Assembly: GCF_014698305.1 (NCBI RefSeq)
Contig: NZ_JACJST010000004.1
Coordinates: 62,001-126,000, forward strand
Length of the DNA stretch: 64,000 bases
Origin: Anabaena lutea FACHB-196
GTDB taxonomy: Bacteria; Cyanobacteriota; Cyanobacteriia; Cyanobacteriales; Nostocaceae
Direction of reading: 5' to 3'
The notes below the pieces were generated by a model. It made no database searches. It saw only the letters and a list, made by a program, of their open reading frames with translations, and was not told where the DNA came from. Shown here piece after piece: positions 1-64,000 of this stretch. The translations under genes and the position numbers were made by a program. Positions within the stretch are counted from its first letter, which is position 1; each line of letters starts with the position of its first letter.

Positions 1-34
1 TCGATCTTTGTTTAAAGATGCATTATCTGAAACC

Positions 35-77
35 ATTGTAGAGACGTGACCTGATTAGAAATTATCGTCTCTACAAT
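35..77. repeat. 12-bp inverted repeat (hairpin)
   Basis: Perfect 12-bp arms at 35-46 (attgtagagacg) and 66-77 (cgtctctacaat) enclose 19 bases. A similar TGTAGAGA/TCTCTACA hairpin is at 8348-8377, so this is a dispersed intergenic repeat. It may be transcribed as a stem-loop, but no T-run follows. Confidence 0.6.
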
Positions 78-117
78 CTTTCATACCTGCAAAATCTAAA
101 ATCCTAAATTGGATAAA

Positions 118-414
118 ATGAGAGCCAAAATTGAAAATAATGTGTTATTTATCCACAAAGAGGATGTCCCAGAGTTTAAAAAGGGCGGTTCTGTAGTCAG
201 GAATTCTTATTTTTGGGCGCTACGTTCTATTGCTGGACGTGCTAGACGTGATCATGATTGGGAATATGAATCAGATGTTTGGTTAGCACTAGCACGGATG
301 TTGATGTCGTTTACTGAATCGGGATATTTGGGATATAGAGAAACGTTCTTAGAGTTTCCTTTATCGCAAGGAAAAATTCCTGATTTATTGCGGGATGTAT
401 CAACTTGGGAATAA
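118..414 (+). CDS. Hypothetical protein, about 98 aa
   Basis: I do not recognise this protein. The reading frame is also open from a TTG at 109, but the ATG at 118 (MRAKIEN) is the more natural start; no strong ribosome binding site precedes either. The product is soluble and charged, has no signal peptide or membrane segment, and is rich in aromatic and Arg residues (for example GRARRDHDWEYES). The upstream flank is a repeat hairpin and the downstream flank a MITE-like element. Codon use looks genuine, but it could be the remaining end of a larger broken gene. Confidence 0.5.
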   Translation: MRAKIENNVLFIHKEDVPEFKKGGSVVRNSYFWALRSIAGRARRDHDWEYESDVWLALARMLMSFTESGYLGYRETFLEFPLSQGKIPDLLRDVSTWE

Positions 415-421
415 ATTCAGG

Positions 422-564
422 TATACTAAAAACGGTTAATATCTCGAATTTATTAAAATAACAAAATTCAAAGCGAAAACTTTAATAAAAACTCTGCGTC
501 ACTTTGCGTTTACCTCAGCGAACCTCTGCGTTTAAAAGTAAAGTTTTCAACCGTTTTTAGTATA
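422..564. repeat. MITE-like element, family A, copy 1
   Basis: Perfect 16-bp terminal inverted repeats, tatactaaaaacggtt at 422-437 and its complement at 549-564, flank about 110 bases with no plausible gene. The interior carries the phrase ctctgcgtcactttg, which recurs at 4551-4565, and the right end recurs near 4654. Size and structure fit a non-autonomous miniature element. No transposase of matching type is in the window. Confidence 0.6.
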
Positions 565-601
565 ATTTTTTTAGGAAAATGGTTAGTTAGATTGGATTTG
601 G

Positions 602-673
602 TATAGCGGTTCTCGGTTGAGTGAGATACTTGAACCCCTCTCCCTTCGGGTGATGCCTCCGGCACGCTACGCC
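602..673. repeat. Dispersed repeat, inverted copy at 7692-7776
   Basis: The stretch opens with tatagcggttctcggttgag and ends with tgcctccggcacgctacgcc. Both ends reappear in reverse complement at 7751-7776 and 7692-7711. It is non-coding. The rest of the gap up to 925 shows no gene. A 24-codon open stretch at about 827-898 ending in TAA could be the tail of a lost gene but is too short to call. Confidence 0.5.
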
Positions 674-925
674 TTAGCTGTGCTTTTACCGCAAAAACGG
701 CCAGACTTTGAACCATAAGCTGACCAAAAATTAACGTAACTTCAGACCTTGCAGCAAAAAGTTAGATAAAATTTTGTATCAATACATGGCCGCGTGTGAA
801 AAAAGTGAATCATAATAGAGCCAAGAGTTTTCTAAACCCCAAACAGTCAAAATTGCCCAAATCAAACAGCAATATCATCAACTTTGCACCCAAGTTATGG
901 AATAATTTATTTAGTGATAAGAAAA

Positions 926-1117
926 ATGAATGAACTGACAGCGCGAACTTTAATAACAATAAGCATTTGGTTCGGGGTCACTATTATATTGACATTTGGT
1001 TTATTTAGAATGAATTTTGATAGAGCAAGCGACGCAGTAATGATTTCTTTTTTAATCCTTTCAGCAGCAGTAGTTACAACGTCAATAGTTTGGTTGTACA
1101 AGCCACCAACAAAATAA
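926..1117 (+). CDS. Small two-helix membrane protein, 63 aa
   Basis: The likely start is the ATG at 926 (MNELTARTL); the frame is open upstream to a TTG at 884, but that extension looks non-coding. The product has two hydrophobic stretches, about residues 6-25 and 35-57, separated by a short polar loop, and a charged tail (KPPTK). The family is not recognised. It stands alone between a repeat-rich gap and the 3' end of truB. About 280 bases with no clear gene follow. Confidence 0.4.
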   Translation: MNELTARTLITISIWFGVTIILTFGLFRMNFDRASDAVMISFLILSAAVVTTSIVWLYKPPTK

Positions 1118-1400
1118 CCAGAAAATCATCGACTAATTGTTTGGAAGTCAATAGTGATAGCTATGTTTGCTTCTACTGTATGCCAAGGCTTTTAGCAAAT
1201 AAAATGATAATCATTAAGAAGGGTGTAGTTGCAAGTCTGGCAAATACCAACTTCTCTTCTATATATGATAATCATTACCCAAAAAATACCCATATATTAA
1301 AACTGAAGTATAAAATGGACATCTACTTTATGAAGCATAAAGTGGATAAAAAGGCCACTGTATCATTCAAGTCACAATACCGCTATAAATTGAACCCCGG

Positions 1401-2279
1401 TTAAGAAATTGGTTCAAAAACCATTTGCGGAATTATGATGTTTTCTTGTAATTGTCCAATTCCTAAAAAACGGGTTTCTTCTTCATAAACTCGTACTAAT
1501 CCCAAAATATCAAGATTGATAGAAATTTGTTGACCTTGACACCATTTTTTAGCTTCTGTTGCTGGTAAAGTTACAGATGGTAAATGTAGCAAAGGTGCAT
1601 CTGGAGCCATCGGTTGAAATGTCTGGGCTGACAATTGAGTTTCTAACTCGGTGAGAGTGAGACTATCTTGTAAGTTGAAACCGCTGCTAACTGTACGTAT
1701 TAAAGCCGCAAGAGTACCACCTGTATTTAATACCATACCTAAATCACGAGCGATCGCACGAATATATGTTCCTGCACCACAAGCGATCGCTATATCTAGT
1801 TCAGGAAAATCCCCATCACGCCAGTCTAAAACTTCTATCTGCAAAACTTCAACTGTTCGCGTCGGTGCTTGTACAATTTGCCCTTTTCGTGCTAAATCAT
1901 ACAATCTTTTTCCTTCTACCTGAATAGCACTGTAACTAGGAGGAATTTGCTCAATTTTGCCGATAAATTCGCCAAGTGCTGTTTTGATTTCTGCTAAATT
2001 TAACCCAGGACAAGGTTGAGAAGTGATCACTTCCCCTTCTAAATCATCGGTAGTAGTACATATACCAAGGCGGATAGTAGCTTTGTAAGCTTTTTCACCG
2101 GGTAGATATTGTAATAATCTCGTGGCTTTACCCAAAGCGATGGGTAACACACCTGTAGCTTTAGGATCTAAAGTTCCTGCGTGTCCTACCCGTTTAAGAC
2201 GCAGGAGTCTTCTCACCCGCGCGACGCAGTCGTGGGAAGTCCAGTCAAGTTGTTTGTTGAGGTTAAGAAAGCCTTGCAC
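1401..2279 (-). CDS. truB: tRNA pseudouridine(55) synthase TruB
   Basis: The cytoplasmic enzyme isomerises U55 in the T-loop of nearly all elongator tRNAs. The N-terminus carries the family signature [15 protein letters not shown], with the catalytic Asp at residue 38; later motifs such as [19 protein letters not shown] and [15 protein letters not shown] are intact. The length of 292 aa is normal and a C-terminal PUA-like tail is present. The start is a GTG at 2279, chosen because the family N-terminus ([15 protein letters not shown]) begins immediately after it. A short ATTCGTA heptamer array lies 10 bases upstream, so the promoter must lie in or beyond that repeat. Confidence 0.95.
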
Positions 2280-2288
2280 GGAATAATT

Positions 2289-2308
2289 TCTAATTCGTAA
2301 TTCGTAAG
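2289..2308. repeat. Short ATTCGTA heptamer repeat
   Basis: Two to three tandem copies of a heptamer (taattcgtaattcgtaagta) lie just upstream of the truB start. The same heptamer forms longer arrays at 14613, 19281 and 44589. Confidence 0.6.
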
Positions 2309-2372
2309 TAATTATATAAGACTTACGCAGAAAAATAAGAATTTTATTAATAAAGACAAGATGTAAAAAACA

Positions 2373-4142
2373 TCACAGAAAAATCATAACATGAAGCAAG
2401 GAAACACCAATATCTAATATCCAAAATCCCAACTTGATGATGGTAGAAGGAAGTTTTTTTTCAGGGATAACTCCGTAGAAATTATTATCTAGTACGGGAC
2501 TTAATTCTTGGCTACTCAAAGACTGAACGAGACTCAAACCCAAAGATTGAGTAGAAAGGGTTTTAGCGTAGTCAGCGTTAAGATAGGGAAGATATTGAGG
2601 TCTTTTTGCCACATAAGCTTGGAAGAAAGGTAAACTCAAAGCTTTGATATAAGCACGTGCTTGGAAAGCATCTCCAACCATCTCCGCAGGTAATGCTACT
2701 TGTTGACTCCCGGAATTACCATTACCGATTGTAGAAAAATGAGTTCCACCCAGAAGCAGAACCAGATATTTTTGGGGATTGGTTAACCAAGAAAAGGGTA
2801 AAATTTGTTCAGCTAAAGTCGGTGCTACAGTATCTTCACTGCTACCTACAAGCATCACAGGAGTTTGAATTTGGTTTAAACCAGCTTGTCCAAAAATCGA
2901 GCTAGTGATAGGATTAACTGCGATCGCCGCTTTAACTCTCTCATCCCGCAAATTATATTCTTTTTCAGACTTAGTTGGCAATTCTAAAGCTTGACATTGC
3001 AGCATTAAAGACATATTCCAAGTATTTCTCAGCCCCGCTGGTGTACAATCTTTTTTTAACTGCTCAAAGTTAATCCTCGCACCTGCTAAAGCTAAAGCCG
3101 TATAACCGCCAAAAGATTGACCAAATACACCAACTTGTTGCAGATTTAACCGACCTTTAAAGTTGGCATCAAACTGGTTAGCTGTTTCTAATTGATCTAA
3201 TATGTATTTGATATCTAATGGTCTATCTGTAAATTCTCCTGGTTCTACTAATTCACTAGTTTTACTCTTGATCAAAGATTGTCTAGGGTTAGGATGATTA
3301 GGAACCACAACCGCAAATCCTTGGGAAGCCAAGTGATTAGCTAAATAACGAAAATTACTGCTGTCTAAACCTAAGCCGTGAGAAATGACAATAACTGATG
3401 CCGAATGTTGAACATTAGGAAGATAAACATCTGTAAGCAAAAGCCGATTACGGTTGAAGTCGAAAAATTTTATTGTATACTTTTTAGCTTGAAACTTGCC
3501 TGTAGTTGGTAAATTTGGCAATTGAGATAGATTCTCCTTTTCGATGGTAGCAACTTCTAGATGAGATTTTTGCTGGACTAAAGCGATCGCACGATTGGTT
3601 TGACTAATCAGTTTCTCCAATTCTCCAAATATTTCTAAAGTATCAGCTAAATTAATATGAATATTACTGCTGGGATACTTACGTAACAAATTTAATAACG
3701 TTAAACCTTCTGGTTCCCCAGATGCTAAAATTATTGCCAATCGTAAATCCTGCAATCCTGACTCAGATTGACTAGATTTAGTTTTAATCAACTCTGCTAA
3801 CCGTCGTACCAAAAATTCTCCTGGCTGTGTGTAGAGAAATTGTGAAGCAACAGCGGGACTAATTTTTAAAGAACCGAGTAAAATAGGTCTTAGTTCTTGT
3901 AGTTGTTGTAGTGAAATATATCGCTGATAAACAGCTAATTCATTATCAATTAATCCCGTTTTGGCATAGACTTCTAAACTAATCACGGGAAAGGAAACTT
4001 CTAGTAATGAATAAGAAGCATATATTTTCTCTGCTGCCATAACAGAGTGACTAATTCCAAATGTTGGCAGCAATATTGAAAGCACCAGCAATAGTGAATT
4101 CCTTTTCACGCTGCGGGTCCAATTACCAAACCAACTTTTCAT
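2373..4142 (-). CDS. Secreted alpha/beta hydrolase with N-terminal DUF1400 domain
   Basis: This is a predicted exported esterase/lipase-like hydrolase of a cyanobacterial family. A signal peptide covers about residues 1-37 (ending SHSVMAAEKI). A DUF1400-type region follows (about 40-180), then an alpha/beta hydrolase fold (about 220-500). The oxyanion region is VISHGLGLDSSNF (252-264), the nucleophile elbow is GQSFGGY with Ser343, and likely acid and histidine residues are Asp437 (SSEDTVAP) and His468 (GGTHFSTIG). The length of 589 aa is usual for the family. The substrate is unknown; relatives are annotated as lipase or dienelactone-hydrolase-like. The ATG at 4142 gives the signal peptide directly. 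It has no operon partner. Confidence 0.8.
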   Translation of the reverse strand: MKSWFGNWTRSVKRNSLLLVLSILLPTFGISHSVMAAEKIYASYSLLEVSFPVISLEVYAKTGLIDNELAVYQRYISLQQLQELRPILLGSLKISPAVASQFLYTQPGEFLVRRLAELIKTKSSQSESGLQDLRLAIILASGEPEGLTLLNLLRKYPSSNIHINLADTLEIFGELEKLISQTNRAIALVQQKSHLEVATIEKENLSQLPNLPTTGKFQAKKYTIKFFDFNRNRLLLTDVYLPNVQHSASVIVISHGLGLDSSNFRYLANHLASQGFAVVVPNHPNPRQSLIKSKTSELVEPGEFTDRPLDIKYILDQLETANQFDANFKGRLNLQQVGVFGQSFGGYTALALAGARINFEQLKKDCTPAGLRNTWNMSLMLQCQALELPTKSEKEYNLRDERVKAAIAVNPITSSIFGQAGLNQIQTPVMLVGSSEDTVAPTLAEQILPFSWLTNPQKYLVLLLGGTHFSTIGNGNSGSQQVALPAEMVGDAFQARAYIKALSLPFFQAYVAKRPQYLPYLNADYAKTLSTQSLGLSLVQSLSSQELSPVLDNNFYGVIPEKKLPSTIIKLGFWILDIGVSLLHVMIFL

Positions 4143-4515
4143 CGCTCAATTTTTTCGGTGATGTTGTTTAGCGAAGCGTTATATTTGGTAGTTTTTCACA
4201 CACCCTGATGGATTTATATATACTACTGTTTGCAGTAGTCTTCTGGATATTTTTGAGATTTTATGATCTTGAATACAAAGAGTGAAAATTTTAGGTAAAT
4301 AAAGCCAATGGATAGGAAAAATATCCGCTTGATAAGAGATTGACTTTACTTAATTGCACTCATATCTTGTCCGGCTGTATACTTATGATTAGGGAACCGA
4401 GCAAAGACGGGTCGAACTTTCTGATCAGCAATTATAAGCAATTAGCTAGACTTGATATCACTCATAATCCTAACAACTAAAAAACGACTCTACCTCAGTA
4501 TTTACGATGTGGCTT
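4143..4515. other. Intergenic region, nothing recognised
   Basis: About 370 bases upstream of the DUF1400 hydrolase, AT-rich, with no convincing reading frame, RNA gene or transposon end. It presumably holds the hydrolase promoter. Confidence 0.5.
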
Positions 4516-4656
4516 TAAATATAAAATTCAAAGTGAAAACTTCAATAAAAACTCTGCGTCACTTTGTCTTGAAAAGTTTCCTACGCAGGGTTTCCCGGCT
4601 ACGAGGAACTTTTCGCTGCGTGTAAAAGTAAAGTTTCCAACCGTTTCTAGTATACC
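4516..4656. repeat. MITE-like element, family A, copy 2 with internal hairpin
   Basis: This stretch repeats the 422-564 element: aaaattcaaag, ctctgcgtcactttg, taaaagtaaagttt and ccaaccgtttctagtata occur in the same order. Relative to copy 1 it has an extra internal segment with a hairpin, gaaaagtttcct at 4571-4582 against aggaacttttc at 4604-4614. The left terminal repeat is not recognisable, so the copy is degenerate or truncated. It abuts the 3' end of the DMT exporter gene. Confidence 0.5.
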
Positions 4657-4659
4657 TAC

Positions 4660-5577
4660 TTATTCAGATTTGCCTAAAGCTATAGATATTGATCCAGCCA
4701 CAACTAACAAAGCCCCCATAATTCCCACAATTGTGATCTGTTCTAGTGGAATTAGATTGGATGCAATTTTTGAAGTAATCCAAACGGATATTAAAGTCAC
4801 GATAGGAGTTAATGCTAATACTGCGCTGACTCTTGATGCTTCCCAATGTGCTAATGATTCAGCAAAAGCGCCATAAGCAATCAAAGTATTCAATCCACCA
4901 AATAGCAGCATTCCTAAATGAAGATGATCGAGATAAAAAACTGTATTTATTTTTGCAAAAGGAGTAAATAATAAAGCACATCCCCCATAAATTATCAGCA
5001 TAACATGAGAAGATGTTAAAGATTTTAATAACTGCTTTTGTGCTAAAGCATAAATAGCCCATGCTACTGCTCCTAAGACAATTAACCCACTGCCAAGAAG
5101 ATATTGACTAGGTGCTGTGATTAAATTCGTGAATTGGGCATTAAAAAACAGCGCAAAACCTAAAGTTAGCACACTTACACCCAGCCATTGACGCAGTGTA
5201 TAATGCTCTTTAAAAATAACTAAACCACCAAAACCCAACAAAACAGTAGCTAACTGAATTATTACTTGTGCATTAGCGGCGGCTGTTAATGCTAAACCTT
5301 GCATAAACAGAAAGTAATTACTGGCTAAAAATATTGTGGCTATTGCTAATAATTTTCCCGAAGTACTACGTAATTGTTCTAAACTGGGTAATTTGCGCCG
5401 CACAGATAAATAAATTAACAGTAAGATAAACGACATCAAAAACCGAAACCAAATAACGGTGTAGACATCTAAAACTTGCAGTGTTACCTTCAGCGCAATC
5501 GGTAGAATTCCCCATAAAAAAACTGTCAGCAGCGATAAACCTAGCCCTAAACGCCAGCGACCGGAACTTTGATGCAT
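4660..5577 (-). CDS. DMT-family (EamA) exporter, about 10 membrane helices
   Basis: The protein is an inner-membrane drug/metabolite transporter-like permease. Its 305 residues contain about ten evenly spaced hydrophobic helices in two EamA halves (about 10-140 and 160-300). Features such as FLWGILPIALK at the start and NTLIAYGAFAESLAHWEASRVSAV in the second half are typical. The substrate cannot be read from the sequence; relatives export amino acids or metabolites. The gene lies 49 bases downstream of the VanY-type gene on the same strand, so the two could share a transcript. Two in-frame ATGs lie close together at the start; the outer one is used. Confidence 0.85.
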   Translation of the reverse strand: MHQSSGRWRLGLGLSLLTVFLWGILPIALKVTLQVLDVYTVIWFRFLMSFILLLIYLSVRRKLPSLEQLRSTSGKLLAIATIFLASNYFLFMQGLALTAAANAQVIIQLATVLLGFGGLVIFKEHYTLRQWLGVSVLTLGFALFFNAQFTNLITAPSQYLLGSGLIVLGAVAWAIYALAQKQLLKSLTSSHVMLIIYGGCALLFTPFAKINTVFYLDHLHLGMLLFGGLNTLIAYGAFAESLAHWEASRVSAVLALTPIVTLISVWITSKIASNLIPLEQITIVGIMGALLVVAGSISIALGKSE

Positions 5578-5626
5578 GATTAATAATAATTAGATGATTT
5601 AATCATGTTTGACCAATTCCTCAATG

Positions 5627-6427
5627 TCAATTAGTTGTGTTAGTGGGTTTTAAATTTCTGGCTTTATAGAATGTTTCTAAGCTATTACTATCGCCCACAA
5701 AACGCCAATGCCAAGGTTCATAACTTACACCTTGAGTATTACCCTTGGGAAAAGACATCTCAAAGCTAAAACGGGCAGCATTGGCTTGTAGCCACTGATA
5801 TGCCTTGGTATTTTCAAAATTGGCTTGCAGATTAGTTGCTGGTACAGTTCCATCTCCTATATCCACAGCGTAACCTGTGTGATGTTCACTATGACCCGGA
5901 GGAGCGCTGAGGGCGGCTCTTTGGGCGGGGGTTTGGTTCCTTTGAGCGCCAACACCAAAAAACAACTGCTCTTGGTCTTTAACTGAACGAAAGCCAGAAA
6001 TTGGCGCTAAAATTACACCTGCACTTCTTGCAGCTTGTACCATAGCCTGAAATTTTTGAGCAGCCGCTTGTCGCATTTTAATCCGTCCATCTGCCGTAAT
6101 CGGTACTAGTTCTGATTCTGGTGCTTCTCCATATGCTAAATGCCCCAAAATAGTATTGCTGTCAATACTTGGGGAATTAGTTGGTGCAGGCACAGAACCC
6201 GTTGATGGTAGAGAATCAGTGGTTTTTTTAGGTGCTGTAACAAAAAATAAAAAACCGCTAATTACAGATAGCAGCACAAATCCTGTTAATCCCCCAATTA
6301 CTAAAACTAGTGGTTGTACGCGTAGCTTAGACCCGGTATCAGGAGTATCGCGTAAAGCCACTGGAATATCATCTCCAGCACCAGACGATGAGTTTTGCGG
6401 TTTTTCTGAAAACCCAGCCTTTTTCAA
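5627..6427 (-). CDS. VanY-type D-alanyl-D-alanine carboxypeptidase (peptidase M15B), membrane anchored
   Basis: A predicted zinc peptidase that trims the terminal D-Ala of peptidoglycan stem peptides in the periplasm. A cytoplasmic stretch of about 38 residues is followed by one membrane anchor (about 39-63), a Pro/Thr/Ser-rich linker and the M15 domain (about 100-250). Zinc and catalytic motifs are intact: SGFRSVKDQEQLF (144-156), SEHHTGYAVD with His182 and Asp189 (180-189), and EPWHWR with His240 (237-242). The start is a TTG at 6427, supported by an AGGAG ribosome binding site about 8 bases upstream. It is divergent from the AEC transporter and followed by the DMT exporter. Confidence 0.88.
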   Translation of the reverse strand: MKKAGFSEKPQNSSSGAGDDIPVALRDTPDTGSKLRVQPLVLVIGGLTGFVLLSVISGFLFFVTAPKKTTDSLPSTGSVPAPTNSPSIDSNTILGHLAYGEAPESELVPITADGRIKMRQAAAQKFQAMVQAARSAGVILAPISGFRSVKDQEQLFFGVGAQRNQTPAQRAALSAPPGHSEHHTGYAVDIGDGTVPATNLQANFENTKAYQWLQANAARFSFEMSFPKGNTQGVSYEPWHWRFVGDSNSLETFYKARNLKPTNTTN

Positions 6428-6612
6428 GTGTCAACTCCTGTTTATGTTCAATTTTGGATTTTGGATTTTGGATTTTGAAAAACTGACTAAATTAGCTTTT
6501 CGGCTGTCCATCTGTCCTATGATTTTTCAAGTTAGTACTATTCAAAATAGTAGACTGGCAAAAAATAACAGTTATAGGTATCATTTTATATTCCTATTTT
6601 TTAGATAAAATC

Positions 6613-7539
6613 TTGATAAATCTCTTAGAACTATACGTTAAGTTAGTGGGATTAGTCCTAGTAGGAGTCATCCTAGGACGCAAATTACCTGATACATTTC
6701 CTACTCGTTTAGGTCAGTTTCTGTTTTGGATAGGAGTACCGATCAGCATTATTGCTTTTTTACGCCAAACAGATTTATCGGGACAGATTTGGATTGCACC
6801 AGTTATAGCTCACGTAGCTATCTTACTAGGGGCATTTTTAGCTTGGTTAGGGATTAAAGGTCAAGCCTATTTGACAAAATCTCTCCCCCAGCCATCAACC
6901 CAAGGTAGTTTGATTCTAGCGGCTATGGTAGGTAACACTGGTTATCTGGGCTTTCCCATCACCTTAGCAATGGTAGGCAAGGAATACTTCGCCTGGGCAT
7001 TATTCTACGATTTATTGGGGTCACTCTTCGGAGCTTATGGTTTGGGTGTATTACTAGCAGTCCGTTTTGGGAACACAATCCAAAATTATGGAAATTATGG
7101 ACAGATGGCTAAAGTAATCTTAATCAATCCTGCCCTCTGGAGTTTTGGATTGGGGTTGCTATTTCGCCAAGTGTCAATTCCTACAGTGATGGAATTTGGC
7201 TTAGATAAATTAGCTTGGAGTGCTGTTGCTTTATCCTTGATTTTAATTGGGATGCGACTCTCACGGCTGAATTCTTGGTACAAACTACCTCAAGCTGGGA
7301 GCAGTTTATTCATCAAAATGCTTTTAGTTCCCCTGTTTTTGGGTAGCACTTTACCATTTTTTGGTATTACTGGTGGTGCAGCACAGGTAATTGTATTACA
7401 AATGGCTATGCCTCCAGCTTTTGCCACATTGGTATTAGCTGAAACCTTTGATCTAGATCGTGACTTGGCAGTGACTGCTTTAGCTATGGGCGCTATGGTA
7501 TTGTTAGTTACTCTACCCGTTTGGTTGTGGTTGTTTTAA
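6613..7539 (+). CDS. AEC-family transporter (auxin efflux carrier-like permease)
   Basis: An inner-membrane permease of the AEC family, 308 aa with about ten helices in two halves. Family features are the N-terminal helix LLELYVKLVGLVLVGVILGR, the mid-region GNTGYLGFPI at about residues 114-123, and a C-terminal half with MAMPPAFATLVLAETFDLD. AEC members carry organic acids or signalling metabolites; the substrate here is unknown. The start is taken as the TTG at 6613 because it gives the usual family N-terminus. The frame stays open further upstream without a good start, so the exact start is uncertain. Confidence 0.85.
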   Translation: MINLLELYVKLVGLVLVGVILGRKLPDTFPTRLGQFLFWIGVPISIIAFLRQTDLSGQIWIAPVIAHVAILLGAFLAWLGIKGQAYLTKSLPQPSTQGSLILAAMVGNTGYLGFPITLAMVGKEYFAWALFYDLLGSLFGAYGLGVLLAVRFGNTIQNYGNYGQMAKVILINPALWSFGLGLLFRQVSIPTVMEFGLDKLAWSAVALSLILIGMRLSRLNSWYKLPQAGSSLFIKMLLVPLFLGSTLPFFGITGGAAQVIVLQMAMPPAFATLVLAETFDLDRDLAVTALAMGAMVLLVTLPVWLWLF

Positions 7540-7589
7540 TTGGAAATACCCCAATTGACATTGCAGAAGTAGATATAGCGATAGGCACT

Positions 7590-7776
7590 TGAATGAAGTA
7601 CATCATAGCCCCTTCCTTGCGGTGAACCAGCCCTGTAGCCCGGATTTCCCACCGTAGGCGACTGGTGTGCCACTTTGTGGAGTTTTGCTAACGCGTAGGT
7701 GCCGGAGGCATTCATCCGAAGGAAGAAGGTGTTGGGGGTGGAGTTCTTGATATCTCACTCAACCGAGAACCACTAT
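7590..7776. repeat. Composite dispersed repeat region
   Basis: The non-coding gap after the AEC gene holds pieces seen elsewhere in inverse orientation. 7692-7776 mirrors 602-673, and the segment near 7595-7615 (gaagtacatcatagcccctt) mirrors 37435-37456. Palindromic GC-rich phrases such as gtgccggaggca recur in other gaps. No gene is seen. Confidence 0.5.
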
Positions 7777-7888
7777 AAGTGCTGTCAAATTAATATAAAC
7801 AATTCATTAATATTGGTAAAATAAAAACAAGTATGAAAACAAGTATCAAGGAATGGCAGTTACTAATTCATCTAGGGAGAAGTAAATT

Positions 7889-8332
7889 ATGACCATCAAT
7901 ACAGATTTACAGTCTTTATATGAAATAGATGAAAATTTATGGTTAGAAGAAACCATTATTTTACTCAAAGAAAAGCGGTTTCAAGATTTAGATTTAAATA
8001 ATCTAATAGAGGAGTTAGAGTCTTTGGGAAAAAGAGATAAAAATGCTGTTGCTAGTTTATTAGAACAAATAATTAGACATCTTTTATTATTACACTATTG
8101 GACAGAAGAATATGAAATGAATGGGAATCATTGGCAAACAGAGATTATTGGTTTTCGCAACCAACTTGAAAGATTATTAACCAATAATTTACAAAATTAT
8201 CTCCACAGTGAATTAGAAAAAATTTATAGAAGTGCTTTAAAATATGTTAAGCAAAAAACTAGATTTAAAATTGATTTTCCTGAATATTCTCCTTATACTT
8301 TAGAACAACTTTTAGATGAAAATTATTTGTAA
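7889..8332 (+). CDS. DUF29 family protein
   Basis: A cytoplasmic protein of 147 aa from the DUF29 family, which is greatly expanded in cyanobacteria and has no established role. Family marks are LYEIDENLWLEETIILLK at the N-terminus, then LDLNNLIEELESLGKRDKNAV and the region from about residue 69 (RHLLLLHYW to FRNQLERLL). It is helical throughout. The start at ATG 7889 has a good ribosome binding site (AGGGAGAAG). It stands alone, with a short inverted repeat just after its stop codon. Confidence 0.9.
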   Translation: MTINTDLQSLYEIDENLWLEETIILLKEKRFQDLDLNNLIEELESLGKRDKNAVASLLEQIIRHLLLLHYWTEEYEMNGNHWQTEIIGFRNQLERLLTNNLQNYLHSELEKIYRSALKYVKQKTRFKIDFPEYSPYTLEQLLDENYL

Positions 8333-8347
8333 ATATAGGAGAATGAA

Positions 8348-8377
8348 TGTAGAGACATTTCCTATAACATCTCTACA
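8348..8377. repeat. Short inverted repeat between convergent genes
   Basis: The arms tgtagaga (8348-8355) and tctctaca (8370-8377) form a hairpin between the 3' ends of the DUF29 and phosphoribosyltransferase genes, where a bidirectional terminator would be expected. It resembles the hairpin at 35-77. Confidence 0.45.
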
Positions 8378-8414
8378 AGATTTCTTGATAGCACTTAAAA
8401 TCAGGTCTTATTGA

Positions 8415-8936
8415 TTATGTAACTGCTAAATTTTGCTTTTCTGCCAATTCTTTAGGGGTTGTATGTTCATACATTTCAAAGGGTTGATGAATCCAGGGGT
8501 TATCGGGTAGATAATCAACATAGTAATAGGGAGTAATAACTGAACAGGCTTTATACCAAATAACGGCGGTGCGAATTTCTGCAATTGGGTACTGACTGTA
8601 TTGTTGTAGCCAAGGAATAGTTTGTTGGAGAGTAATCCCAGAGTCTACTAAATCATCTACTAGCAGAATCCGGGAACCTAATGTGTCGGTAGTCATCGTT
8701 AAGTGAGGGGAAACTATTAAACCCCCCCTTTCTTGCTTACCAGCACCGCTGTAAGATGATGTCGCTAAAATTGCTAAAGGTTGATTGTATATCCGTGATA
8801 AAATATCACCCACTCGCAGTCCACCTCTAGCAAGACAGACAATTTGGTTAAATTGCCAACCTGATTGATAAATCTTGACAGCTAATTGTTCAATTTTATG
8901 GTGATAATCTGACCAAGAAACGTAAAGGTCTGACAT
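8415..8936 (-). CDS. Phosphoribosyltransferase family protein
   Basis: A 173-aa type I phosphoribosyltransferase-fold protein. The PRPP-binding motif is clear: LLVDDLVDSG at residues 91-100. An earlier segment, CLARGGLRVGDILSRIY (34-50), matches the PPi-loop region of xanthine/hypoxanthine phosphoribosyltransferase-like proteins. The base substrate cannot be told; bacterial Gpt (xanthine-guanine) and archaeal Hpt relatives are the closest in style. It is divergent from the MFS gene, with 74 bases between the starts. Confidence 0.85.
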   Translation of the reverse strand: MSDLYVSWSDYHHKIEQLAVKIYQSGWQFNQIVCLARGGLRVGDILSRIYNQPLAILATSSYSGAGKQERGGLIVSPHLTMTTDTLGSRILLVDDLVDSGITLQQTIPWLQQYSQYPIAEIRTAVIWYKACSVITPYYYVDYLPDNPWIHQPFEMYEHTTPKELAEKQNLAVT

Positions 8937-9010
8937 AAGACTCTGGAAATTGTGTTAACTAATACTTCAAGTAAGCCAAGTTATTTATTTTAAAATAAGC
9001 GGGATTTATT

Positions 9011-10462
9011 ATGAAAGATGCTGATGGTGATTTGCAAAAATCTCTAACAACTCAAAAATTAGATTTGAAAACTAAACTGGCTTATGGTGCTGGTGATTTA
9101 GGGCCAGCAATTACTTCCAATATTGCGATCTTTTTTCTGTTGGTGTTTTTTACTAATGTCGCTGGTATTCCCGCAGGTTTAGCTGGCAGTATTTTGATGA
9201 TTGGCAAAATTTGGGATGCTGTCAATGATCCAATTGTGGGATGGTTGACTGACAAAACTAAATCTCGTCGCTGGGGTCGTCGCTTACCTTGGATTTTATA
9301 TGGTGCAGTTCCGTTTGGGGTTTTCTTTTTCTTACAGTGGATTGTACCGCAGTTTAGTGCTGATCAAAGTAGTAATATTTGGCCATTGTTCTGGTATTAC
9401 GTAGCAATTGGAGTTCTATCTCAGGCGTTTTTCACTGTTGTTAATTTGCCTTATACGGCAATGACACCTGAACTATCTCAAGATTACGATGAACGTACTA
9501 GCCTGAATAGCTTTCGCTTTACTTTTTCTATTAGTGGCAGTATTGTATCGCTGATTTTAGCGCAAATTGTTTTTTCTGTCATTGTCAATCCCCAACAACA
9601 ATATCTAGTTTTAGCAGCTATTTGTACTGTTATTTCGGTTTTATCCTTATATTGGTGCGTTTACGGAACACGCGATCGCATTATGGCTTTTGAGGCTAAA
9701 CGTATCCAACTTGAGGAACCACCAGAAATTCCTTTCATTGAACAGTTAAAAATAGTCTTTACTAATAAACCGTTTTTATTTGTGATCGCTATCTATCTTT
9801 TTTCTTGGTTAGGGGTACAAATCACAGCGAGTATAATTCCCTATTTTGTCATTTACTGTATGGGACTGAAAAATTCAGATGTTCCCACAGTTATGATTGC
9901 TGTACAAGCAACTGCGTTATTAATGCTATTCGTTTGGAGTAATTTAAGTAAAAAAATTGGTAAAAAAATTGTTTATTTTCTGGGAATGAGTATATGGATT
10001 ATCGCCGCTGCTGGACTATTTTTCTTACAATCTAATCAAATTGGATTGATGTATATCATGGCAATTATGGCAGGTGTTGGTGTTTCTACAGCTTATCTAA
10101 TTCCCTGGTCAATGATTCCTGATGTGATTGAGTTAGACGAATTGCAAACCGGACAAAGACGGGAAGGAATTTTCTATGGGTTTATGGTTTTATTGCAAAA
10201 GTTTGGTTTAGCTTTTGGGCTATTTATAGTCGGTAATGCTTTAGAAGCTTCTGGTTTTAAAGCAGCTTTAGTTGGACAAAGTACGCTTCCTATACAACCT
10301 GATTCAGCATTGTTTGCTATTCGGATTGCTGTGGGACCAATACCCACAATTTGTTTAATTATTGGTTTGATTTTAACGTTTTTCTATCCTATTACCCGCG
10401 AGATGCACACAGAAATAATGTTGAAGTTGCAAGAACGACGGGAGAAGATTGGTGATAAGTAA
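9011..10462 (+). CDS. MFS transporter, GPH (glycoside-pentoside-hexuronide, MelB-like) family
   Basis: A 12-helix inner-membrane cation-sugar symporter-like permease of 483 aa. The N-terminal signature GDLGPAITSNIAIFFLLVFF and the loop from about residue 68 (IWDAVNDPIVGWLTDKT, then SRRWGRRLPWIL) are classic for GPH proteins, as is the MTPELSQDYDERTSLNSFR segment after helix 4. The C-terminal half includes IPDVIELDELQTGQRREGIFYG, a well-kept GPH element. The substrate is unknown; a sugar or glycoside is the family expectation. It is a single gene, divergent from the phosphoribosyltransferase. Confidence 0.9.
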   Translation: MKDADGDLQKSLTTQKLDLKTKLAYGAGDLGPAITSNIAIFFLLVFFTNVAGIPAGLAGSILMIGKIWDAVNDPIVGWLTDKTKSRRWGRRLPWILYGAVPFGVFFFLQWIVPQFSADQSSNIWPLFWYYVAIGVLSQAFFTVVNLPYTAMTPELSQDYDERTSLNSFRFTFSISGSIVSLILAQIVFSVIVNPQQQYLVLAAICTVISVLSLYWCVYGTRDRIMAFEAKRIQLEEPPEIPFIEQLKIVFTNKPFLFVIAIYLFSWLGVQITASIIPYFVIYCMGLKNSDVPTVMIAVQATALLMLFVWSNLSKKIGKKIVYFLGMSIWIIAAAGLFFLQSNQIGLMYIMAIMAGVGVSTAYLIPWSMIPDVIELDELQTGQRREGIFYGFMVLLQKFGLAFGLFIVGNALEASGFKAALVGQSTLPIQPDSALFAIRIAVGPIPTICLIIGLILTFFYPITREMHTEIMLKLQERREKIGDK

Positions 10463-10521
10463 TTTTACTAATAAAAAAGGATGAAGTTTATAATACCGCT
10501 TCACCCCATAACATCTAGATT

Positions 10522-11373
10522 TTAATGTCCCAACACCAAGTCTAAAGATAATCCTTCAATTTGTTTATTAACCCAAGGTTTGACATCATTTTCCTGAAGA
10601 ATATCTGCTCCTAATTCCTGGTAAGTAGCGATATTTTTTTGATATGCTTTTTGAATCTGCTGATAGTTATGTTGTTCTACTTTTGGAGGCAGTACAAAAA
10701 TTGCAATTGGAAAATTAGGTTTGCTATTTTTTACATCCGAAATCCGCCAACAAACTTCACCTTTTAAGCTATCAGGTACATCAACTTCAAAAGAGATCCC
10801 ATGTGCTGCGAAGTAAGGTTTACCATTAGCAACAACGACATCAAATTTATTATTTGTGTGTTTACCACAAATTTCATGGTGTTTTAATAAGTCTCTGGAT
10901 TTATCTCCAAATTTTTGCTTCAGTATTTCCCGTGTTTTAGACTTGATAAGTCTTGCAGATGCTTGACGGTCACGTGCCTTAAATTTAAGATTTGATTCTA
11001 GTTGTGGCTCACGCAAATAAGTATTAGCAATATCTTGTAGCAATTTATCCACAGTATTTAGTGAGCCGCGAGGTTCTGTGAACTGAATACTATTCATCCA
11101 GCCCTGTGCTATTTTTAAGAGTCTTTCTTGGTTGGATACTCCATTAAGCTTATCTCCTGGAAATAGAAGTCCTTCTTTAGCTCCATTTTCCATACGATGA
11201 GCAAAATCTTTCAGGAAACCAATTTCTTCCATACCAAAATGGCGTACTCGTTCCCAGTTCTTTACAAAGTGTATTTTGACGGCATTATTGTCAAAAGCAA
11301 GTACGCCAATATTAATCCGCTCATCTGCGATCGGATCAGGAACATACTGAATTACACTGTATCTACTAGCCAT
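10522..11373 (-). CDS. DUF3037 domain protein
   Basis: A 283-aa cytoplasmic protein beginning with the DUF3037 signature (RYSVIQYVPDPIADERINIG, then VLAFD). DUF3037 genes are commonly found immediately beside HipA-like kinase genes, and that is so here: the next gene upstream on the same strand (end 11399) is a HipA-like fragment, with 25 bases between. The partnership suggests a toxin-antitoxin-like or regulatory pair, but no biochemical role is established. The C-terminal half (residues 130-280) is charged and has no recognised domain. The protein itself looks intact although its partner is not. Confidence 0.8.
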   Translation of the reverse strand: MASRYSVIQYVPDPIADERINIGVLAFDNNAVKIHFVKNWERVRHFGMEEIGFLKDFAHRMENGAKEGLLFPGDKLNGVSNQERLLKIAQGWMNSIQFTEPRGSLNTVDKLLQDIANTYLREPQLESNLKFKARDRQASARLIKSKTREILKQKFGDKSRDLLKHHEICGKHTNNKFDVVVANGKPYFAAHGISFEVDVPDSLKGEVCWRISDVKNSKPNFPIAIFVLPPKVEQHNYQQIQKAYQKNIATYQELGADILQENDVKPWVNKQIEGLSLDLVLGH

Positions 11374-11398
11374 ATCGCTTAACTTCCCTCAAATTTGG

Positions 11399-11851
11399 CT
11401 AAAGGGATTCCAGCAATTCTTGCTGACGTTTGATCAAGAACTCTAAAATTGCTATTCTCTCATCCATTGTAATCCTCCACTCGTCAGGAGGTCTAGCCAC
11501 TGCTTGGATAATCTTTTCCTCTGGATCTAGTTCCAGTAATTCTGGTGAAATTTCAACTATTTGTGGCTCACCAACAGGCGCACCCATTGCTAAACCTAAT
11601 CGTGCCACAATTTGATCATTGATAATTTGCCGACCAGCCTGCTGACCCTTCACAACATAGTTACAGTCGTCAATTCCCTTGGCTCTAACAGGACGAGCCG
11701 CAGAATTCCATCCACGTAGCAAGGTCGTTATAAGTACTGGTTCTTCTGGGTTTTTGAGTAATTCTTCTAAAGAAAGTTTCCATCTTGCTCTATCCTTTTC
11801 TATATTTATTTCGTTGTTCACATGATGGCTGTAAAATAAAAAAAATGACAC
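11399..11851 (-). pseudogene. Internally deleted HipA-like kinase
   Basis: The product (150 aa from a GTG at 11851; an in-frame GTG inside could also serve) has the N-terminal part of a HipA_2-type Ser/Thr kinase: VRAKGIDDCNYVVKGQQAG, then NDQIVARLGLAMGAPVGEP and VEISPELLELDPE. After about residue 115 it jumps to what looks like the family C-terminus (DEWRITMDERIAILEFLIKR). The central catalytic part with the HxD and DxD-type residues is missing; relatives are well over 200 aa. The reading frame is kept, so a short protein may still be made. The deletion is inferred from family memory, not alignment. Confidence 0.6.
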
Positions 11852-11964
11852 TAATTTTATTGGTTAAGAATTGACAATACTTGATTTTCGTTACTTAAAC
11901 AAGTGTCATATTGCTTTTATATTTTCTAATATCAATAATATTTCAGTGCAACATAGCCTAAAAC

Positions 11965-12066
11965 TGAAGCACTCCAGCAATTAAACCACTACTGAAAATA
12001 ACCATGCGGTGTTGATGCGATATCGAAGGGCTAAAACTACGCAGATAAGGGCGTTCTCTATCGCCT
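11965..12066 (-). pseudogene. Decayed C-terminal fragment of a second chrA
   Basis: Read on the minus strand, this stretch encodes LRYRINTAWLF close to a stop. The complete chrA at 12618-13811 has LRYRINAVWLV at the same place. The DNA similarity (for example caattaaac, then tgcgata) runs for about 90 bases, with a frameshift or stop inside. It has no start and no remaining domain. The rest of the gap 11852-12269 is AT-rich without another gene. Confidence 0.65.
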
Positions 12067-12269
12067 TTTTTAATGCCAGTATTTTCTAAATATCCTGGTT
12101 ATTATAACGAAACATAAAGTTTATATTAAGAAGTATGAATATTCCTAATGCAAAACTAAATAATATTTTATTATGATACATATAAGAAACGTTAATATTG
12201 CAGTTTGCTGTTGTTGGGGATTAATTTTGACTTGAAAAATCAATTTTTTGAATAGGGGAACAGAGATCG

Positions 12270-12566
12270 ATGAATAAATATTTAATGAAAACCATAGACT
12301 ATCAAGAATGGAAGATTGAACTATATCAGTGGTTTGCCAAAAAAAGATTTGAAATCATCTGCTACAGCCCAACTGGTAACAAGCTAGATTATTCAAAAAT
12401 ATCTATGCGCTGTTGGTTCAATGAGGATTTTGCTATCGATGAAGCTAAGGAATTTATAGACTTCATTATTAGCCAACAAAATATAAATCCAATATCAGTA
12501 TCAAAGTGGAATCCCTTTGAATTCGCTGAAACTCAACAAGTAGATTTATCAAAGTTGGCAGGTTAA
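12270..12566 (+). CDS. Hypothetical protein, 98 aa
   Basis: The family is not recognised. It is a soluble protein rich in aromatic and charged residues (MKTIDYQEWKIELYQWFAKK at the start) with no signal or membrane segment. A GGGGA ribosome binding site about 11 bases upstream supports the ATG at 12270. The sequence resembles the small single-domain proteins that nostocalean genomes carry in many copies, but I cannot name the family. It is convergent with chrA, 51 bases apart, and lies between the chrA remnant and the intact chrA. Confidence 0.6.
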   Translation: MNKYLMKTIDYQEWKIELYQWFAKKRFEIICYSPTGNKLDYSKISMRCWFNEDFAIDEAKEFIDFIISQQNINPISVSKWNPFEFAETQQVDLSKLAG

Positions 12567-12617
12567 AGTCAGCGGTTGGGATAAATTCTTTGTTTTTTGA
12601 TCTGGCGTTTACATTAA

Positions 12618-13811
12618 TTATTTAATGTATCCAGACAAATAAGCGCCCCAACCAATTAAACTACCACCTAATACGAGCCATACAGCATTAATGCGATAGC
12701 GCAGTACTAAAATTACTGAGATGAGAGCGATCGCACTAGCAATAAAATCCACATAAGGCGCTTGTTGTATTGTCAACGTCGCTACGCCTAATTGCAGCGT
12801 AGTCAGTACCATGAGCGCCACAGCACTGACATTGACAGAATCTAAAAAAGCCCTTGTCCAAGCAGAGGCACGTAAACGGGGAATCAAGGGGTTTAAAGCG
12901 GCAACGAACAAAAATGAAGGTAGAAAAATTCCCAAGGTAGCCACGATTGCACCAGGCATACCAGCGATGACATAACCAATAAAGGTAGCAGTAGAAAGAA
13001 CAGGGCCAGGAGTAAATTGACCAATTGCGATCGCATCTAGTAACTGCTGTTGTGTCAACCAGCCATATTCTTCAACTAATCCACCTTGCAAAAAAGCTAC
13101 TAATAAATAGCCGCCACCAAACAACACACTACCAACTTTCAGAAAAAACCAACCTAATTGCCACAAAGGCACAGATACAGCACTTACTGATGTCGCTTGC
13201 CAAGTTGCACCTATGGTTAAACCAGCAATTAATAAATTAGTCTGATTTCCAGGACTATTATTCTTGTTACCACCATGCAGCCAAAGCATACCTAAAAATC
13301 CGCCAATTAATAAAGCAATAATTTCATTGACTTTCCAGAAAAATGTCGCCGCCCCAACAATTACCGCAATTACTAATAATTTGCGTGTTTTCACGGCTTT
13401 TTTTGCCAAGCCCCAAATAGCATTCAGGATAATAGCTAAAACAGCCGGTTTAATCCCATAAAGTAAAGGTGCAACTTGGGGTAAAGTACCATAACTGACA
13501 TAAATCCAGGCAAATATACCTGTAATTACCACCGCAGGTAAAATAAAACAAACACCCGCTACAATCAGCCCCAACCATCCTGCATAAATGTATCCAATAT
13601 GAATCGCCATTTCTGTGGAATTGGGGCCGGGAATTAGGTTAGTTGCACCAAGCAAATCCAGAAAATGTTCTCGCGTCAGCCATTGACGACGCTTGACTAC
13701 CTCATCTTCTATCATGGCAATATGGGCAACTGGTCCCCCAAAGCCAATAATGCCTAATTTTAAAAAGAGTTTAGCGACTTCACCCAAGCGACTTAATGGC
13801 AATTTATTCAT
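12618..13811 (-). CDS. chrA: Chromate transporter ChrA, two-domain type
   Basis: An inner-membrane CHR-family transporter; characterised members export chromate. The 397 aa contain two homologous CHR halves. The first has LGIIGFGGPVAHIAMIEDEV (17-36) and GATNLIPGPNSTEMAIHIGY; the second has VGSVLFGGGYLLVAFLQGGL and AIGQFTPGPVLSTATFIGYV. This is the long fused form. Actual substrate specificity in cyanobacteria is often unproved. It is a single gene. A decayed fragment of a second copy lies about 550 bases beyond its 3' end in the same orientation, pointing to a former tandem duplication. Confidence 0.92.
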   Translation of the reverse strand: MNKLPLSRLGEVAKLFLKLGIIGFGGPVAHIAMIEDEVVKRRQWLTREHFLDLLGATNLIPGPNSTEMAIHIGYIYAGWLGLIVAGVCFILPAVVITGIFAWIYVSYGTLPQVAPLLYGIKPAVLAIILNAIWGLAKKAVKTRKLLVIAVIVGAATFFWKVNEIIALLIGGFLGMLWLHGGNKNNSPGNQTNLLIAGLTIGATWQATSVSAVSVPLWQLGWFFLKVGSVLFGGGYLLVAFLQGGLVEEYGWLTQQQLLDAIAIGQFTPGPVLSTATFIGYVIAGMPGAIVATLGIFLPSFLFVAALNPLIPRLRASAWTRAFLDSVNVSAVALMVLTTLQLGVATLTIQQAPYVDFIASAIALISVILVLRYRINAVWLVLGGSLIGWGAYLSGYIK

Positions 13812-14255
13812 GATTGGCTAGGCAATATTGTTTAACTGTACGAATGTAATCGCTATTTATAAGCTACTGTTGATAGGTTAAAATTAGGTATTTTATTGCA
13901 TAAACACTAAAATACACTAATTTGATAGTTTTATAGTAGTATAAGAGTTACTCTTTCAGTAGTAGCCTTGATCCAATTTTACAAAAGTGGCTGTTAACGT
14001 TAATAGAGAACAGCTACTGTCCCTCAACAAAAATTTAGAGCTTTTATTGCTACCGTATATTCTTTTGTTGAAATACGGATAATACTTATAGTAATATAAT
14101 GTACAAAATATACACAGAAAGTATGATTCTCTTGTGCTGATTTACCCTTCTTTAAAAAGCCTATTCTTTTACAGTAATTTATAGCCAGAGTTCTAAGAAT
14201 TACAATCTGCATAGTAAAAATTTCTCGGAACCAATCAACTTGCTTTTTAAATTTG
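13812..14255. other. Intergenic region, nothing recognised
   Basis: About 440 AT-rich bases upstream of chrA and of the omega-RNA-like hairpins. A 62-codon minus-strand frame (14024-14212) has no family features and no ribosome binding site. The 5' part of the omega-RNA may extend into this stretch. Confidence 0.4.
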
Positions 14256-14414
14256 GCTGTGATATTTTCTACTTATGCTATATTCTCCGTAAATCCGGGC
14301 GACTTACTGGAGAATATAGCAAATTATATCACAGCAAAATGGCGGTAACCATGAGAGTACTAGAGTTTTCCTCTAGACTCTCCTTCTTCTATGTCTAATT
14401 TTGGGAAGTAACAA
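14256..14414 (+). ncRNA. Omega-RNA (HEARO)-like structured region upstream of iscB remnant
   Basis: Two nested stems and a third hairpin lie directly before an IscB-type reading frame. The outer arms are gctgtgatat (14256-14265) and atatcacagc (14326-14335), the inner arms gctatattctcc (14277-14288) and ggagaatatagc (14309-14320), all perfect. A second hairpin pairs gagagt-a-ctagag (14353-14365) with ctctagactctc (14371-14382). IscB-family nucleases are known to be encoded just downstream of their guide-scaffold RNA (HEARO/omega-RNA), so position and structure fit. I have not matched a covariance model and the 5' limit is unknown. Confidence 0.55.
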
Positions 14415-14615
14415 ATGACTAAAGTATTTCTTCTGGATGCCAATCAACAACCATTATCTCCAGTACGTATTAGTCATGCTAGGATACTGTTGTCACAGGG
14501 TAAAGCTGCGGTTTTTAAGCGATATCCATTTACCATTATCCTCAAAGAATCCTTCAACAAAATCAAGTTGGAACAATTAAGTTTCAGGATTCACCCTGGT
14601 GGTAAAACTAAGTAA
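14415..14615 (+). pseudogene. iscB: Truncated IscB/RRXRR-domain protein (N-terminus only)
   Basis: The 66 residues match the N-terminal PLMP/RRXRR module of IscB-type RNA-guided nucleases: VFLLDANQQPLSPV, then HARILLSQGKAAVFKRYPF and TIILK. Complete IscB proteins have about 400-500 residues with split RuvC and HNH domains. Here the frame stops just after the RuvC-I position, which reads RIHPGGKTK where the family has IDPG, so the catalytic Asp is His. The stop codon is supplied by an ATTCGTA heptamer array. GGAAG before the ATG is a fair ribosome binding site, so the short protein could be made, but nuclease activity is not expected. Confidence 0.75.
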
Positions 14616-14637
14616 TTCGTAATTCGTAATTCGTAAT
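14613..14637. repeat. ATTCGTA heptamer array at the iscB truncation point
   Basis: Three tandem copies (taattcgtaattcgtaattc and on) begin at the stop codon of the iscB remnant. A further GC-rich repeat phrase (gcttacggtaggctacgcc) and another heptamer follow to about 14668. Confidence 0.65.
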
Positions 14638-14755
14638 GCTTACGGTAGGCTACGCCAACGTAATTCGTGTACATATTACGTTTTTTAGTTGTTCTACTTA
14701 TAAGATAGCACCCAAAAAATTTTCAACTATTCTGCTTAAATAATTGCCTATTTTT

Positions 14756-15739
14756 TTATATTTCCATTTTTGTAAGTTGGGATTTAGCCGTATCTGGGTA
14801 ATCACTAAATACGCCATCTATACCTAAGCTAAAAAACATTTCATATTCTCCTTGAGGATTTTGTTTAAAGTCGAAAGGTAAGAAGAAATCCTCATTGCGG
14901 AATGTCCAAGCATGAACTTTCAAATTAGTTTGATGAGCATCATTTACTAACGATGTTGGAGATAGTAATTTACCATTGCTATCTTGGGGAACTACTAAAT
15001 GTTTATTTACTCCTATCGCTTGTGCATATTTAGCAATTTCTATTAACTCTGTTGGATTTACTAAATCTTGATATGTGCGATGATCACCATTAACTACAAA
15101 ATCATAAGGTTTGCCAGAATCATTAATTAATTGTACTAGAGGTAAATCTGTTTTTTTAGATAATTCTTGCAAATTACCAACTTCAAATGATTGAATAAAT
15201 ATAGGTAAATTAATTTTGTGTAAAGTTGTGAGTAACTTATCTTCTAATGGGAGACCAATTGATTTAAAGTAACTTGGATGTTTTGTTTCTGGGTAAATAC
15301 CAATAATTCGACCAAGTTCTAAACTTTTAGCTTCGGCTAAATCAATGATGTCTTGTAGTGTGGGAATGCTAAATATTCCATCATAAACTGTATTTTGCGG
15401 ACGCAGTTGGGGAATGCGCTCTTTAGCTTTCAAGGTTTTTAATTCTGCTAAAGTAAAATCTTCCGTAAACCAACCTGTTTTAATTTCACCATCAATAATT
15501 TTCGTGGTTTTCAGGTGAATAAATTCTGCATGAATAGCAATATCGGTAGTTTCTGAAATTTCATTTTCATGACGAGCAATTAAAATACCATCTTTGGTAA
15601 TAACTAAATCTGGTTCAATATAATCAGCACCTAAATTAATTGCTAATTCATAAGCAGCTAAAGTATGTTCAGGACGATAGCCACTTGCACCCCGATGAGC
15701 AATAATAATAGGACGTTGGTTTGTGGATTTTTTAGCCAT
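14756..15739 (-). CDS. Glycerophosphodiester phosphodiesterase family protein
   Basis: The enzyme family hydrolyses glycerophosphodiesters to glycerol-3-phosphate and an alcohol. The 327 aa form one TIM-barrel GDPD domain. Visible active-site elements are IIAHRGASGYRPEHTLAAY with His15, Arg16 and Glu24, then YIEPDLVITKDG with Glu42 and Asp44, and His57 in ARHENE. The C-terminal LGIDGVFSDYPDTA is also typical. No signal peptide is seen, so it is probably cytoplasmic, unlike periplasmic GlpQ. It is divergent from the vWA gene with 155 bases between the starts. Confidence 0.9.
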   Translation of the reverse strand: MAKKSTNQRPIIIAHRGASGYRPEHTLAAYELAINLGADYIEPDLVITKDGILIARHENEISETTDIAIHAEFIHLKTTKIIDGEIKTGWFTEDFTLAELKTLKAKERIPQLRPQNTVYDGIFSIPTLQDIIDLAEAKSLELGRIIGIYPETKHPSYFKSIGLPLEDKLLTTLHKINLPIFIQSFEVGNLQELSKKTDLPLVQLINDSGKPYDFVVNGDHRTYQDLVNPTELIEIAKYAQAIGVNKHLVVPQDSNGKLLSPTSLVNDAHQTNLKVHAWTFRNEDFFLPFDFKQNPQGEYEMFFSLGIDGVFSDYPDTAKSQLTKMEI

Positions 15740-15894
15740 AGCCTGAATAATTGGTTTATTATATCTGTATTTTTACATACTTATCCACTTTCAGAAACCC
15801 AAAATATTACAATATTTTAAAGTAATATTTTTCCTAGGAAATAACTCTTTAAAATAAAGATACACTATACATAAGTGAAATTGGGGTTACAGCT

Positions 15895-16968
15895 ATGACA
15901 AACAACAATAATATAGAAGTTGTCTTTAGCTTTGATACAACGGGTAGTATGTATCCTTGTCTAACTCAGGTACGGCGAAAAATTAAAAATACCGTTACCA
16001 GACTGATGGATGAATTACCTCTAATTAAGATTGGAATTATCGCTCATGGGGATTATTGCGATGCAGGCTCAACCTATGTGACTAAAACCTTTAACCTGTC
16101 TGGTGATGTGGATAAAATTTGTGATTTTGTCCAAAATGTAGAACCTACTGGTGGGGGAGATGCACCGGAATGTTATGAGTTAGTATTACATGAATCCCAA
16201 TCGCTATCTTGGTCAAAATCAGCATCTAAATCACTAGTTTTGATTGGTGATGATATTCCCCATGCACCAGCACACAATCCTCAAAAGCTAAATTGGCGTA
16301 AAGAGGTAGATAAGTTAGCCGAATTGGGAATTTCAGTTTATGGAGTACAAGCTCTTAATCGCCCTCATGCGACACCTTTCTATCAAGAGTTAGCTGAAAA
16401 ATCTGGTGGTTTTCATATTAATTTAGACCAATTTTCTTACATTACTGATTTGTTTTTAGCAGTTTGCTACCAGCAGTCATCTGATGAACAGTTACAAGCT
16501 TATGAGCAAGAAGTAATTAACCAAGGAAGGATGAGTCGTGGGTTAAATAAAATATTTGATACCATGATGCAGCGAGAGGGAACGTCTTATTATGAATCAA
16601 CTGATTTAAGGGCGGTTGTTCCTGGAAGGTTCCAAGTTTTAGAGGTTGACCAAGATATTTCTATTAAAGCGTTTGTGTTGGAAAATGGGTTAACATTTAA
16701 AGTAGGGCGTGGTTTCTATGAATTCACGAAAACAGAAACTATCCAAGCGACTAAAGAAATTATCTTGATGGATAGGACAACAGGTGATTTATTTCAAGGT
16801 AGTGCTGCACGAGAAATGTTAGGTCTACCGATGGATGCGACAATTAGGATTAAACCGAGTAATCTAGAGAAGTATGTGGTGTTTGTTCAAAGTACGTCTG
16901 CTAATCGTAAGTTAATTGGTAAAACTAGGTTTTTATATGAAGTTGAAGACTGGGATCATTCATCGTAA
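15895..16968 (+). CDS. von Willebrand factor A domain protein
   Basis: The N-terminal half (about residues 7-190) is a vWA domain with a MIDAS-like motif, SFDTTGSM (Asp14, Thr16, Ser18 region), then IGIIAHGDYCD and EPTGGGDAPECYE, which supply further metal-site residues. vWA domains bind ligands through a divalent ion. The C-terminal half (about 200-357) has no recognised domain but contains VVPGRFQVLEVDQDISIKAF, and the product has no signal peptide. Relatives sometimes accompany ATPases or ubiquitin-like systems; no such partner is here. It is a single gene with a double hairpin downstream. Confidence 0.8.
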   Translation: MTNNNNIEVVFSFDTTGSMYPCLTQVRRKIKNTVTRLMDELPLIKIGIIAHGDYCDAGSTYVTKTFNLSGDVDKICDFVQNVEPTGGGDAPECYELVLHESQSLSWSKSASKSLVLIGDDIPHAPAHNPQKLNWRKEVDKLAELGISVYGVQALNRPHATPFYQELAEKSGGFHINLDQFSYITDLFLAVCYQQSSDEQLQAYEQEVINQGRMSRGLNKIFDTMMQREGTSYYESTDLRAVVPGRFQVLEVDQDISIKAFVLENGLTFKVGRGFYEFTKTETIQATKEIILMDRTTGDLFQGSAAREMLGLPMDATIRIKPSNLEKYVVFVQSTSANRKLIGKTRFLYEVEDWDHSS

Positions 16969-17160
16969 GAATTCAGGAGTCAGGAGACGCTTCGCAGACC
17001 TTCGGTTCAGGAGTCAGGAGTCAAAATGCTTGTGACATCAGAAATAAAGAGAAGAGAGATTCGAGCAAAATCATCAAACTTGACTCGAAAAGCCTTATGA
17101 TTCTGTAGGCGTAGCCGTGCCGCAGGCTATTCTGTATCCTTACGATTAATCTATAATTTT

Positions 17161-17204
17161 GCTAAAATCTTTCGTGGATTTTTAGCCTGCTTCTAGCAGG
17201 TTTT
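17161..17204 (+). terminator. Double hairpin between vWA gene and ligA
   Basis: The first stem is gctaaaatc (17161-17169) with gatttttagc (17177-17186); a second short stem, cctgc/gcagg (17186-17200), is followed by tttt. It lies 45 bases before the ligA start, so it could end vWA transcription or act in the ligA leader. Confidence 0.4.
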
Positions 17205-17215
17205 CTAGTGTTTAA

Positions 17216-19672
<2,457 letters not shown>

Positions 19673-21490
19673 CTAATGCTTAGTCTCTGGTTTTTGATAC
19701 TTACCTGAATGCTTACGGGCAAAATATTCTTCCATAACTTCTAAAATCATGGGTGCAGCAACACTACCACCACCACCACCAGAATGTTCAGCAAAAGCAA
19801 CAATGAGGATTTCCGGCTTATCTGCTGGTGCATAAGCACCGAACCAAGCATGATTTTCTTTCACTCCACGGTTCCAAGCTTCAGCTGTACCACTCTTACC
19901 AGCTACTGGGGGAATCGTGGGTTTATTCAAAGCCTTTCCTGTACCTTCAGATACTACTTTCCGTAGTCCATCACGGAGTATTTTGATGGTTGTCGGTTTC
20001 ATATTTAAAGATTTGCGCCATTTTTTCGCGTCGCCATTGTCTTTGAGTAAATGAGGCTGCACCCGATAACCACCATTAGCAGGTACAGCGAACATCACAG
20101 CCACTTGTAGAGGAGTCGTTTGTAAAGCACCTTGACCAATTGACATATTAATAGAATCGCCTACAGTCCAAGGCATTTTCCAAACTTTCTGTTTCCAGGT
20201 TTCATCAGGAACTAAACCTTTTGCTTCTTCTGTGGAGAACTCAAAGCCCGTTTTTTCACCAAATCCATATTTGCGAGTCCATTCAATCAATTTGGGACCA
20301 CCTACTCCTTTACCAATTTGATAAAAGAATGTATCACTACTCCATTGCATTGCTCCCACAAAACCCAATGGACCAAATCCGGCGTGGTTCCACTCACCAA
20401 ACCTTGTCCCACCAATGGTCAAAGAACCATAGGTTTGTAGCACTGTGTTGGGAGAAAATTTACCCGATTCTAGTCCCGCAGTTGTGGTAACAATTTTAAA
20501 AGTACTAGCAGGAGGAAAGACACTCAAAGCCCGATTTACCAAAGGATGATCCTCTCCTTGGACGGTTTTCCAGTCTTTTTGAGAGAGTGTTTGTTTAGAA
20601 AAAATATTGGGGTCAAACGTAGGATGGGATACCAAGCCTAATACCTCACCGTTATTGGGGTTAAGTGCCACTATTGCCCCATTGCGTTTACCTAAAGCTT
20701 TTTCGGCAGTTTTTTGCAGTTCTACATCTATAGTCAAGTGTAAATCATTACCAGGTTTTGCCTGTTTTTCTCCCAATACCCGCAGCGGTCTACCTGCACC
20801 ATCTACTTCTACTTGTTGACCACCCCATTCACCTCGGAGAGTTTTCTCATAAGCTTTTTCTACACCCATCTGACCAATTACATCTCCTAAACGGTAGCCT
20901 TCAGACTTTCGTTTTTTTAGCTGTTCTGCTGTCAGTTCACGGGTGTAGCCGATGACATGAGCCAATTCTCTACCTTGGGGATAATAACGTACCGCTTCTG
21001 TATTTATTTCTACATCTGTCAATTCGTTTTCGTATTCCTTTAAAGCTGTGACTTGTGCTTCATTTAAGTCACGAGCAATCCGAATCAGGGTAGATGAGTT
21101 AGCTCCTGCTTGTTCTAGTTGAGTTTCCATCTCCTTTTGGGGGATATCGAGCAGTTGACTCAAACGAGGTCCCACCACAGACCAAGAGGGTTTAGTATGT
21201 GCCATAGGCCACAAATACACTGAGCGAGGATAGCGAGTAGTAGCTAACAGTTTGCCATTGCGGTCAAAAATATTGCCCCGTTCTGGTTGTTTGTAAATCA
21301 TGCGAATCCGGTTGGACTCCGCACGTTGTCGGAGTTTTGAGCCGTCAATAATTTGCAAATAAGCTAAACGAGCGCCTATTCCAGATGTCATCAATAAAGT
21401 GAATATAATTAAAAATATTGATTGAGAATTACGCCCGACTGTGCGTGTATTGTTTTGTCCGCCCAGTACAGGTGGTTGAAATAGGGTCAT
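19673..21490 (-). CDS. mrdA: Penicillin-binding protein 2 (peptidoglycan DD-transpeptidase)
   Basis: A class B PBP that cross-links peptidoglycan, probably in lateral wall synthesis. After a short cytoplasmic tail it has one signal-anchor helix (about 24-45), the PBP dimer domain (about 55-230; QPERGNIFDRNGKLLA is typical) and the transpeptidase domain (about 255-595). Catalytic motifs are intact: STFK (Ser329, Lys332), SSD (384-386) in the SxN position as in other PBP2 proteins, and KSGT (532-535). The length of 605 aa is normal. No rodA or mreBCD neighbour is in the window. Confidence 0.92.
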   Translation of the reverse strand: MTLFQPPVLGGQNNTRTVGRNSQSIFLIIFTLLMTSGIGARLAYLQIIDGSKLRQRAESNRIRMIYKQPERGNIFDRNGKLLATTRYPRSVYLWPMAHTKPSWSVVGPRLSQLLDIPQKEMETQLEQAGANSSTLIRIARDLNEAQVTALKEYENELTDVEINTEAVRYYPQGRELAHVIGYTRELTAEQLKKRKSEGYRLGDVIGQMGVEKAYEKTLRGEWGGQQVEVDGAGRPLRVLGEKQAKPGNDLHLTIDVELQKTAEKALGKRNGAIVALNPNNGEVLGLVSHPTFDPNIFSKQTLSQKDWKTVQGEDHPLVNRALSVFPPASTFKIVTTTAGLESGKFSPNTVLQTYGSLTIGGTRFGEWNHAGFGPLGFVGAMQWSSDTFFYQIGKGVGGPKLIEWTRKYGFGEKTGFEFSTEEAKGLVPDETWKQKVWKMPWTVGDSINMSIGQGALQTTPLQVAVMFAVPANGGYRVQPHLLKDNGDAKKWRKSLNMKPTTIKILRDGLRKVVSEGTGKALNKPTIPPVAGKSGTAEAWNRGVKENHAWFGAYAPADKPEILIVAFAEHSGGGGGSVAAPMILEVMEEYFARKHSGKYQKPETKH

Positions 21491-22189
21491 AAGCTTAAGA
21501 GAATTTTACAATTATTAATATACGCAAGTGTTTTGTTAAGATGTCAAACTGATTGGAGACAATACTATACTCCATCACTTCTGTCAATGTTTTGCTCAGG
21601 TGCAAGATACCGCAGGGAACTCTTTTGTTATCGAAACAATCGGGTCTCAAACCGGACTTCGTCCAAAGTTGTTGGAGTGAGGTATAAATCCCCGTTACAA
21701 AAACGGCCTTCTGCCTCTTGCCTTCGTTAAATGACTTTGTTCTTAAATTTTGTACCTCCTGCAACCTGAAATCTGCTGTATGAGCCTCTCATGGGCGCAT
21801 TCTGCACTTAAATCTGACATAAAAGAAACACTGGAAATTGAAAATCTAAAACCTTTACCAGGTAAAGGTTATGAAATATGCTGCTGCAAAATTTGGCAAT
21901 GCTTATTTGATAATGTTAGCACTAGGATCTACATCAATCCTTTGTTCTTGTGTTTTCAGTTGATGATGGCTACTCACTACTACTACTCCTAGCGATCGCT
22001 CCCGGAAACCTGAACAGACAGAATTTATAACCGAAAATGCTACTCAGCATCCAGGGTGAAACAATAGAAAGTATATTTCTAATAAGAGTGTTTTTGCGGA
22101 ATACAATTCCAAGTATGGACTGTAGTCTGCTTAACACCCTACATAGCAAAACTTAAGTTTTCTACAATTAGGGCATTCTACTGAAGAAT
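21491..22189. other. 700-base gap upstream of the pot operon
   Basis: No convincing gene. Short open frames (21495-21764 minus, 21750-21992 plus) lack family features. The region must hold the promoters of the PBP2 gene and, most likely near 22100-22180, of potA. One HIP1-like octamer occurs near 21992. An undetected small RNA cannot be excluded. Confidence 0.4.
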
Positions 22190-23338
22190 ATGGCTCAAAC
22201 TGTGATGCAAAATCAGAGGAGTGTAACGTCTTTTCAACCACTTGATGTTGAACTGCGTAACGTATTCAAATTTTTCAACCAAGAACCAGCTGTACATGGC
22301 GTGGACTTGGATGTGAGACAGGGAGAATTTTTCAGTATTTTAGGCCCTTCTGGTTGCGGTAAAACAACCACACTCCGCTTAATTGCTGGATTTGAAAGAG
22401 TTGATGCAGGTAAGTTGTTAATTCGAGGTCAGTCGATGAGCAATGTACCTCCTTACCGAAGACCTGTAAATACTGTCTTTCAAAGCTATGCGCTGTTTAA
22501 CCACCTCAATGTGTGGGATAACATCGCGTTTGGACTGCGATTGCAAAAATTAACCAAGTCAGAAATTGACAGCAGAGTCATAGAAGCTTTAAAGCTCGTA
22601 AAAATGGAAAGTTTGCGATCGCGCTTACCCTCTCAACTTTCTGGTGGTCAACAGCAACGGGTAGCCTTAGCTAGAGCTTTGGTGAATCGTCCCGCAGTCT
22701 TACTTCTAGATGAGCCATTGGGAGCATTAGACCTCAAACTCCGCAAAGAAATGCAGATTGAGTTATCAAATTTACACAAAGATTTAGGATTAACATTTGT
22801 GATGGTGACACATGATCAAGAAGAAGCACTATGCTTATCTGATCGCATCGCCGTTATGAATCAAGGCAAAATTGAGCAAATTGGGACTCCCAGCGAAATT
22901 TACGAACATCCCCACACACCCTTTGTTGCCGATTTTATTGGCGATACAAATCTATTCAGCGGTGAAATCACGACGGTAGACCCAGAATGGGTGAAAATTT
23001 TGACAAAAACCGGACTCTCTATTGTCACCGCACGTTTAGAAGATACACCAACTGAATTATTACAAGCAGTAGTCATCAGTGTCCGCCCAGAAAAAATTCA
23101 GATTTCCCTTTATCAACCGAATCTGCCCACAAACTGCTTTGAAGGTAGGCTAGTCAATGTCATGTATTTGGGTACTCATATTAATTATGTTGTGGAATTG
23201 GTCAACGGCATAAATATCAATGTCTTACAACCCAATACCTTTGGTAGCTTACCAGACCGTGACACACCCATTTATATTTGGTGGGCAGAAACTGACTGTA
23301 TTGCTATTAGTCAAGAATCAAGAACCAACATTTCATAA
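22190..23338 (+). CDS. potA: Spermidine/putrescine ABC transporter ATP-binding protein PotA
   Basis: The ATPase drives polyamine import. Walker A is GPSGCGKTT (52-60), the Q-loop FQSYALF (97-103), the signature LSGGQQQR (150-157), Walker B LLLDEP (171-176) and the H-loop MVTHDQEEA. The C-terminal part (about 245-375) is the TOBE regulatory domain (VRPEKIQIS). At 382 aa it is full length. It is the first gene of potA-potD-potB, with potD starting 12 bases after its stop. Specificity is inferred from potD; related Fe3+ or thiamine ATPases look similar. Confidence 0.9.
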
Positions 23339-23349
23339 TTTGATAACTA

Positions 23350-24432
23350 ATGACTAACAGAAGGCAATTTCTGAAAAAAATGGCGGTGCTTTCTAGCCTT
23401 TCTTTAAGTGGTTGTGGCTGGAGATTAGCTAATGTAGGCGCTAATTACACTGGTTCAGGTCAAAGCGACGAACTACATTTATATACATGGACGCAGTATA
23501 CTGATCAAGAATTACTATCCACTTTTACTGCCCAAACTGGCATGAAAGTAGCGGCGGATGTATATGATTCTAATGATGTCATGCTGGCTAAGTTACAAGC
23601 TGGAGGTGGTAGCGCTTACAGCATTATTTATCCATCTGATTACATGGTGCAGAAGATGGTAGATAAAAATTTGCTCACTCCCATCAATCATGAACGCTTA
23701 ATTGGGTTAAGCAATTTATTCCCACAATTTCAGAATCCTAGTTATGACCCTTCTAACGGTTATAGTATTCCCTTCAATTGGGGAACAACGGGTTTACTTT
23801 ACAACTCGGAAAAACTTCCAACTGCACCAGAAGATTGGGAATATCTTTGGCAAAATAAAGATAAACTTCAGAAGAAAATGACTTTACTTAATGATGTGCG
23901 GGAGGTAATCGGTGCAACCTTGCGGATGCTAGGTTATTCCTATAATTCAGAAAATGAAACAGAAATCAAACAAGCTTATGAGAAATTGAAAGAACTCAAA
24001 CCGGCAATTGCTGCTTTTGATACTGATGCTTGGAAAAATCAAATTCTGGCAGGAGATTTATTATTAGCTATGTGTTACTCTGCTGATGCAGTGAAGATAT
24101 CTAAAGAAAACCCCAAGCTGAAATTTGTAATTCCTCGTAGTGGTTCCTCTTTATGGACAGACACTATTGTAATTCCTAAAACATCTCCTAATGTCGCTGG
24201 AGCTTATGCTTGGATTAACTTGATTTTGCGACCAGAAGTTGCGGCTCAAATCAGTGAAAGACTAAATATTTCTACTCCCAATCGTGCGGGATTTGAGCAA
24301 TTACCAAAACAGCTTCAAGATAATACTAATTTATTTCCTCCAGCATCACTTTTAGAAAAGTGTGAAAGATTGACTCCTGTCGGTAAGTTTGAAGAAGTTT
24401 ATGACCGCTACTGGACTCAATTACTAGCTTAA
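23350..24432 (+). CDS. potD: Polyamine-binding lipoprotein PotD
   Basis: The periplasmic solute-binding component. The N-terminus TNRRQFLKKMA looks like a Tat signal and is followed by a lipobox, LSLSGC, with the lipid-attached Cys22. The mature part shows the PotD/F pattern: ELHLYTWTQYTDQELLSTF, YDSNDVMLAKLQAGG, YDIIYPSDYMV-like YSIIYPSDYMV, and IPFNWGTTGLLYN. The length of 360 aa is normal. It follows potA by 11 bases and precedes the permease, so the three are almost certainly co-transcribed. Confidence 0.9.
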   Translation: MTNRRQFLKKMAVLSSLSLSGCGWRLANVGANYTGSGQSDELHLYTWTQYTDQELLSTFTAQTGMKVAADVYDSNDVMLAKLQAGGGSAYSIIYPSDYMVQKMVDKNLLTPINHERLIGLSNLFPQFQNPSYDPSNGYSIPFNWGTTGLLYNSEKLPTAPEDWEYLWQNKDKLQKKMTLLNDVREVIGATLRMLGYSYNSENETEIKQAYEKLKELKPAIAAFDTDAWKNQILAGDLLLAMCYSADAVKISKENPKLKFVIPRSGSSLWTDTIVIPKTSPNVAGAYAWINLILRPEVAAQISERLNISTPNRAGFEQLPKQLQDNTNLFPPASLLEKCERLTPVGKFEEVYDRYWTQLLA

Positions 24433-24488
24433 AGTCAAGAAGTAAACATCTATATTCTCGCTCTTAAATCTAAAATTGGTATCAGGCT

Positions 24489-25400
24489 GTGCCTATTCAA
24501 AGTAATAATTCCCAACTAGACTCTTCTATCAATATAGCTAAATCACAGAAGTTAGAACGCCATCGTTTTAATTTGCTTCCCCCTTTGGCGCTACTTGCAC
24601 CATCTGGAATTTGGTTATTATTATTGTTGTTGTTGCCAACATTAATAATTTTTCAGTTGAGTTTAGTGCCAAATATTCGACCAGGAGATTTGGTAAATCC
24701 CAGTGGATTGAATAACTACATTCGCATCCTTGAACCAATTTATTTAAAAGTCATATTTCATTCGTTATTTTTGGCAATTAGTACTACCATTAGTTGTTTA
24801 ATTTTAGGGTTTCCTGTTGCTTATTGGATTGCTCAAATAGCTCCAAAGCGCTGGCGAAATTTGCTGCTATTAGGTTTTGTCTTGCCTTTATGGACTTCTT
24901 CCCTACTGCGTTCTTATGCCTGGATTACAATTTTGCGTCCAACGGGATTATTAAACAGTTTACTCACCAGTGTAGGTTTACCAGCTTTAGAATTGCTTAA
25001 CCGCAATCCAGCGGTATTAATTGGCATGAGTTACAGTTTATTACCTTATATGGTTTTAGTGTTGTATGCTTCTTTGGAAAAACTAGACCAGCAATTGTTA
25101 GAAGCAGCAGCTGATTTGGGTGCAAATCCCATCCAAACTTTTTGGCAAGTAACTGTACCTCAAGTGTTTCCCGGTATCGCTGCTGGTTCTCTTTTGGTAT
25201 TTATTACAGCACTAGGGGATTTTATTGATCCAGAATTGTTGGGAGGTGCTTCGAGTATGACAGCAGCAAGGTTAGTTTATAATCAGTTTCTGGGAGCTAC
25301 TCAAAATTGGGGTTTTGGTTCAGCTTTGAGTATGACGTTGATTATGGTTGTCAGTATTGCGTTAGCGGTAGCTTACCGAAGGTATCGCACTTTTGATTAA
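24489..25400 (+). CDS. potB: Polyamine ABC transporter permease PotB
   Basis: The membrane-spanning subunit, 303 aa with six helices. The EAA loop reads LLEAAADLGANPIQTFWQVTVPQ; PSGIWLLLLLLLPTLIIFQLS near the N-terminus and ALGDFIDPELLGG are typical of PotB/PotH. The start is a GTG at 24489. Characterised polyamine importers need two permeases, PotB and PotC; no potC follows. The next plus-strand space holds a MITE-like repeat and then genes on the other strand. The partner may be encoded elsewhere. Confidence 0.85.
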   Translation: MPIQSNNSQLDSSINIAKSQKLERHRFNLLPPLALLAPSGIWLLLLLLLPTLIIFQLSLVPNIRPGDLVNPSGLNNYIRILEPIYLKVIFHSLFLAISTTISCLILGFPVAYWIAQIAPKRWRNLLLLGFVLPLWTSSLLRSYAWITILRPTGLLNSLLTSVGLPALELLNRNPAVLIGMSYSLLPYMVLVLYASLEKLDQQLLEAAADLGANPIQTFWQVTVPQVFPGIAAGSLLVFITALGDFIDPELLGGASSMTAARLVYNQFLGATQNWGFGSALSMTLIMVVSIALAVAYRRYRTFD

Positions 25401-25510
25401 ATTTGGTGAAGTCAAACCCAAACAATCACAATGATCTGCAAAAATCGAAAATCTGGAAATTCTTTACCGGAGGCAGATGGGGATAAGAGTCAAAAGTAGA
25501 CACACAAGGA

Positions 25511-25620
25511 AATATAGCAATTCCCATTTAAGTGAGGTACAAGCAGTAACAATTAAACGGAGATGGACGCAGATAGACGCAGATGATTTTGTACTTCATT
25601 AGACTAGGAAACGCTATATT
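25511..25620. repeat. MITE-like element, family B, copy 1
   Basis: Imperfect terminal inverted repeats of about 30 bases (aatatagcaattcccattta to ggtac at 25511-25540; gtacttc to aacgctatatt at 25591-25620) flank a core with tandem gacgcagata units. The same layout occurs at 44673-44783. It lies between the convergent potB and CheA genes. Confidence 0.6.
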
Positions 25621-25646
25621 CAACCTTTTTGTGATTTGTCAGATAT

Positions 25647-28600
25647 TTATCTAGCTACTGTCATTGTTACCTGATTTAAATCTTCCATACCTCTGTTCGC
25701 TAAATGATTAACAGTAGAGATAAACTCATTCTCTAAATAAGGCTTAGTTAAATAAGCAGTTGCACCCAATTCTTGAGCCAGTTGACGATGTTTTTCTGAA
25801 CTGCGAGAAGTGAGAATCACTACTGGTTTTTTAGCTAAATCTGGGTTTTGACGAATATTACTTAATAATTCAAATCCATTCATGCGTGGCATCTCTAAAT
25901 CAGAGATGATAACTTCAATTTCTGGATGTAAATGCAACTGATCTAGCGCTTCTACCCCATTTTGTGATTGTATTACTTGATAACCACATTTTTGTAAAGT
26001 CAGAGAAATAGTTTGTCGGACACTAATGGCATCATCTATGACCAAAACTACTTTTGGTAATTTGTTAGTTATTCCTACATGAGAAATTGGTTGAGTTTCT
26101 CTACTATTTTTGGGAGTAGATGCAGCTAGTAGAGGTGTAGATTCAATAGTATCCTCCGACATAGGCAAGGCTTGTTTTTTAGATACAGGACTTGTTGGCA
26201 GTCTCCTGACATCAAGTGTAGCCTGCATCTGCTGAGAATCTACAAGCAGAGTCCCATCAATTACTAAGATGAGGTTGCCATTAGCGAGGCTACTACAACC
26301 ATAAATATATTTTGGTGGAGTAATGGCATTTCCTAAAGGTCTGATTACTAATTCTTGTTCACCAATAATTTGATCAACCTCTAAACCAAAAACTCCCTGA
26401 TTTCGCCGGAGTAAAAGCACAGGATTTTTCATTATTTCTGTGTCAGGAGTGGTGGGTATAGTGTTTAAATAACTGCCAACTAGTGACCCATTGTAATACA
26501 TCAAATTTGACAGTTTCAGAAGGCTGACTATCTGTTCGTCCTCACCTGAATGCCAATGCAAAATCTGTTTGCCTTCAAACTCTTTGATTTGCTGTGCAGA
26601 GGGAATTAATATTTTTTCGATACTATCTAGCAGTAAGGCATAAACAACACCCCCTGCCTGGACTAACATTAGTTTATCTGTGGTCATAGAAAAAGGGATT
26701 TTAAGTATGAATGTTGTTCCTTGATGAGGCGATGATTGAACGGAAATCAAGCCATTGAGGGAGTGTAACTGAGTACGGACAATATCTAATCCCATACCGC
26801 GTCCAGAAATTTCATTTACTCTACCCGCAGTAGAAAATCCTGGTGAAAACATCATTTCTATCAGTTCAGATTCAGTCGGATTATGCAAATATCCTTGAGC
26901 ATCATCACCTGGAATCAGATTAAGTTCAATAGCTCTCTTACGAATACTTTCTAAGTTCAAACCTTGACCATCATCCCGAACTTCGATCACAGTTTGACTT
27001 CCCTGATGGTAGGCACAAATTTCTATTACACCTTGTTCATTTTTGCCAAGATCACGGCGAATGTGTGGAGCTTCAATACCATGATCAAAAGCATTACGGA
27101 CTAGTTGTAATAACGGATCATATAATTTTTCAGCAATGGCTTTATCTATAAGAACTTGTGTACCAGTAAGTTTTAATTCTACGAATTTTGCATAAACATT
27201 TCCTAGCTTATTCACCATTTGCGGAAAGCGATTGAGGATAGTTCCCAAAGGCAACATCCTTGCATCTACCAAATTATCTATGATGCTCAAAGTTAAATTA
27301 TGTTTTTTCTCTCCAATTTGAGTAGATTGTCTCATGAGTAAGTCAAGCGACTCAGCGGTTTCTTGTAGTTGCAATGTTTCTTCTAGTGCTTCATGTAATG
27401 TCAGATGATATTCTGTATATACATCCATTTCTAGAGCATCAAACTGCACAGCAGAAACTTTGTGTGTGTTGTATGTAGGAAAATTATTTCCCTGTAACGG
27501 CAAATCACGCAATTGATTCAAAACTGATTGATGTTGGCTGAGTTGCTGACTTAATCGTTCAATCAAGTCTATAATTTGTTCATCATATAAAGTCCGACGT
27601 TTTTGGTAAATTAGCAATTCTCCTGCTAAATAATTCAGACGTTGCAATCCATCTACATCAACTCGCACAAAAGCAGGTTGGCGAGAATTTTTACTAGGAG
27701 AATTTAGGGATTTATCTTCTATTTGCCTATTAACTTCTTTAGCATCATCAGCAACAATTTCTAGTCCTACTTCAGGAATATTTGTAAATACCTGATCGCT
27801 GACAACTGAGGATGTAACACTTTCTAAATAATGATCATTTTTAATATCTTCTACTGTCTGGGTAATGACAGATTCATTGCTCATGTCTGAGAGAGTTTCT
27901 CCTCCCCATATCGATTCGAGTAAACTATGATCAGTGGGATGATCTATGGGAGGAAATACTTCTTTGATAACCAGCAATTCTTGTAGCTTAGGTTTATCAA
28001 GCCATTTTTTTTCTTGATCAGTTACTGGAGGATAATTTTTATATTCATTTCCTACTTGACGAATCTGCTTTTTTAGGTTTTGGATGATAGAGATAACACC
28101 ATCATTTTTTACAGATAAATATTCAAATCTGGCTAAGTCTAGGAGAATAATTAAAACTACACCTCGGCGATAAAGACAAAGGTTATGGCTATCTTTTTCA
28201 TCTTCGACAAAAGCTAGAAATTGATCTAACCAACTTTTAATATAATTGAGTGGATTATTATTGAGACTGATTTTAGGAATCAGCAAATTTAAACTCAGTT
28301 CAGTTTCTGGTATGTCTTGCTGGTGATTAAACCAGCCCAAAATGTAGCGAATTACTTTTAAAGTAAACTTGGCATTTGCTGGTTTTAGATGCTCATTATT
28401 TTTGCCGTCAGATGTAATTAAAAATTGGTAAAATTCGGTTGTCAGGCTGAAAAATTGGGTAGCAAAAGATTTAGTTGTGGGTACAATGAATGACTCGTTT
28501 TTTGGTACTCTAACTAATGAACTATTAGGAGATGTAATAGGTGATTCCTGTTTTGTGACTTTCGCCAGTGTTTGCAAAGCTAAAGAAGGTGAACCACCAG

Positions 28601-29342
28601 AAATACGATCGCCTGCTAAAACTTCTTTCTGTGACTTTTGTAAATCAGCTAAGGCGATTTCAGCAATTTGGCGCGCTTCTTGGGGATTGGCTTCCAAAGC
28701 GGACATGATTGTGCAAGCAAGTTCTTTCAAACCTGGTAGATTTAACGATTCTGCTAAACCTAGAAATACATCAAGTTGGGAGTGTAAAACCTCTATTAAT
28801 TCTTCATTATTGAGTGGCTTAAGCAGGGATTCAGAAATAGTTTCTAAGCGTTGTTTTACTCCTACTTCAAAGATAGACTGGACAATATCAAATCCTAATT
28901 CTTCAGAAGTTGGAATATGAGATTCAGACCCAAAAGCATCACCTAATTTTGTTTGTAATTGGGCAAATACTGAAGTTGCTCGCTGAAGAAGTTCCTCGCT
29001 ATTAATATTACTTGCTGTTAGTTCGGCGGTGACAGCTAACTGAAGACATTCGTAAGCTTCTAATAGAAGTGTTTGTAATTCATTATTTATGACTACATCT
29101 GGACTATAAAGAGCCTTAAATATATCTTCTAACGAATGGGCTATCATTTTGATAGTATCTAACCCAACAGTAGCTGCTCCACCCTTAATCGTGTGAGTTG
29201 CTCGCATTAAATTATGAACTTTAGCAATACTATAACTTTCGGCTAAAGTAAATAAATCCTGTTCAATTGCTTGTAATAGTTCTGGGGTTTCAGCGAGAAA
29301 ATAAGCATAGCCCTGTTCCCGAATCTCATTGTCTGTAATCAT
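25647..29342 (-). CDS. pixL: Hybrid CheA-like histidine kinase (PixL type)
   Basis: The central kinase of a chemotaxis-like pathway. Domains in order: Hpt (about 1-125) with the phosphorylatable His50 in RATHTIKGGAATVG; a long linker to about 560; a dimerisation region (about 565-700); HATPase_c (about 740-880) with the N-box LVRNAFDHGIE, DDGQGLN and GRGMGLDIVRTQL; a CheW-like domain (about 890-1040); and a C-terminal receiver (about 1095-1220) with phospho-acceptor Asp near 1147 (VIISDLEMPRMNGFELL). The protein is 1231 aa. It is the last gene of the five-gene minus-strand cluster, 179 bases after the receptor gene, and that gap contains a large hairpin. Confidence 0.9.
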   Translation of the reverse strand: MITDNEIREQGYAYFLAETPELLQAIEQDLFTLAESYSIAKVHNLMRATHTIKGGAATVGLDTIKMIAHSLEDIFKALYSPDVVINNELQTLLLEAYECLQLAVTAELTASNINSEELLQRATSVFAQLQTKLGDAFGSESHIPTSEELGFDIVQSIFEVGVKQRLETISESLLKPLNNEELIEVLHSQLDVFLGLAESLNLPGLKELACTIMSALEANPQEARQIAEIALADLQKSQKEVLAGDRISGGSPSLALQTLAKVTKQESPITSPNSSLVRVPKNESFIVPTTKSFATQFFSLTTEFYQFLITSDGKNNEHLKPANAKFTLKVIRYILGWFNHQQDIPETELSLNLLIPKISLNNNPLNYIKSWLDQFLAFVEDEKDSHNLCLYRRGVVLIILLDLARFEYLSVKNDGVISIIQNLKKQIRQVGNEYKNYPPVTDQEKKWLDKPKLQELLVIKEVFPPIDHPTDHSLLESIWGGETLSDMSNESVITQTVEDIKNDHYLESVTSSVVSDQVFTNIPEVGLEIVADDAKEVNRQIEDKSLNSPSKNSRQPAFVRVDVDGLQRLNYLAGELLIYQKRRTLYDEQIIDLIERLSQQLSQHQSVLNQLRDLPLQGNNFPTYNTHKVSAVQFDALEMDVYTEYHLTLHEALEETLQLQETAESLDLLMRQSTQIGEKKHNLTLSIIDNLVDARMLPLGTILNRFPQMVNKLGNVYAKFVELKLTGTQVLIDKAIAEKLYDPLLQLVRNAFDHGIEAPHIRRDLGKNEQGVIEICAYHQGSQTVIEVRDDGQGLNLESIRKRAIELNLIPGDDAQGYLHNPTESELIEMMFSPGFSTAGRVNEISGRGMGLDIVRTQLHSLNGLISVQSSPHQGTTFILKIPFSMTTDKLMLVQAGGVVYALLLDSIEKILIPSAQQIKEFEGKQILHWHSGEDEQIVSLLKLSNLMYYNGSLVGSYLNTIPTTPDTEIMKNPVLLLRRNQGVFGLEVDQIIGEQELVIRPLGNAITPPKYIYGCSSLANGNLILVIDGTLLVDSQQMQATLDVRRLPTSPVSKKQALPMSEDTIESTPLLAASTPKNSRETQPISHVGITNKLPKVVLVIDDAISVRQTISLTLQKCGYQVIQSQNGVEALDQLHLHPEIEVIISDLEMPRMNGFELLSNIRQNPDLAKKPVVILTSRSSEKHRQLAQELGATAYLTKPYLENEFISTVNHLANRGMEDLNQVTMTVAR

Positions 29343-29448
29343 AATCTTTTGGTTTATTTTTTTGATTTTGGTTGATGTTAATTCATCCCAATGTTGGATT
29401 GTATATTTTCAATGTTCAATTTTTAATTACCAGCCATAGATAAAATGG

Positions 29449-29499
29449 GTAGAGCAGGCGATCAGCCTGCCAATAACAGGTAAATATTGCCTGTTCTAC
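29449..29499. repeat. Nested hairpin between the receptor and CheA genes
   Basis: The outer arms gtagagcagg (29449-29458) and cctgttctac (29490-29499) pair with one mismatch; inside, gcaggc (29454-29459) pairs with gcctgc (29465-29470). The structure lies 22 bases after the receptor stop codon (minus-strand sense) and could dampen read-through into the kinase gene. It could also simply be a dispersed repeat. Confidence 0.5.
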
Positions 29500-29521
29500 C
29501 TCACACTTAGAAAAGTCGGGA

Positions 29522-32500
29522 TTATTTGACTTTAAACTTACTAGCCGTTGTTAATAAATCTTGTGCCATTCCTGATAAATTTTGGAAGACAGTAGCAATT
29601 TCTTGAGATTCACCAAAGGTCTTATTAGCAATTGAGGCGACATCATTCATTGATGCCGTTACTGTTACAGATTGGCTCATTTGTTTTTGGGTTGCTTCAG
29701 TAATACGCTCAATGAGTTGACTAATTTCAGCAGTTGCGGAAACGATGGCGTTTAAGTTTTGGCGGGTTGCACTAACCAGGTTTGTTCCTTCTACTACTTG
29801 CTGAATACCTGTTTCCATTGCCACTGCTACTTCCCCAGTTTCAGTTTGAATTTCTTGGACTAATTTTTCAATTTCGATGGTTGCTGCTGCTGACTGACGA
29901 GATAAAGAACGCACTTCATCTGCTACCACTGCAAAGCCTTTGCCATATTCACCGGCGCGAGTAGCTTCAATAGCAGCATTCAAAGCCAGTACGTTTGTCT
30001 GTGTAGCAAAGTTGCTGATTAAGTTCACCACTTTGGAGATTTTTTGTGATGATTCACTTAGGCGTTTAATCTTTTTACTGGTTTGGGCGACGGTTTCACG
30101 AATCGCTTGAATGGCGTTGACTGTTTGGTTCATGGCGGTATCACCAGAATCTACAGTTTTGTTGGCTTGTTGTACCGCTACTTGCACCAATTGGGCATTA
30201 GCTACTACTGCTTGGGTAGATTCTACCATTTGTTGAATATCGCTTAAGGCTTGGGTGATTTCGTCAGACTGTTCTTTTGCTAAATCAGTCAATCCGACTA
30301 GTGAAGAATTGCTATGGATAGAGGTTTGGGCAACTTGTTGAGAAGCTGCTTGTACCTGAATAACGATTTGTTGTAATGCTTGCAGAGTCCCATTGTAAGC
30401 GTCAGCTATTGTGCCTAATTCATCTTCTGTAATTGGGGCGCGGACTGTTAAATCACCACTAAGTGCAGGTGCGATCGCTCTAAGCAGTTGAATGGAACGT
30501 TGTTGTAGCAATTCTTTAGCGGCTTTTTCCCTCTGGGCTGCTTCTGATAGTTTGGATGATTGATTTTGTAATTGTTGTAAGTATTCAGTTTGTTGTAAAG
30601 CCAGTCCTAACTGGTCGCCAATACGCACCAATAAGTTAACTTCTGATTCTTCCCATTCACGGGTTCCAGAGTTTTGATAAGCTGCGAGTAAGCCCCAGAG
30701 CTTTTCGCCAGATAAAATGGGAGTAATAACGTAGGCTTTAGCTTCATATTTTTCAAGTATCTCTATGTAGCAAGCATCAAGGGTGGCTTTATAAATGTCA
30801 TTCACTACTAAGGTAGTACCTTTGGTATATCGACCGCCTTCGGTTTTTTGTAAGCAAGGGTCATTTAATACGGTTTTCATACCAGGTCCGACTAGTTTCA
30901 CCCAACCGCTAACTACTGATTCAGCTATAAATTCACCACCCCAATCAGATGTGAATTGATAGACGACTGCGCGATCGCATTTTAGTAGTTGGCGAATATC
31001 TTGGGTAGTATTTTTGAAAGTCTCCTCTATATCTGAAGCTTGACGGATGCGGGTGACTATCTTGGTGAAGGCTTTTTCTTGTTCAGCAATCTGAGCTAGT
31101 TTTTCAGATTTGGACTGTACTTGTTCTAGATAATCTATCTGGGATTTTGCTAGACTAATTTGTAAGCCAATCTGCTCTAAAAAGCTCACTTCTCTGGGTT
31201 GCCATTGACGAGTTCCAGTATTTTGATAAGCAGCTAGTAATCCCCATAGTTTTTCTCCATAGAAGATAGGAACTATGATATAAGCTTTGGTTTCAACCTG
31301 CTCTAAAATCTCCAGGTGACATTGAGCATGACCGGCTTGATAGATATCATTAACCACAAAACTTTCACCTTTGGCATATCTACCTCCTTGGGTTTCTTGC
31401 AAGTGGCTATCTTCCCAGACCATTTTGAAGTCTGAGGTGGCAACTCTCATCCATCCATTAGCCACAGACTCGGCGACAAATTGTCCGCCCCAATCTGGGT
31501 TAAAGCGATAGATGGCAACGCGATCGCATCTTAGTGATTGACGGACTTCTTGAGTAGCTGTTTTGAAGATGTCTTCTAAATCTAAAGATTGACGGATGCG
31601 GTTGACTATTTTGTTGACTGTTTTTTCTTGTTCAGCCAGTTGACTGATTTCCTGAGATTGTAATTGTACTTGTTCTATATAATCTAACTGTGATTTGGCT
31701 AGGCTAAATTGCAGTCCGATTTGTTGTAAAAAGCTGATTTCTGATTCTTTCCATTCACGGGGGCCAGTGTTTTGGTAAGCTGCCAATAAGCCCCACAGTA
31801 TTTCACCAAAGAAGATCGGCACAATCACATAAGATTTAGCTTCAAACTGTTCTAGGATGGCAATGTGGCAAGGTGCAAGACCAATTTTATAGGTGTCGTT
31901 GACAACAAAGGTTTCGCCTTTAGCATATCTACCGCCTTTTGTGTCTTGTAAGTAAGTATCATCCACAACGGTTTTGATATCTGGCCCTACTACTTTTGTC
32001 CAACCACTACCTACTGATTCATATACAAATTCACCACCCCAATCAGGGTTAAATTTATAGACGGCGACGCGATCGCATTTTAGGGCTTGGCGGATTTCTT
32101 GAGTGGTAGTTTTGAAGATTTCTTCGACATCTAAAGATTGGCGGATACGGCTGACTATTTTGTTAATAGTTTTTTCTTGTTCGGCAATCTGCGCTAGTTC
32201 TTCAGTTTTCAGACGTACTGTTTCTAGATAATCTAGCTGGGATTTTGCTAGGTTAAACTGCAAAGCAATTTGAGTCAAAAAGTTAACTTCTGAGGTTTGC
32301 CACTCCCGCGCCCCTGTATTTTGATAAGCTGCCAACAATCCCCATAATTTATCTCCAAAAAAGATGGGGACATTGATATAAGCTTTTGTTTCAAATTGTT
32401 CTAATAATTCCAAGTAGCATGGGGCAATATTTTCTTGATAGATGTCATTTACCCACAAGCTTTCACCTTTAGTAAACCGCGCTCCTTTGGTTTCTTGTAA

Positions 32501-33934
32501 GAAGGTATCTTCCACCAGGGTATTAATACTAGAACCTACCAGTTTTACCCATCCAGATCCTACTGATTCAGCGACGAAATTGCCACTCCAGTCGGGGTTG
32601 AACTGATATATGGCGATGCGATCGCATTTTAGGGCTTGACGGGCTTCTTGAGTGGTGGTTTTGAAGATTTCTTCTAAATCTGAAGATTGCCGAATCCGGT
32701 TCACAATCTTAGTTAAGGCTTTCTCCTGTTTTGCAATCTGCGCTAGTTGATCAGATTGTTTTCGCACTTGTTCCAGATATTCTCCTTGGGAGATAGCCAC
32801 ACCAAATTGCAAGCCAATCTGAGTTAAAAAGCTAACTTCCCAGTCTTGCCATTCCCGCGCCCCAGTATTTTGATAAGCTGCCAATAAACCCCACAATTTT
32901 TCCCCAGAGAAAATGGGCGCAATGATATAAGCTTTGGTGTCAAACTGCTCTAAAATCTCAATGTGACATTGAGCATGACCTATTTTATAAATATCATTGA
33001 CAACAAAGGTTTCACCTTTGGCATATCGACCACCTTTGGTTTCTTGCAAGTGGGTATCTTCCCAAACCATTTTATAATCAGCAGTGACAATTTTTGTCCA
33101 ATTATTACCTACTGCCTCTGAGACAAATTGGCCACTCCAATCTGGGTTAAAGCGATAAACACCGACGCGATCGCATTTCAGTAATTGACGGACTTCTTGA
33201 GTAGTGGTTTGAAAGATTTTATCAACATCTGGCTGCTGCAAAATCTTACTAATAACTTTAGCTACTGATTGCTTGGCTAAGGTAGACTGCTGTAATTCTT
33301 TTTGTAATTTAAAGCTCTGCAATCTGTAGGTAATTTCTGTCGCGATTTGAGATATTAGGGTGATTTCCGCCTCTTGCCACTGACGAGATGAAGCACAACT
33401 ATGAACTACCAGTAACCCCCATACTTTACTACCAATAAAAATTGGCAAACTTAAACTGGCTTTAACTTGAAATTTCTCCAGTAGTTGCTTTTGATAGGGA
33501 GTAGCTTGGATTTGATTAATGTCATCAATGGCTATTGGTTCAATATAATCTTGATTAGTATACAAGCCAAACAGAATTGCTGGTAAATTTTCGCCCAGAG
33601 ACGGTGTCCAACCTGTGGTTCTTGATTCTGCTAACACAGTTCCAGCATCAGAGTTAGTAAATTGATAAATCAAGGCGCGATCACCACCAATTTTATCTCT
33701 GATTTGTGCAGATGTTACTTGCAGTAAAGTTTCCATATCTGGAACTTGCCGCATTTGGGACGTTATGTATTGAAATCGTTGCCGCCAGACTTTAAATTCC
33801 TGAGTAATGGCATTGGATACTGTTAAATCCTTATTACCAACATTTACTATGGTGTTACCGTTTTGTTTTTCCGAGTTTTCTACTTCCGCAAACATATTGC
33901 CTCTATCTTCACTATTTTGATATAAAGTTGTCAT
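29522..33934 (-). CDS. pixJ: Multi-GAF methyl-accepting chemotaxis protein, cyanobacteriochrome-like (PixJ/PtxD type)
   Basis: The receptor (1470 aa) has a plain GAF domain (about 60-210), five near-identical GAF domains (about 225-1115), a HAMP-like linker (about 1145-1195) and a methyl-accepting signalling domain (about 1200-1465, with the hairpin tip ATQTNVLALNAAIEATRAG). No membrane helix is seen. Each of the five GAFs carries a Cys where cyanobacteriochromes attach bilin: Cys323, 689 and 872 in CH pairs, Cys506 and 1055 in CY pairs, exactly 183 residues apart. The last GAF also has DPC (Cys1027), resembling the DXCF second cysteine. AAGGAG precedes the ATG. A light receptor for motility is the likely role, not proven. 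Confidence 0.88.
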   Translation of the reverse strand: MTTLYQNSEDRGNMFAEVENSEKQNGNTIVNVGNKDLTVSNAITQEFKVWRQRFQYITSQMRQVPDMETLLQVTSAQIRDKIGGDRALIYQFTNSDAGTVLAESRTTGWTPSLGENLPAILFGLYTNQDYIEPIAIDDINQIQATPYQKQLLEKFQVKASLSLPIFIGSKVWGLLVVHSCASSRQWQEAEITLISQIATEITYRLQSFKLQKELQQSTLAKQSVAKVISKILQQPDVDKIFQTTTQEVRQLLKCDRVGVYRFNPDWSGQFVSEAVGNNWTKIVTADYKMVWEDTHLQETKGGRYAKGETFVVNDIYKIGHAQCHIEILEQFDTKAYIIAPIFSGEKLWGLLAAYQNTGAREWQDWEVSFLTQIGLQFGVAISQGEYLEQVRKQSDQLAQIAKQEKALTKIVNRIRQSSDLEEIFKTTTQEARQALKCDRIAIYQFNPDWSGNFVAESVGSGWVKLVGSSINTLVEDTFLQETKGARFTKGESLWVNDIYQENIAPCYLELLEQFETKAYINVPIFFGDKLWGLLAAYQNTGAREWQTSEVNFLTQIALQFNLAKSQLDYLETVRLKTEELAQIAEQEKTINKIVSRIRQSLDVEEIFKTTTQEIRQALKCDRVAVYKFNPDWGGEFVYESVGSGWTKVVGPDIKTVVDDTYLQDTKGGRYAKGETFVVNDTYKIGLAPCHIAILEQFEAKSYVIVPIFFGEILWGLLAAYQNTGPREWKESEISFLQQIGLQFSLAKSQLDYIEQVQLQSQEISQLAEQEKTVNKIVNRIRQSLDLEDIFKTATQEVRQSLRCDRVAIYRFNPDWGGQFVAESVANGWMRVATSDFKMVWEDSHLQETQGGRYAKGESFVVNDIYQAGHAQCHLEILEQVETKAYIIVPIFYGEKLWGLLAAYQNTGTRQWQPREVSFLEQIGLQISLAKSQIDYLEQVQSKSEKLAQIAEQEKAFTKIVTRIRQASDIEETFKNTTQDIRQLLKCDRAVVYQFTSDWGGEFIAESVVSGWVKLVGPGMKTVLNDPCLQKTEGGRYTKGTTLVVNDIYKATLDACYIEILEKYEAKAYVITPILSGEKLWGLLAAYQNSGTREWEESEVNLLVRIGDQLGLALQQTEYLQQLQNQSSKLSEAAQREKAAKELLQQRSIQLLRAIAPALSGDLTVRAPITEDELGTIADAYNGTLQALQQIVIQVQAASQQVAQTSIHSNSSLVGLTDLAKEQSDEITQALSDIQQMVESTQAVVANAQLVQVAVQQANKTVDSGDTAMNQTVNAIQAIRETVAQTSKKIKRLSESSQKISKVVNLISNFATQTNVLALNAAIEATRAGEYGKGFAVVADEVRSLSRQSAAATIEIEKLVQEIQTETGEVAVAMETGIQQVVEGTNLVSATRQNLNAIVSATAEISQLIERITEATQKQMSQSVTVTASMNDVASIANKTFGESQEIATVFQNLSGMAQDLLTTASKFKVK

Positions 33935-34041
33935 TTGAATCTCCTTGAATACTATTAGTAATAACTTGATACTTTTGAGCCAGCAAACCTTAAATTTACA
34001 GATGATAATTCCCTGTTTAATACTTTTCCAAAACCGATTTT

Positions 34042-34515
34042 TCAGCTATTGTGTCCCCACATTGGAGATTGAATAATGGCTAAAGCATCCAAATTGAAAA
34101 TCATCTCCTCTGAACCCTTAGTAAAATATCCCCGCAAGAAAGGTGACATTGCCGAATAAAATAGATCAGCAGATGGGGGTTTCATTTGCTCAGTATCCAA
34201 CCATTCAATATCTGTCAATTGGCGTACCAAAATTCCCAAATATTTACCCTCATTTTCTAACACAATTGCCATCATTTTTGAGAGTAAATTTGAGCCTTGT
34301 AACAGGGGTGGATAACCTAACATTTCTTCTAAATCAACCAGCCAAAGCATTTCGCCACGCCAACTATAAATACCTAAGACACAATTAGGCATTTGTGGAA
34401 CTCCACATATTTCGGTCATTGATATTCGTAATACTTCTGTGATGTGCTGTAGGGAAATTACTGCTGTATCTCTGACTCCCAAATTAAAACTTAAAAATTT
34501 CTCTTTTGTCTCCAA
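34042..34515 (-). CDS. pixI: CheW-like adaptor (PixI type)
   Basis: A single CheW domain of 157 aa that would couple the receptor to the CheA-like kinase. Typical elements are FLSFNLGVRDTAVISLQHIT at the start, ICGVPQMPNCVLGIYSWRGE and WLVDLEEMLGYP. The start is a TTG at 34515, since METKEKFLSFNL is the expected CheW N-terminus and AGGAAG lies about 9 bases upstream; no ATG is available nearby. It sits between the CheY and receptor genes, with 107 bases before the receptor ATG. Confidence 0.88.
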   Translation of the reverse strand: METKEKFLSFNLGVRDTAVISLQHITEVLRISMTEICGVPQMPNCVLGIYSWRGEMLWLVDLEEMLGYPPLLQGSNLLSKMMAIVLENEGKYLGILVRQLTDIEWLDTEQMKPPSADLFYSAMSPFLRGYFTKGSEEMIFNLDALAIIQSPMWGHNS

Positions 34516-34618
34516 AGTTAATCTTCCTTTGTCTTTAATGATTGGGTTTAACCACTATTGAGTGATTAAAACCAAATTATAAATAGTGACAGTTTTTCCC
34601 TCATCAATAAGATATTTT

Positions 34619-34984
34619 TTACTTATTGATCAATTTTCTCAAAGTAATTTCTAATTCTTCTCTATCTACTGGTTTTGATAGATAAGCTTTAGCCCCTAAC
34701 ATATTCCCCCAAATCTTATCTACTTCACTATTTTTTGTAGAGCAGAAAACTATGGGTATTTGGCTAGTAATGGGGTTATTTTGTAGTTCTCGACAAATTT
34801 CATACCCGCTTTTACCCGGTAAAATTACATCAAGTAATATGACATCTGGCTTATTTATGTCAATTTTTTCTTGTGCCTCTTCACTACTTGTGGCACAAAC
34901 TACAGAATAGCCTGCCTGTTGTAAGTACCGGCTGATAATTTCCATATCAGTCAAGCCATCTTCAACAACTAAAACAGTACTCAT
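34619..34984 (-). CDS. pixH: CheY-like response regulator (PixH type)
   Basis: A stand-alone receiver domain of 121 aa: STVLVVEDGLTDMEIISRYL with acidic-pocket residues near 8-9, phospho-acceptor Asp52 in VILLDVILPGKSGYE, the conserved Ser/Thr in IPIVFCST, and LSKPVD. I place the start at the ATG at 34984 (MSTVLVVE), which has an AGGTG ribosome binding site. The frame also extends 22 codons upstream, but those residues do not look like receiver sequence. It is the second gene of the Pix-type cluster. Confidence 0.9.
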   Translation of the reverse strand: MSTVLVVEDGLTDMEIISRYLQQAGYSVVCATSSEEAQEKIDINKPDVILLDVILPGKSGYEICRELQNNPITSQIPIVFCSTKNSEVDKIWGNMLGAKAYLSKPVDREELEITLRKLINK

Positions 34985-35487
34985 GGTAACACCTATTAAA
35001 TTATGCTTAGTATAGAAACAAAAACTGAAATATGCAATCAAACCTATCACGTCAATGCTAGTGCAGAAAGACTGGAATTAATAACTGGAAGGCAACAATG
35101 TTTATATAACATATTTTCCCTCCCCTTTTAACTATTTAAGTATTACTACTGAATTCTGATTACCCTTGCCTTAATTTTATTTTACTTGATTCATTGTATA
35201 TATATTTTCCTAATAAAACCTACGTGTTCAATATAAGTTAACATATCTAATTTCTGAATTTAGGTGCTGTTAATAACTAATTAAATAAGTTTACCCTGAG
35301 TTAAAAAACCCAATTGTCTGAAGTTTTTGCAGGGACATAGCTTGACTTTACTCAATAGTTTTTAAAGACGAATAACGCAGATGCACGCAAATAAACGTGG
35401 ATAAATACAGATGAGTTGATAGATTTCACGATTTTGTGCAACCTCATATTAAATTGGTATAAGCGAAGCGAAAACTATCAAATCATT
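34985..35487. other. Gap between the two response-regulator genes
   Basis: About 500 AT-rich bases without a gene. The part near 35360-35459 contains acgcagatgcacgcaaataa and ends with acctcatattaaattggta, matching the core and one end of the family B repeats (58339-58472); the other end is not clear. Transcription from the upstream regulator would have to cross this stretch, so a separate promoter for the downstream four genes is plausible. Confidence 0.45.
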
Positions 35488-36687
35488 TTAACTGGCAACT
35501 TCTAAATTAGTTGTGCTTTTAACTGTTGAGCTAGTAGGTATTGCCACATATTTACGGATTACGCTCATGACTCGTTCTGCGATGATCGGTTTAGACATAA
35601 AATCCGTAGAACCCACTACCTTGGCGCGAACTCTATCTAAAAGACCATCATTGCCAGTTAAGATAATTACTGGTGTATTACTAAAGGTAGGAATGCGTCG
35701 TAATTGAGTGCAGATTTCATAGCCACTGGCTATGGGCATCACTAAATCCAAAAAAATCAAGTCTGGCTTATGCTGAATCAGAATAGGCAAAGCTTGTACA
35801 GCATCTTCAATTTTGATAAATCTCAGACCATGAGATGTGATAATGTCTTCCAGCATTTTACAGACTAGAGGACTATCGTCTACACAAGCTACTAAGGGAG
35901 GAATTTTATTTCTGGTTTGTCTGGGTGTGGAGTTCTCAACTTCACTCACTTGTAAGGGCGTATCTGGAACTTCTACTAACTCAATAATTCCTTTGAGAAT
36001 ATAGGGAAGTAAAGAACGAGCAATGGGCATAACATCCTGTCTCATTTTTATGCCTAGCTCTCGCAGAGTGTATTTGCCATTAATTAAACTGACAAAGTTT
36101 TTATATACAGATGGACTTACCATCTCCTGAAGTTGTTCTGGTCTCCGCAAAACTGGTGACGAGTTAGGGGAAACATTAGCCAAACCGACCTTTGACCAAA
36201 TAGCCCACGAATCTTGCATTTGTTTGATTGACATATCTGCACTTGTGAAGCTCATTGGCATATCTAAAACAACGTCCTGGCTAAGATGAGACGTTACAGA
36301 TGCAAAATCTACCTCCTGAGCTAAGTCAAAAAAAAGTTCTGCAATTGTGTTTTCGACAATAGCTTGAATTTGTTCCCGTTGGATTTTTTGTCTTTTGTAT
36401 AAGATATCCAAGAGGTTGTAGTCCCAGTAATCTAGGGCAATATCTTCAGGCCGACAACGGATTTTATCTAAGTCAATATGGGGACAGTGTTGAGCCATTT
36501 GTCTGCGCCAACGTCTGAAGGGATGAGTTCCCCCTGAAGCCCACACTAACCTTCCAAGACGATAATAGAAAGCCCATTGCTTTCCCTTGGAACTCTTAAT
36601 ACTTAATTTTCCGTTGTATTGCAGTTGAGTACAGCTTTTAAACTCATTTAGTAAGTTATGAGATTCTATGAGTTCTGAGTTGGTCAT
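35488..36687 (-). CDS. pixG: PatA-type response regulator (PixG type)
   Basis: A 399-aa regulator with an N-terminal PATAN/DUF4388-like region (about 10-130; FKSCTQLQYNGKLSIKSS, WAFYYRLGRLVWASGG), a middle helical part and a C-terminal receiver (about 265-385). The phospho-acceptor Asp is near residue 314 in LIFLDLVMPIASGYE, with VIILTGND and FMSKPI following. The family includes PatA of Anabaena and PixG of phototaxis clusters. Its position ahead of CheY, CheW, receptor and CheA genes matches pixGHIJL order. The ATG at 36687 has an AAGGAA ribosome binding site. Confidence 0.88.
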   Translation of the reverse strand: MTNSELIESHNLLNEFKSCTQLQYNGKLSIKSSKGKQWAFYYRLGRLVWASGGTHPFRRWRRQMAQHCPHIDLDKIRCRPEDIALDYWDYNLLDILYKRQKIQREQIQAIVENTIAELFFDLAQEVDFASVTSHLSQDVVLDMPMSFTSADMSIKQMQDSWAIWSKVGLANVSPNSSPVLRRPEQLQEMVSPSVYKNFVSLINGKYTLRELGIKMRQDVMPIARSLLPYILKGIIELVEVPDTPLQVSEVENSTPRQTRNKIPPLVACVDDSPLVCKMLEDIITSHGLRFIKIEDAVQALPILIQHKPDLIFLDLVMPIASGYEICTQLRRIPTFSNTPVIILTGNDGLLDRVRAKVVGSTDFMSKPIIAERVMSVIRKYVAIPTSSTVKSTTNLEVAS

Positions 36688-37522
36688 ACTTAGTTCCTTG
36701 TAATCAATAAGTCAGTCTCTAGAAAGCCTATACTACCCATATATATACTCAGCAAGAATCTTAGATTAGTGATAGTAAAATCTGTAAACTGATGTGAATA
36801 ACACCCATTGATTTTTTATATATTTGGTAGGTAGTATTTGTCAGTTGCGATTGAGAGTATTAGCAAATATAAATCAGCAGATGCTTCATCTAATACTCCA
36901 TATCCTGACAACATTTTTGCGCTTAGTTAAATTTTTTATGTTCACCTACGAATGAGCCTTTACCACTGAGAGTCTATTTTACTTCCTAATTTGGTGATTT
37001 TATATCAGTATTAATACTGCTTTTATTTTCTGTAAATCGCCATGCATATCAAAATGACCAAAAGAATTGATTTATTGTTGAGCAATCGTTAACAAAATTT
37101 ACCAATTTTTACATTACCTTCATAGTTTCCTTAAAGAGAATCATTAAATCTTGATCTAAGCTTTAAGTACTCTCATAGATTTATTTTACATGAGAAAAAC
37201 TCAATTTTGTTAATTAATTTAGCGTGAAATTGATGAGAGAATGTTTGCTTAATTATAAGATTTATCAAGATTTACTTGTCTAGAATTTCCAAGTTTTGTT
37301 TCTATGAATTGTAATAAGTTATAGCAGGGGACAGATGACAGTCTGAAAAGTCTTTTGGTGTCTAGGTTTTACAGCACTTCCCAGTGTCATGAGGTACAAG
37401 AACCCCACCCCCAACCCCCTAAGAGCAAGCGATGAGGGGGCTATGATGTACCTTATAACAAAGGAATCCGAGGCTTTGATGTACTTCCCTTCAGATTTTC
37501 CCCGGATCTCAACGTCTCTTCT
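36688..37522. promoter_or_regulatory. 835-base non-coding region upstream of the Pix-type cluster
   Basis: No gene is supported on either strand. The half next to the PatA-type gene (36688-37320) is AT-rich and probably holds its promoter and control sites. The half next to murQ holds dispersed repeat DNA, including agggggctatgatgtacctt at 37435-37456, which is an inverse copy of a phrase near 7595-7615. No operator could be identified by eye. Confidence 0.4.
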
Positions 37523-38452
37523 TCAAGTACCTGGCTTGTGTTTTTTGTAACTATCAACAGCAGCCCGAAGATTACCCTGGTGTGCGGCTAGGATTTGTTC
37601 ACCTGCTTCTTTTTCTAAATCAGTCCAGTGCATGAACAGTGCTAACTTGACCCATTTACCACTGCGTTCGAGTAGGAAACCGGCGGCTTCTCGACTTAAG
37701 CCAGTGAGGTCTTGTAAAATTCGTAAAGCGCGATCGCGTAATTTTTGATTTGTGACGGCCACATCTACCATGCGATTACCATAAACTTTGCCTAGCTTGA
37801 CCATAACCCCTGTAGAAAGGATATTTAAAGCTAGTTTGGTGACAGTACCAGCTTTGAGGCGGGTAGAACCAGCGATAATTTCTGGGCCTGTTAACAGACG
37901 AATGTCAATATCAGCATCAAAATCTACTTGTTCAGCAGGAACACAGGCAATAAAAATCGTCAAAGCGCCCCGTTGACGGGCAGCGTTTAATGCACCGTGA
38001 ACATAAGGAGTTGTGCCGCCAGCGGTAATACCGACTATTACATCCAATTGGGTGATTTGTCGTTGGGCGATCGCACTTTCTCCATCTTCTGCTCGATCTT
38101 CCAAATCCTCAGAACTGCGTAGCAGTGCGCCAGCACCACCGGCGATAATACCCTGTACCAACTCTGGAGGTGTGCAGAAAGTAGGTGGACACTCAGCCGC
38201 ATCTAACACCCCTAATCTTCCACTTGTTCCCGCACCAATGTAAAATAAACGTCCGCCTTCATAGAGCCGATCTGCCGTGCGTTCAATTGCTGCTGCTAAT
38301 TGAATTTTAGCTGCTGCGATCGCGGCTACTGCCTTTTGGTCTTCGTTATTAAATAACTCCACCAATTCCAGAGAGCTAAGTTGGTCTAAATTTAGACTAT
38401 TGGGATTTACCTGTTCCGTCAGGAGATGCCCGCGTTCCTGCAAGTTTGTCAT
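37523..38452 (-). CDS. murQ: N-acetylmuramic acid 6-phosphate etherase MurQ
   Basis: The enzyme cleaves the lactyl ether of MurNAc-6-phosphate to GlcNAc-6-phosphate and D-lactate in peptidoglycan recycling. The 309 aa show the SIS-fold signatures YIGAGTSGRLGVLDAAECPP and IVGITAGGTTPYV, and the ALTIFIACVP and NILSTGVMVKLGKVYGNRMV stretches typical of MurQ. The length is normal. No anmK or murein transporter lies beside it. The DUF3110 gene lies 63 bases upstream on the same strand, separated by a short repeat (gtcagtggtcagtggtcag). Confidence 0.95.
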   Translation of the reverse strand: MTNLQERGHLLTEQVNPNSLNLDQLSSLELVELFNNEDQKAVAAIAAAKIQLAAAIERTADRLYEGGRLFYIGAGTSGRLGVLDAAECPPTFCTPPELVQGIIAGGAGALLRSSEDLEDRAEDGESAIAQRQITQLDVIVGITAGGTTPYVHGALNAARQRGALTIFIACVPAEQVDFDADIDIRLLTGPEIIAGSTRLKAGTVTKLALNILSTGVMVKLGKVYGNRMVDVAVTNQKLRDRALRILQDLTGLSREAAGFLLERSGKWVKLALFMHWTDLEKEAGEQILAAHQGNLRAAVDSYKKHKPGT

Positions 38453-38515
38453 TTTTTCCTTTTCCTGTGTCAGTGGTCAGTGGTCAGTTGTCATTTACCA
38501 ATGACTAATGACTAA

Positions 38516-38947
38516 TTACAATAACCCTTCTAGCCGGCGACGAATGCTGTCTAAGTCTGAATCAGGTTCCTGTGCAGGTGTGGTAGATGGATTAAAGTAT
38601 AAGGAATCTTCATCAGTATCTATGGTTTCGGCTTCCGGTTGCCAGTCGGTTTGTTCCACGTTCACTTCTGGAGGAGTGACTACCAAATTACTATTTTCGG
38701 GAATAAGTTCCCAGTCATAGCCAGCACTTTCACAAAATTCCTGAATCTCCTGGGCATTCATCACCTCAACTGTTGGTGAGGCGAAATCCTGCGCTTCCAA
38801 CATCAGAGCATAGCGTGTAGCGTCATCTTCTGACTCAAACATCAAGATTTTATTGCGTCTTGCCCCTGACGGATCACCAGTCAAAACCGTGTGAATCCCC
38901 TCATTATCCGTCCCAGCATTGAAAATTAGTACAAAAACACGCATCAT
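38516..38947 (-). CDS. DUF3110 domain protein
   Basis: A 143-aa protein of a family confined largely to cyanobacteria and plastids. The DUF3110 domain covers about residues 3-90 (VFVLIFNAGTDNEGIHT, then RNKILMFESEDDATRYALML and EVMNAQEIQEFCESAGYDW). The acidic tail (about 95-143) has no domain and ends SIRRRLEGLL. The function is unknown. Two ATG codons stand in tandem at the start. The location just upstream of murQ may be chance. Confidence 0.88.
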   Translation of the reverse strand: MMRVFVLIFNAGTDNEGIHTVLTGDPSGARRNKILMFESEDDATRYALMLEAQDFASPTVEVMNAQEIQEFCESAGYDWELIPENSNLVVTPPEVNVEQTDWQPEAETIDTDEDSLYFNPSTTPAQEPDSDLDSIRRRLEGLL

Positions 38948-39135
38948 TCAGCCTTTGATCTCAACATTATTTCCATTAAATCATTGACAATCCCCGGTCT
39001 AAAGCTGCGGAACTTTCTTTAACAAGCAACAGAGAACTGAAAATCTGTATCTTGGACGTTGCATAGTTGTTCAATATAGTGTAGTTATTAATAGTCGGTT
39101 GTTAGCGACATCCGGCAATTTAAGATTTAAAACCT

Positions 39136-42100
39136 ATGTCTAACTCTTCCAATCAAGATTCTCATAGCCCGATCCATAAGCGTAAGCATATATGGTTAAT
39201 GATATTGAGTCGTGGTGGCGTTGCTTTAGGAGCATTGTTGCTGCTGGGAATTATCGGCGGTCTTTGGCGGTTGCGGGATTTTGTTCAAAAAGAGTTAGCA
39301 CCATTGGCAGAGAAAAATCTTACCTCTACCCTCAACCGTCCAGTTAAACTTGGACAACTCACAGAATTTTCTCTCATGGGGGTAAAATTTGCCGCTTCAG
39401 AGATTCCCCCTACACCCACGGATTTAGATCGGGCTACTATAGAAGCAGTCGAAGCGGGTTTTGACCCTTGGCAATTAATTGTTAACCGCAGTCTCAAATT
39501 AGATGTTACATTAATCAACCCAGATGTTTATATTGAACAAGATCAGCAAGGTCGCTGGATTACCACTAAGATAGCCCCAGCTGGCAAAGGTGGAATAATT
39601 AAAACTGATTTGCATAAACTTCGCTTTCGGAATGCCAGGATTGTGTTGTTGGCACAGAAGAGGAGAAGAGCCAAGTCTTCAACTCCTGTAGTATTTTCAG
39701 GACTAAATGGAACTTCCCAACTTGTGGACAATAACCGCCTGATTAAATTTGACTTAGCGGGGAAACCAGATAATGGTGGTAGCATTTTCCTTCAGGGAAA
39801 TATCCGCGCGCAAGCAACTTTAGAAGGTAAGTTAAAGCTACAAACGCAAGAATTACTCGCCGCAGATATTACTCGTTTGATTCCGTTACCACTGATTTTA
39901 CAAGCTGGTCGGGTTAATGGTGATTTGCAGATCGAATTGATACCAGAAAAGCCAACTTTATTAGATGGTAGTGCGACATTGCAAAACGTGACCTTGCGAA
40001 TACCAAAAGTACCGCAACTGTTGAAAAATACTCAAGGAAATATCAGCTTTAAAGGATTGGCAATACAGCTAGATAATAATGTAGTTAGCAACTACGGACA
40101 AATTCCCTTGATGGCTACAGGTGTGATTGACCGAGAAAAGGGCTTTCAGTTACAAGGGCGTGTGAATGCGGTAAGTGTATCCAAAGCCCTAGAAACTCTC
40201 AAGGTTAAGTCACCTTTACCTGTGAGTGGGGTAGTTAAAGCAGATTTGCAGATAGTTGGAGATATATCCAAACCGGTTCTTTTAGGTACTGTTTCTAATC
40301 TGAAAACTGCCCAAATTGACAAAGTTGATTTTCGGAAAATTAGTAGTAAGTTTGAGCTTTCTACTTTTGACTCTCTCATTACTCTCAAGGATATTCAAGG
40401 TCAACCTACATTGGGAGGTGAGGTGACGGGTGGGGGAACTATCCAACTTGGTAAAGCGCCACAACTGAATGTTAATTTTACTGCCAAGAATGTTCCAGGG
40501 GATGCGATCGCTAAACTCTACAATATCACTTCAGGATTCCCCATCGGCAATGTCTCAGCTACAGCCGCACTCACTGGTGCAACTAATAATGTCCAGACTC
40601 TAGTTAAATGGCAAGCACCACAAGCTAAATATGCCGCTACGGGTGAAACTATTATCAATCCAGACCGCACTGTTTCTTTCCGTGATGTAGCTGTTAATGT
40701 TGGTGGTGGTGTAGTTCGGGGTGATGGTAATTACGATTCTCAAGGTTGGCAAGCTTTAACTCAAGCTTCTGGTGTGAAATTAACACCATTTATCAAAGAA
40801 GAGCAACAGCAAAATATCTCTTTGGAACAGGCAGAATTTAACGGTCGTTTAGTACTATCGGGAACTTCAGCCCCATTTAAACTTACTAATATTCGCCCAG
40901 AGGGCGCAGGTGTTGACATTGCTGGAGGCAGAATTGCTATTTCTCGTTTGCAATTGCAAGACCAAAACTTTATAGCTGAATTAACAAGTCGAGGTGTACG
41001 TTTAGGGCAAATATTAAAACAGTCTCTGCCAATTTTAAATAACCCCATAGCAGGTAAGTTCACGATTGCAGGTAATACCGAAAATTTTAGCCTCAAGACT
41101 TTGGGTGCAGTTGGTGAAGGTAGTCTAGCTGTGGGGAATGGGGCAATTACAGCTAAAAATATTCAAATTAGCAATGGTCGCTATCAGACACAACTTGAAG
41201 TTAAAAATGTTCCTTTACAGTCATTACCAGCCGTTCCACCTCAATTCCAAGGTATATTAGGCGGTCAGTTTAATGTTGCTGGTTCCGTTGAATCTTTTCA
41301 ACCGCAAACTATCCAAGCGACTGGTCAAGCAAGGCTAAATCTGGCAGGGGGAACAGTTACAGCATCTAATATCCAAGTTGGGGATAATCGTTACCAAGCT
41401 GTACTTACTGGTTTGGGTGTGCAGTTAAATCGCTTGAATAAACAGTTGCAAGGTCAATTTGCCGGTCAGTTGCAACTGGCTGGTATTTTAGGATCTGCTA
41501 AATTAGCTGATGTGCGTGCTGCTGGTCAGGTACAGTTTAGTCAAGGTATTGGTGGGATTAATTCACCTCTCAACGCAGCTATCGGTTGGAATGGCCAGCA
41601 ACTCACGATTCCCCAGGCTAGAACTCCGAATTTGAATGCTAGTGGTTATATTTTAGCCAATGCTCAAAAACCTGGCATACCAGAAATTACGCAATTAAAT
41701 CTCAACGTCCAAGCGCAAAATTTTGATCTGCAACAACTACCATTAAAGTTGCCTAATTCTATAAATGTTGCCGGGAAAGCAGATTTTAGGGGACAGGTGA
41801 CTGGGAAATTGACTGCACCTAATGTTGTTGGTGTGCTGGGTTTAAGAAATTTTGCAGTACAGAAATTTGCCTTTGAGCCGCTGTTATCTGGTAAAGTCAA
41901 TTTATTCCAAGGGCGTGGGTTAAATTTGGATGTAGCGGGAATCAGAGATCGCTTGGCTTTTAATCTTAACAGCAATAATAGCCCTAATAACTTCGCCATA
42001 AAATGGAGAGAAGCATTAGCCACAGGTCAAGCGACAGGAGATAATTGGGCGATTAAAGTCGGAAATTTTCCTTTACGAGCCTTAAATGTGCGTTTACCTG

Positions 42101-44586
42101 GGACAACTGCCTTAGGTAATGCAAGATTAGCTGGTTTGTTAACTGGGGATTTGGCGGTTAATCAAAAAACATTGGCGGCTAAGGGAAATATAGCGATCGC
42201 ACAACCGCGAATTGGTAGAATTAAAGGCGATCGCTTCACGACTCAGTTTAGCTACAACCAAGGTACAGCCAGTCTCATAAATAGTGAATTTATCAAAGCT
42301 CAAAGCAGATACAACTTTGATGCGTCCGTCAAACCAACCAACAACGTTCCCCAACTGCAAGCTAAAATTAACATCAACCAAGGCAATATTCAAGATGTAC
42401 TGTCAGTAGCACAGATATTTGAAATCCAAGACCTACAACGAGGTTTAGCAACACCAACCTACGGTACATCGGCAGATTTAACTACAAATCCCCAAGGCTT
42501 ATCCAATCAATCTTTATTCAACCAAATCCAGCGTTTATCTGAAGTTGATGCCCTCCTAGCAGCACAAGAACAAACGCGGCTAGATTCCAAACTAATACCA
42601 GATTTAACAGATTTAAAGGGGACTTTTAATGGCGACATTGCTATCAATACCGCCACAGCTAATGGACTGGCAGTAGAGTTTAACTTACAAGGACAAAACT
42701 TTATTTGGGGGAGAGAAACAGAACCCAGCCGTTTCTATAGTGCAGAAAGAGTAATTGCTCAAGGCGGTTTTGAAAAAGGAGTTTTACGTTTACAACCTTT
42801 ACGCATTCAATCTGAACAAAGACTCATTGCCTTTACTGGTAATATCGGTGGTGAAGAACAATCTGGTCAATTGCGAGTCAATAATTTTCCTATCCAGATA
42901 TTAAATAACTTTGTGAAGTTGCCAGTAGGAATTACAGGTAATCTCAACGGTACCGCTGCTTTAGCCGGAAGTATAGCCAATCCTCAAGCCAGAGGAGAAT
43001 TAGAAATCACAGAGGGAACACTCAATCAGAACAAAGTCGAATCAGCAACCGCCAGTTTTAGTTATGCTAATGGCCGCTTGAACTTTGGTAGTAAAGTCTT
43101 AGCAGCTAGTCCCGAACCTGTAAATATTACTGGCAATATTCCTTATAAATTACCTTTTGCATCCGTAGAACCAGACGGAAATCAAATCAGTCTAGATGTA
43201 AAAGTGAAAAATGAAGGCTTGGCACTGTTAAATCTATTAAATAACCAGATAGCCTTTGAAAATGGTGAAGGGGAAATAGACTTGGCTGTTCGGGGAACAA
43301 TACAACAACCCTTAGTTAAAGGAATAGCCTCTCTTAACAATGCTACCTTTACTGCTCAAGCATTACCAGAAAAACTAACAAATGTTTCTGGAAAGGCAGA
43401 ATTTGATTTCGACAAAGTATTAGTAGAAAATCTCCAAGGTCAGTTTAGCAGTGGTAAAGTAGCAGCCGCAGGGGAAATCCCCATTTTTAACAGTCGAGAC
43501 ATTCAAATAAACAATCCCCTCACCGTTAACCTTGAACAATTAACCTTGAATCTCAAAGGATTATATCAAGGTGGTGCGAGTGGTAATTTACAAATTACTG
43601 GTTCCGTCCTCCAACCAGGAATAGGCGGTAACATACGATTGTCTAATGGTCAAGTATTATTAACAGAAGCTAGTAGTTCTGATACATCTAACACTAATTC
43701 TAACTCATCAAATCCTACAGTTAACCAACAAAATATAACAACTGTAGGCAGTGGAATTACCAAGTTAAATGATTTAGCAATTAAGCTTGATAAGAATATT
43801 CAAATTGCTCGTCCACCTGTTTTTAATTTCCTAGCCTCTGGTGATCTAATTGTAAACGGTTTCTTAAGTGATCCTATACCTGAAGGAACTATTGAATTAA
43901 CTAAAGGCGGGGTAAATTTGTTTACTACCCAATTTAATTTGGCTCGTAACTATCAACATACAGCCACTTTTAGAAGTTCAAGTTCTAAACCCCGTGACCC
44001 TGACTTAGATGTTAAGCTCTTTGCTAAGATATTAGATGTAATTCAGAACAGTGATATCAGTAGACAGAGTTCTACAGGATTAGCAGCATTAGAAACAGTT
44101 CGTGTCGAAGCAACTGTCAAAGGCCCTGCAAGTCAGCTTAATGATAATTTGGAACTGAAAAGCAGTCCCACACGCTCAGAAACAGAAATTGTCACTTTAT
44201 TAGGGGGTGGGTTTGTAGATACCCAAGGACGTGGTGACAGCACATTAGGTCTAATTAATATAGCAGGTTCTGCTGTTTTCAATAACTTTCAGGGTACATT
44301 TAACCAGATTGGTGATGCCTTTGGTTTAAGTGAACTACGTTTATTTCCTACTATTATTTCTGATCGACCCGAAGCTGGTAAAAGCAGTTCTAGTTTAGAA
44401 TTAGCATTAGAAGCAGGAGTAGATATCTCTAGTAGATTTTCTTTCTCTAGCATTAAGATTTTGACAGCTAGTGATCCCTTTCAATGGGGTGTTAATTATA
44501 GAATAAATGATGAAATTCGGTTGCGTGGTTCCACAAATTTAACTGATGACAGTCGCGCAGTAATTGAGTTTGAAAGGAGGTTTTAA
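39136..44586 (+). CDS. tamB: TamB-like translocation/assembly protein (DUF490), 1816 aa
   Basis: A very large envelope protein anchored in the inner membrane by one helix (about residues 19-43). A long beta-rich periplasmic body of repeated AsmA/TamB-like segments follows (recurring NVAG, GQLQLAG and GNLNGTAALAGS patterns), then the C-terminal DUF490 domain (about 1400-1816; ETVRVEATVKGPASQLND, SSPTRSETEIVTLLGGG). TamB-type proteins bridge the two membranes and serve lipid transport or outer-membrane protein assembly; cyanobacterial and plastid (TIC236-like) relatives are this long. It is a single gene; a heptamer array starts two bases after the stop. Confidence 0.93.
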   Translation: MSNSSNQDSHSPIHKRKHIWLMILSRGGVALGALLLLGIIGGLWRLRDFVQKELAPLAEKNLTSTLNRPVKLGQLTEFSLMGVKFAASEIPPTPTDLDRATIEAVEAGFDPWQLIVNRSLKLDVTLINPDVYIEQDQQGRWITTKIAPAGKGGIIKTDLHKLRFRNARIVLLAQKRRRAKSSTPVVFSGLNGTSQLVDNNRLIKFDLAGKPDNGGSIFLQGNIRAQATLEGKLKLQTQELLAADITRLIPLPLILQAGRVNGDLQIELIPEKPTLLDGSATLQNVTLRIPKVPQLLKNTQGNISFKGLAIQLDNNVVSNYGQIPLMATGVIDREKGFQLQGRVNAVSVSKALETLKVKSPLPVSGVVKADLQIVGDISKPVLLGTVSNLKTAQIDKVDFRKISSKFELSTFDSLITLKDIQGQPTLGGEVTGGGTIQLGKAPQLNVNFTAKNVPGDAIAKLYNITSGFPIGNVSATAALTGATNNVQTLVKWQAPQAKYAATGETIINPDRTVSFRDVAVNVGGGVVRGDGNYDSQGWQALTQASGVKLTPFIKEEQQQNISLEQAEFNGRLVLSGTSAPFKLTNIRPEGAGVDIAGGRIAISRLQLQDQNFIAELTSRGVRLGQILKQSLPILNNPIAGKFTIAGNTENFSLKTLGAVGEGSLAVGNGAITAKNIQISNGRYQTQLEVKNVPLQSLPAVPPQFQGILGGQFNVAGSVESFQPQTIQATGQARLNLAGGTVTASNIQVGDNRYQAVLTGLGVQLNRLNKQLQGQFAGQLQLAGILGSAKLADVRAAGQVQFSQGIGGINSPLNAAIGWNGQQLTIPQARTPNLNASGYILANAQKPGIPEITQLNLNVQAQNFDLQQLPLKLPNSINVAGKADFRGQVTGKLTAPNVVGVLGLRNFAVQKFAFEPLLSGKVNLFQGRGLNLDVAGIRDRLAFNLNSNNSPNNFAIKWREALATGQATGDNWAIKVGNFPLRALNVRLPGTTALGNARLAGLLTGDLAVNQKTLAAKGNIAIAQPRIGRIKGDRFTTQFSYNQGTASLINSEFIKAQSRYNFDASVKPTNNVPQLQAKININQGNIQDVLSVAQIFEIQDLQRGLATPTYGTSADLTTNPQGLSNQSLFNQIQRLSEVDALLAAQEQTRLDSKLIPDLTDLKGTFNGDIAINTATANGLAVEFNLQGQNFIWGRETEPSRFYSAERVIAQGGFEKGVLRLQPLRIQSEQRLIAFTGNIGGEEQSGQLRVNNFPIQILNNFVKLPVGITGNLNGTAALAGSIANPQARGELEITEGTLNQNKVESATASFSYANGRLNFGSKVLAASPEPVNITGNIPYKLPFASVEPDGNQISLDVKVKNEGLALLNLLNNQIAFENGEGEIDLAVRGTIQQPLVKGIASLNNATFTAQALPEKLTNVSGKAEFDFDKVLVENLQGQFSSGKVAAAGEIPIFNSRDIQINNPLTVNLEQLTLNLKGLYQGGASGNLQITGSVLQPGIGGNIRLSNGQVLLTEASSSDTSNTNSNSSNPTVNQQNITTVGSGITKLNDLAIKLDKNIQIARPPVFNFLASGDLIVNGFLSDPIPEGTIELTKGGVNLFTTQFNLARNYQHTATFRSSSSKPRDPDLDVKLFAKILDVIQNSDISRQSSTGLAALETVRVEATVKGPASQLNDNLELKSSPTRSETEIVTLLGGGFVDTQGRGDSTLGLINIAGSAVFNNFQGTFNQIGDAFGLSELRLFPTIISDRPEAGKSSSSLELALEAGVDISSRFSFSSIKILTASDPFQWGVNYRINDEIRLRGSTNLTDDSRAVIEFERRF

Positions 44587-44588
44587 AA

Positions 44589-44638
44589 TAATTCGTAATT
44601 CGTAATTCGTAATTCGTAATTCGTAATTCGTAATTCGG
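44589..44638. repeat. ATTCGTA heptamer array after tamB
   Basis: About seven tandem copies of ATTCGTA, the longest such array in the window, beginning two bases after the tamB stop codon. Confidence 0.85.
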
Positions 44639-44672
44639 AAGGAAGTAGAATAGGAAGGATGAACGCATACAT

Positions 44673-44783
44673 AGCGATTCTCATCCAAGTGAGGTACACC
44701 GAAGAAAGAATTAACCGCAGATAGAAGAGAATGGACGCAGATAAACGCAGATAAATTTGTACCTCAGCCGAGTAGGAATCGCT
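44673..44783. repeat. MITE-like element, family B, copy 2
   Basis: The 25-base ends agcgattctcatccaagtga (44673, continuing to ggtac) and its inverse (gtacctcagccgagtagg to atcgct, ending 44783) agree at about 17 positions with perfect outer 8 and inner 8 bases. The core has tandem acgcagata units. Same layout as 25511-25620. Confidence 0.6.
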
Positions 44784-44797
44784 CAATTGCGGCTGGA

Positions 44798-45187
44798 TTA
44801 TTTTTTCTCAGCGCAACCTTCTAAAACCCTATTCCCTAGCATCAAAATAGCCGAATAGGGGTATTTTGTATCTGACATACCATCACCACAATTGCTAACT
44901 TTTTTCAGAATTAACATATTGTTTTCCCTACCTCTAAATCGGTAAACTCTAACTAAATCCATCGGTCTTCCTTGGGCTGTTAATGGTGCTGCATAAGGGA
45001 AAGTTTGCTGTTTAATTTCTGGTGAACTGTAAACAATTCCTCGTCTACCAACAGTCACACTCCAAAAGGGTTCCGTACCCCTAGCAATGAATTCTTCCGT
45101 TTTAGATGATTGGGCTATACTCTGATCAGATACTAATAAGTTAGAAGCAATTCCCAAGATAGATAAAAAGAAAATTAAGTTTCTCAT
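44798..45187 (-). CDS. Small exported protein, COG3650-like
   Basis: A 129-aa protein with a signal peptide (about residues 1-25, cleavage after SIAQS). The mature part has FIARGTEPFWSVTVGRRGIVYSSPE, which resembles COG3650-type small envelope proteins, and a pair of cysteines (NCGDGMSD and EGCAEKK) that could form a disulfide. The function is unknown. It follows the photolyase gene by 43 bases on the same strand and may be co-transcribed with it. Confidence 0.7.
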   Translation of the reverse strand: MRNLIFFLSILGIASNLLVSDQSIAQSSKTEEFIARGTEPFWSVTVGRRGIVYSSPEIKQQTFPYAAPLTAQGRPMDLVRVYRFRGRENNMLILKKVSNCGDGMSDTKYPYSAILMLGNRVLEGCAEKK

Positions 45188-45230
45188 GGTTAGCAGTTAA
45201 TATTGATATTTGGGCATTTTCAATTATACA

Positions 45231-46733
45231 TTATTCCTGATTTATATGCCAATCTTCGGCTTGTTGACGAATAGACTGTAACTCATTTGATGACATTTTA
45301 TCTAAATTCTTTAAAATAAAACTCATTCGTCCTTGAGTTTGTAACTTCGAGCGGTTTTGATCCAGAAAATTCCAGTAAAACAAATTGAAAGGACAAGCAT
45401 TTTTTCCTATCCGTTCTTTATGATTATAAACACAAGTTTTGCAATAGTCACTCATCTTATTGATATAATTAGCAGATGCAGCATAGGGTTTAGAAGCTAA
45501 TATTCCTCCATCTGCAAATAAACCCATACCAATTACATTTGTTTGCATGACCCAGTCATAAGCATCAATAAAAGCTGCATGAAACCAATTTTCTACTTCT
45601 TGAGGCGAAAGTCCTGCTATTAGGGCAAAATTACTTAATACCATTAATCTTTGGATATGATGAGCATAACCAGTACGTTGCACTTGAGTAAGAATTTGGT
45701 GCAAACAATTCATTTGCGTTTTACCAGTCCAGAAAAATTCAGGTAAAGATCGGGTATGGTTAAACCAATTTTTTTCTGTATATTCTGTATCTACAAAATG
45801 GTAAATACCATGCATATATTCTCGCCAACCTAACACCTGACGGATAAAACCTTCTACACTATTTAAAGGTAATTGATATTGTTGATATGCTTGTTCTGCT
45901 GCTGTAATCACTTCCAAAGGTTGTAATAAACCCAAATTCAAATAAGGAGAAAGTAAAGCGTGCCACATGGTTTCTTCTCCTGTTACCATTGCATCTTGGT
46001 AGGGACCAAAATCAGGTAAACGATATTGAATAAACCAGTTTAATATCTCCAGTGCTTGTTGACGAGTAACACCCCACAAAAAAGGTTCTACTTCTCCATA
46101 GGTTGCAAAGGGTAAAGATTTAACTTTAGCAATTACATCAAGTGTAATCTCATCAGGTTGAAACCATTTTGCAGGTGGTGTATTTAACTTTCCTTTTGGT
46201 GGTTGACGGTTTTCTTGATCTAAATTCCACTTTCCTCCAACTGGTTGATTTTTATCCATTAAAATTTGAAATTTTCGCCTTCCTTGTCGATAGAAATCTT
46301 CCATTAATAGGCGTTTACGATTTTTAGCCCAACCATGAAAATCTTCTCGACTCCACAAAAATTGATTGTTAGGAATGAGGTTAATTTGACAAGGAAGTTG
46401 CAAATTTTCAATTATCTGCATGAAAGGGTGATTATTGGGTGTCATTACCCGCAGTTCAGTAATATGATGATCTCTCACCCATGCTTGTAATGATGTGGTA
46501 AAATCATCAGCAATTTGATAAGTTACTAAATATCCTTTTTGCTGCAATTGTTCAGCGAAATGACGCATAGCAGACCAAACTAAAACTAGCTTTTGTTTAT
46601 GGTATGCTCTATCTTGAATATGGTTGAGTGACTCGATAAAAATTACAGGTATTTTTTGGGTTGCTGAACAAGTTTGTAATGCGGCTTGTTGTTCCCAAAG
46701 TTGGTCTCCTAATATCCAAACTCCTATAGACAT
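45231..46733 (-). CDS. Cryptochrome/photolyase-related protein with predicted [4Fe-4S] cluster (FeS-BCP, PhrB type)
   Basis: A 500-aa flavoprotein of the iron-sulfur bacterial cryptochrome/photolyase group, whose studied members repair (6-4) photoproducts. The N-terminal alpha/beta domain begins GVWILGDQLW; the FAD domain includes GFIRQVLGWREYMHGIYH and NVIGMGLFADGG. Cluster ligands are Cys343, 431, 434 and 447 (CKTC and ACPF); the spacing C-x2-C-x12-C equals that of Agrobacterium PhrB. At 500 aa it is full length. It begins 20 bases after the sugar-permease gene on the same strand. Confidence 0.92.
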   Translation of the reverse strand: MSIGVWILGDQLWEQQAALQTCSATQKIPVIFIESLNHIQDRAYHKQKLVLVWSAMRHFAEQLQQKGYLVTYQIADDFTTSLQAWVRDHHITELRVMTPNNHPFMQIIENLQLPCQINLIPNNQFLWSREDFHGWAKNRKRLLMEDFYRQGRRKFQILMDKNQPVGGKWNLDQENRQPPKGKLNTPPAKWFQPDEITLDVIAKVKSLPFATYGEVEPFLWGVTRQQALEILNWFIQYRLPDFGPYQDAMVTGEETMWHALLSPYLNLGLLQPLEVITAAEQAYQQYQLPLNSVEGFIRQVLGWREYMHGIYHFVDTEYTEKNWFNHTRSLPEFFWTGKTQMNCLHQILTQVQRTGYAHHIQRLMVLSNFALIAGLSPQEVENWFHAAFIDAYDWVMQTNVIGMGLFADGGILASKPYAASANYINKMSDYCKTCVYNHKERIGKNACPFNLFYWNFLDQNRSKLQTQGRMSFILKNLDKMSSNELQSIRQQAEDWHINQE

Positions 46734-46753
46734 TTTTATTTTCTGACCTCAGA

Positions 46754-47683
46754 TTACATACTTATATTATTACCATCTTGCTGATTAATAACTAATCGTA
46801 AGACAGATAAACTCAAAATCATTAAAAATAATACTAATCCAATTGTACAGGCATAGCTAATTTCTAAATTACTAAATGCTTGTTCATATAAATAGTAAAC
46901 AATGGTCTTAGAACTATTGAGTGGACCACCTCCTGTCATAATATAAACTTCTTCAAAAACCTTAGTGGCAGAAATAGCAGAAATTACAGCAACCAAAGCT
47001 AAATAAGGCTGCATTAAAGGTATAGTAATATCCCAATGTTTACGAATACCATCCGAACCATCTATTGCAGCAGCTTCGTAAACATCAGCAGGAATTGATT
47101 GCAGTCCAGCTAAATAAATTACCATGTAATAGCCTAAACCTTTCCAAATAGTTACAGCCATAACACTGGCTAGAGAAATTGGTACAACTCCTAATATTTT
47201 GGCTGGGCTAGTTAACCAAGGAATTCCGTCTGTAAATAACCCTAAAGTTTTGAGAAATTGATTCAATAAACCATTTTCTGCATATAACCATTTCCAAGCT
47301 ATCCCTGCAACTACCATAGAAATTACAACCGGAGTGTAATATGCAGTTCTAAACCAATTCATTCCCCGCAATTTTTGATTTACCAAAATCGCTAAAATTA
47401 AAGGAGCTATTACTAAAATTGGGACAACTCCCACAAGATAAAGAAAAGTGTTTTCTAAGGTTTTCCAAAAAACAACATCTTTCCATAAACGCAAGAAATT
47501 AGCAAAACCTATCCATTTAGGAGCTTCACCAATATCTTGGTAGGTGGTAAAACTGAGGTAAAATGCTTGCATTGCTGGCAAAAAGACCGTTAAACCTAAG
47601 ATAATTAAGGCGGGTAGCAAAAATAAATAAGGCGTTAATCGTTGTTTTAAAAAAAACCAATTTTTGGGAGTTAATTGATTCAT
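46754..47683 (-). CDS. Sugar ABC transporter permease (MalF/UgpA type)
   Basis: An inner-membrane permease of the carbohydrate uptake-1 type, about 309 aa with six helices. The EAA loop reads VYEAAAIDGSDGIRKHWDIT, followed by IPLMQPYLALV; the N-terminus LFLLPALIILGLTVFLPAMQ is characteristic. A TTG at 47710 would add nine residues, but the ATG at 47683 (MNQLTPKN) is the likelier start. The matching second permease, binding protein and ATPase are not in the window. It is divergent from the GIY-YIG gene, with under 40 bases between the starts. Confidence 0.85.
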   Translation of the reverse strand: MNQLTPKNWFFLKQRLTPYLFLLPALIILGLTVFLPAMQAFYLSFTTYQDIGEAPKWIGFANFLRLWKDVVFWKTLENTFLYLVGVVPILVIAPLILAILVNQKLRGMNWFRTAYYTPVVISMVVAGIAWKWLYAENGLLNQFLKTLGLFTDGIPWLTSPAKILGVVPISLASVMAVTIWKGLGYYMVIYLAGLQSIPADVYEAAAIDGSDGIRKHWDITIPLMQPYLALVAVISAISATKVFEEVYIMTGGGPLNSSKTIVYYLYEQAFSNLEISYACTIGLVLFLMILSLSVLRLVINQQDGNNISM

Positions 47684-47722
47684 ATATATTATTCTCAATG
47701 AATAGTTCAAACAATAACTGTC

Positions 47723-48361
47723 ATGGAAACTGAAAACAATCTGTCAATTGAACATCAAAATGTACCTGTTGCTCATCAAGGACTGCATAACTTTTTGTAT
47801 AGTTCGGAAGATGAACACATTGCCCCTGAGGTGAGTATAACTCCACAGATGGCCAATAATGGCACGGAAATTATTCCTCTGGAGGCTTGGAGGGAAGTTG
47901 CTACTAATGGGAAGATAGCGGGAGTTTACGCGGTTTTGGACGTTGAACGTAGCACACAGTACATTGGCTATTCTCGCAATGTGTTGCTTTCCCTGAATGG
48001 CCATGTTACCCAAAACGGTGAACAGAAGTGTGCTTTTGTGCGTGTGCAACCCTTTAATTTTCCCAAGCGTCAAGAAATGGAAAATTTACGCGACGCTTGG
48101 ATAGCAGAATTGGGGAGTATTCCACCTGGTAATGCGGGTGAGGGGGGAATGTGGGCGAGTACAGTGGGTGAAGTTGCTAAAGCGGTAATGTCAGACACTG
48201 AACGTCAAGCTTATGAGGAGAAAAAGCTAAAGTTGCGAAAAGCAATGGCAGATACAACCCTTTTGAAAGAAGCAGAAAGGGTGGATATAGGAGAAACTGC
48301 GGTGCAGAATGATGATTGGAGTGCAGTTATTAATGCACAGACAAAGGAAACTAAGTTGTGA
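47723..48361 (+). CDS. GIY-YIG nuclease-domain protein
   Basis: A 212-aa protein with a GIY-YIG core: AGVYAVLDVERSTQYIGYSR places GVY at 67-69 and YIG at 80-82, followed by a domain of normal length ending near residue 150 (LRDAWIAELGSIPPGN, which could hold the catalytic Glu and Asn). Residues 1-50 are a low-complexity N-terminal extension and 150-212 a charged helical tail. GIY-YIG domains cut DNA in repair or mobile-element proteins; the role here is unknown. A short hairpin (cctccc/gggagg, near 48383-48401) follows the stop. Confidence 0.75.
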   Translation: METENNLSIEHQNVPVAHQGLHNFLYSSEDEHIAPEVSITPQMANNGTEIIPLEAWREVATNGKIAGVYAVLDVERSTQYIGYSRNVLLSLNGHVTQNGEQKCAFVRVQPFNFPKRQEMENLRDAWIAELGSIPPGNAGEGGMWASTVGEVAKAVMSDTERQAYEEKKLKLRKAMADTTLLKEAERVDIGETAVQNDDWSAVINAQTKETKL

Positions 48362-48626
48362 GGAATTCATAGCCAAATATTTCCCTCCCTAGCCGGGGAG
48401 GAGTTAGATTTATTCTGGCGAGGTGTATTTCTGGTAAGGGTTGTAGAGTTTTTATTGACAGAATTTTACAACTAATTGCACTTGCATCTATCCTGACTGT
48501 AGCCCAATAAAGCTAGTAAATATTCCCACTTAAATAAAAAGTAATTCTCAAGATAGAAGGCTGTAGTAAATAACAGTTTTAGCTTAGAAAGTATATAAGT
48601 ACTTACGATTATGTAAGGAGAATTTT

Positions 48627-48908
48627 ATGCCTACTAAATCCGAAGCAGGACATGAACATCGCGGGCCAGACAAAGGTGAAGCTTACGGAGTAGCAGCAGT
48701 CACTCAAGCACTTTCAGGTATAGACTTTCCTGCAACTAGAGAAGAAATACTCCAACAAGCAAAAGGTCACGAAGAAATTCACTGGACAAAAGACAAGACC
48801 ATAGATTTAAGCTCATTACTTGATCAAACAGGTCAAGATCGGTTTGAAAGTATGCCGGAGTTAGTCGAAGTCATCAGTCAAGCTACGAGAGAACAAGAGC
48901 CTGCATAG
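48627..48908 (+). CDS. DUF2795-like small protein
   Basis: A 93-aa soluble protein with AVTQALSGIDFPATREEILQ (about 24-43) and a second part ending SMPELVEVISQA, the pattern of DUF2795 proteins. The N-terminus (MPTKSEAGHEHRGPDKGEAY) is polar and probably disordered. The family has no defined role. A good AAGGAG ribosome binding site precedes the ATG. It stands alone, with about 240 bases holding an inverted repeat before the next gene. Confidence 0.75.
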   Translation: MPTKSEAGHEHRGPDKGEAYGVAAVTQALSGIDFPATREEILQQAKGHEEIHWTKDKTIDLSSLLDQTGQDRFESMPELVEVISQATREQEPA

Positions 48909-49071
48909 GTGTTTGAGTTCGCAAATATAGCGGTTTGAATCTTACAGAGAGATGCTCTTCAGTCGCAAATGATAGTGCAGGAGTGCGATTCTGGAGAATT
49001 ACCACAAAAGTTGAAGAAGTACTGGAGCGTTGATGTTTGCGAGCCGCAACAGTTAACTACAGGAACTGGGG

Positions 49072-49122
49072 ATTGGTGATTGGTGATAATTTTACTTAAA
49101 TTACCCATTCCCAATCACCAAT
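49072..49122. terminator. Inverted repeat between convergent genes
   Basis: Perfect 12-bp arms attggtgattgg (49072-49083) and ccaatcaccaat (49111-49122) lie between the 3' ends of the DUF2795 and PSRP-3 genes, fitting a bidirectional terminator. The flanks repeat ttacccatt, so it may also be dispersed repeat DNA. Confidence 0.45.
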
Positions 49123-49145
49123 TACCCATTACCAACCTAAAATAA

Positions 49146-49445
49146 TCAGGCGCTACCAGTGAAGGCAACTTCTGGAAATTTCAACTGCGCTTCGGCCATT
49201 GGGCGGTTTCTGCCTTCTTCTTGCCAGTAGTTAATCACTTCTGTTGCTTTGTTGAGCAACTCAACGCGATCAACATCTGTAATCCAGTGTTTGGATTCTA
49301 ACTCTTTTTTTAGCTCTTCCCAGGCATCATTTCTGGGCCAGAAAAAGTACTTGGTCAAAGGACTGGTTCCTTTGCCAACAACTTGATCGACTGCTAGAGC
49401 GACGTTCTCATCTAACCAGAGAATTTTTAAAATGAACTTGGTCAA
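49146..49445 (-). CDS. ycf65: Ribosomal protein PSRP-3/Ycf65
   Basis: A small protein associated with the 30S subunit in cyanobacteria and plastids. The 99 aa match the family end to end: [40 protein letters not shown] and [16 protein letters not shown]. The start is a TTG at 49445, supported by a strong GGGAGGTG ribosome binding site five bases upstream and by the family N-terminus MTKF. It is the gene nearest the CRISPR leader and is transcribed away from it. Confidence 0.92.
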
Positions 49446-49608
49446 TTACACCTCCCGGAAAAATCCGGCTATGACATTACTAAAGTTAGCGATGCTTGCG
49501 GCGGGCTACGCCGACGCTTATTTTAACGCAAACTCTGACCAATTGACCAATGATAGTTGGTGATGGATGATGGTTTATGGGTGTTTTCTGCCTATAATTT
49601 TTTTCCCG

Positions 49609-49837
49609 CATTGCGCGAGGGGGTGGGTGTTAAAAAACCTGTGACTCCAAAAAAGCCTGAAATCATTTTGTAGCAAGACTTTCAAGCTTTTTTGAGTTTG
49701 AATAGCCCGCGCACCTTATCCAGACTGGGTTTCAGCCATTTTCAATCTTGACACGATCCTGGAAATCGACTATGATTAGACCACTCGCGCAATCGAACCT
49801 TGAAAACCAAATACAGTCAGCCTTTCCGGCTCCTGCT
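49609..49837 (+). promoter_or_regulatory. Probable CRISPR leader
   Basis: The non-coding stretch directly before the first repeat contains gcgcgagggggtgggtgtta (49614-49633) and gaaccttgaaaacc near 49795-49808, phrases I associate with leaders of cyanobacterial arrays. Its position, plus the GAAAC ending of the repeats, places the promoter on the left with rightward transcription. Confidence 0.6.
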
Positions 49838-51204
49838 ATTGCAATTTCACATACTCCCTATTAGGGATTGAAACTTTTAATTATCATTTCACCAATATTT
49901 AAACCTTTTATTGCAATTTCACATACTCCCTATTAGGGATTGAAACTACCAATTAAGTCATCACTAAATTTCAGCGCTCGGTTATTGCAATTTCACATAC
50001 TCCCTATTAGGGATTGAAACGCTAAAAGGTGAAGTTTTACTTTCTCCAGCTACGGTTCCGATTGCAATTTCACATACTCCCTATTAGGGATTGAAACTTT
50101 TGGGCGACATACCAGTCTGAGCTAAATTAGATTGCAATTTCACATACTCCCTATTAGGGATTGAAACATTCTTTTAAAATAATTGGTGGATTATTTGCCA
50201 AATTGCAATTTCACATACTCCCTATTAGGGATTGAAACAATGAATTGTCAGATTCGCAGTTAAAGTTTTGCCAATTGCAATTTCACATACTCCCTATTAG
50301 GGATTGAAACCATTTTTTCAAACCTGGTACACGGTACTCAGGTGGCATTAATTGCAATTTCACATACTCCCTATTAGGGATTGAAACGGGAATAATATTC
50401 ATAACTTGGGTCACGGTATTGCATTGCAATTTCACATACTCCCTATTAGGGATTGAAACCATCAGACTCGGATTTAAAATCTACATTTTCGCAAATTGCA
50501 ATTTCACATACTCCCTATTAGGGATTGAAACTCAGTCATTCCTGCCACGTTTTGGGTTTAGTGTTGGGCAAATTGCAATTTCACATACTCCCTATTAGGG
50601 ATTGAAACGCCGAATAACTAGCGTTTTCTGATGAGCCGCCAAATTGCAATTTCACATACTCCCTATTAGGGATTGAAACGGGTTCTCCACAATGGTTTGC
50701 TTGGCTTCTACCGTGTAGATTGCAATTTCACATACTCCCTATTAGGGATTGAAACCTTTTGCTACCTCATTTCCAAGATCGTTAGATACATTGCAATTTC
50801 ACATACTCCCTATTAGGGATTGAAACGAGAAGATTATCGAGGTCGTCCCCTCGGCTGGAATGCTTGGGTAAATTGCAATTTCACATACTCCCTATTAGGG
50901 ATTGAAACCATAGTACGAATTGCACCATTAATTCCAGTTGCCATCTGGGATAATTGCAATTTCACATACTCCCTATTAGGGATTGAAACTTTTCGGGATT
51001 CCAGATAGCAAAATAATTAGATTGATTGCAATTTCACATACTCCCTATTAGGGATTGAAACAAAAATTGAATTTCTAGAATGGACATAAAATTATATTGC
51101 AATTTCACATACTCCCTATTAGGGATTGAAACTCTGAATAACTTTCTGAACCTTACTCAAACTATTTATTGCAATTTCACATACTCCCTATTAGGGATTG
51201 AAAC
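49838..51204 (+). CRISPR. CRISPR array: 19 repeats of 37 nt, 18 spacers
   Basis: The repeat begins attgcaatttcacatactcc and ends ctattagggattgaaac; all 19 copies are identical by eye, including the last. Repeats start at 49838, 49910, 49984, 50061, 50131, 50202, 50274, 50351, 50423, 50495, 50572, 50643, 50719, 50790, 50872, 50953, 51025, 51096 and 51168. Spacers are 33-45 nt, mostly 34-35, all different. The ATTGAAAC 3' end is typical of type I and III repeats. No cas gene is in the window, so the array depends on Cas proteins from elsewhere or is inactive. The subtype cannot be fixed. Confidence 0.99.
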
Positions 51205-51255
51205 ACCAGTCCAAATTCTGGAATATGATGAGGATTACAGTTATCATTTGCTTCC

Positions 51256-52047
51256 ATGACCAAACAAACAAATGCAATAGTCGTTTTTGATATAGATGGA
51301 GTAATCCGTGATGTTGGTGGCTCATATCGCCGCGCTTTAGCAGATACAGTAGAGCATTTTACCCACCAGGCTTATCGTCCCACACCTGTAGACATCGACA
51401 ATCTGAAATCAGAAGGGATTTGGAACAACGATTGGGAAGCTTCCCAAGAATTCATTTACCGCCATTTTGTCAGTCAAGGAACAACCCGCGCACAACTGCA
51501 ATTAGATTATGAAAGTATAGTTAGCTATTTTCAAACTCGTTACCGGGGTACAGATTCAGAAAATTGGAATGGATATATTTGTAACGAACCTTTATTAGCA
51601 CAGCCTGGTTATTTTCAAGAACTAACCCAATGTGGTATTTGTTGGGGATTTTTCAGTGGTGCTACTCGCGGTTCTGCTACCTATGTCTTAGAAAAACGCT
51701 TGGGTTTACAGTCTCCCGTCTTGATAGCAATGGAAGACGCACCTGGAAAACCTGATCCTACAGGACTTTTTGCAACCATTCGTCTATTAGCAAATGGACA
51801 GGATGAAAAACAAACTGTCATTTATGTGGGTGATACGGTAGCGGATATGTACACTGTCGAAAAAGCCAGAGTTGTGGATAATTCTCACAATTGGATTGCT
51901 GTGGGAGTGTTACCACCCCATGTACAAGAAACAGCAACGCGCCGTGATGCTTATACGGATGCATTAATTAAAGCCGGGGCAAATATAGTATTGAGTAATG
52001 TGCAGGAATTAACACCCGAACAAATTCGAGATTTGCAAAGAGAATAA
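51256..52047 (+). CDS. HAD-superfamily hydrolase, TIGR01548-like
   Basis: A 263-aa cytoplasmic phosphatase-like protein of HAD subfamily IA. Motif I is VVFDIDGVIRDVGGSYRRAL (Asp12 and Asp14 of DIDG), motif II lies in WGFFSGATRGS, motif III includes KPDPTGL, and motif IV is VIYVGDTVADMYTVEKA. The match to the TIGR01548 group, known mainly from cyanobacteria, is by recall. The substrate is not established. It begins 51 bases after the last CRISPR repeat; there is no sign that it is linked to CRISPR function. Confidence 0.82.
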   Translation: MTKQTNAIVVFDIDGVIRDVGGSYRRALADTVEHFTHQAYRPTPVDIDNLKSEGIWNNDWEASQEFIYRHFVSQGTTRAQLQLDYESIVSYFQTRYRGTDSENWNGYICNEPLLAQPGYFQELTQCGICWGFFSGATRGSATYVLEKRLGLQSPVLIAMEDAPGKPDPTGLFATIRLLANGQDEKQTVIYVGDTVADMYTVEKARVVDNSHNWIAVGVLPPHVQETATRRDAYTDALIKAGANIVLSNVQELTPEQIRDLQRE

Positions 52048-52347
52048 ATGCTTTAAGATTAATTTCTAAGATTAATCAGGTAACAGGTGCATACAGTAGA
52101 ATTCAGGAGTTAGGAGAAAGAGAGGACACAGAGACACTGAGACGCGGGGAAAGAGAGAAAACTCACCACGGGTTAAAAGCCTTGCTACCGCTCTAATCAC
52201 AGCCATAGACGTAGGGCTTTACACCACTTAGCACCAAAGCGGAGTCAGGAGTAAAACCCCCTTAATATCTGATTTTTTGGTTTAAATTGTCTACTTCTTG
52301 CAACCTGCTGTAAATCATTTGCTCCGAATTATTGGAAGAAAAATAAA
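52048..52347. other. Intergenic region with GA-rich dispersed repeat
   Basis: The 300 bases between the HAD and P450 genes hold GA-rich repeat phrases (aattcaggagttaggag, cagagacactgagacgcggg) like those near 16970 and 63860. No gene is seen. The P450 promoter is presumably in the last 80 bases. Confidence 0.45.
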
Positions 52348-53730
52348 ATGTCTGCATTTAAATTGCCTCAAGGCCCTGAAACTCACCCTTGGATACAGAC
52401 TTTCCAATGGTTGAAAAACCCTTTGGGATATATGGAAGAATGTGCTAAGAGTTATGGTGATATTTTCACTTTAAGAATTGGCCCAGTTTTTAAGCCGCAA
52501 GTATTCATTAGCAATCCTCAAGCAATTCAACAAATTTTTACCACTGACCCAAAACATTTAGGCTCTGGTGCGCCAATAGGTATTGCATTGGTAGGAAAAC
52601 AATCCCTACTGGGACTAGAAGGCAAGCCACACCAACGCCAACGCAAGTTATTGACTCCCCCTTTACATGGGGAAAAAATACTGGCTTACGGGCATTTAAT
52701 CCGGGAAATCACTGATAAAGTTACTGCTCAATGGCAGGTTGGACAAACATTTTCAGTCTTGTCTTCTATGCAAGCAATATCTTTTGAGGTGATTTTAAAA
52801 GCTGTATTTGGTTTACAGGAAGGCTCACGTTATGACCAACTTAAGGAATTACTGTTAAAAATCCTCAATCCTGAGCAACCTTTTATCAGAGGAATTATTT
52901 TATTATTCCCATTATTGCAAAGAGATTTAGGCGCGTGGAGTCCTTGGAGTAAATTCTTACGCTTAAAAGAGCAAGTTGACGAACTCATTTATGCGGAAAT
53001 AAAGGAACGTCAAGAGAAACCAGATCCATCTCGCACTGATATTTTATCTTTAATGATGGCTACCAGGGATGAACAAGGTCAACCTATGAGTGATGTTGAG
53101 TTACGGGATGAGTTGATTACTTTGTTAGTAGCTGGTCATGAAACTACCGCAAATTCTTTAACATGGGCGTTTTACTGGATTCATCATACGCCACAGGTGC
53201 GAGAAAAATTATTGCAAGAATTGGATAATTTGGGTGAACAGCCAGATGCTAATGAGATTTTCAAATTACCCTATTTAAATGCTGTTTGTTCGGAAACATT
53301 GCGTTTGTACCCAGTGGTAATGTTGGTTTTAAATAGATTTCTTAAATCGCCGTTAGAGGTAATGGGTTATAATTTAGAACCTGGAACTGTGGTGATTCCT
53401 TGTATTTATTTAACCCATCATCGAGAAGATTTATATCCTGATTCTAAGCAGTTTAAACCCGAACGTTTTTTAGAACGTCAATTTAGCACTTCTGAATTTT
53501 TACCTTTTGGTGGTGGAAACCGTCGCTGTATTGGGATGGCTTTTGCTTTGTTTGAGATGAAGTTGGTTTTAGCAACTGTCTTGTCTCAATGGCAGATGGA
53601 ATTGGCTGATACTGAACCTTTACAACCAGTGCGGAAGAGTACTTTATTGGTTCCCGGTGAGGGTTTCAAGATGGTTGTAAGAGGGAAACGTCTGCAAAAT
53701 CAGCCGATTCTGCAAACGAGCGTTAGTTAA
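52348..53730 (+). CDS. Cytochrome P450, CYP110-like
   Basis: A 460-aa heme-thiolate monooxygenase without a membrane anchor. Conserved elements are the I-helix AGHETTAN, the ExxR motif CSETLRLYPV, the PERF-type FKPERFLERQ, and the heme loop FGGGNRRCIG with the iron-ligating Cys394. The N-terminus (FKLPQGPETHPWIQTFQW) and length fit the CYP110 family common in Nostocales, whose members oxidise fatty acids, terpenes or related lipids. The substrate is unknown and no electron-transfer partner is adjacent. It is convergent with the FkbH fusion gene. Confidence 0.9.
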   Translation: MSAFKLPQGPETHPWIQTFQWLKNPLGYMEECAKSYGDIFTLRIGPVFKPQVFISNPQAIQQIFTTDPKHLGSGAPIGIALVGKQSLLGLEGKPHQRQRKLLTPPLHGEKILAYGHLIREITDKVTAQWQVGQTFSVLSSMQAISFEVILKAVFGLQEGSRYDQLKELLLKILNPEQPFIRGIILLFPLLQRDLGAWSPWSKFLRLKEQVDELIYAEIKERQEKPDPSRTDILSLMMATRDEQGQPMSDVELRDELITLLVAGHETTANSLTWAFYWIHHTPQVREKLLQELDNLGEQPDANEIFKLPYLNAVCSETLRLYPVVMLVLNRFLKSPLEVMGYNLEPGTVVIPCIYLTHHREDLYPDSKQFKPERFLERQFSTSEFLPFGGGNRRCIGMAFALFEMKLVLATVLSQWQMELADTEPLQPVRKSTLLVPGEGFKMVVRGKRLQNQPILQTSVS

Positions 53731-53847
53731 GGTTTTTGAGGTGCGTTAGCGTAGCTTACCGTAGGTATCGCTTGGAGTCTGGAAGTTTGAGAGCGATCGC
53801 ATCTCTGGAGGCTTGAGAATTATAGTTACGTCCAAATATCGTTATAA

Positions 53848-56637
53848 CTACACAAACTCTGGCAAACGTAACTGCATTTTTATGTACCCAAGCTTTTCAG
53901 GAGCGTTCGCTACTTGAGCTTTAAGAACAGATGATTGATTTTGTGAAAAACCCATTTTTAAAAGAAATGTTTTGACCTGCTCATTTCTTTGTCCTGAACA
54001 GTAAGGCGCAATAATTGTTTTTAACCCTTGCTGTTCAGCCAAATCAAAAATGCTAACTAAAAAGGATTGCTCTACTCCACGTCCCAAAGCACGACAGCTA
54101 ATCAGAAATGTATCTATAAATAAACCTTCGTCGTTTTTCTTAACAATTGCTGCACCAACTAGACCATAATCACCAAATCGGTCTTTAAGATTTAGCACCA
54201 TAATAAAGCAAGATGTATAAATGTCTTGAATTTCAGGTAAAGATCGGCGAATTAGTGAAAGATTAAACTGATTCGTTTTCTGAGTCAATTGCGCTACTCG
54301 TGGCAAATCTCTTTCTTGAGCAGTTCTTATTTCTACCACCAGTTGTAAAGATTCTAAATAACTCTCAAGATTAGATATGCTCTTCTGCAATTCCCGGCGT
54401 TCTTGCTCTTGAGTGATTAATTCTGTTCGTATTTTATCTTCAATTGTAATATTGCAAGAATCAAAACACCATAGCTGGGAAAAATGTTTAACATAATTTT
54501 CTAGCTGCTTTGGCATTCTCACAACTGTTACCTCTGGAACATTAACCTCCACTTCCAGGCATTCAATAGGAGAATCATCGACGAAAACGAAAGAATCTAA
54601 ACCCACGTTTAATTCTTTGCTCAGTTCGCGCAAATTGACAGATTTTGCGTTCCAGTTAATTCGATAAGCAGCGATATCGGAACGTCGCAGAAGCATTTCT
54701 GGATGATTATCAAATACATTCCAGACATCTGCTTCCTCATTTTTGCTAACGAGTACAAGGAGAATACCGCGCTTTTTTATATCGAGGATCATTTCCTGAA
54801 AGAGACGAAAACTCCGTCCGGGATAATCATCACTCAGAATTATGCCATCAATGCCATCCTCTCCCACTATGCCGCCCCAAAGAATACCATCACAATCCAG
54901 AGCTATCACTTTTTTAGCTGGTAGAAGTATTCTATGTGTCAAGCGGGTAAGTGTAATCCCCAGTTGTTGATAGACAGCCTGTGAATACGGAGCGCGAGCG
55001 ATAGCTTCCAATGAAGCATCTTGTGAATTCTGCCGTCCAATTTCTTCAACAACTTGAGCAAAATCTAAAATATGAATTCCTTCTATTTCTTCTAATTTCT
55101 CCTGCCACCAAAAGCGCAGTTTATCTACCTGTTGATATTTCCCATAAAAAAATGGTGAAACTGCTGGGGGCAAGTTTGAGACAATCAGACCCTTTTTCTT
55201 AGCAACATAACTCCTGATAGCATCTAACAGTTGACTACTGCGAATGAATCCTTCCTGATCTCCATCAGATATTAAATCTTCCGGGCGCGTCAGCACGACA
55301 TTTAAACCATTGATGTTATTAACAAACAGGCTATCAGGAGACAGAAGAGTTGTTTCTAATTGATTAAATTCACCAAACTCAACAGAAAAGGGAATGCCGA
55401 AGGCTCGACACCAGAGATATAAGGTAGAACCTAGTGGTTGTGCTGTAAAACTAGCAGCTATGATAATCTTTTTATCACTTTCTGCTATTGATTCCCGAAA
55501 ACGACGGGCAAGTACTTGAGTTACCTGATCTGGATCGTAAAGAGGGAAAAGTTCTGGATTAATGGGAATTTCAGGATCTTTACTAAGAGCAGTAGCAGTT
55601 TCCAAACTATTTGGTAATTTATTATCTGTATGAAGATTAATCAATTGCTTAATTGACTGACGGGAATTTAAATTAAAGATGTCTTGTGCAGGAATACGAA
55701 CGGAAAATCGGTCATATAATGAAGCAGCAATTGACATTTTAGCTAGGGAATCCCATGCCATACAATTTTCACTATTTAGATCATCTGAAATCTCTTCTGG
55801 TAACAAACGAATAGCATTAGAAATTATTTCATTCAATTCTAATAGAGCTATTGGCTGAAGTGAAGACTTTGCCTTGGACTCATCCGCCAACTCATTTCGT
55901 TTGCGAAGCAGAACAGCAGGATTACCGCCCCAGACTTCACCCCGACCGATACGAGTGAAAGGAATTACATTACTACCTACTTCTACTATGGCATCCTCTT
56001 CAATTTTTACGCCCATTCCGATTCGGCTATTACCGCCAATAGTAGCGCGGTCTCCAATCGTAATTGGTTCGGAAATATATTTCACTTTTCCATCAGATGT
56101 ATTGAGAGCATGAGCAACCAGATGGCATTCGCTACCAATAACAACATTGTTGCCAATGTATGTCAAATCAGGATCTTGCGGCCAAGTAACTACCACAGAA
56201 TTTTTACCAATATGCACCTTTGGAGAATAAGCTTGCATTACCAGATTCCTCAGCCATTTCCATCCAGTTGGGTTCAATTTGAAATAATTCACCAATGGCA
56301 AAGTATCAAGCAATAACATTAATTTATACGAGATAGATACAGGTGATAATTTAATTAGTAATAGCAAATCCTTAAGGACATTAATTTCGCTAAATCTTGG
56401 CTTATTAACAGATAAAAATAGAAGCTTTGTCAGCAATGCACTCAGTGAAATAAAGGTCAACAACCAGAAAAAATAAAGGATTGGAAATATTGCCACTATC
56501 ACCAGAGTATTTGGTTCTGGAAAAATACTGGAAATCATCCAAGCATCAAGCAGCGCAGCTATAACAACCAAAAACAAGGGATACAAAAATTTGATAGTTT
56601 CAATGATTAGTACAGAAAGTATTTTAATTAGTTTCAT
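53848..56637 (-). CDS. Membrane-anchored LbH / acyl carrier / FkbH (HAD-IIIC) / GNAT fusion protein
   Basis: Numbering from a possible GTG at 56670; I prefer the ATG 11 codons later (56637), which has AGGAAA upstream. Domains: two hydrophobic stretches (about 15-85); a left-handed beta-helix hexapeptide domain (about 150-255; IGNNVVIGSECHL, IGDRATIGGNSRIG, WGGNPA); an acyl-carrier-like region with WDSLA (Ser308 as possible phosphopantetheine site); an FkbH-type N-domain (about 375-580); the HAD-IIIC core LDCDGILWGGIVGEDG (DCDG 592-595, VFVDDSPIE 696-703); and a GNAT-like end (about 776-930; SCRALGRGVEQSFL). FkbH enzymes load a glyceryl unit from 1,3-bisphosphoglycerate onto an ACP. No PKS or NRPS is nearby. 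The function of the whole fusion is not known to me. Confidence 0.82.
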   Translation of the reverse strand: MKLIKILSVLIIETIKFLYPLFLVVIAALLDAWMISSIFPEPNTLVIVAIFPILYFFWLLTFISLSALLTKLLFLSVNKPRFSEINVLKDLLLLIKLSPVSISYKLMLLLDTLPLVNYFKLNPTGWKWLRNLVMQAYSPKVHIGKNSVVVTWPQDPDLTYIGNNVVIGSECHLVAHALNTSDGKVKYISEPITIGDRATIGGNSRIGMGVKIEEDAIVEVGSNVIPFTRIGRGEVWGGNPAVLLRKRNELADESKAKSSLQPIALLELNEIISNAIRLLPEEISDDLNSENCMAWDSLAKMSIAASLYDRFSVRIPAQDIFNLNSRQSIKQLINLHTDNKLPNSLETATALSKDPEIPINPELFPLYDPDQVTQVLARRFRESIAESDKKIIIAASFTAQPLGSTLYLWCRAFGIPFSVEFGEFNQLETTLLSPDSLFVNNINGLNVVLTRPEDLISDGDQEGFIRSSQLLDAIRSYVAKKKGLIVSNLPPAVSPFFYGKYQQVDKLRFWWQEKLEEIEGIHILDFAQVVEEIGRQNSQDASLEAIARAPYSQAVYQQLGITLTRLTHRILLPAKKVIALDCDGILWGGIVGEDGIDGIILSDDYPGRSFRLFQEMILDIKKRGILLVLVSKNEEADVWNVFDNHPEMLLRRSDIAAYRINWNAKSVNLRELSKELNVGLDSFVFVDDSPIECLEVEVNVPEVTVVRMPKQLENYVKHFSQLWCFDSCNITIEDKIRTELITQEQERRELQKSISNLESYLESLQLVVEIRTAQERDLPRVAQLTQKTNQFNLSLIRRSLPEIQDIYTSCFIMVLNLKDRFGDYGLVGAAIVKKNDEGLFIDTFLISCRALGRGVEQSFLVSIFDLAEQQGLKTIIAPYCSGQRNEQVKTFLLKMGFSQNQSSVLKAQVANAPEKLGYIKMQLRLPEFV

Positions 56638-56870
56638 AGTAGATTTTCCTAATAGGTTGATGCAGGACACATTAAGCCATTATGAGTCACAATCGGATTT
56701 TCTGGTTAATTAGAATGATGTGTACCAGAAAACCGCCTCATAAAGTGAAAACATAGGTATTTCCGTTTAAAAGTGCTTGCTTCAATTTTAAAAACTTATG
56801 TTTAATTCTCAAAAATCTCACGATACTAAAGATAAGTACCACTTGTTCAAGAATAAGGATATTGTCAATT

Positions 56871-57404
56871 ATGCCTCTAATTAGCCTGATTGCAGCCATT
56901 TCCGAAAATAGGATTTTAGCGGACTCAACAAAGGAACATATTCATGTGGGTATTCCTTGGAATATTCCCAGTGATGTCCGTTATTTTCAAGAAATTACCT
57001 GGCGACATCCTGTAATTATGGGACGTAAAACTTATTCTACTTTTAATACACCGCTGCAAAATCGCACAAATATAATCGTTACCAGAGATACTAATTTTAA
57101 AGCTCCCGGCTGTCTGGTTTTTCATTCACTGCTACAGGCGATTGAATGGGCGAAAATGAGCGAAACAGAAGAAATATTTATTGCTGGTGGTGGACAAATT
57201 TATACTGAGGCAATCAAATTTGCTGATAAGCTTTATTTAACTATTGTCGAAGGTAATTTTGTTGGCGATATTTACTTTCCTGAGTTTGCACATTTTGGCA
57301 AAGTAATTAAGGAAAAGCAGTTGCAGGAAAATGGCTTTCAGTTTAAGTTTGTGGAGATTGAAAGGCGCGTTAATGAGGTAACGCCACCTACGATCATGGG
57401 ATAA
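56871..57404 (+). CDS. folA: Dihydrofolate reductase
   Basis: Reduces dihydrofolate to tetrahydrofolate with NADPH. The core elements are PLISLIAAISENRIL, GIPWNIPSDVRYFQEITWRH, the NADPH-binding PVIMGRKTYST, IIVTRDTNF and IFIAGGGQIYTEAI. About 177 aa from the ATG at 56871; a TTG at 56862 would add three residues but sits too close to the AAGGA sequence. No thymidylate synthase gene is beside it. It is divergent from the FkbH fusion and nearly abuts the TPR gene, which is convergent. Confidence 0.92.
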   Translation: MPLISLIAAISENRILADSTKEHIHVGIPWNIPSDVRYFQEITWRHPVIMGRKTYSTFNTPLQNRTNIIVTRDTNFKAPGCLVFHSLLQAIEWAKMSETEEIFIAGGGQIYTEAIKFADKLYLTIVEGNFVGDIYFPEFAHFGKVIKEKQLQENGFQFKFVEIERRVNEVTPPTIMG

Positions 57405-57423
57405 TTTATGTTTGGGAATTTCC

Positions 57424-58224
57424 TTACTGTAATTTCAAGAACTTATCCAATGCTGCTACCATACTAGGAGGCCAACGGCGGATATTTTTTACCCAGTTCA
57501 TATCTTTGTAGCGGCTATCGAGTCCATAAGCTGCTACCCAGTTGCTTTCTGCTTCTCCTTTTTGTCCACTTACCCAATAAGCGGCTGTTAAAGCGGCACG
57601 CATATCGGCAAATTGGGGATATTTACGGACGATATTTCGCATTTCTCGGATGGCTTTGTCTGTTTGATTGGTTTCATATAAAGCCAAGGCATAATTAGCT
57701 CTAGCAAAGGCAAAATTGGGGGAGATGGCTGAGGCTTTTTGATAATCTGCGATCGCATCTTGCCATTTTCCTAACCCTGTTTTGGCGTTACCTCGATTGT
57801 TGTAAGCCATTGCATCGTTAGGATCTAGTTCTAAAACATGATTATAATCTGCGATCGCATCTTCCCATCTTCCCAATCCTTCCAAGGCTGTCCCCCGATT
57901 TAGATACGGGTCTGTTACATTGGGCGCTAATTCTACAGCTTTGTTATAATCTGTCAATGCTGTTTCTAACTTATTTTGACTGACACGAGAATTACCGCGA
58001 TTACTCCATGCTCCTGCATTAGTGGGAAATTTTTCAATAATTTCTGTCCAATAAGCTTCCGCAGTGGCAAAATCACCTTTTTCAGTAGCTGCAAATGCTT
58101 TAGTTGCTAATTCATCACCTGCTTGTAACTGTTCTTCGGTGATAGGTTGTGATTCTGCAAATACAGGTGTACTCCAGCCAAACACCAGTAACAGACTCAG
58201 GAAAATACTAATTAATTTAATCAT
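57424..58224 (-). CDS. Exported TPR-repeat protein
   Basis: A 266-aa protein with a signal peptide (about residues 1-23, ending TPVFAES), so it acts in the lumen or periplasm or is anchored there. At least four tetratricopeptide repeats cover about residues 30-200 (WTEIIEKFPTNAGAWSNRGN, ALTDYNKAVELAPN, AIADYNHVLELDPNDAMAYN, AIADYQKASAISPN). The C-terminus ends in a Trp/Lys-rich stretch (MNWVKNIRRWPPSMVAALDK). TPR proteins scaffold complexes; the partner is unknown. Relatives occur in cyanobacteria and chloroplasts. Confidence 0.88.
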   Translation of the reverse strand: MIKLISIFLSLLLVFGWSTPVFAESQPITEEQLQAGDELATKAFAATEKGDFATAEAYWTEIIEKFPTNAGAWSNRGNSRVSQNKLETALTDYNKAVELAPNVTDPYLNRGTALEGLGRWEDAIADYNHVLELDPNDAMAYNNRGNAKTGLGKWQDAIADYQKASAISPNFAFARANYALALYETNQTDKAIREMRNIVRKYPQFADMRAALTAAYWVSGQKGEAESNWVAAYGLDSRYKDMNWVKNIRRWPPSMVAALDKFLKLQ

Positions 58225-58338
58225 CTAACTCTCTGTCATATGCAACAGAATTAATGATAAAGCAATCTTCAATTATTAGTGAATAACAAAATACCTAACT
58301 TCTCTAAAAAGGTTGAGGTTCTGTGAGAAATCTGTTTA

Positions 58339-58472
58339 TACCAATTTTATGTGAGGCTGCACTGAATCCTGAAATCCATTGATTCATTCATCTTTATTTG
58401 TGTTTATCTGCGTTTATCTGCGGTCTATTATTCTTGATATTTTATTCTATGTAGCTTCATATTTATTTGGTA
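58339..58472. repeat. MITE-like element, family B-related
   Basis: The ends taccaattttatgtgagg (58339) and cttcatatttatttggta (ending 58472) are imperfect inverted copies. The core gtttatctgcgtttatctgc is the reverse complement of the acgcagata units in the elements at 25511 and 44673. Part of a 495-base gap between the TPR and gcvH genes that holds nothing else recognisable except the hairpin at 58659. Confidence 0.5.
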
Positions 58473-58658
58473 TTAGTTCAGTAAAGCACTCTAAAAATTG
58501 GATATTTTCGGAGTAATTGTAAATATCTAAAAATGCGGGTATCTACGGCACAAATAATCTGTCAACTCCACCAAAATATTAAATAATATGCTTGAGTTCA
58601 CAATACCCTTTAAGACTGAAAACCAAAGTAATCTGGAGAAACATGAACCTCAAGTTCT

Positions 58659-58696
58659 AAAATGTAAAGACATTTTCTGAAAAATCTTTACATTTT
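58659..58696 (-). terminator. Stem-loop downstream of gcvH
   Basis: Perfect 12-bp arms aaaatgtaaaga (58659-58670) and tctttacatttt (58685-58696) with a 14-base loop, 24 bases beyond the gcvH stop in its direction of transcription. AT-rich, with TTTT at the end of the stem, so a plausible terminator. Confidence 0.55.
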
Positions 58697-58719
58697 AGAT
58701 TTGGTGAATTTTGAATGAT

Positions 58720-59112
58720 TTACACGCCTTCTACCAAAGCACTATATTCATCTGCCGTCAAGGAATCTTCAAAAACTTCTCCTGGGTCATTGACACGCAG
58801 TTTCAGGAACCAGCCTTCACCATAGGGGTCATCTGCTATGTCTTCGGGGGAGTCAATCAATTCCTGATTACGTTCTACTACTGTACCAGAAATTGGTGAA
58901 TTCAGTGTTTCAACTGCTTTTACTGACTCAATAGTACCAAGGCTATCTCCCTTAGACACAGCATCACCAATCTCTAGTAAATCTAAAAATACAATATCAC
59001 CCAATTGGTTTAGGGCATACTGAGTAATACCAATAGTGGCGATTTCGCCATCTAACCGTGCATATTCATGAGAATCTAGATATCGCAAATCCTGCGGATA
59101 TTCCAAAGACAT
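58720..59112 (-). CDS. gcvH: Glycine cleavage system H protein
   Basis: The lipoyl-bearing shuttle protein of the glycine cleavage complex, important in cyanobacterial photorespiration. The 130 aa have the lipoylation site IESVKAVETL with Lys65, and GDIVFLDLLEIGDAVSKGDS before it. Length and motifs are normal. It follows gcvT by 81 bases on the same strand and is probably co-transcribed. The P-protein gene does not follow, although it often does in relatives. Confidence 0.96.
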   Translation of the reverse strand: MSLEYPQDLRYLDSHEYARLDGEIATIGITQYALNQLGDIVFLDLLEIGDAVSKGDSLGTIESVKAVETLNSPISGTVVERNQELIDSPEDIADDPYGEGWFLKLRVNDPGEVFEDSLTADEYSALVEGV

Positions 59113-59193
59113 ACTACTTCCTCTTCCACATTAAAAAATTAGTGTTATCACAGTAACCTAAAGTACATTATTCCTCAAAAACATCACAGTTTA

Positions 59194-60330
59194 TCAGTTC
59201 GTGAGACGATTTTTTGAGCGATAAAATGGACGCTTCACAACTACTGTGGGAAAAGCTTTACCGCGAATTTCCACTTCTAGCTGCTGTTTGACAGTTGCTA
59301 AATGGGTGGGAACGTAAGCTAAGGCTATGGGATAGCCTAGTGTGGGTGAGAGAGTACCACTAGATACTTCTCCTACTACTTGCCCTGATGATAATACTGG
59401 GTAGCCGTGACGGGCAATGTTGCGGGCTTGGGTTTGTAAACCTACAAGTTTACGCTGCACTCCCTTAGTTTTTTGCTGTTCTAAAACAGTACGCCCAATA
59501 AAATTGCCTTTGGTATCTAAATGAACTAACCATCTCAAACCAGCCTCTAAGGGTGTGGTGGTATCGTCAATATCTTGCCCATAAAGCGCCATCGCTGCTT
59601 CGAGACGGAGAGTATCTCGACAACCAAGCCCACAGGGTACGATACCAATATTATATAGACTTTGCCATAATTTTATCCCTACTTCGGGATCTACCATGAC
59701 TTCAAAGCCATCTTCGCCAGTATAGCCTGTGCGGGCTAGGAATGCGGGTTCTCCAAAGATGGTTGTTTCTAAATGCCCAAAGGCTTTAATTGGAGATAAG
59801 TCTGCTGTCACCAAAGATTGAAGTTGGTTAGTAGCTGTTGGGCCTTGAACTGCAATTAAGACTTTATCCCGTGAGAGATCTTGAAATTCAATTGTATCAG
59901 TATCCAGATGTTTCAAGATCCAGCTTTTGTCTTTATCAGTAGTTGAGGCATTGACGATAATTACTAATTTTTCAATACCAATGTTATCTGTACCTTGGTA
60001 GTAAATAATGATATCGTCAATAATTCCGCCTTGGGGATTTAACAATACTGTGTATTGTGCTTGACCTGGTTGCAGACGACTCAAATCTGAGGGAACTAAA
60101 TTTTGCAGCTGAGATATCAGGTTTTTCCCTTGGAGGGTAAATTTGCCCATGTGGGAAATATCGAACATCCCAGCGGTGTTTCTGACAGCTTGGTGTTCTT
60201 GGGTAATACCGCTATATTGTACGGGCATTTCCCAGCCACCAAAGCTAGTAAAGCGGGCTTTGAGTTCTACACCCGTTGAATATAAAGGGGTTCGCGCTAG
60301 AAATTCGGTGATATTTTCTTGATTAGTCAC
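59194..60330 (-). CDS. gcvT: Glycine cleavage system T protein (aminomethyltransferase)
   Basis: Transfers the methylene group from aminomethyl-lipoyl H protein to tetrahydrofolate, releasing ammonia. The 378 aa show FTSFGGWEMPVQYSGITQEH and RNTAGMFDISHMGK near the N-terminus, GYTGEDGFEV in the centre and the C-terminal barrel (GYPVLSSGQVVGEVSSG). The start is a GTG at 60330. No glycine riboswitch-like sequence was recognised in the 165 bases before it, which instead contain a GC-rich repeat phrase. It is divergent from the pentapeptide gene. Confidence 0.96.
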   Translation of the reverse strand: MTNQENITEFLARTPLYSTGVELKARFTSFGGWEMPVQYSGITQEHQAVRNTAGMFDISHMGKFTLQGKNLISQLQNLVPSDLSRLQPGQAQYTVLLNPQGGIIDDIIIYYQGTDNIGIEKLVIIVNASTTDKDKSWILKHLDTDTIEFQDLSRDKVLIAVQGPTATNQLQSLVTADLSPIKAFGHLETTIFGEPAFLARTGYTGEDGFEVMVDPEVGIKLWQSLYNIGIVPCGLGCRDTLRLEAAMALYGQDIDDTTTPLEAGLRWLVHLDTKGNFIGRTVLEQQKTKGVQRKLVGLQTQARNIARHGYPVLSSGQVVGEVSSGTLSPTLGYPIALAYVPTHLATVKQQLEVEIRGKAFPTVVVKRPFYRSKNRLTN

Positions 60331-60495
60331 AGGTAGTTAGTTTTGCGTGCGATAGCGGGTACGCTTGCCGTAGGCATCGCACCTCAACATCTATCTATCC
60401 TACGAGATGGTTTCTAATTTAGCAGACTTTCTTCAGTCCTTCCTTAGTACTGTTTAATAATTAATAGTGCAATTGTTGAGATTTATTAAGCAAAG

Positions 60496-60987
60496 ATGAT
60501 GAAGTTATTCGCTAGTTTTGTTTTAGCTGTGGTGCTGTTTGTGTTTCCTCTATCAGCACAAGCCGCAAGTTCTTCTAGTGTAACTAGTTCTCTGATTAAC
60601 AAGGGAGACGCTGGAAAGGACTATTCTGGTCAAAGTTTAGTCGGGACTGAGTTTACTAGCGTGAAGTTAGAGAAGACTAACTTTAGCAATGCTGATTTAC
60701 GCGGTGTGGTGTTTAACGGTGCTTTGTTAGAAGGTGTAAATCTGCATGGAGTCGATTTTAGTCAAGGGATTGCTTATCTATCAAGGTTTAAAAACGCTGA
60801 TTTTAGTGATGCGGTATTTACAGATGCCATGATGCTACGTTCAACTTTTGATGATATTGATATCACTGGGGCTGATTTTAGCAATGCCATTTTAGATATG
60901 ACACAGGTGAAAAAACTCTGTACAAAAGCCAGTGGTGTTAACTCGAAAACTGGTGTAGACACTCGTGAGTCTTTAGGATGTAAGTAG
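60496..60987 (+). CDS. Exported pentapeptide-repeat protein
   Basis: A 163-aa protein with a signal peptide (about residues 1-24, ending SAQAASS), likely in the thylakoid lumen or periplasm. Pentapeptide repeats of the A(D/N)LXX type fill about residues 50-135 (TNFSNADLRGVVFNGALLEG, KNADFSDAVF, TGADFSNAIL), forming a right-handed beta-helix. Two C-terminal Cys residues (KKLC and SLGC) may form a disulfide. Lumenal relatives exist in plants; the role is unknown. A stem-loop follows the stop codon. Confidence 0.9.
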   Translation: MMKLFASFVLAVVLFVFPLSAQAASSSSVTSSLINKGDAGKDYSGQSLVGTEFTSVKLEKTNFSNADLRGVVFNGALLEGVNLHGVDFSQGIAYLSRFKNADFSDAVFTDAMMLRSTFDDIDITGADFSNAILDMTQVKKLCTKASGVNSKTGVDTRESLGCK

Positions 60988-61001
60988 AATCCCATACTTT
61001 T

Positions 61002-61034
61002 AAGTTTCCCCCTCACAAAACAGCGGGGGAACTT
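61002..61034 (+). terminator. Stem-loop after the pentapeptide gene
   Basis: The arms aagtttccccc (61002-61012) and gggggaactt (61025-61034) form a strong GC-rich stem 15 bases after the stop codon. No T-run follows, so termination is likely but not certain. Confidence 0.55.
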
Positions 61035-61104
61035 AGATGACTTTAATGGTTCTCTAAGAGGATATCTGAAAACTTTTTCGTGTGGTATCTAACACTTGTA
61101 GATC

Positions 61105-61185
61105 CTCCTAAATCCTCCTTAAAAAGGAGGACTTTGAGTAATTTATCCCCCCTGGGAAAGGGGGGTGAGGGGGGATCTTGATCAA
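61105..61185. repeat. Dispersed palindromic repeat
   Basis: Two hairpins in a row: tcctcctt/aaggagga at 61113-61131 with a three-base loop, and cccccc/gggggg at 61147-61165. The wording (cctccttaaaaaggagg, cccctcacccccc in reverse) is typical of intergenic repeats in cyanobacterial genomes. The rest of the gap to the tRNA holds nothing else. Confidence 0.5.
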
Positions 61186-61338
61186 TTCTGATACTTCTCA
61201 GACATCCTCTAAGAGGACTCCTAAAAATAAATTATCCAATTTCACCGCGTCGAAACGACTTTTTCTCCCTCCGCGACCTACTCCCTGCTCCTCTGCCCTA
61301 AAAGCGATAGGATATTCTTTTATTTAGAAGTATCTAGA

Positions 61339-61411
<73 letters not shown>

Positions 61412-61505
61412 GTTAATTGCATTTTTTATAATGCCTTAATGATTAGTATTTTGTCAAGTGTGTATTGATTAAATATGAACTTTTATGTGTCATCTTCAGC
61501 ACTTG

Positions 61506-61697
61506 TTAAGAAATTTGCAGCAAATAGCTCATACAATGCCCCATGAGAAAATACACTACTAACATAGCCGCTGCCGCTACGGCGACCAATGTACCAGCTA
61601 ACATCAAAGAAAATTCTTTGTGTTCAACAGCCTTTTCCATCAGGTGTAGCGACCAGGCTACCAGCGCTACATCAAAAATTAAAATAGGAATCAACAT
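61506..61697 (-). CDS. Small two-helix membrane protein, 63 aa
   Basis: The product is almost entirely two hydrophobic helices (about residues 2-20 and 31-52) with a charged loop between them (MEKAVEHKEFS). The ATG start and lack of simple-sequence bias make it look genuine, and I believe such proteins are conserved in Nostocales, though I cannot name a family. It lies between the tRNA and hisF, on the same strand as both. Confidence 0.55.
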   Translation of the reverse strand: MLIPILIFDVALVAWSLHLMEKAVEHKEFSLMLAGTLVAVAAAAMLVVYFLMGHCMSYLLQIS

Positions 61698-61799
61698 ATT
61701 TCTTAATATTACTTCATACTTGTAAATTTATATTAACACTCTTTTGGCAAACTGTGTCTAACCTTGGGTAGATGTGGTTGATTCCTATCCCTTTCCTGA

Positions 61800-62570
61800 T
61801 CAAGGTAATCGTACAGAAACAGAGCGATCGCGTAAATAATTTTTGATTTGGGCGACGCTTAATTGGCCAAAATGTAACAAAGATGCCAATAATGCCGCTT
61901 CGGCTTTACCTGCTGTCAAAGCCTCATGGATGTGTTCACAATTGCCAGCACCACCAGAAGCAATAACGGGAACTTCTACAGCTTGAGCGATCGCTCGCGT
62001 TAACTCTAGGTCATAACCGGCTTGAGTGCCATCGGCATCCATACTCGTAACTAACAATTCACCTGCCCCCCGCTTTACAACTTCTTGCGCCCACAGTAAG
62101 GCATCTTTACCTGTATTTTCTCTGCCACCACGAACGTACACATCCCACCCAGGATTAGTGGGGTCAACTCTGCGCCTAGCATCAATAGCAACAACTATGC
62201 ATTGATTCCCAAAGCGATCGCTTGCCCGATTGATCAAGTCTGGGTCGCGGACTGCCGCAGAATTAATACTAACTTTGTCAGCCCCAGCTCGTAACAAACC
62301 TTTAACATTTTCTAAGGTTTGGATACCACCACCCACAGTTAAGGGAATAAAGACCTGTTCAGCAGTTCGGTAAACCACATCAATAATTGTATCCCGGTCT
62401 TCATGAGTCGCCGTAATATCCAGAAACACTAACTCATCAGCCCCAGCTTCGTTATAAACCTTGGCCAGTTCTACGGGATCACCTGCATCCTTAAGATCAA
62501 TAAAGTTAACTCCTTTAACAACCCGTCCCGCCTTGACATCCAAGCAAGGTAAAATTCTTTTAGATAACAT
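61800..62570 (-). CDS. hisF: Imidazole glycerol phosphate synthase cyclase subunit HisF
   Basis: With HisH it makes imidazole glycerol phosphate and AICAR, linking histidine and purine synthesis. The 256 aa form one TIM barrel. Catalytic Asp11 lies in [18 protein letters not shown] and the second catalytic Asp in VVAIDARRR; phosphate-binding elements include [11 protein letters not shown] and [12 protein letters not shown]. Length is normal. It is divergent from ruvB, with 155 bases between the starts. Confidence 0.97.
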
Positions 62571-62725
62571 AATGACTTTCGTTCTCCAGGTAATTGCCGG
62601 AATTTAAATTCTAAATTGCCTTGCGTATTTCTAACCGAAAATTTTTGAGCCGATACGATATGAAGAAGTAATGGTTCCCATCTCCAATCCGAAGTCTAAA
62701 ATCTCAAATCCCCAATAGCTGAATT

Positions 62726-63847
62726 ATGGCGATAATCTCCTCGAAAAAAAGCGGACAAGAACCCAACGGACAACCAAAGCAGCAGAGGGAATCAACAAAA
62801 GCACGTTCTAGTCAAAACAAAGCCCCCTCAGAAGAGAATCTTTTGCTTTCAGAAGCAGCTATTGATGAAGAAGGGAAGCAAGAAGAGAGTATTCGACCCC
62901 AGCGATTTGCTGATTACATTGGCCAAAAAGACTTAAAGGATGTTTTAGAAATTGCCATTAAAGCTGCTAAGTCTAGGGCTGAAGTATTGGATCACCTGCT
63001 GCTGTATGGTCCACCTGGTTTGGGTAAAACCACAATGGCGATGATTCTAGCATCAGAAATGGGAGTAAATTGCAAAATTACCAGCGCCCCAGCTTTAGAA
63101 CGTCCACGGGATATAGTCGGGTTGCTGGTAAATCTCAAAGCCGGAGATGTGCTGTTTATTGATGAAATTCATCGGCTTTCGCGGATGACAGAAGAAATTC
63201 TCTATCCAGCGATGGAAGATTATCGCTTAGATATTACTGTGGGTAAGGGTTCTGGTGCCAGGATTAGAAGTATACCCCTGGTTAAGTTTACTTTGGTGGG
63301 TGCAACAACACGTGTAGGTGCGCTAACTTCACCTTTGCGCGATCGCTTTGGCTTAATTCAAAAACTGCGATTTTATGAAGTTGACGAACTCAGTCAAATT
63401 GTCCTCCGCACTGCTGAGTTATTACAAACCCCGGTCAACTTAGATGGTGCTAACGAAATTGCCAAACGTTCACGGGGAACTCCCAGAATCGCGAATAGAT
63501 TACTAAAACGTGTACGTGATTATGCTGAAGTTAAATTATCAGGAGAAATTACAGCAAGCATTGCGGCTGAAGCATTGCAACTATTTCAAGTAGACCCTTG
63601 TGGTTTAGATTGGACAGATAGAAAAATGTTAACTGTAATCATTGAAAACTTTAATGGTGGTCCAGTAGGATTAGAAACCATTGCTGCTGCAACTGGAGAA
63701 GACACCCAAACCATTGAAGAAGTTTATGAACCGTATTTAATGCAAATTGGCTATTTAAGCCGCACTCCTCGCGGTAGAGTCGCCACGACAGCAGCATATA
63801 AGCACATGGGATTTAAACCGCCTAATGAGCAATTATCACTACTGTGA
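62726..63847 (+). CDS. ruvB: Holliday junction branch migration helicase RuvB
   Basis: The motor ATPase of RuvABC recombination. Walker A is GPPGLGKT (95-102), Walker [14 protein letters not shown], sensor 1 [18 protein letters not shown], and the C-terminal winged helix ends [17 protein letters not shown]. The 373 aa exceed the usual 330-350 because of a polar N-terminal extension of about 50 residues ([19 protein letters not shown]), common in cyanobacterial RuvB. The ATG at 62726 is the first in frame. Confidence 0.97.
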
Positions 63848-63849
63848 GC

Positions 63850-63912
63850 GGGGACACGGGGACGCGGAGATAGGAAGACGCGGAGACAGGGGGACGCGGA
63901 GACGCGGAGACA
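63850..63912. repeat. Low-complexity GACGCGGAGA repeat
   Basis: Irregular tandem copies of gacgcggagac follow the ruvB stop codon; the complement of this phrase is found at 19376-19412 and 19621-19664. The final 90 bases of the window show no gene. Confidence 0.55.
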
Positions 63913-64000
63913 AGTCCTGGACTTGAAACTAAAGTTGCGAGCAATATTACCAGGCCGAATATCACAGTCTCCCGCTACTATATGTTGAAAATCCCTCTAG

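Follow-up and report, generated by a model that had tools for sequence, protein, structure and literature searches.

A stand-alone PLMP/RRXRR domain protein of IscB-type descent and a conserved leader element associated with sulfonate gene clusters of Nostocaceae

IscB-type nucleases are the presumed ancestors of Cas9, and the PLMP domain is an RNA-contacting part of them. In a stretch of 64,000 nucleotides of the 6.06 Mb genome of Anabaena lutea FACHB-196 (the whole stretch is called the window here), a forward-strand frame of 66 residues resembles the beginning of such a nuclease and stops at the RuvC-I position, shortly downstream of strong hairpins. The locus thus raises the question whether it is the debris of an IscB/omega-RNA element that was shortened by a repeat-mediated deletion, as one half of the original prediction had it, or whether a small RNA-binding protein is kept here together with an RNA, as the other half suggested.

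The 66-residue protein (14415-14615, ATG start and TAA stop; called mini below) was identified from its domain matches as a stand-alone PLMP/RRXRR domain. The Pfam RRXRR profile matched it with E 4.3e-15 and 56.5 bits (cut-off 25) and the NCBIfam guided_IscB model aligned over positions 1-63 of 314, confirming the proposed homology to the N-terminal module of IscB; at 58.3 bits, this second match lies far under the equivalog cut-off of 175, so that mini does not score as a complete IscB endonuclease. Comparison with the sequences of solved IscB chains gave a best E of 1.2e-5. The catalytic Asp of RuvC-I is indeed replaced by His in the window frame (FRIHPGGKTK, where full-length relatives read LRLKIDPGAKTTG), and this Asp is retained in only 8 of the 70 intact minis described below, His being found in 43 of them (window copy counted). 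A split RuvC with catalytic residues, a bridge helix and an HNH domain were all absent, each of the 70 intact copies being only 64-90 aa long.

A search of 217 Nostocaceae genomes with the 66 residues gave 73 close matches that were fetched, the window counted. Intact short minis were found in 70 of these genomes, in one copy each and always ATG-started, and three further copies (L136, L138 and L139) are broken. Among the matches listed, those with 63-97% identity are short frames; after a gap come others at 45-57%, most of which belong to frames of about 440 aa. When 24 minis were placed in a tree with 16 full-length N-termini, a branch supported at 100/99 set all 24 minis apart from the rest, in an alignment of few columns. 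An order-wide search of 388 genomes gave, among the matches listed outside Nostocaceae, identities of at most 57% apart from one of 58%; the majority belong to frames of about 400 aa, and a few are short (65-179 aa). All matches in a plasmid scan were below 60% identity and, among those listed, mostly annotated as IscB. A scan of named genomes found 46 cyanobacterial mini loci in Nostoc, Desmonostoc, Cylindrospermum, Calothrix, Amazonocrinis, Dendronalium, Anabaena and Tolypothrix, and one distant match outside cyanobacteria, in Thermotogae. Some Nostocaceae carry about 20 full-length IscB-type copies per genome (among the matches listed, 22 in G102 and 18 in G085), as if recently amplified. 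Separately, the L010 region, which was fetched as a match to the HNH part of the IscB model, encodes a protein starting MGKVLVLNASYEPLN that resembles the start of mini (31 residues, E ~3e-4), which hints at a PLMP-like start there too.

Selection on mini was estimated in 17 representatives over their first 58 codons (136 pairs), the three broken minis being left out. Silent sites were near saturation (mean pS 0.69), with a mean pN of 0.13 at replacement sites, and the median dN/dS was 0.10 in the 69 pairs with dS <2, the 67 pairs with dS >=2 or saturated being excluded. Across the 70 copies, 22 of 58 positions are invariant, including P13, L14 and P16 of the PLMP motif. These codon comparisons indicate that mini is under strongly purifying selection across the clade. 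Neither the relaxed selection nor the isolated occurrence of a pseudogene was seen at this dN/dS and with this many intact copies, a comparison with little power for the window copy alone. Between the window genome (G000) and its sister genome G004, 4 of 197 sites changed in mini and 5 of 164 in the upstream leader element described below, whereas the flanks changed at 29 of 424 and 13 of 129 sites. Of the four changes in mini, two are replacements and two are silent, too few for dN/dS alone to show constraint on the window copy, and a nearby 98-aa frame is equally slow in the same comparison (dS 0.04). We are highly confident that mini is a domain protein derived from IscB that stands alone and is under selection. 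The notion of a one-off relic shortened through repeat-mediated deletion is not supported, the 70 intact copies being uniformly short and under purifying selection and the 24 in the tree forming a single clade.

The stop codon of the window frame does lie inside a heptamer array, as had been proposed, the TAA being supplied by the GTAATTC repeats at 14612-14637 (forward strand). At the equivalent site of G004, the neighbours match those of the window and the stop codon is identical, with fewer repeats. Tandem TAATTCG-type arrays also occur at 2291, 19281 and 44589 of the window, showing the heptamer to be a repeat that is common and dispersed here. Longer forms of mini share a C-terminal stretch resembling KIGIDVxRFPKRGxR that is absent from the window copy. 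Since relatives are also short and the tail is variable, we rejected the idea that the heptamer made the protein short; its effect was confined to trimming that tail. Heptamer-rich sequence resembling these arrays also trails the mini genes of many relatives. A repeat array of another kind, at 49838-51204 of the window, is a CRISPR array with 19 repeats that matches Rfam CRISPR-DR5.

In relatives, mini is part of a sulfonate-type gene cluster with the order SsuA, SsuD-like, mini, cupin, class II aldolase, second SsuA and nitroreductase-like protein. Both SsuA proteins and the class II aldolase scored over their cut-offs, the alkanesulfonate-monooxygenase-like protein scored under its cut-off, and the cupin gave weak cysteine-dioxygenase-type Pfam matches. 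In 11 loci, the stop codon of mini abuts the cupin start or overlaps with it. The gene content of the cluster varies, ssuA1 being present in 14 loci. Mini is a domain of IscB-type descent that many Nostocaceae keep at 64-90 aa within a sulfonate cluster, at the head of which stands a conserved leader. From the window site, the cluster has been lost, and the leader and mini, 32 bases apart, are the surviving unit: the cupin is absent at E 1e-20 from both G000 and G004, the SsuD-like protein is absent from G000 at E 1e-10 and has one distant 35% match in G004, and a class II aldolase homologue (74%) lies elsewhere in both genomes, on another contig in the window genome. Six loci in all (the window, G004, L113, L114, L118 and L124) have the leader and mini, and their fetched flanks contain no other cluster gene, with an aldo-keto reductase additionally beside them in L118 and L124. 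The minis of the last four of these loci likewise have a dN (0-0.10) well below their dS (0.08-0.62). The reverse also occurs, mini being lost or broken in several genomes where cluster genes remain (L136, L138, L139, G110, G148 and G111). At L217 (G110), L218 (G148) and L241 (G111), cluster genes stand with only a remnant of the C-terminal tail of mini before the cupin, and the N-terminal part of mini has apparently been deleted; both the remnant and this reading are weak for L217.

A cluster of this type has been studied in another context. According to the accessible part of PMC7784912, deletion of the alkanesulfonate monooxygenase gene Npun_F5882 of N. punctiforme abolished feathermoss colonisation, and this gene is predicted to share an operon with sulfonate transporters. 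Npun_F5882 is likely the ssuD of a mini-containing cluster, a candidate identity. The accessible part of PMC7784912 mentions neither the mini gene nor the leader, and we found no description in print of the neighbours of Npun_F5882.

The leader (14240-14403, forward strand) was delimited with a covariance model (R1) and homologous leaders, and consists of a promoter-like 5' part followed by a putative structured RNA. R1 matched the window leader with 150 bits and E 8.6e-24, a match by construction since the window row is among the 22 used to build the model. Iterated profile searches together with the covariance model recognised the leader in 63 of the 73 mini loci (62 of 72 excluding the window), so that we rejected the idea of a sequence unique to the window site. 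It lies either 1.6-3.2 kb upstream of mini, before ssuA1 or ssuD, or else within ~1 kb of mini. When whole genomes were scanned and the best 13 candidates of each were scored, 65 of the 217 genomes had leader matches at E <=1e-6, and 63 of these carry mini or a broken mini. The other two have tail remnants, a clear one in G148 and a weak one in G110 (11 residues immediately before the cupin, E 0.95). About 35 weaker matches away from mini loci (42-51 bits, E 2e-5 to 1e-3) are likely due to chance. The leader was unrecognisable in ten of the 73 mini loci (L078, L127-L129, L131, L132 and L134-L137), none of which has ssuA1, so that some minis persist without a leader. At L127-L137 (genus g6), minis retain the RuvC-I Asp, mostly lack a leader and have the aldolase as the sole cluster gene alongside.

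Could this leader be an omega-RNA (HEARO), as the original prediction proposed for the hairpins? It is likewise structured, lies upstream of the frame and has a hairpin near a start codon. The Rfam model RF02033 was silent at E 10 over 13830-14760 of the window and, at E 0.5, in the six relative loci examined out of 72; in a positive control, the same model matched 37 of 60 relative genomes, 28 of them over cut-off. Genome G072 has an intact mini and a leader and zero HEARO matches, and the window genome has two sub-cut-off HEARO matches, along with a longer RRXRR frame, elsewhere. The leader also differs from a HEARO in its usual place, which precedes ssuA1 at 1.6-3.2 kb from mini. We therefore rejected the identification with omega-RNA. 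Of the predicted "minimal RNA plus RNA-binding-domain unit", the conserved structured element upstream and the small protein stand, the latter close to our best reading, but the RNA is not HEARO by Rfam.

The predicted hairpins themselves are present. Stable arms pair 14251-14265 with 14326-14340 and 14276-14288 with 14309-14321, and a further hairpin at 14353-14382 ends 32 bases before the ATG. Arm search, folding and pair counts describe the first two as a long stem system on the forward strand (14256-14335), with GCTGTGATAT/ATATCACAGC as outer stem (14256-14265 with 14326-14335) around the inner one, and the third is a terminal hairpin, P3, of the form GAGAGTACTAGAG-loop-CTCTAGACTCTC (forward strand; pair counts). 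As RNA, 14249-14402 folds at -54.1 kcal/mol, with a z of -7.8 versus 200 shuffles. Paired cells amount to 90% for the outer stem, 83% for the inner stem and 98% for P3 in 22 leaders, and to 85%, 75% and 94% in 52 rows, a count from which 13 of 65 distinct leader sources had been dropped as truncated, split or with rearranged ends; variation in P3 consists mostly of G-U pairs. Outer P2 pairs fail in most of the 52 rows, and the long outer stems are less well supported than P3. In the RNAalifold consensus of the leaders, the terminal hairpin and a helix of 3 pairs were all that remained and compensatory pairs were absent, and pairs changed on both sides of the drawn structure were not in excess (4 vs 3.4 in shuffles).

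Structure near a start codon recurs in the conserved leaders: each of the 14 ssuA1 loci has, downstream of P3, an AAGG(A/G)G Shine-Dalgarno sequence in a small hairpin and then a TTG in frame with ssuA1. Measured against mononucleotide shuffles, this small hairpin stood out clearly for five leaders (0-6 per 1000 shuffles as good) and moderately for one (37), and it was no better than shuffles in eight Nostoc-type leaders (66-217 per 1000). In the window, a candidate Shine-Dalgarno-masking pair seen by eye, CTTCTT (14383-14388) with GGGAAG (14403-14408) on the forward strand, ends six bases before the mini ATG; it is absent from the minimum-energy folds of the window leader, and its position corresponds to that of the small hairpin in the 14 ssuA1 loci. 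A conserved TTGCTT/TGTGATAAT stretch of the leader resembles an extended -10 promoter, and since the 5' part is promoter-like, part of the conservation may act at the DNA level. A promoter and terminator scan of the window called no site at the leader, this stretch included, and no terminator-like site.

What could such a protein do beside such a leader? The predicted fold of mini, a low-confidence AlphaFold model (pLDDT 63), found IscB PLMP domains as its best matches, with Z from 5.9 to 4.8 and, at the top, 1.2 A over 44 residues; IsrB followed with Z 4.7 and the N-terminal domain of IF3 (1tif) with Z 4.5 and an rmsd of 7.6 over 63 residues, all for this same model. In the accessible parts of PMC9640706 and PMC9581776, the PLMP domain is described as touching the terminal hairpins of omega-RNA in IscB and IsrB, and that of IsrB as also contacting the Shine-Dalgarno sequence; the accessible part of PMC9581776 relates the PLMP fold to the N-terminal domain of IF3. 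We infer by analogy that mini binds RNA. These contacts and the fold match led us to propose that the mini protein would grip the leader RNA near P3 and the Shine-Dalgarno region as PLMP grips the terminal hairpin of omega-RNA, that this binding would tune translation of the sulfonate cluster, and that mini would also tune its own translation where the leader adjoins its gene.

Mini shares with IscB and IsrB (NF040563, PF14239) a homologous PLMP domain, including its invariant motif and matching fold, but lacks RuvC past the first strand, the bridge helix, HNH, WED and TI domains, and it is a vertically inherited single-copy gene in a metabolic cluster rather than a mobile element. It weakly matches the N-terminal domain fold of IF3 but has no IF3 C-terminal domain and only ~10% sequence identity. 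TldR is a TnpB-derived regulator that retains guide-RNA-directed DNA binding. Like TldR, mini is a transposon nuclease without the nuclease, kept as a host gene; unlike TldR, it keeps only the RNA-contacting PLMP domain.

Weighing these readings, we regard a small IscB-derived regulator with the leader as its RNA target as a serious possibility that falls somewhat short of probable. Mini may instead be selected in the sulfonate cluster and bind some other RNA, a partner enzyme or, with its IF3-N-like fold, the ribosome. The leader would then be an independent promoter, attenuator or riboswitch of the operon, and both would simply travel with it. This account is possible, if somewhat doubtful: the ten mini loci without a recognisable leader, the leader and cluster genes kept without an intact mini in G110 and G148, and the IF3 N-domains among the fold matches speak for it, but it does not readily explain why the leader and mini were left together in six loci whose fetched flanks contain no other cluster gene, or why 63 of 65 strong leader matches fall in genomes with mini or a broken mini.

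Alternatively, mini might serve resident OMEGA elements as a decoy or accessory, with omega-RNA bound in trans and full-length IscB blocked or modulated. Its domain is the omega-RNA-contacting part of IscB, and the window genome has its HEARO matches and longer RRXRR frame, but the mini gene belongs to a metabolic operon rather than adjoining IscB, and G072 would offer such a decoy no recognisable HEARO; we consider this improbable. Similarly remote is a decaying IscB/omega-RNA relic in the window genome, truncated by heptamer-mediated deletion, to which one may count the frame end at RuvC-I inside a heptamer, a copy shorter than the 83-90 aa forms, the vanished cluster and the few changes relative to G004, but against which stand the shortness of every intact relative, the strong purifying selection across the clade and the lack of HEARO matches at the window locus and at the six relative loci, which leaves at most the narrower claim that the window copy may recently have become dispensable. 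The most specific version of the regulator reading has a transposon nuclease reduced to its PLMP domain, which became a dedicated regulator of translation that clamps a conserved leader hairpin and the Shine-Dalgarno sequence of the sulfonate operon serving Nostoc in its plant-associated life; leader and mini would have outlived this operon as a free-standing RNA-protein module in the window, the sister species and part of another genus. We hold this version to be rather unlikely as it stands.

In the part of the open-access literature covered, we came across no report of a PLMP/RRXRR protein that stands alone. If the proposed reading is true, the PLMP domain is able to exist as an independent protein, and OMEGA parts would be shown to become host regulators without nuclease or guide. 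For a sulfonate cluster of the kind that is reported, in the accessible part of PMC7784912, as needed for moss colonisation, the locus further offers a protein amenable to experiment and a new candidate leader RNA.
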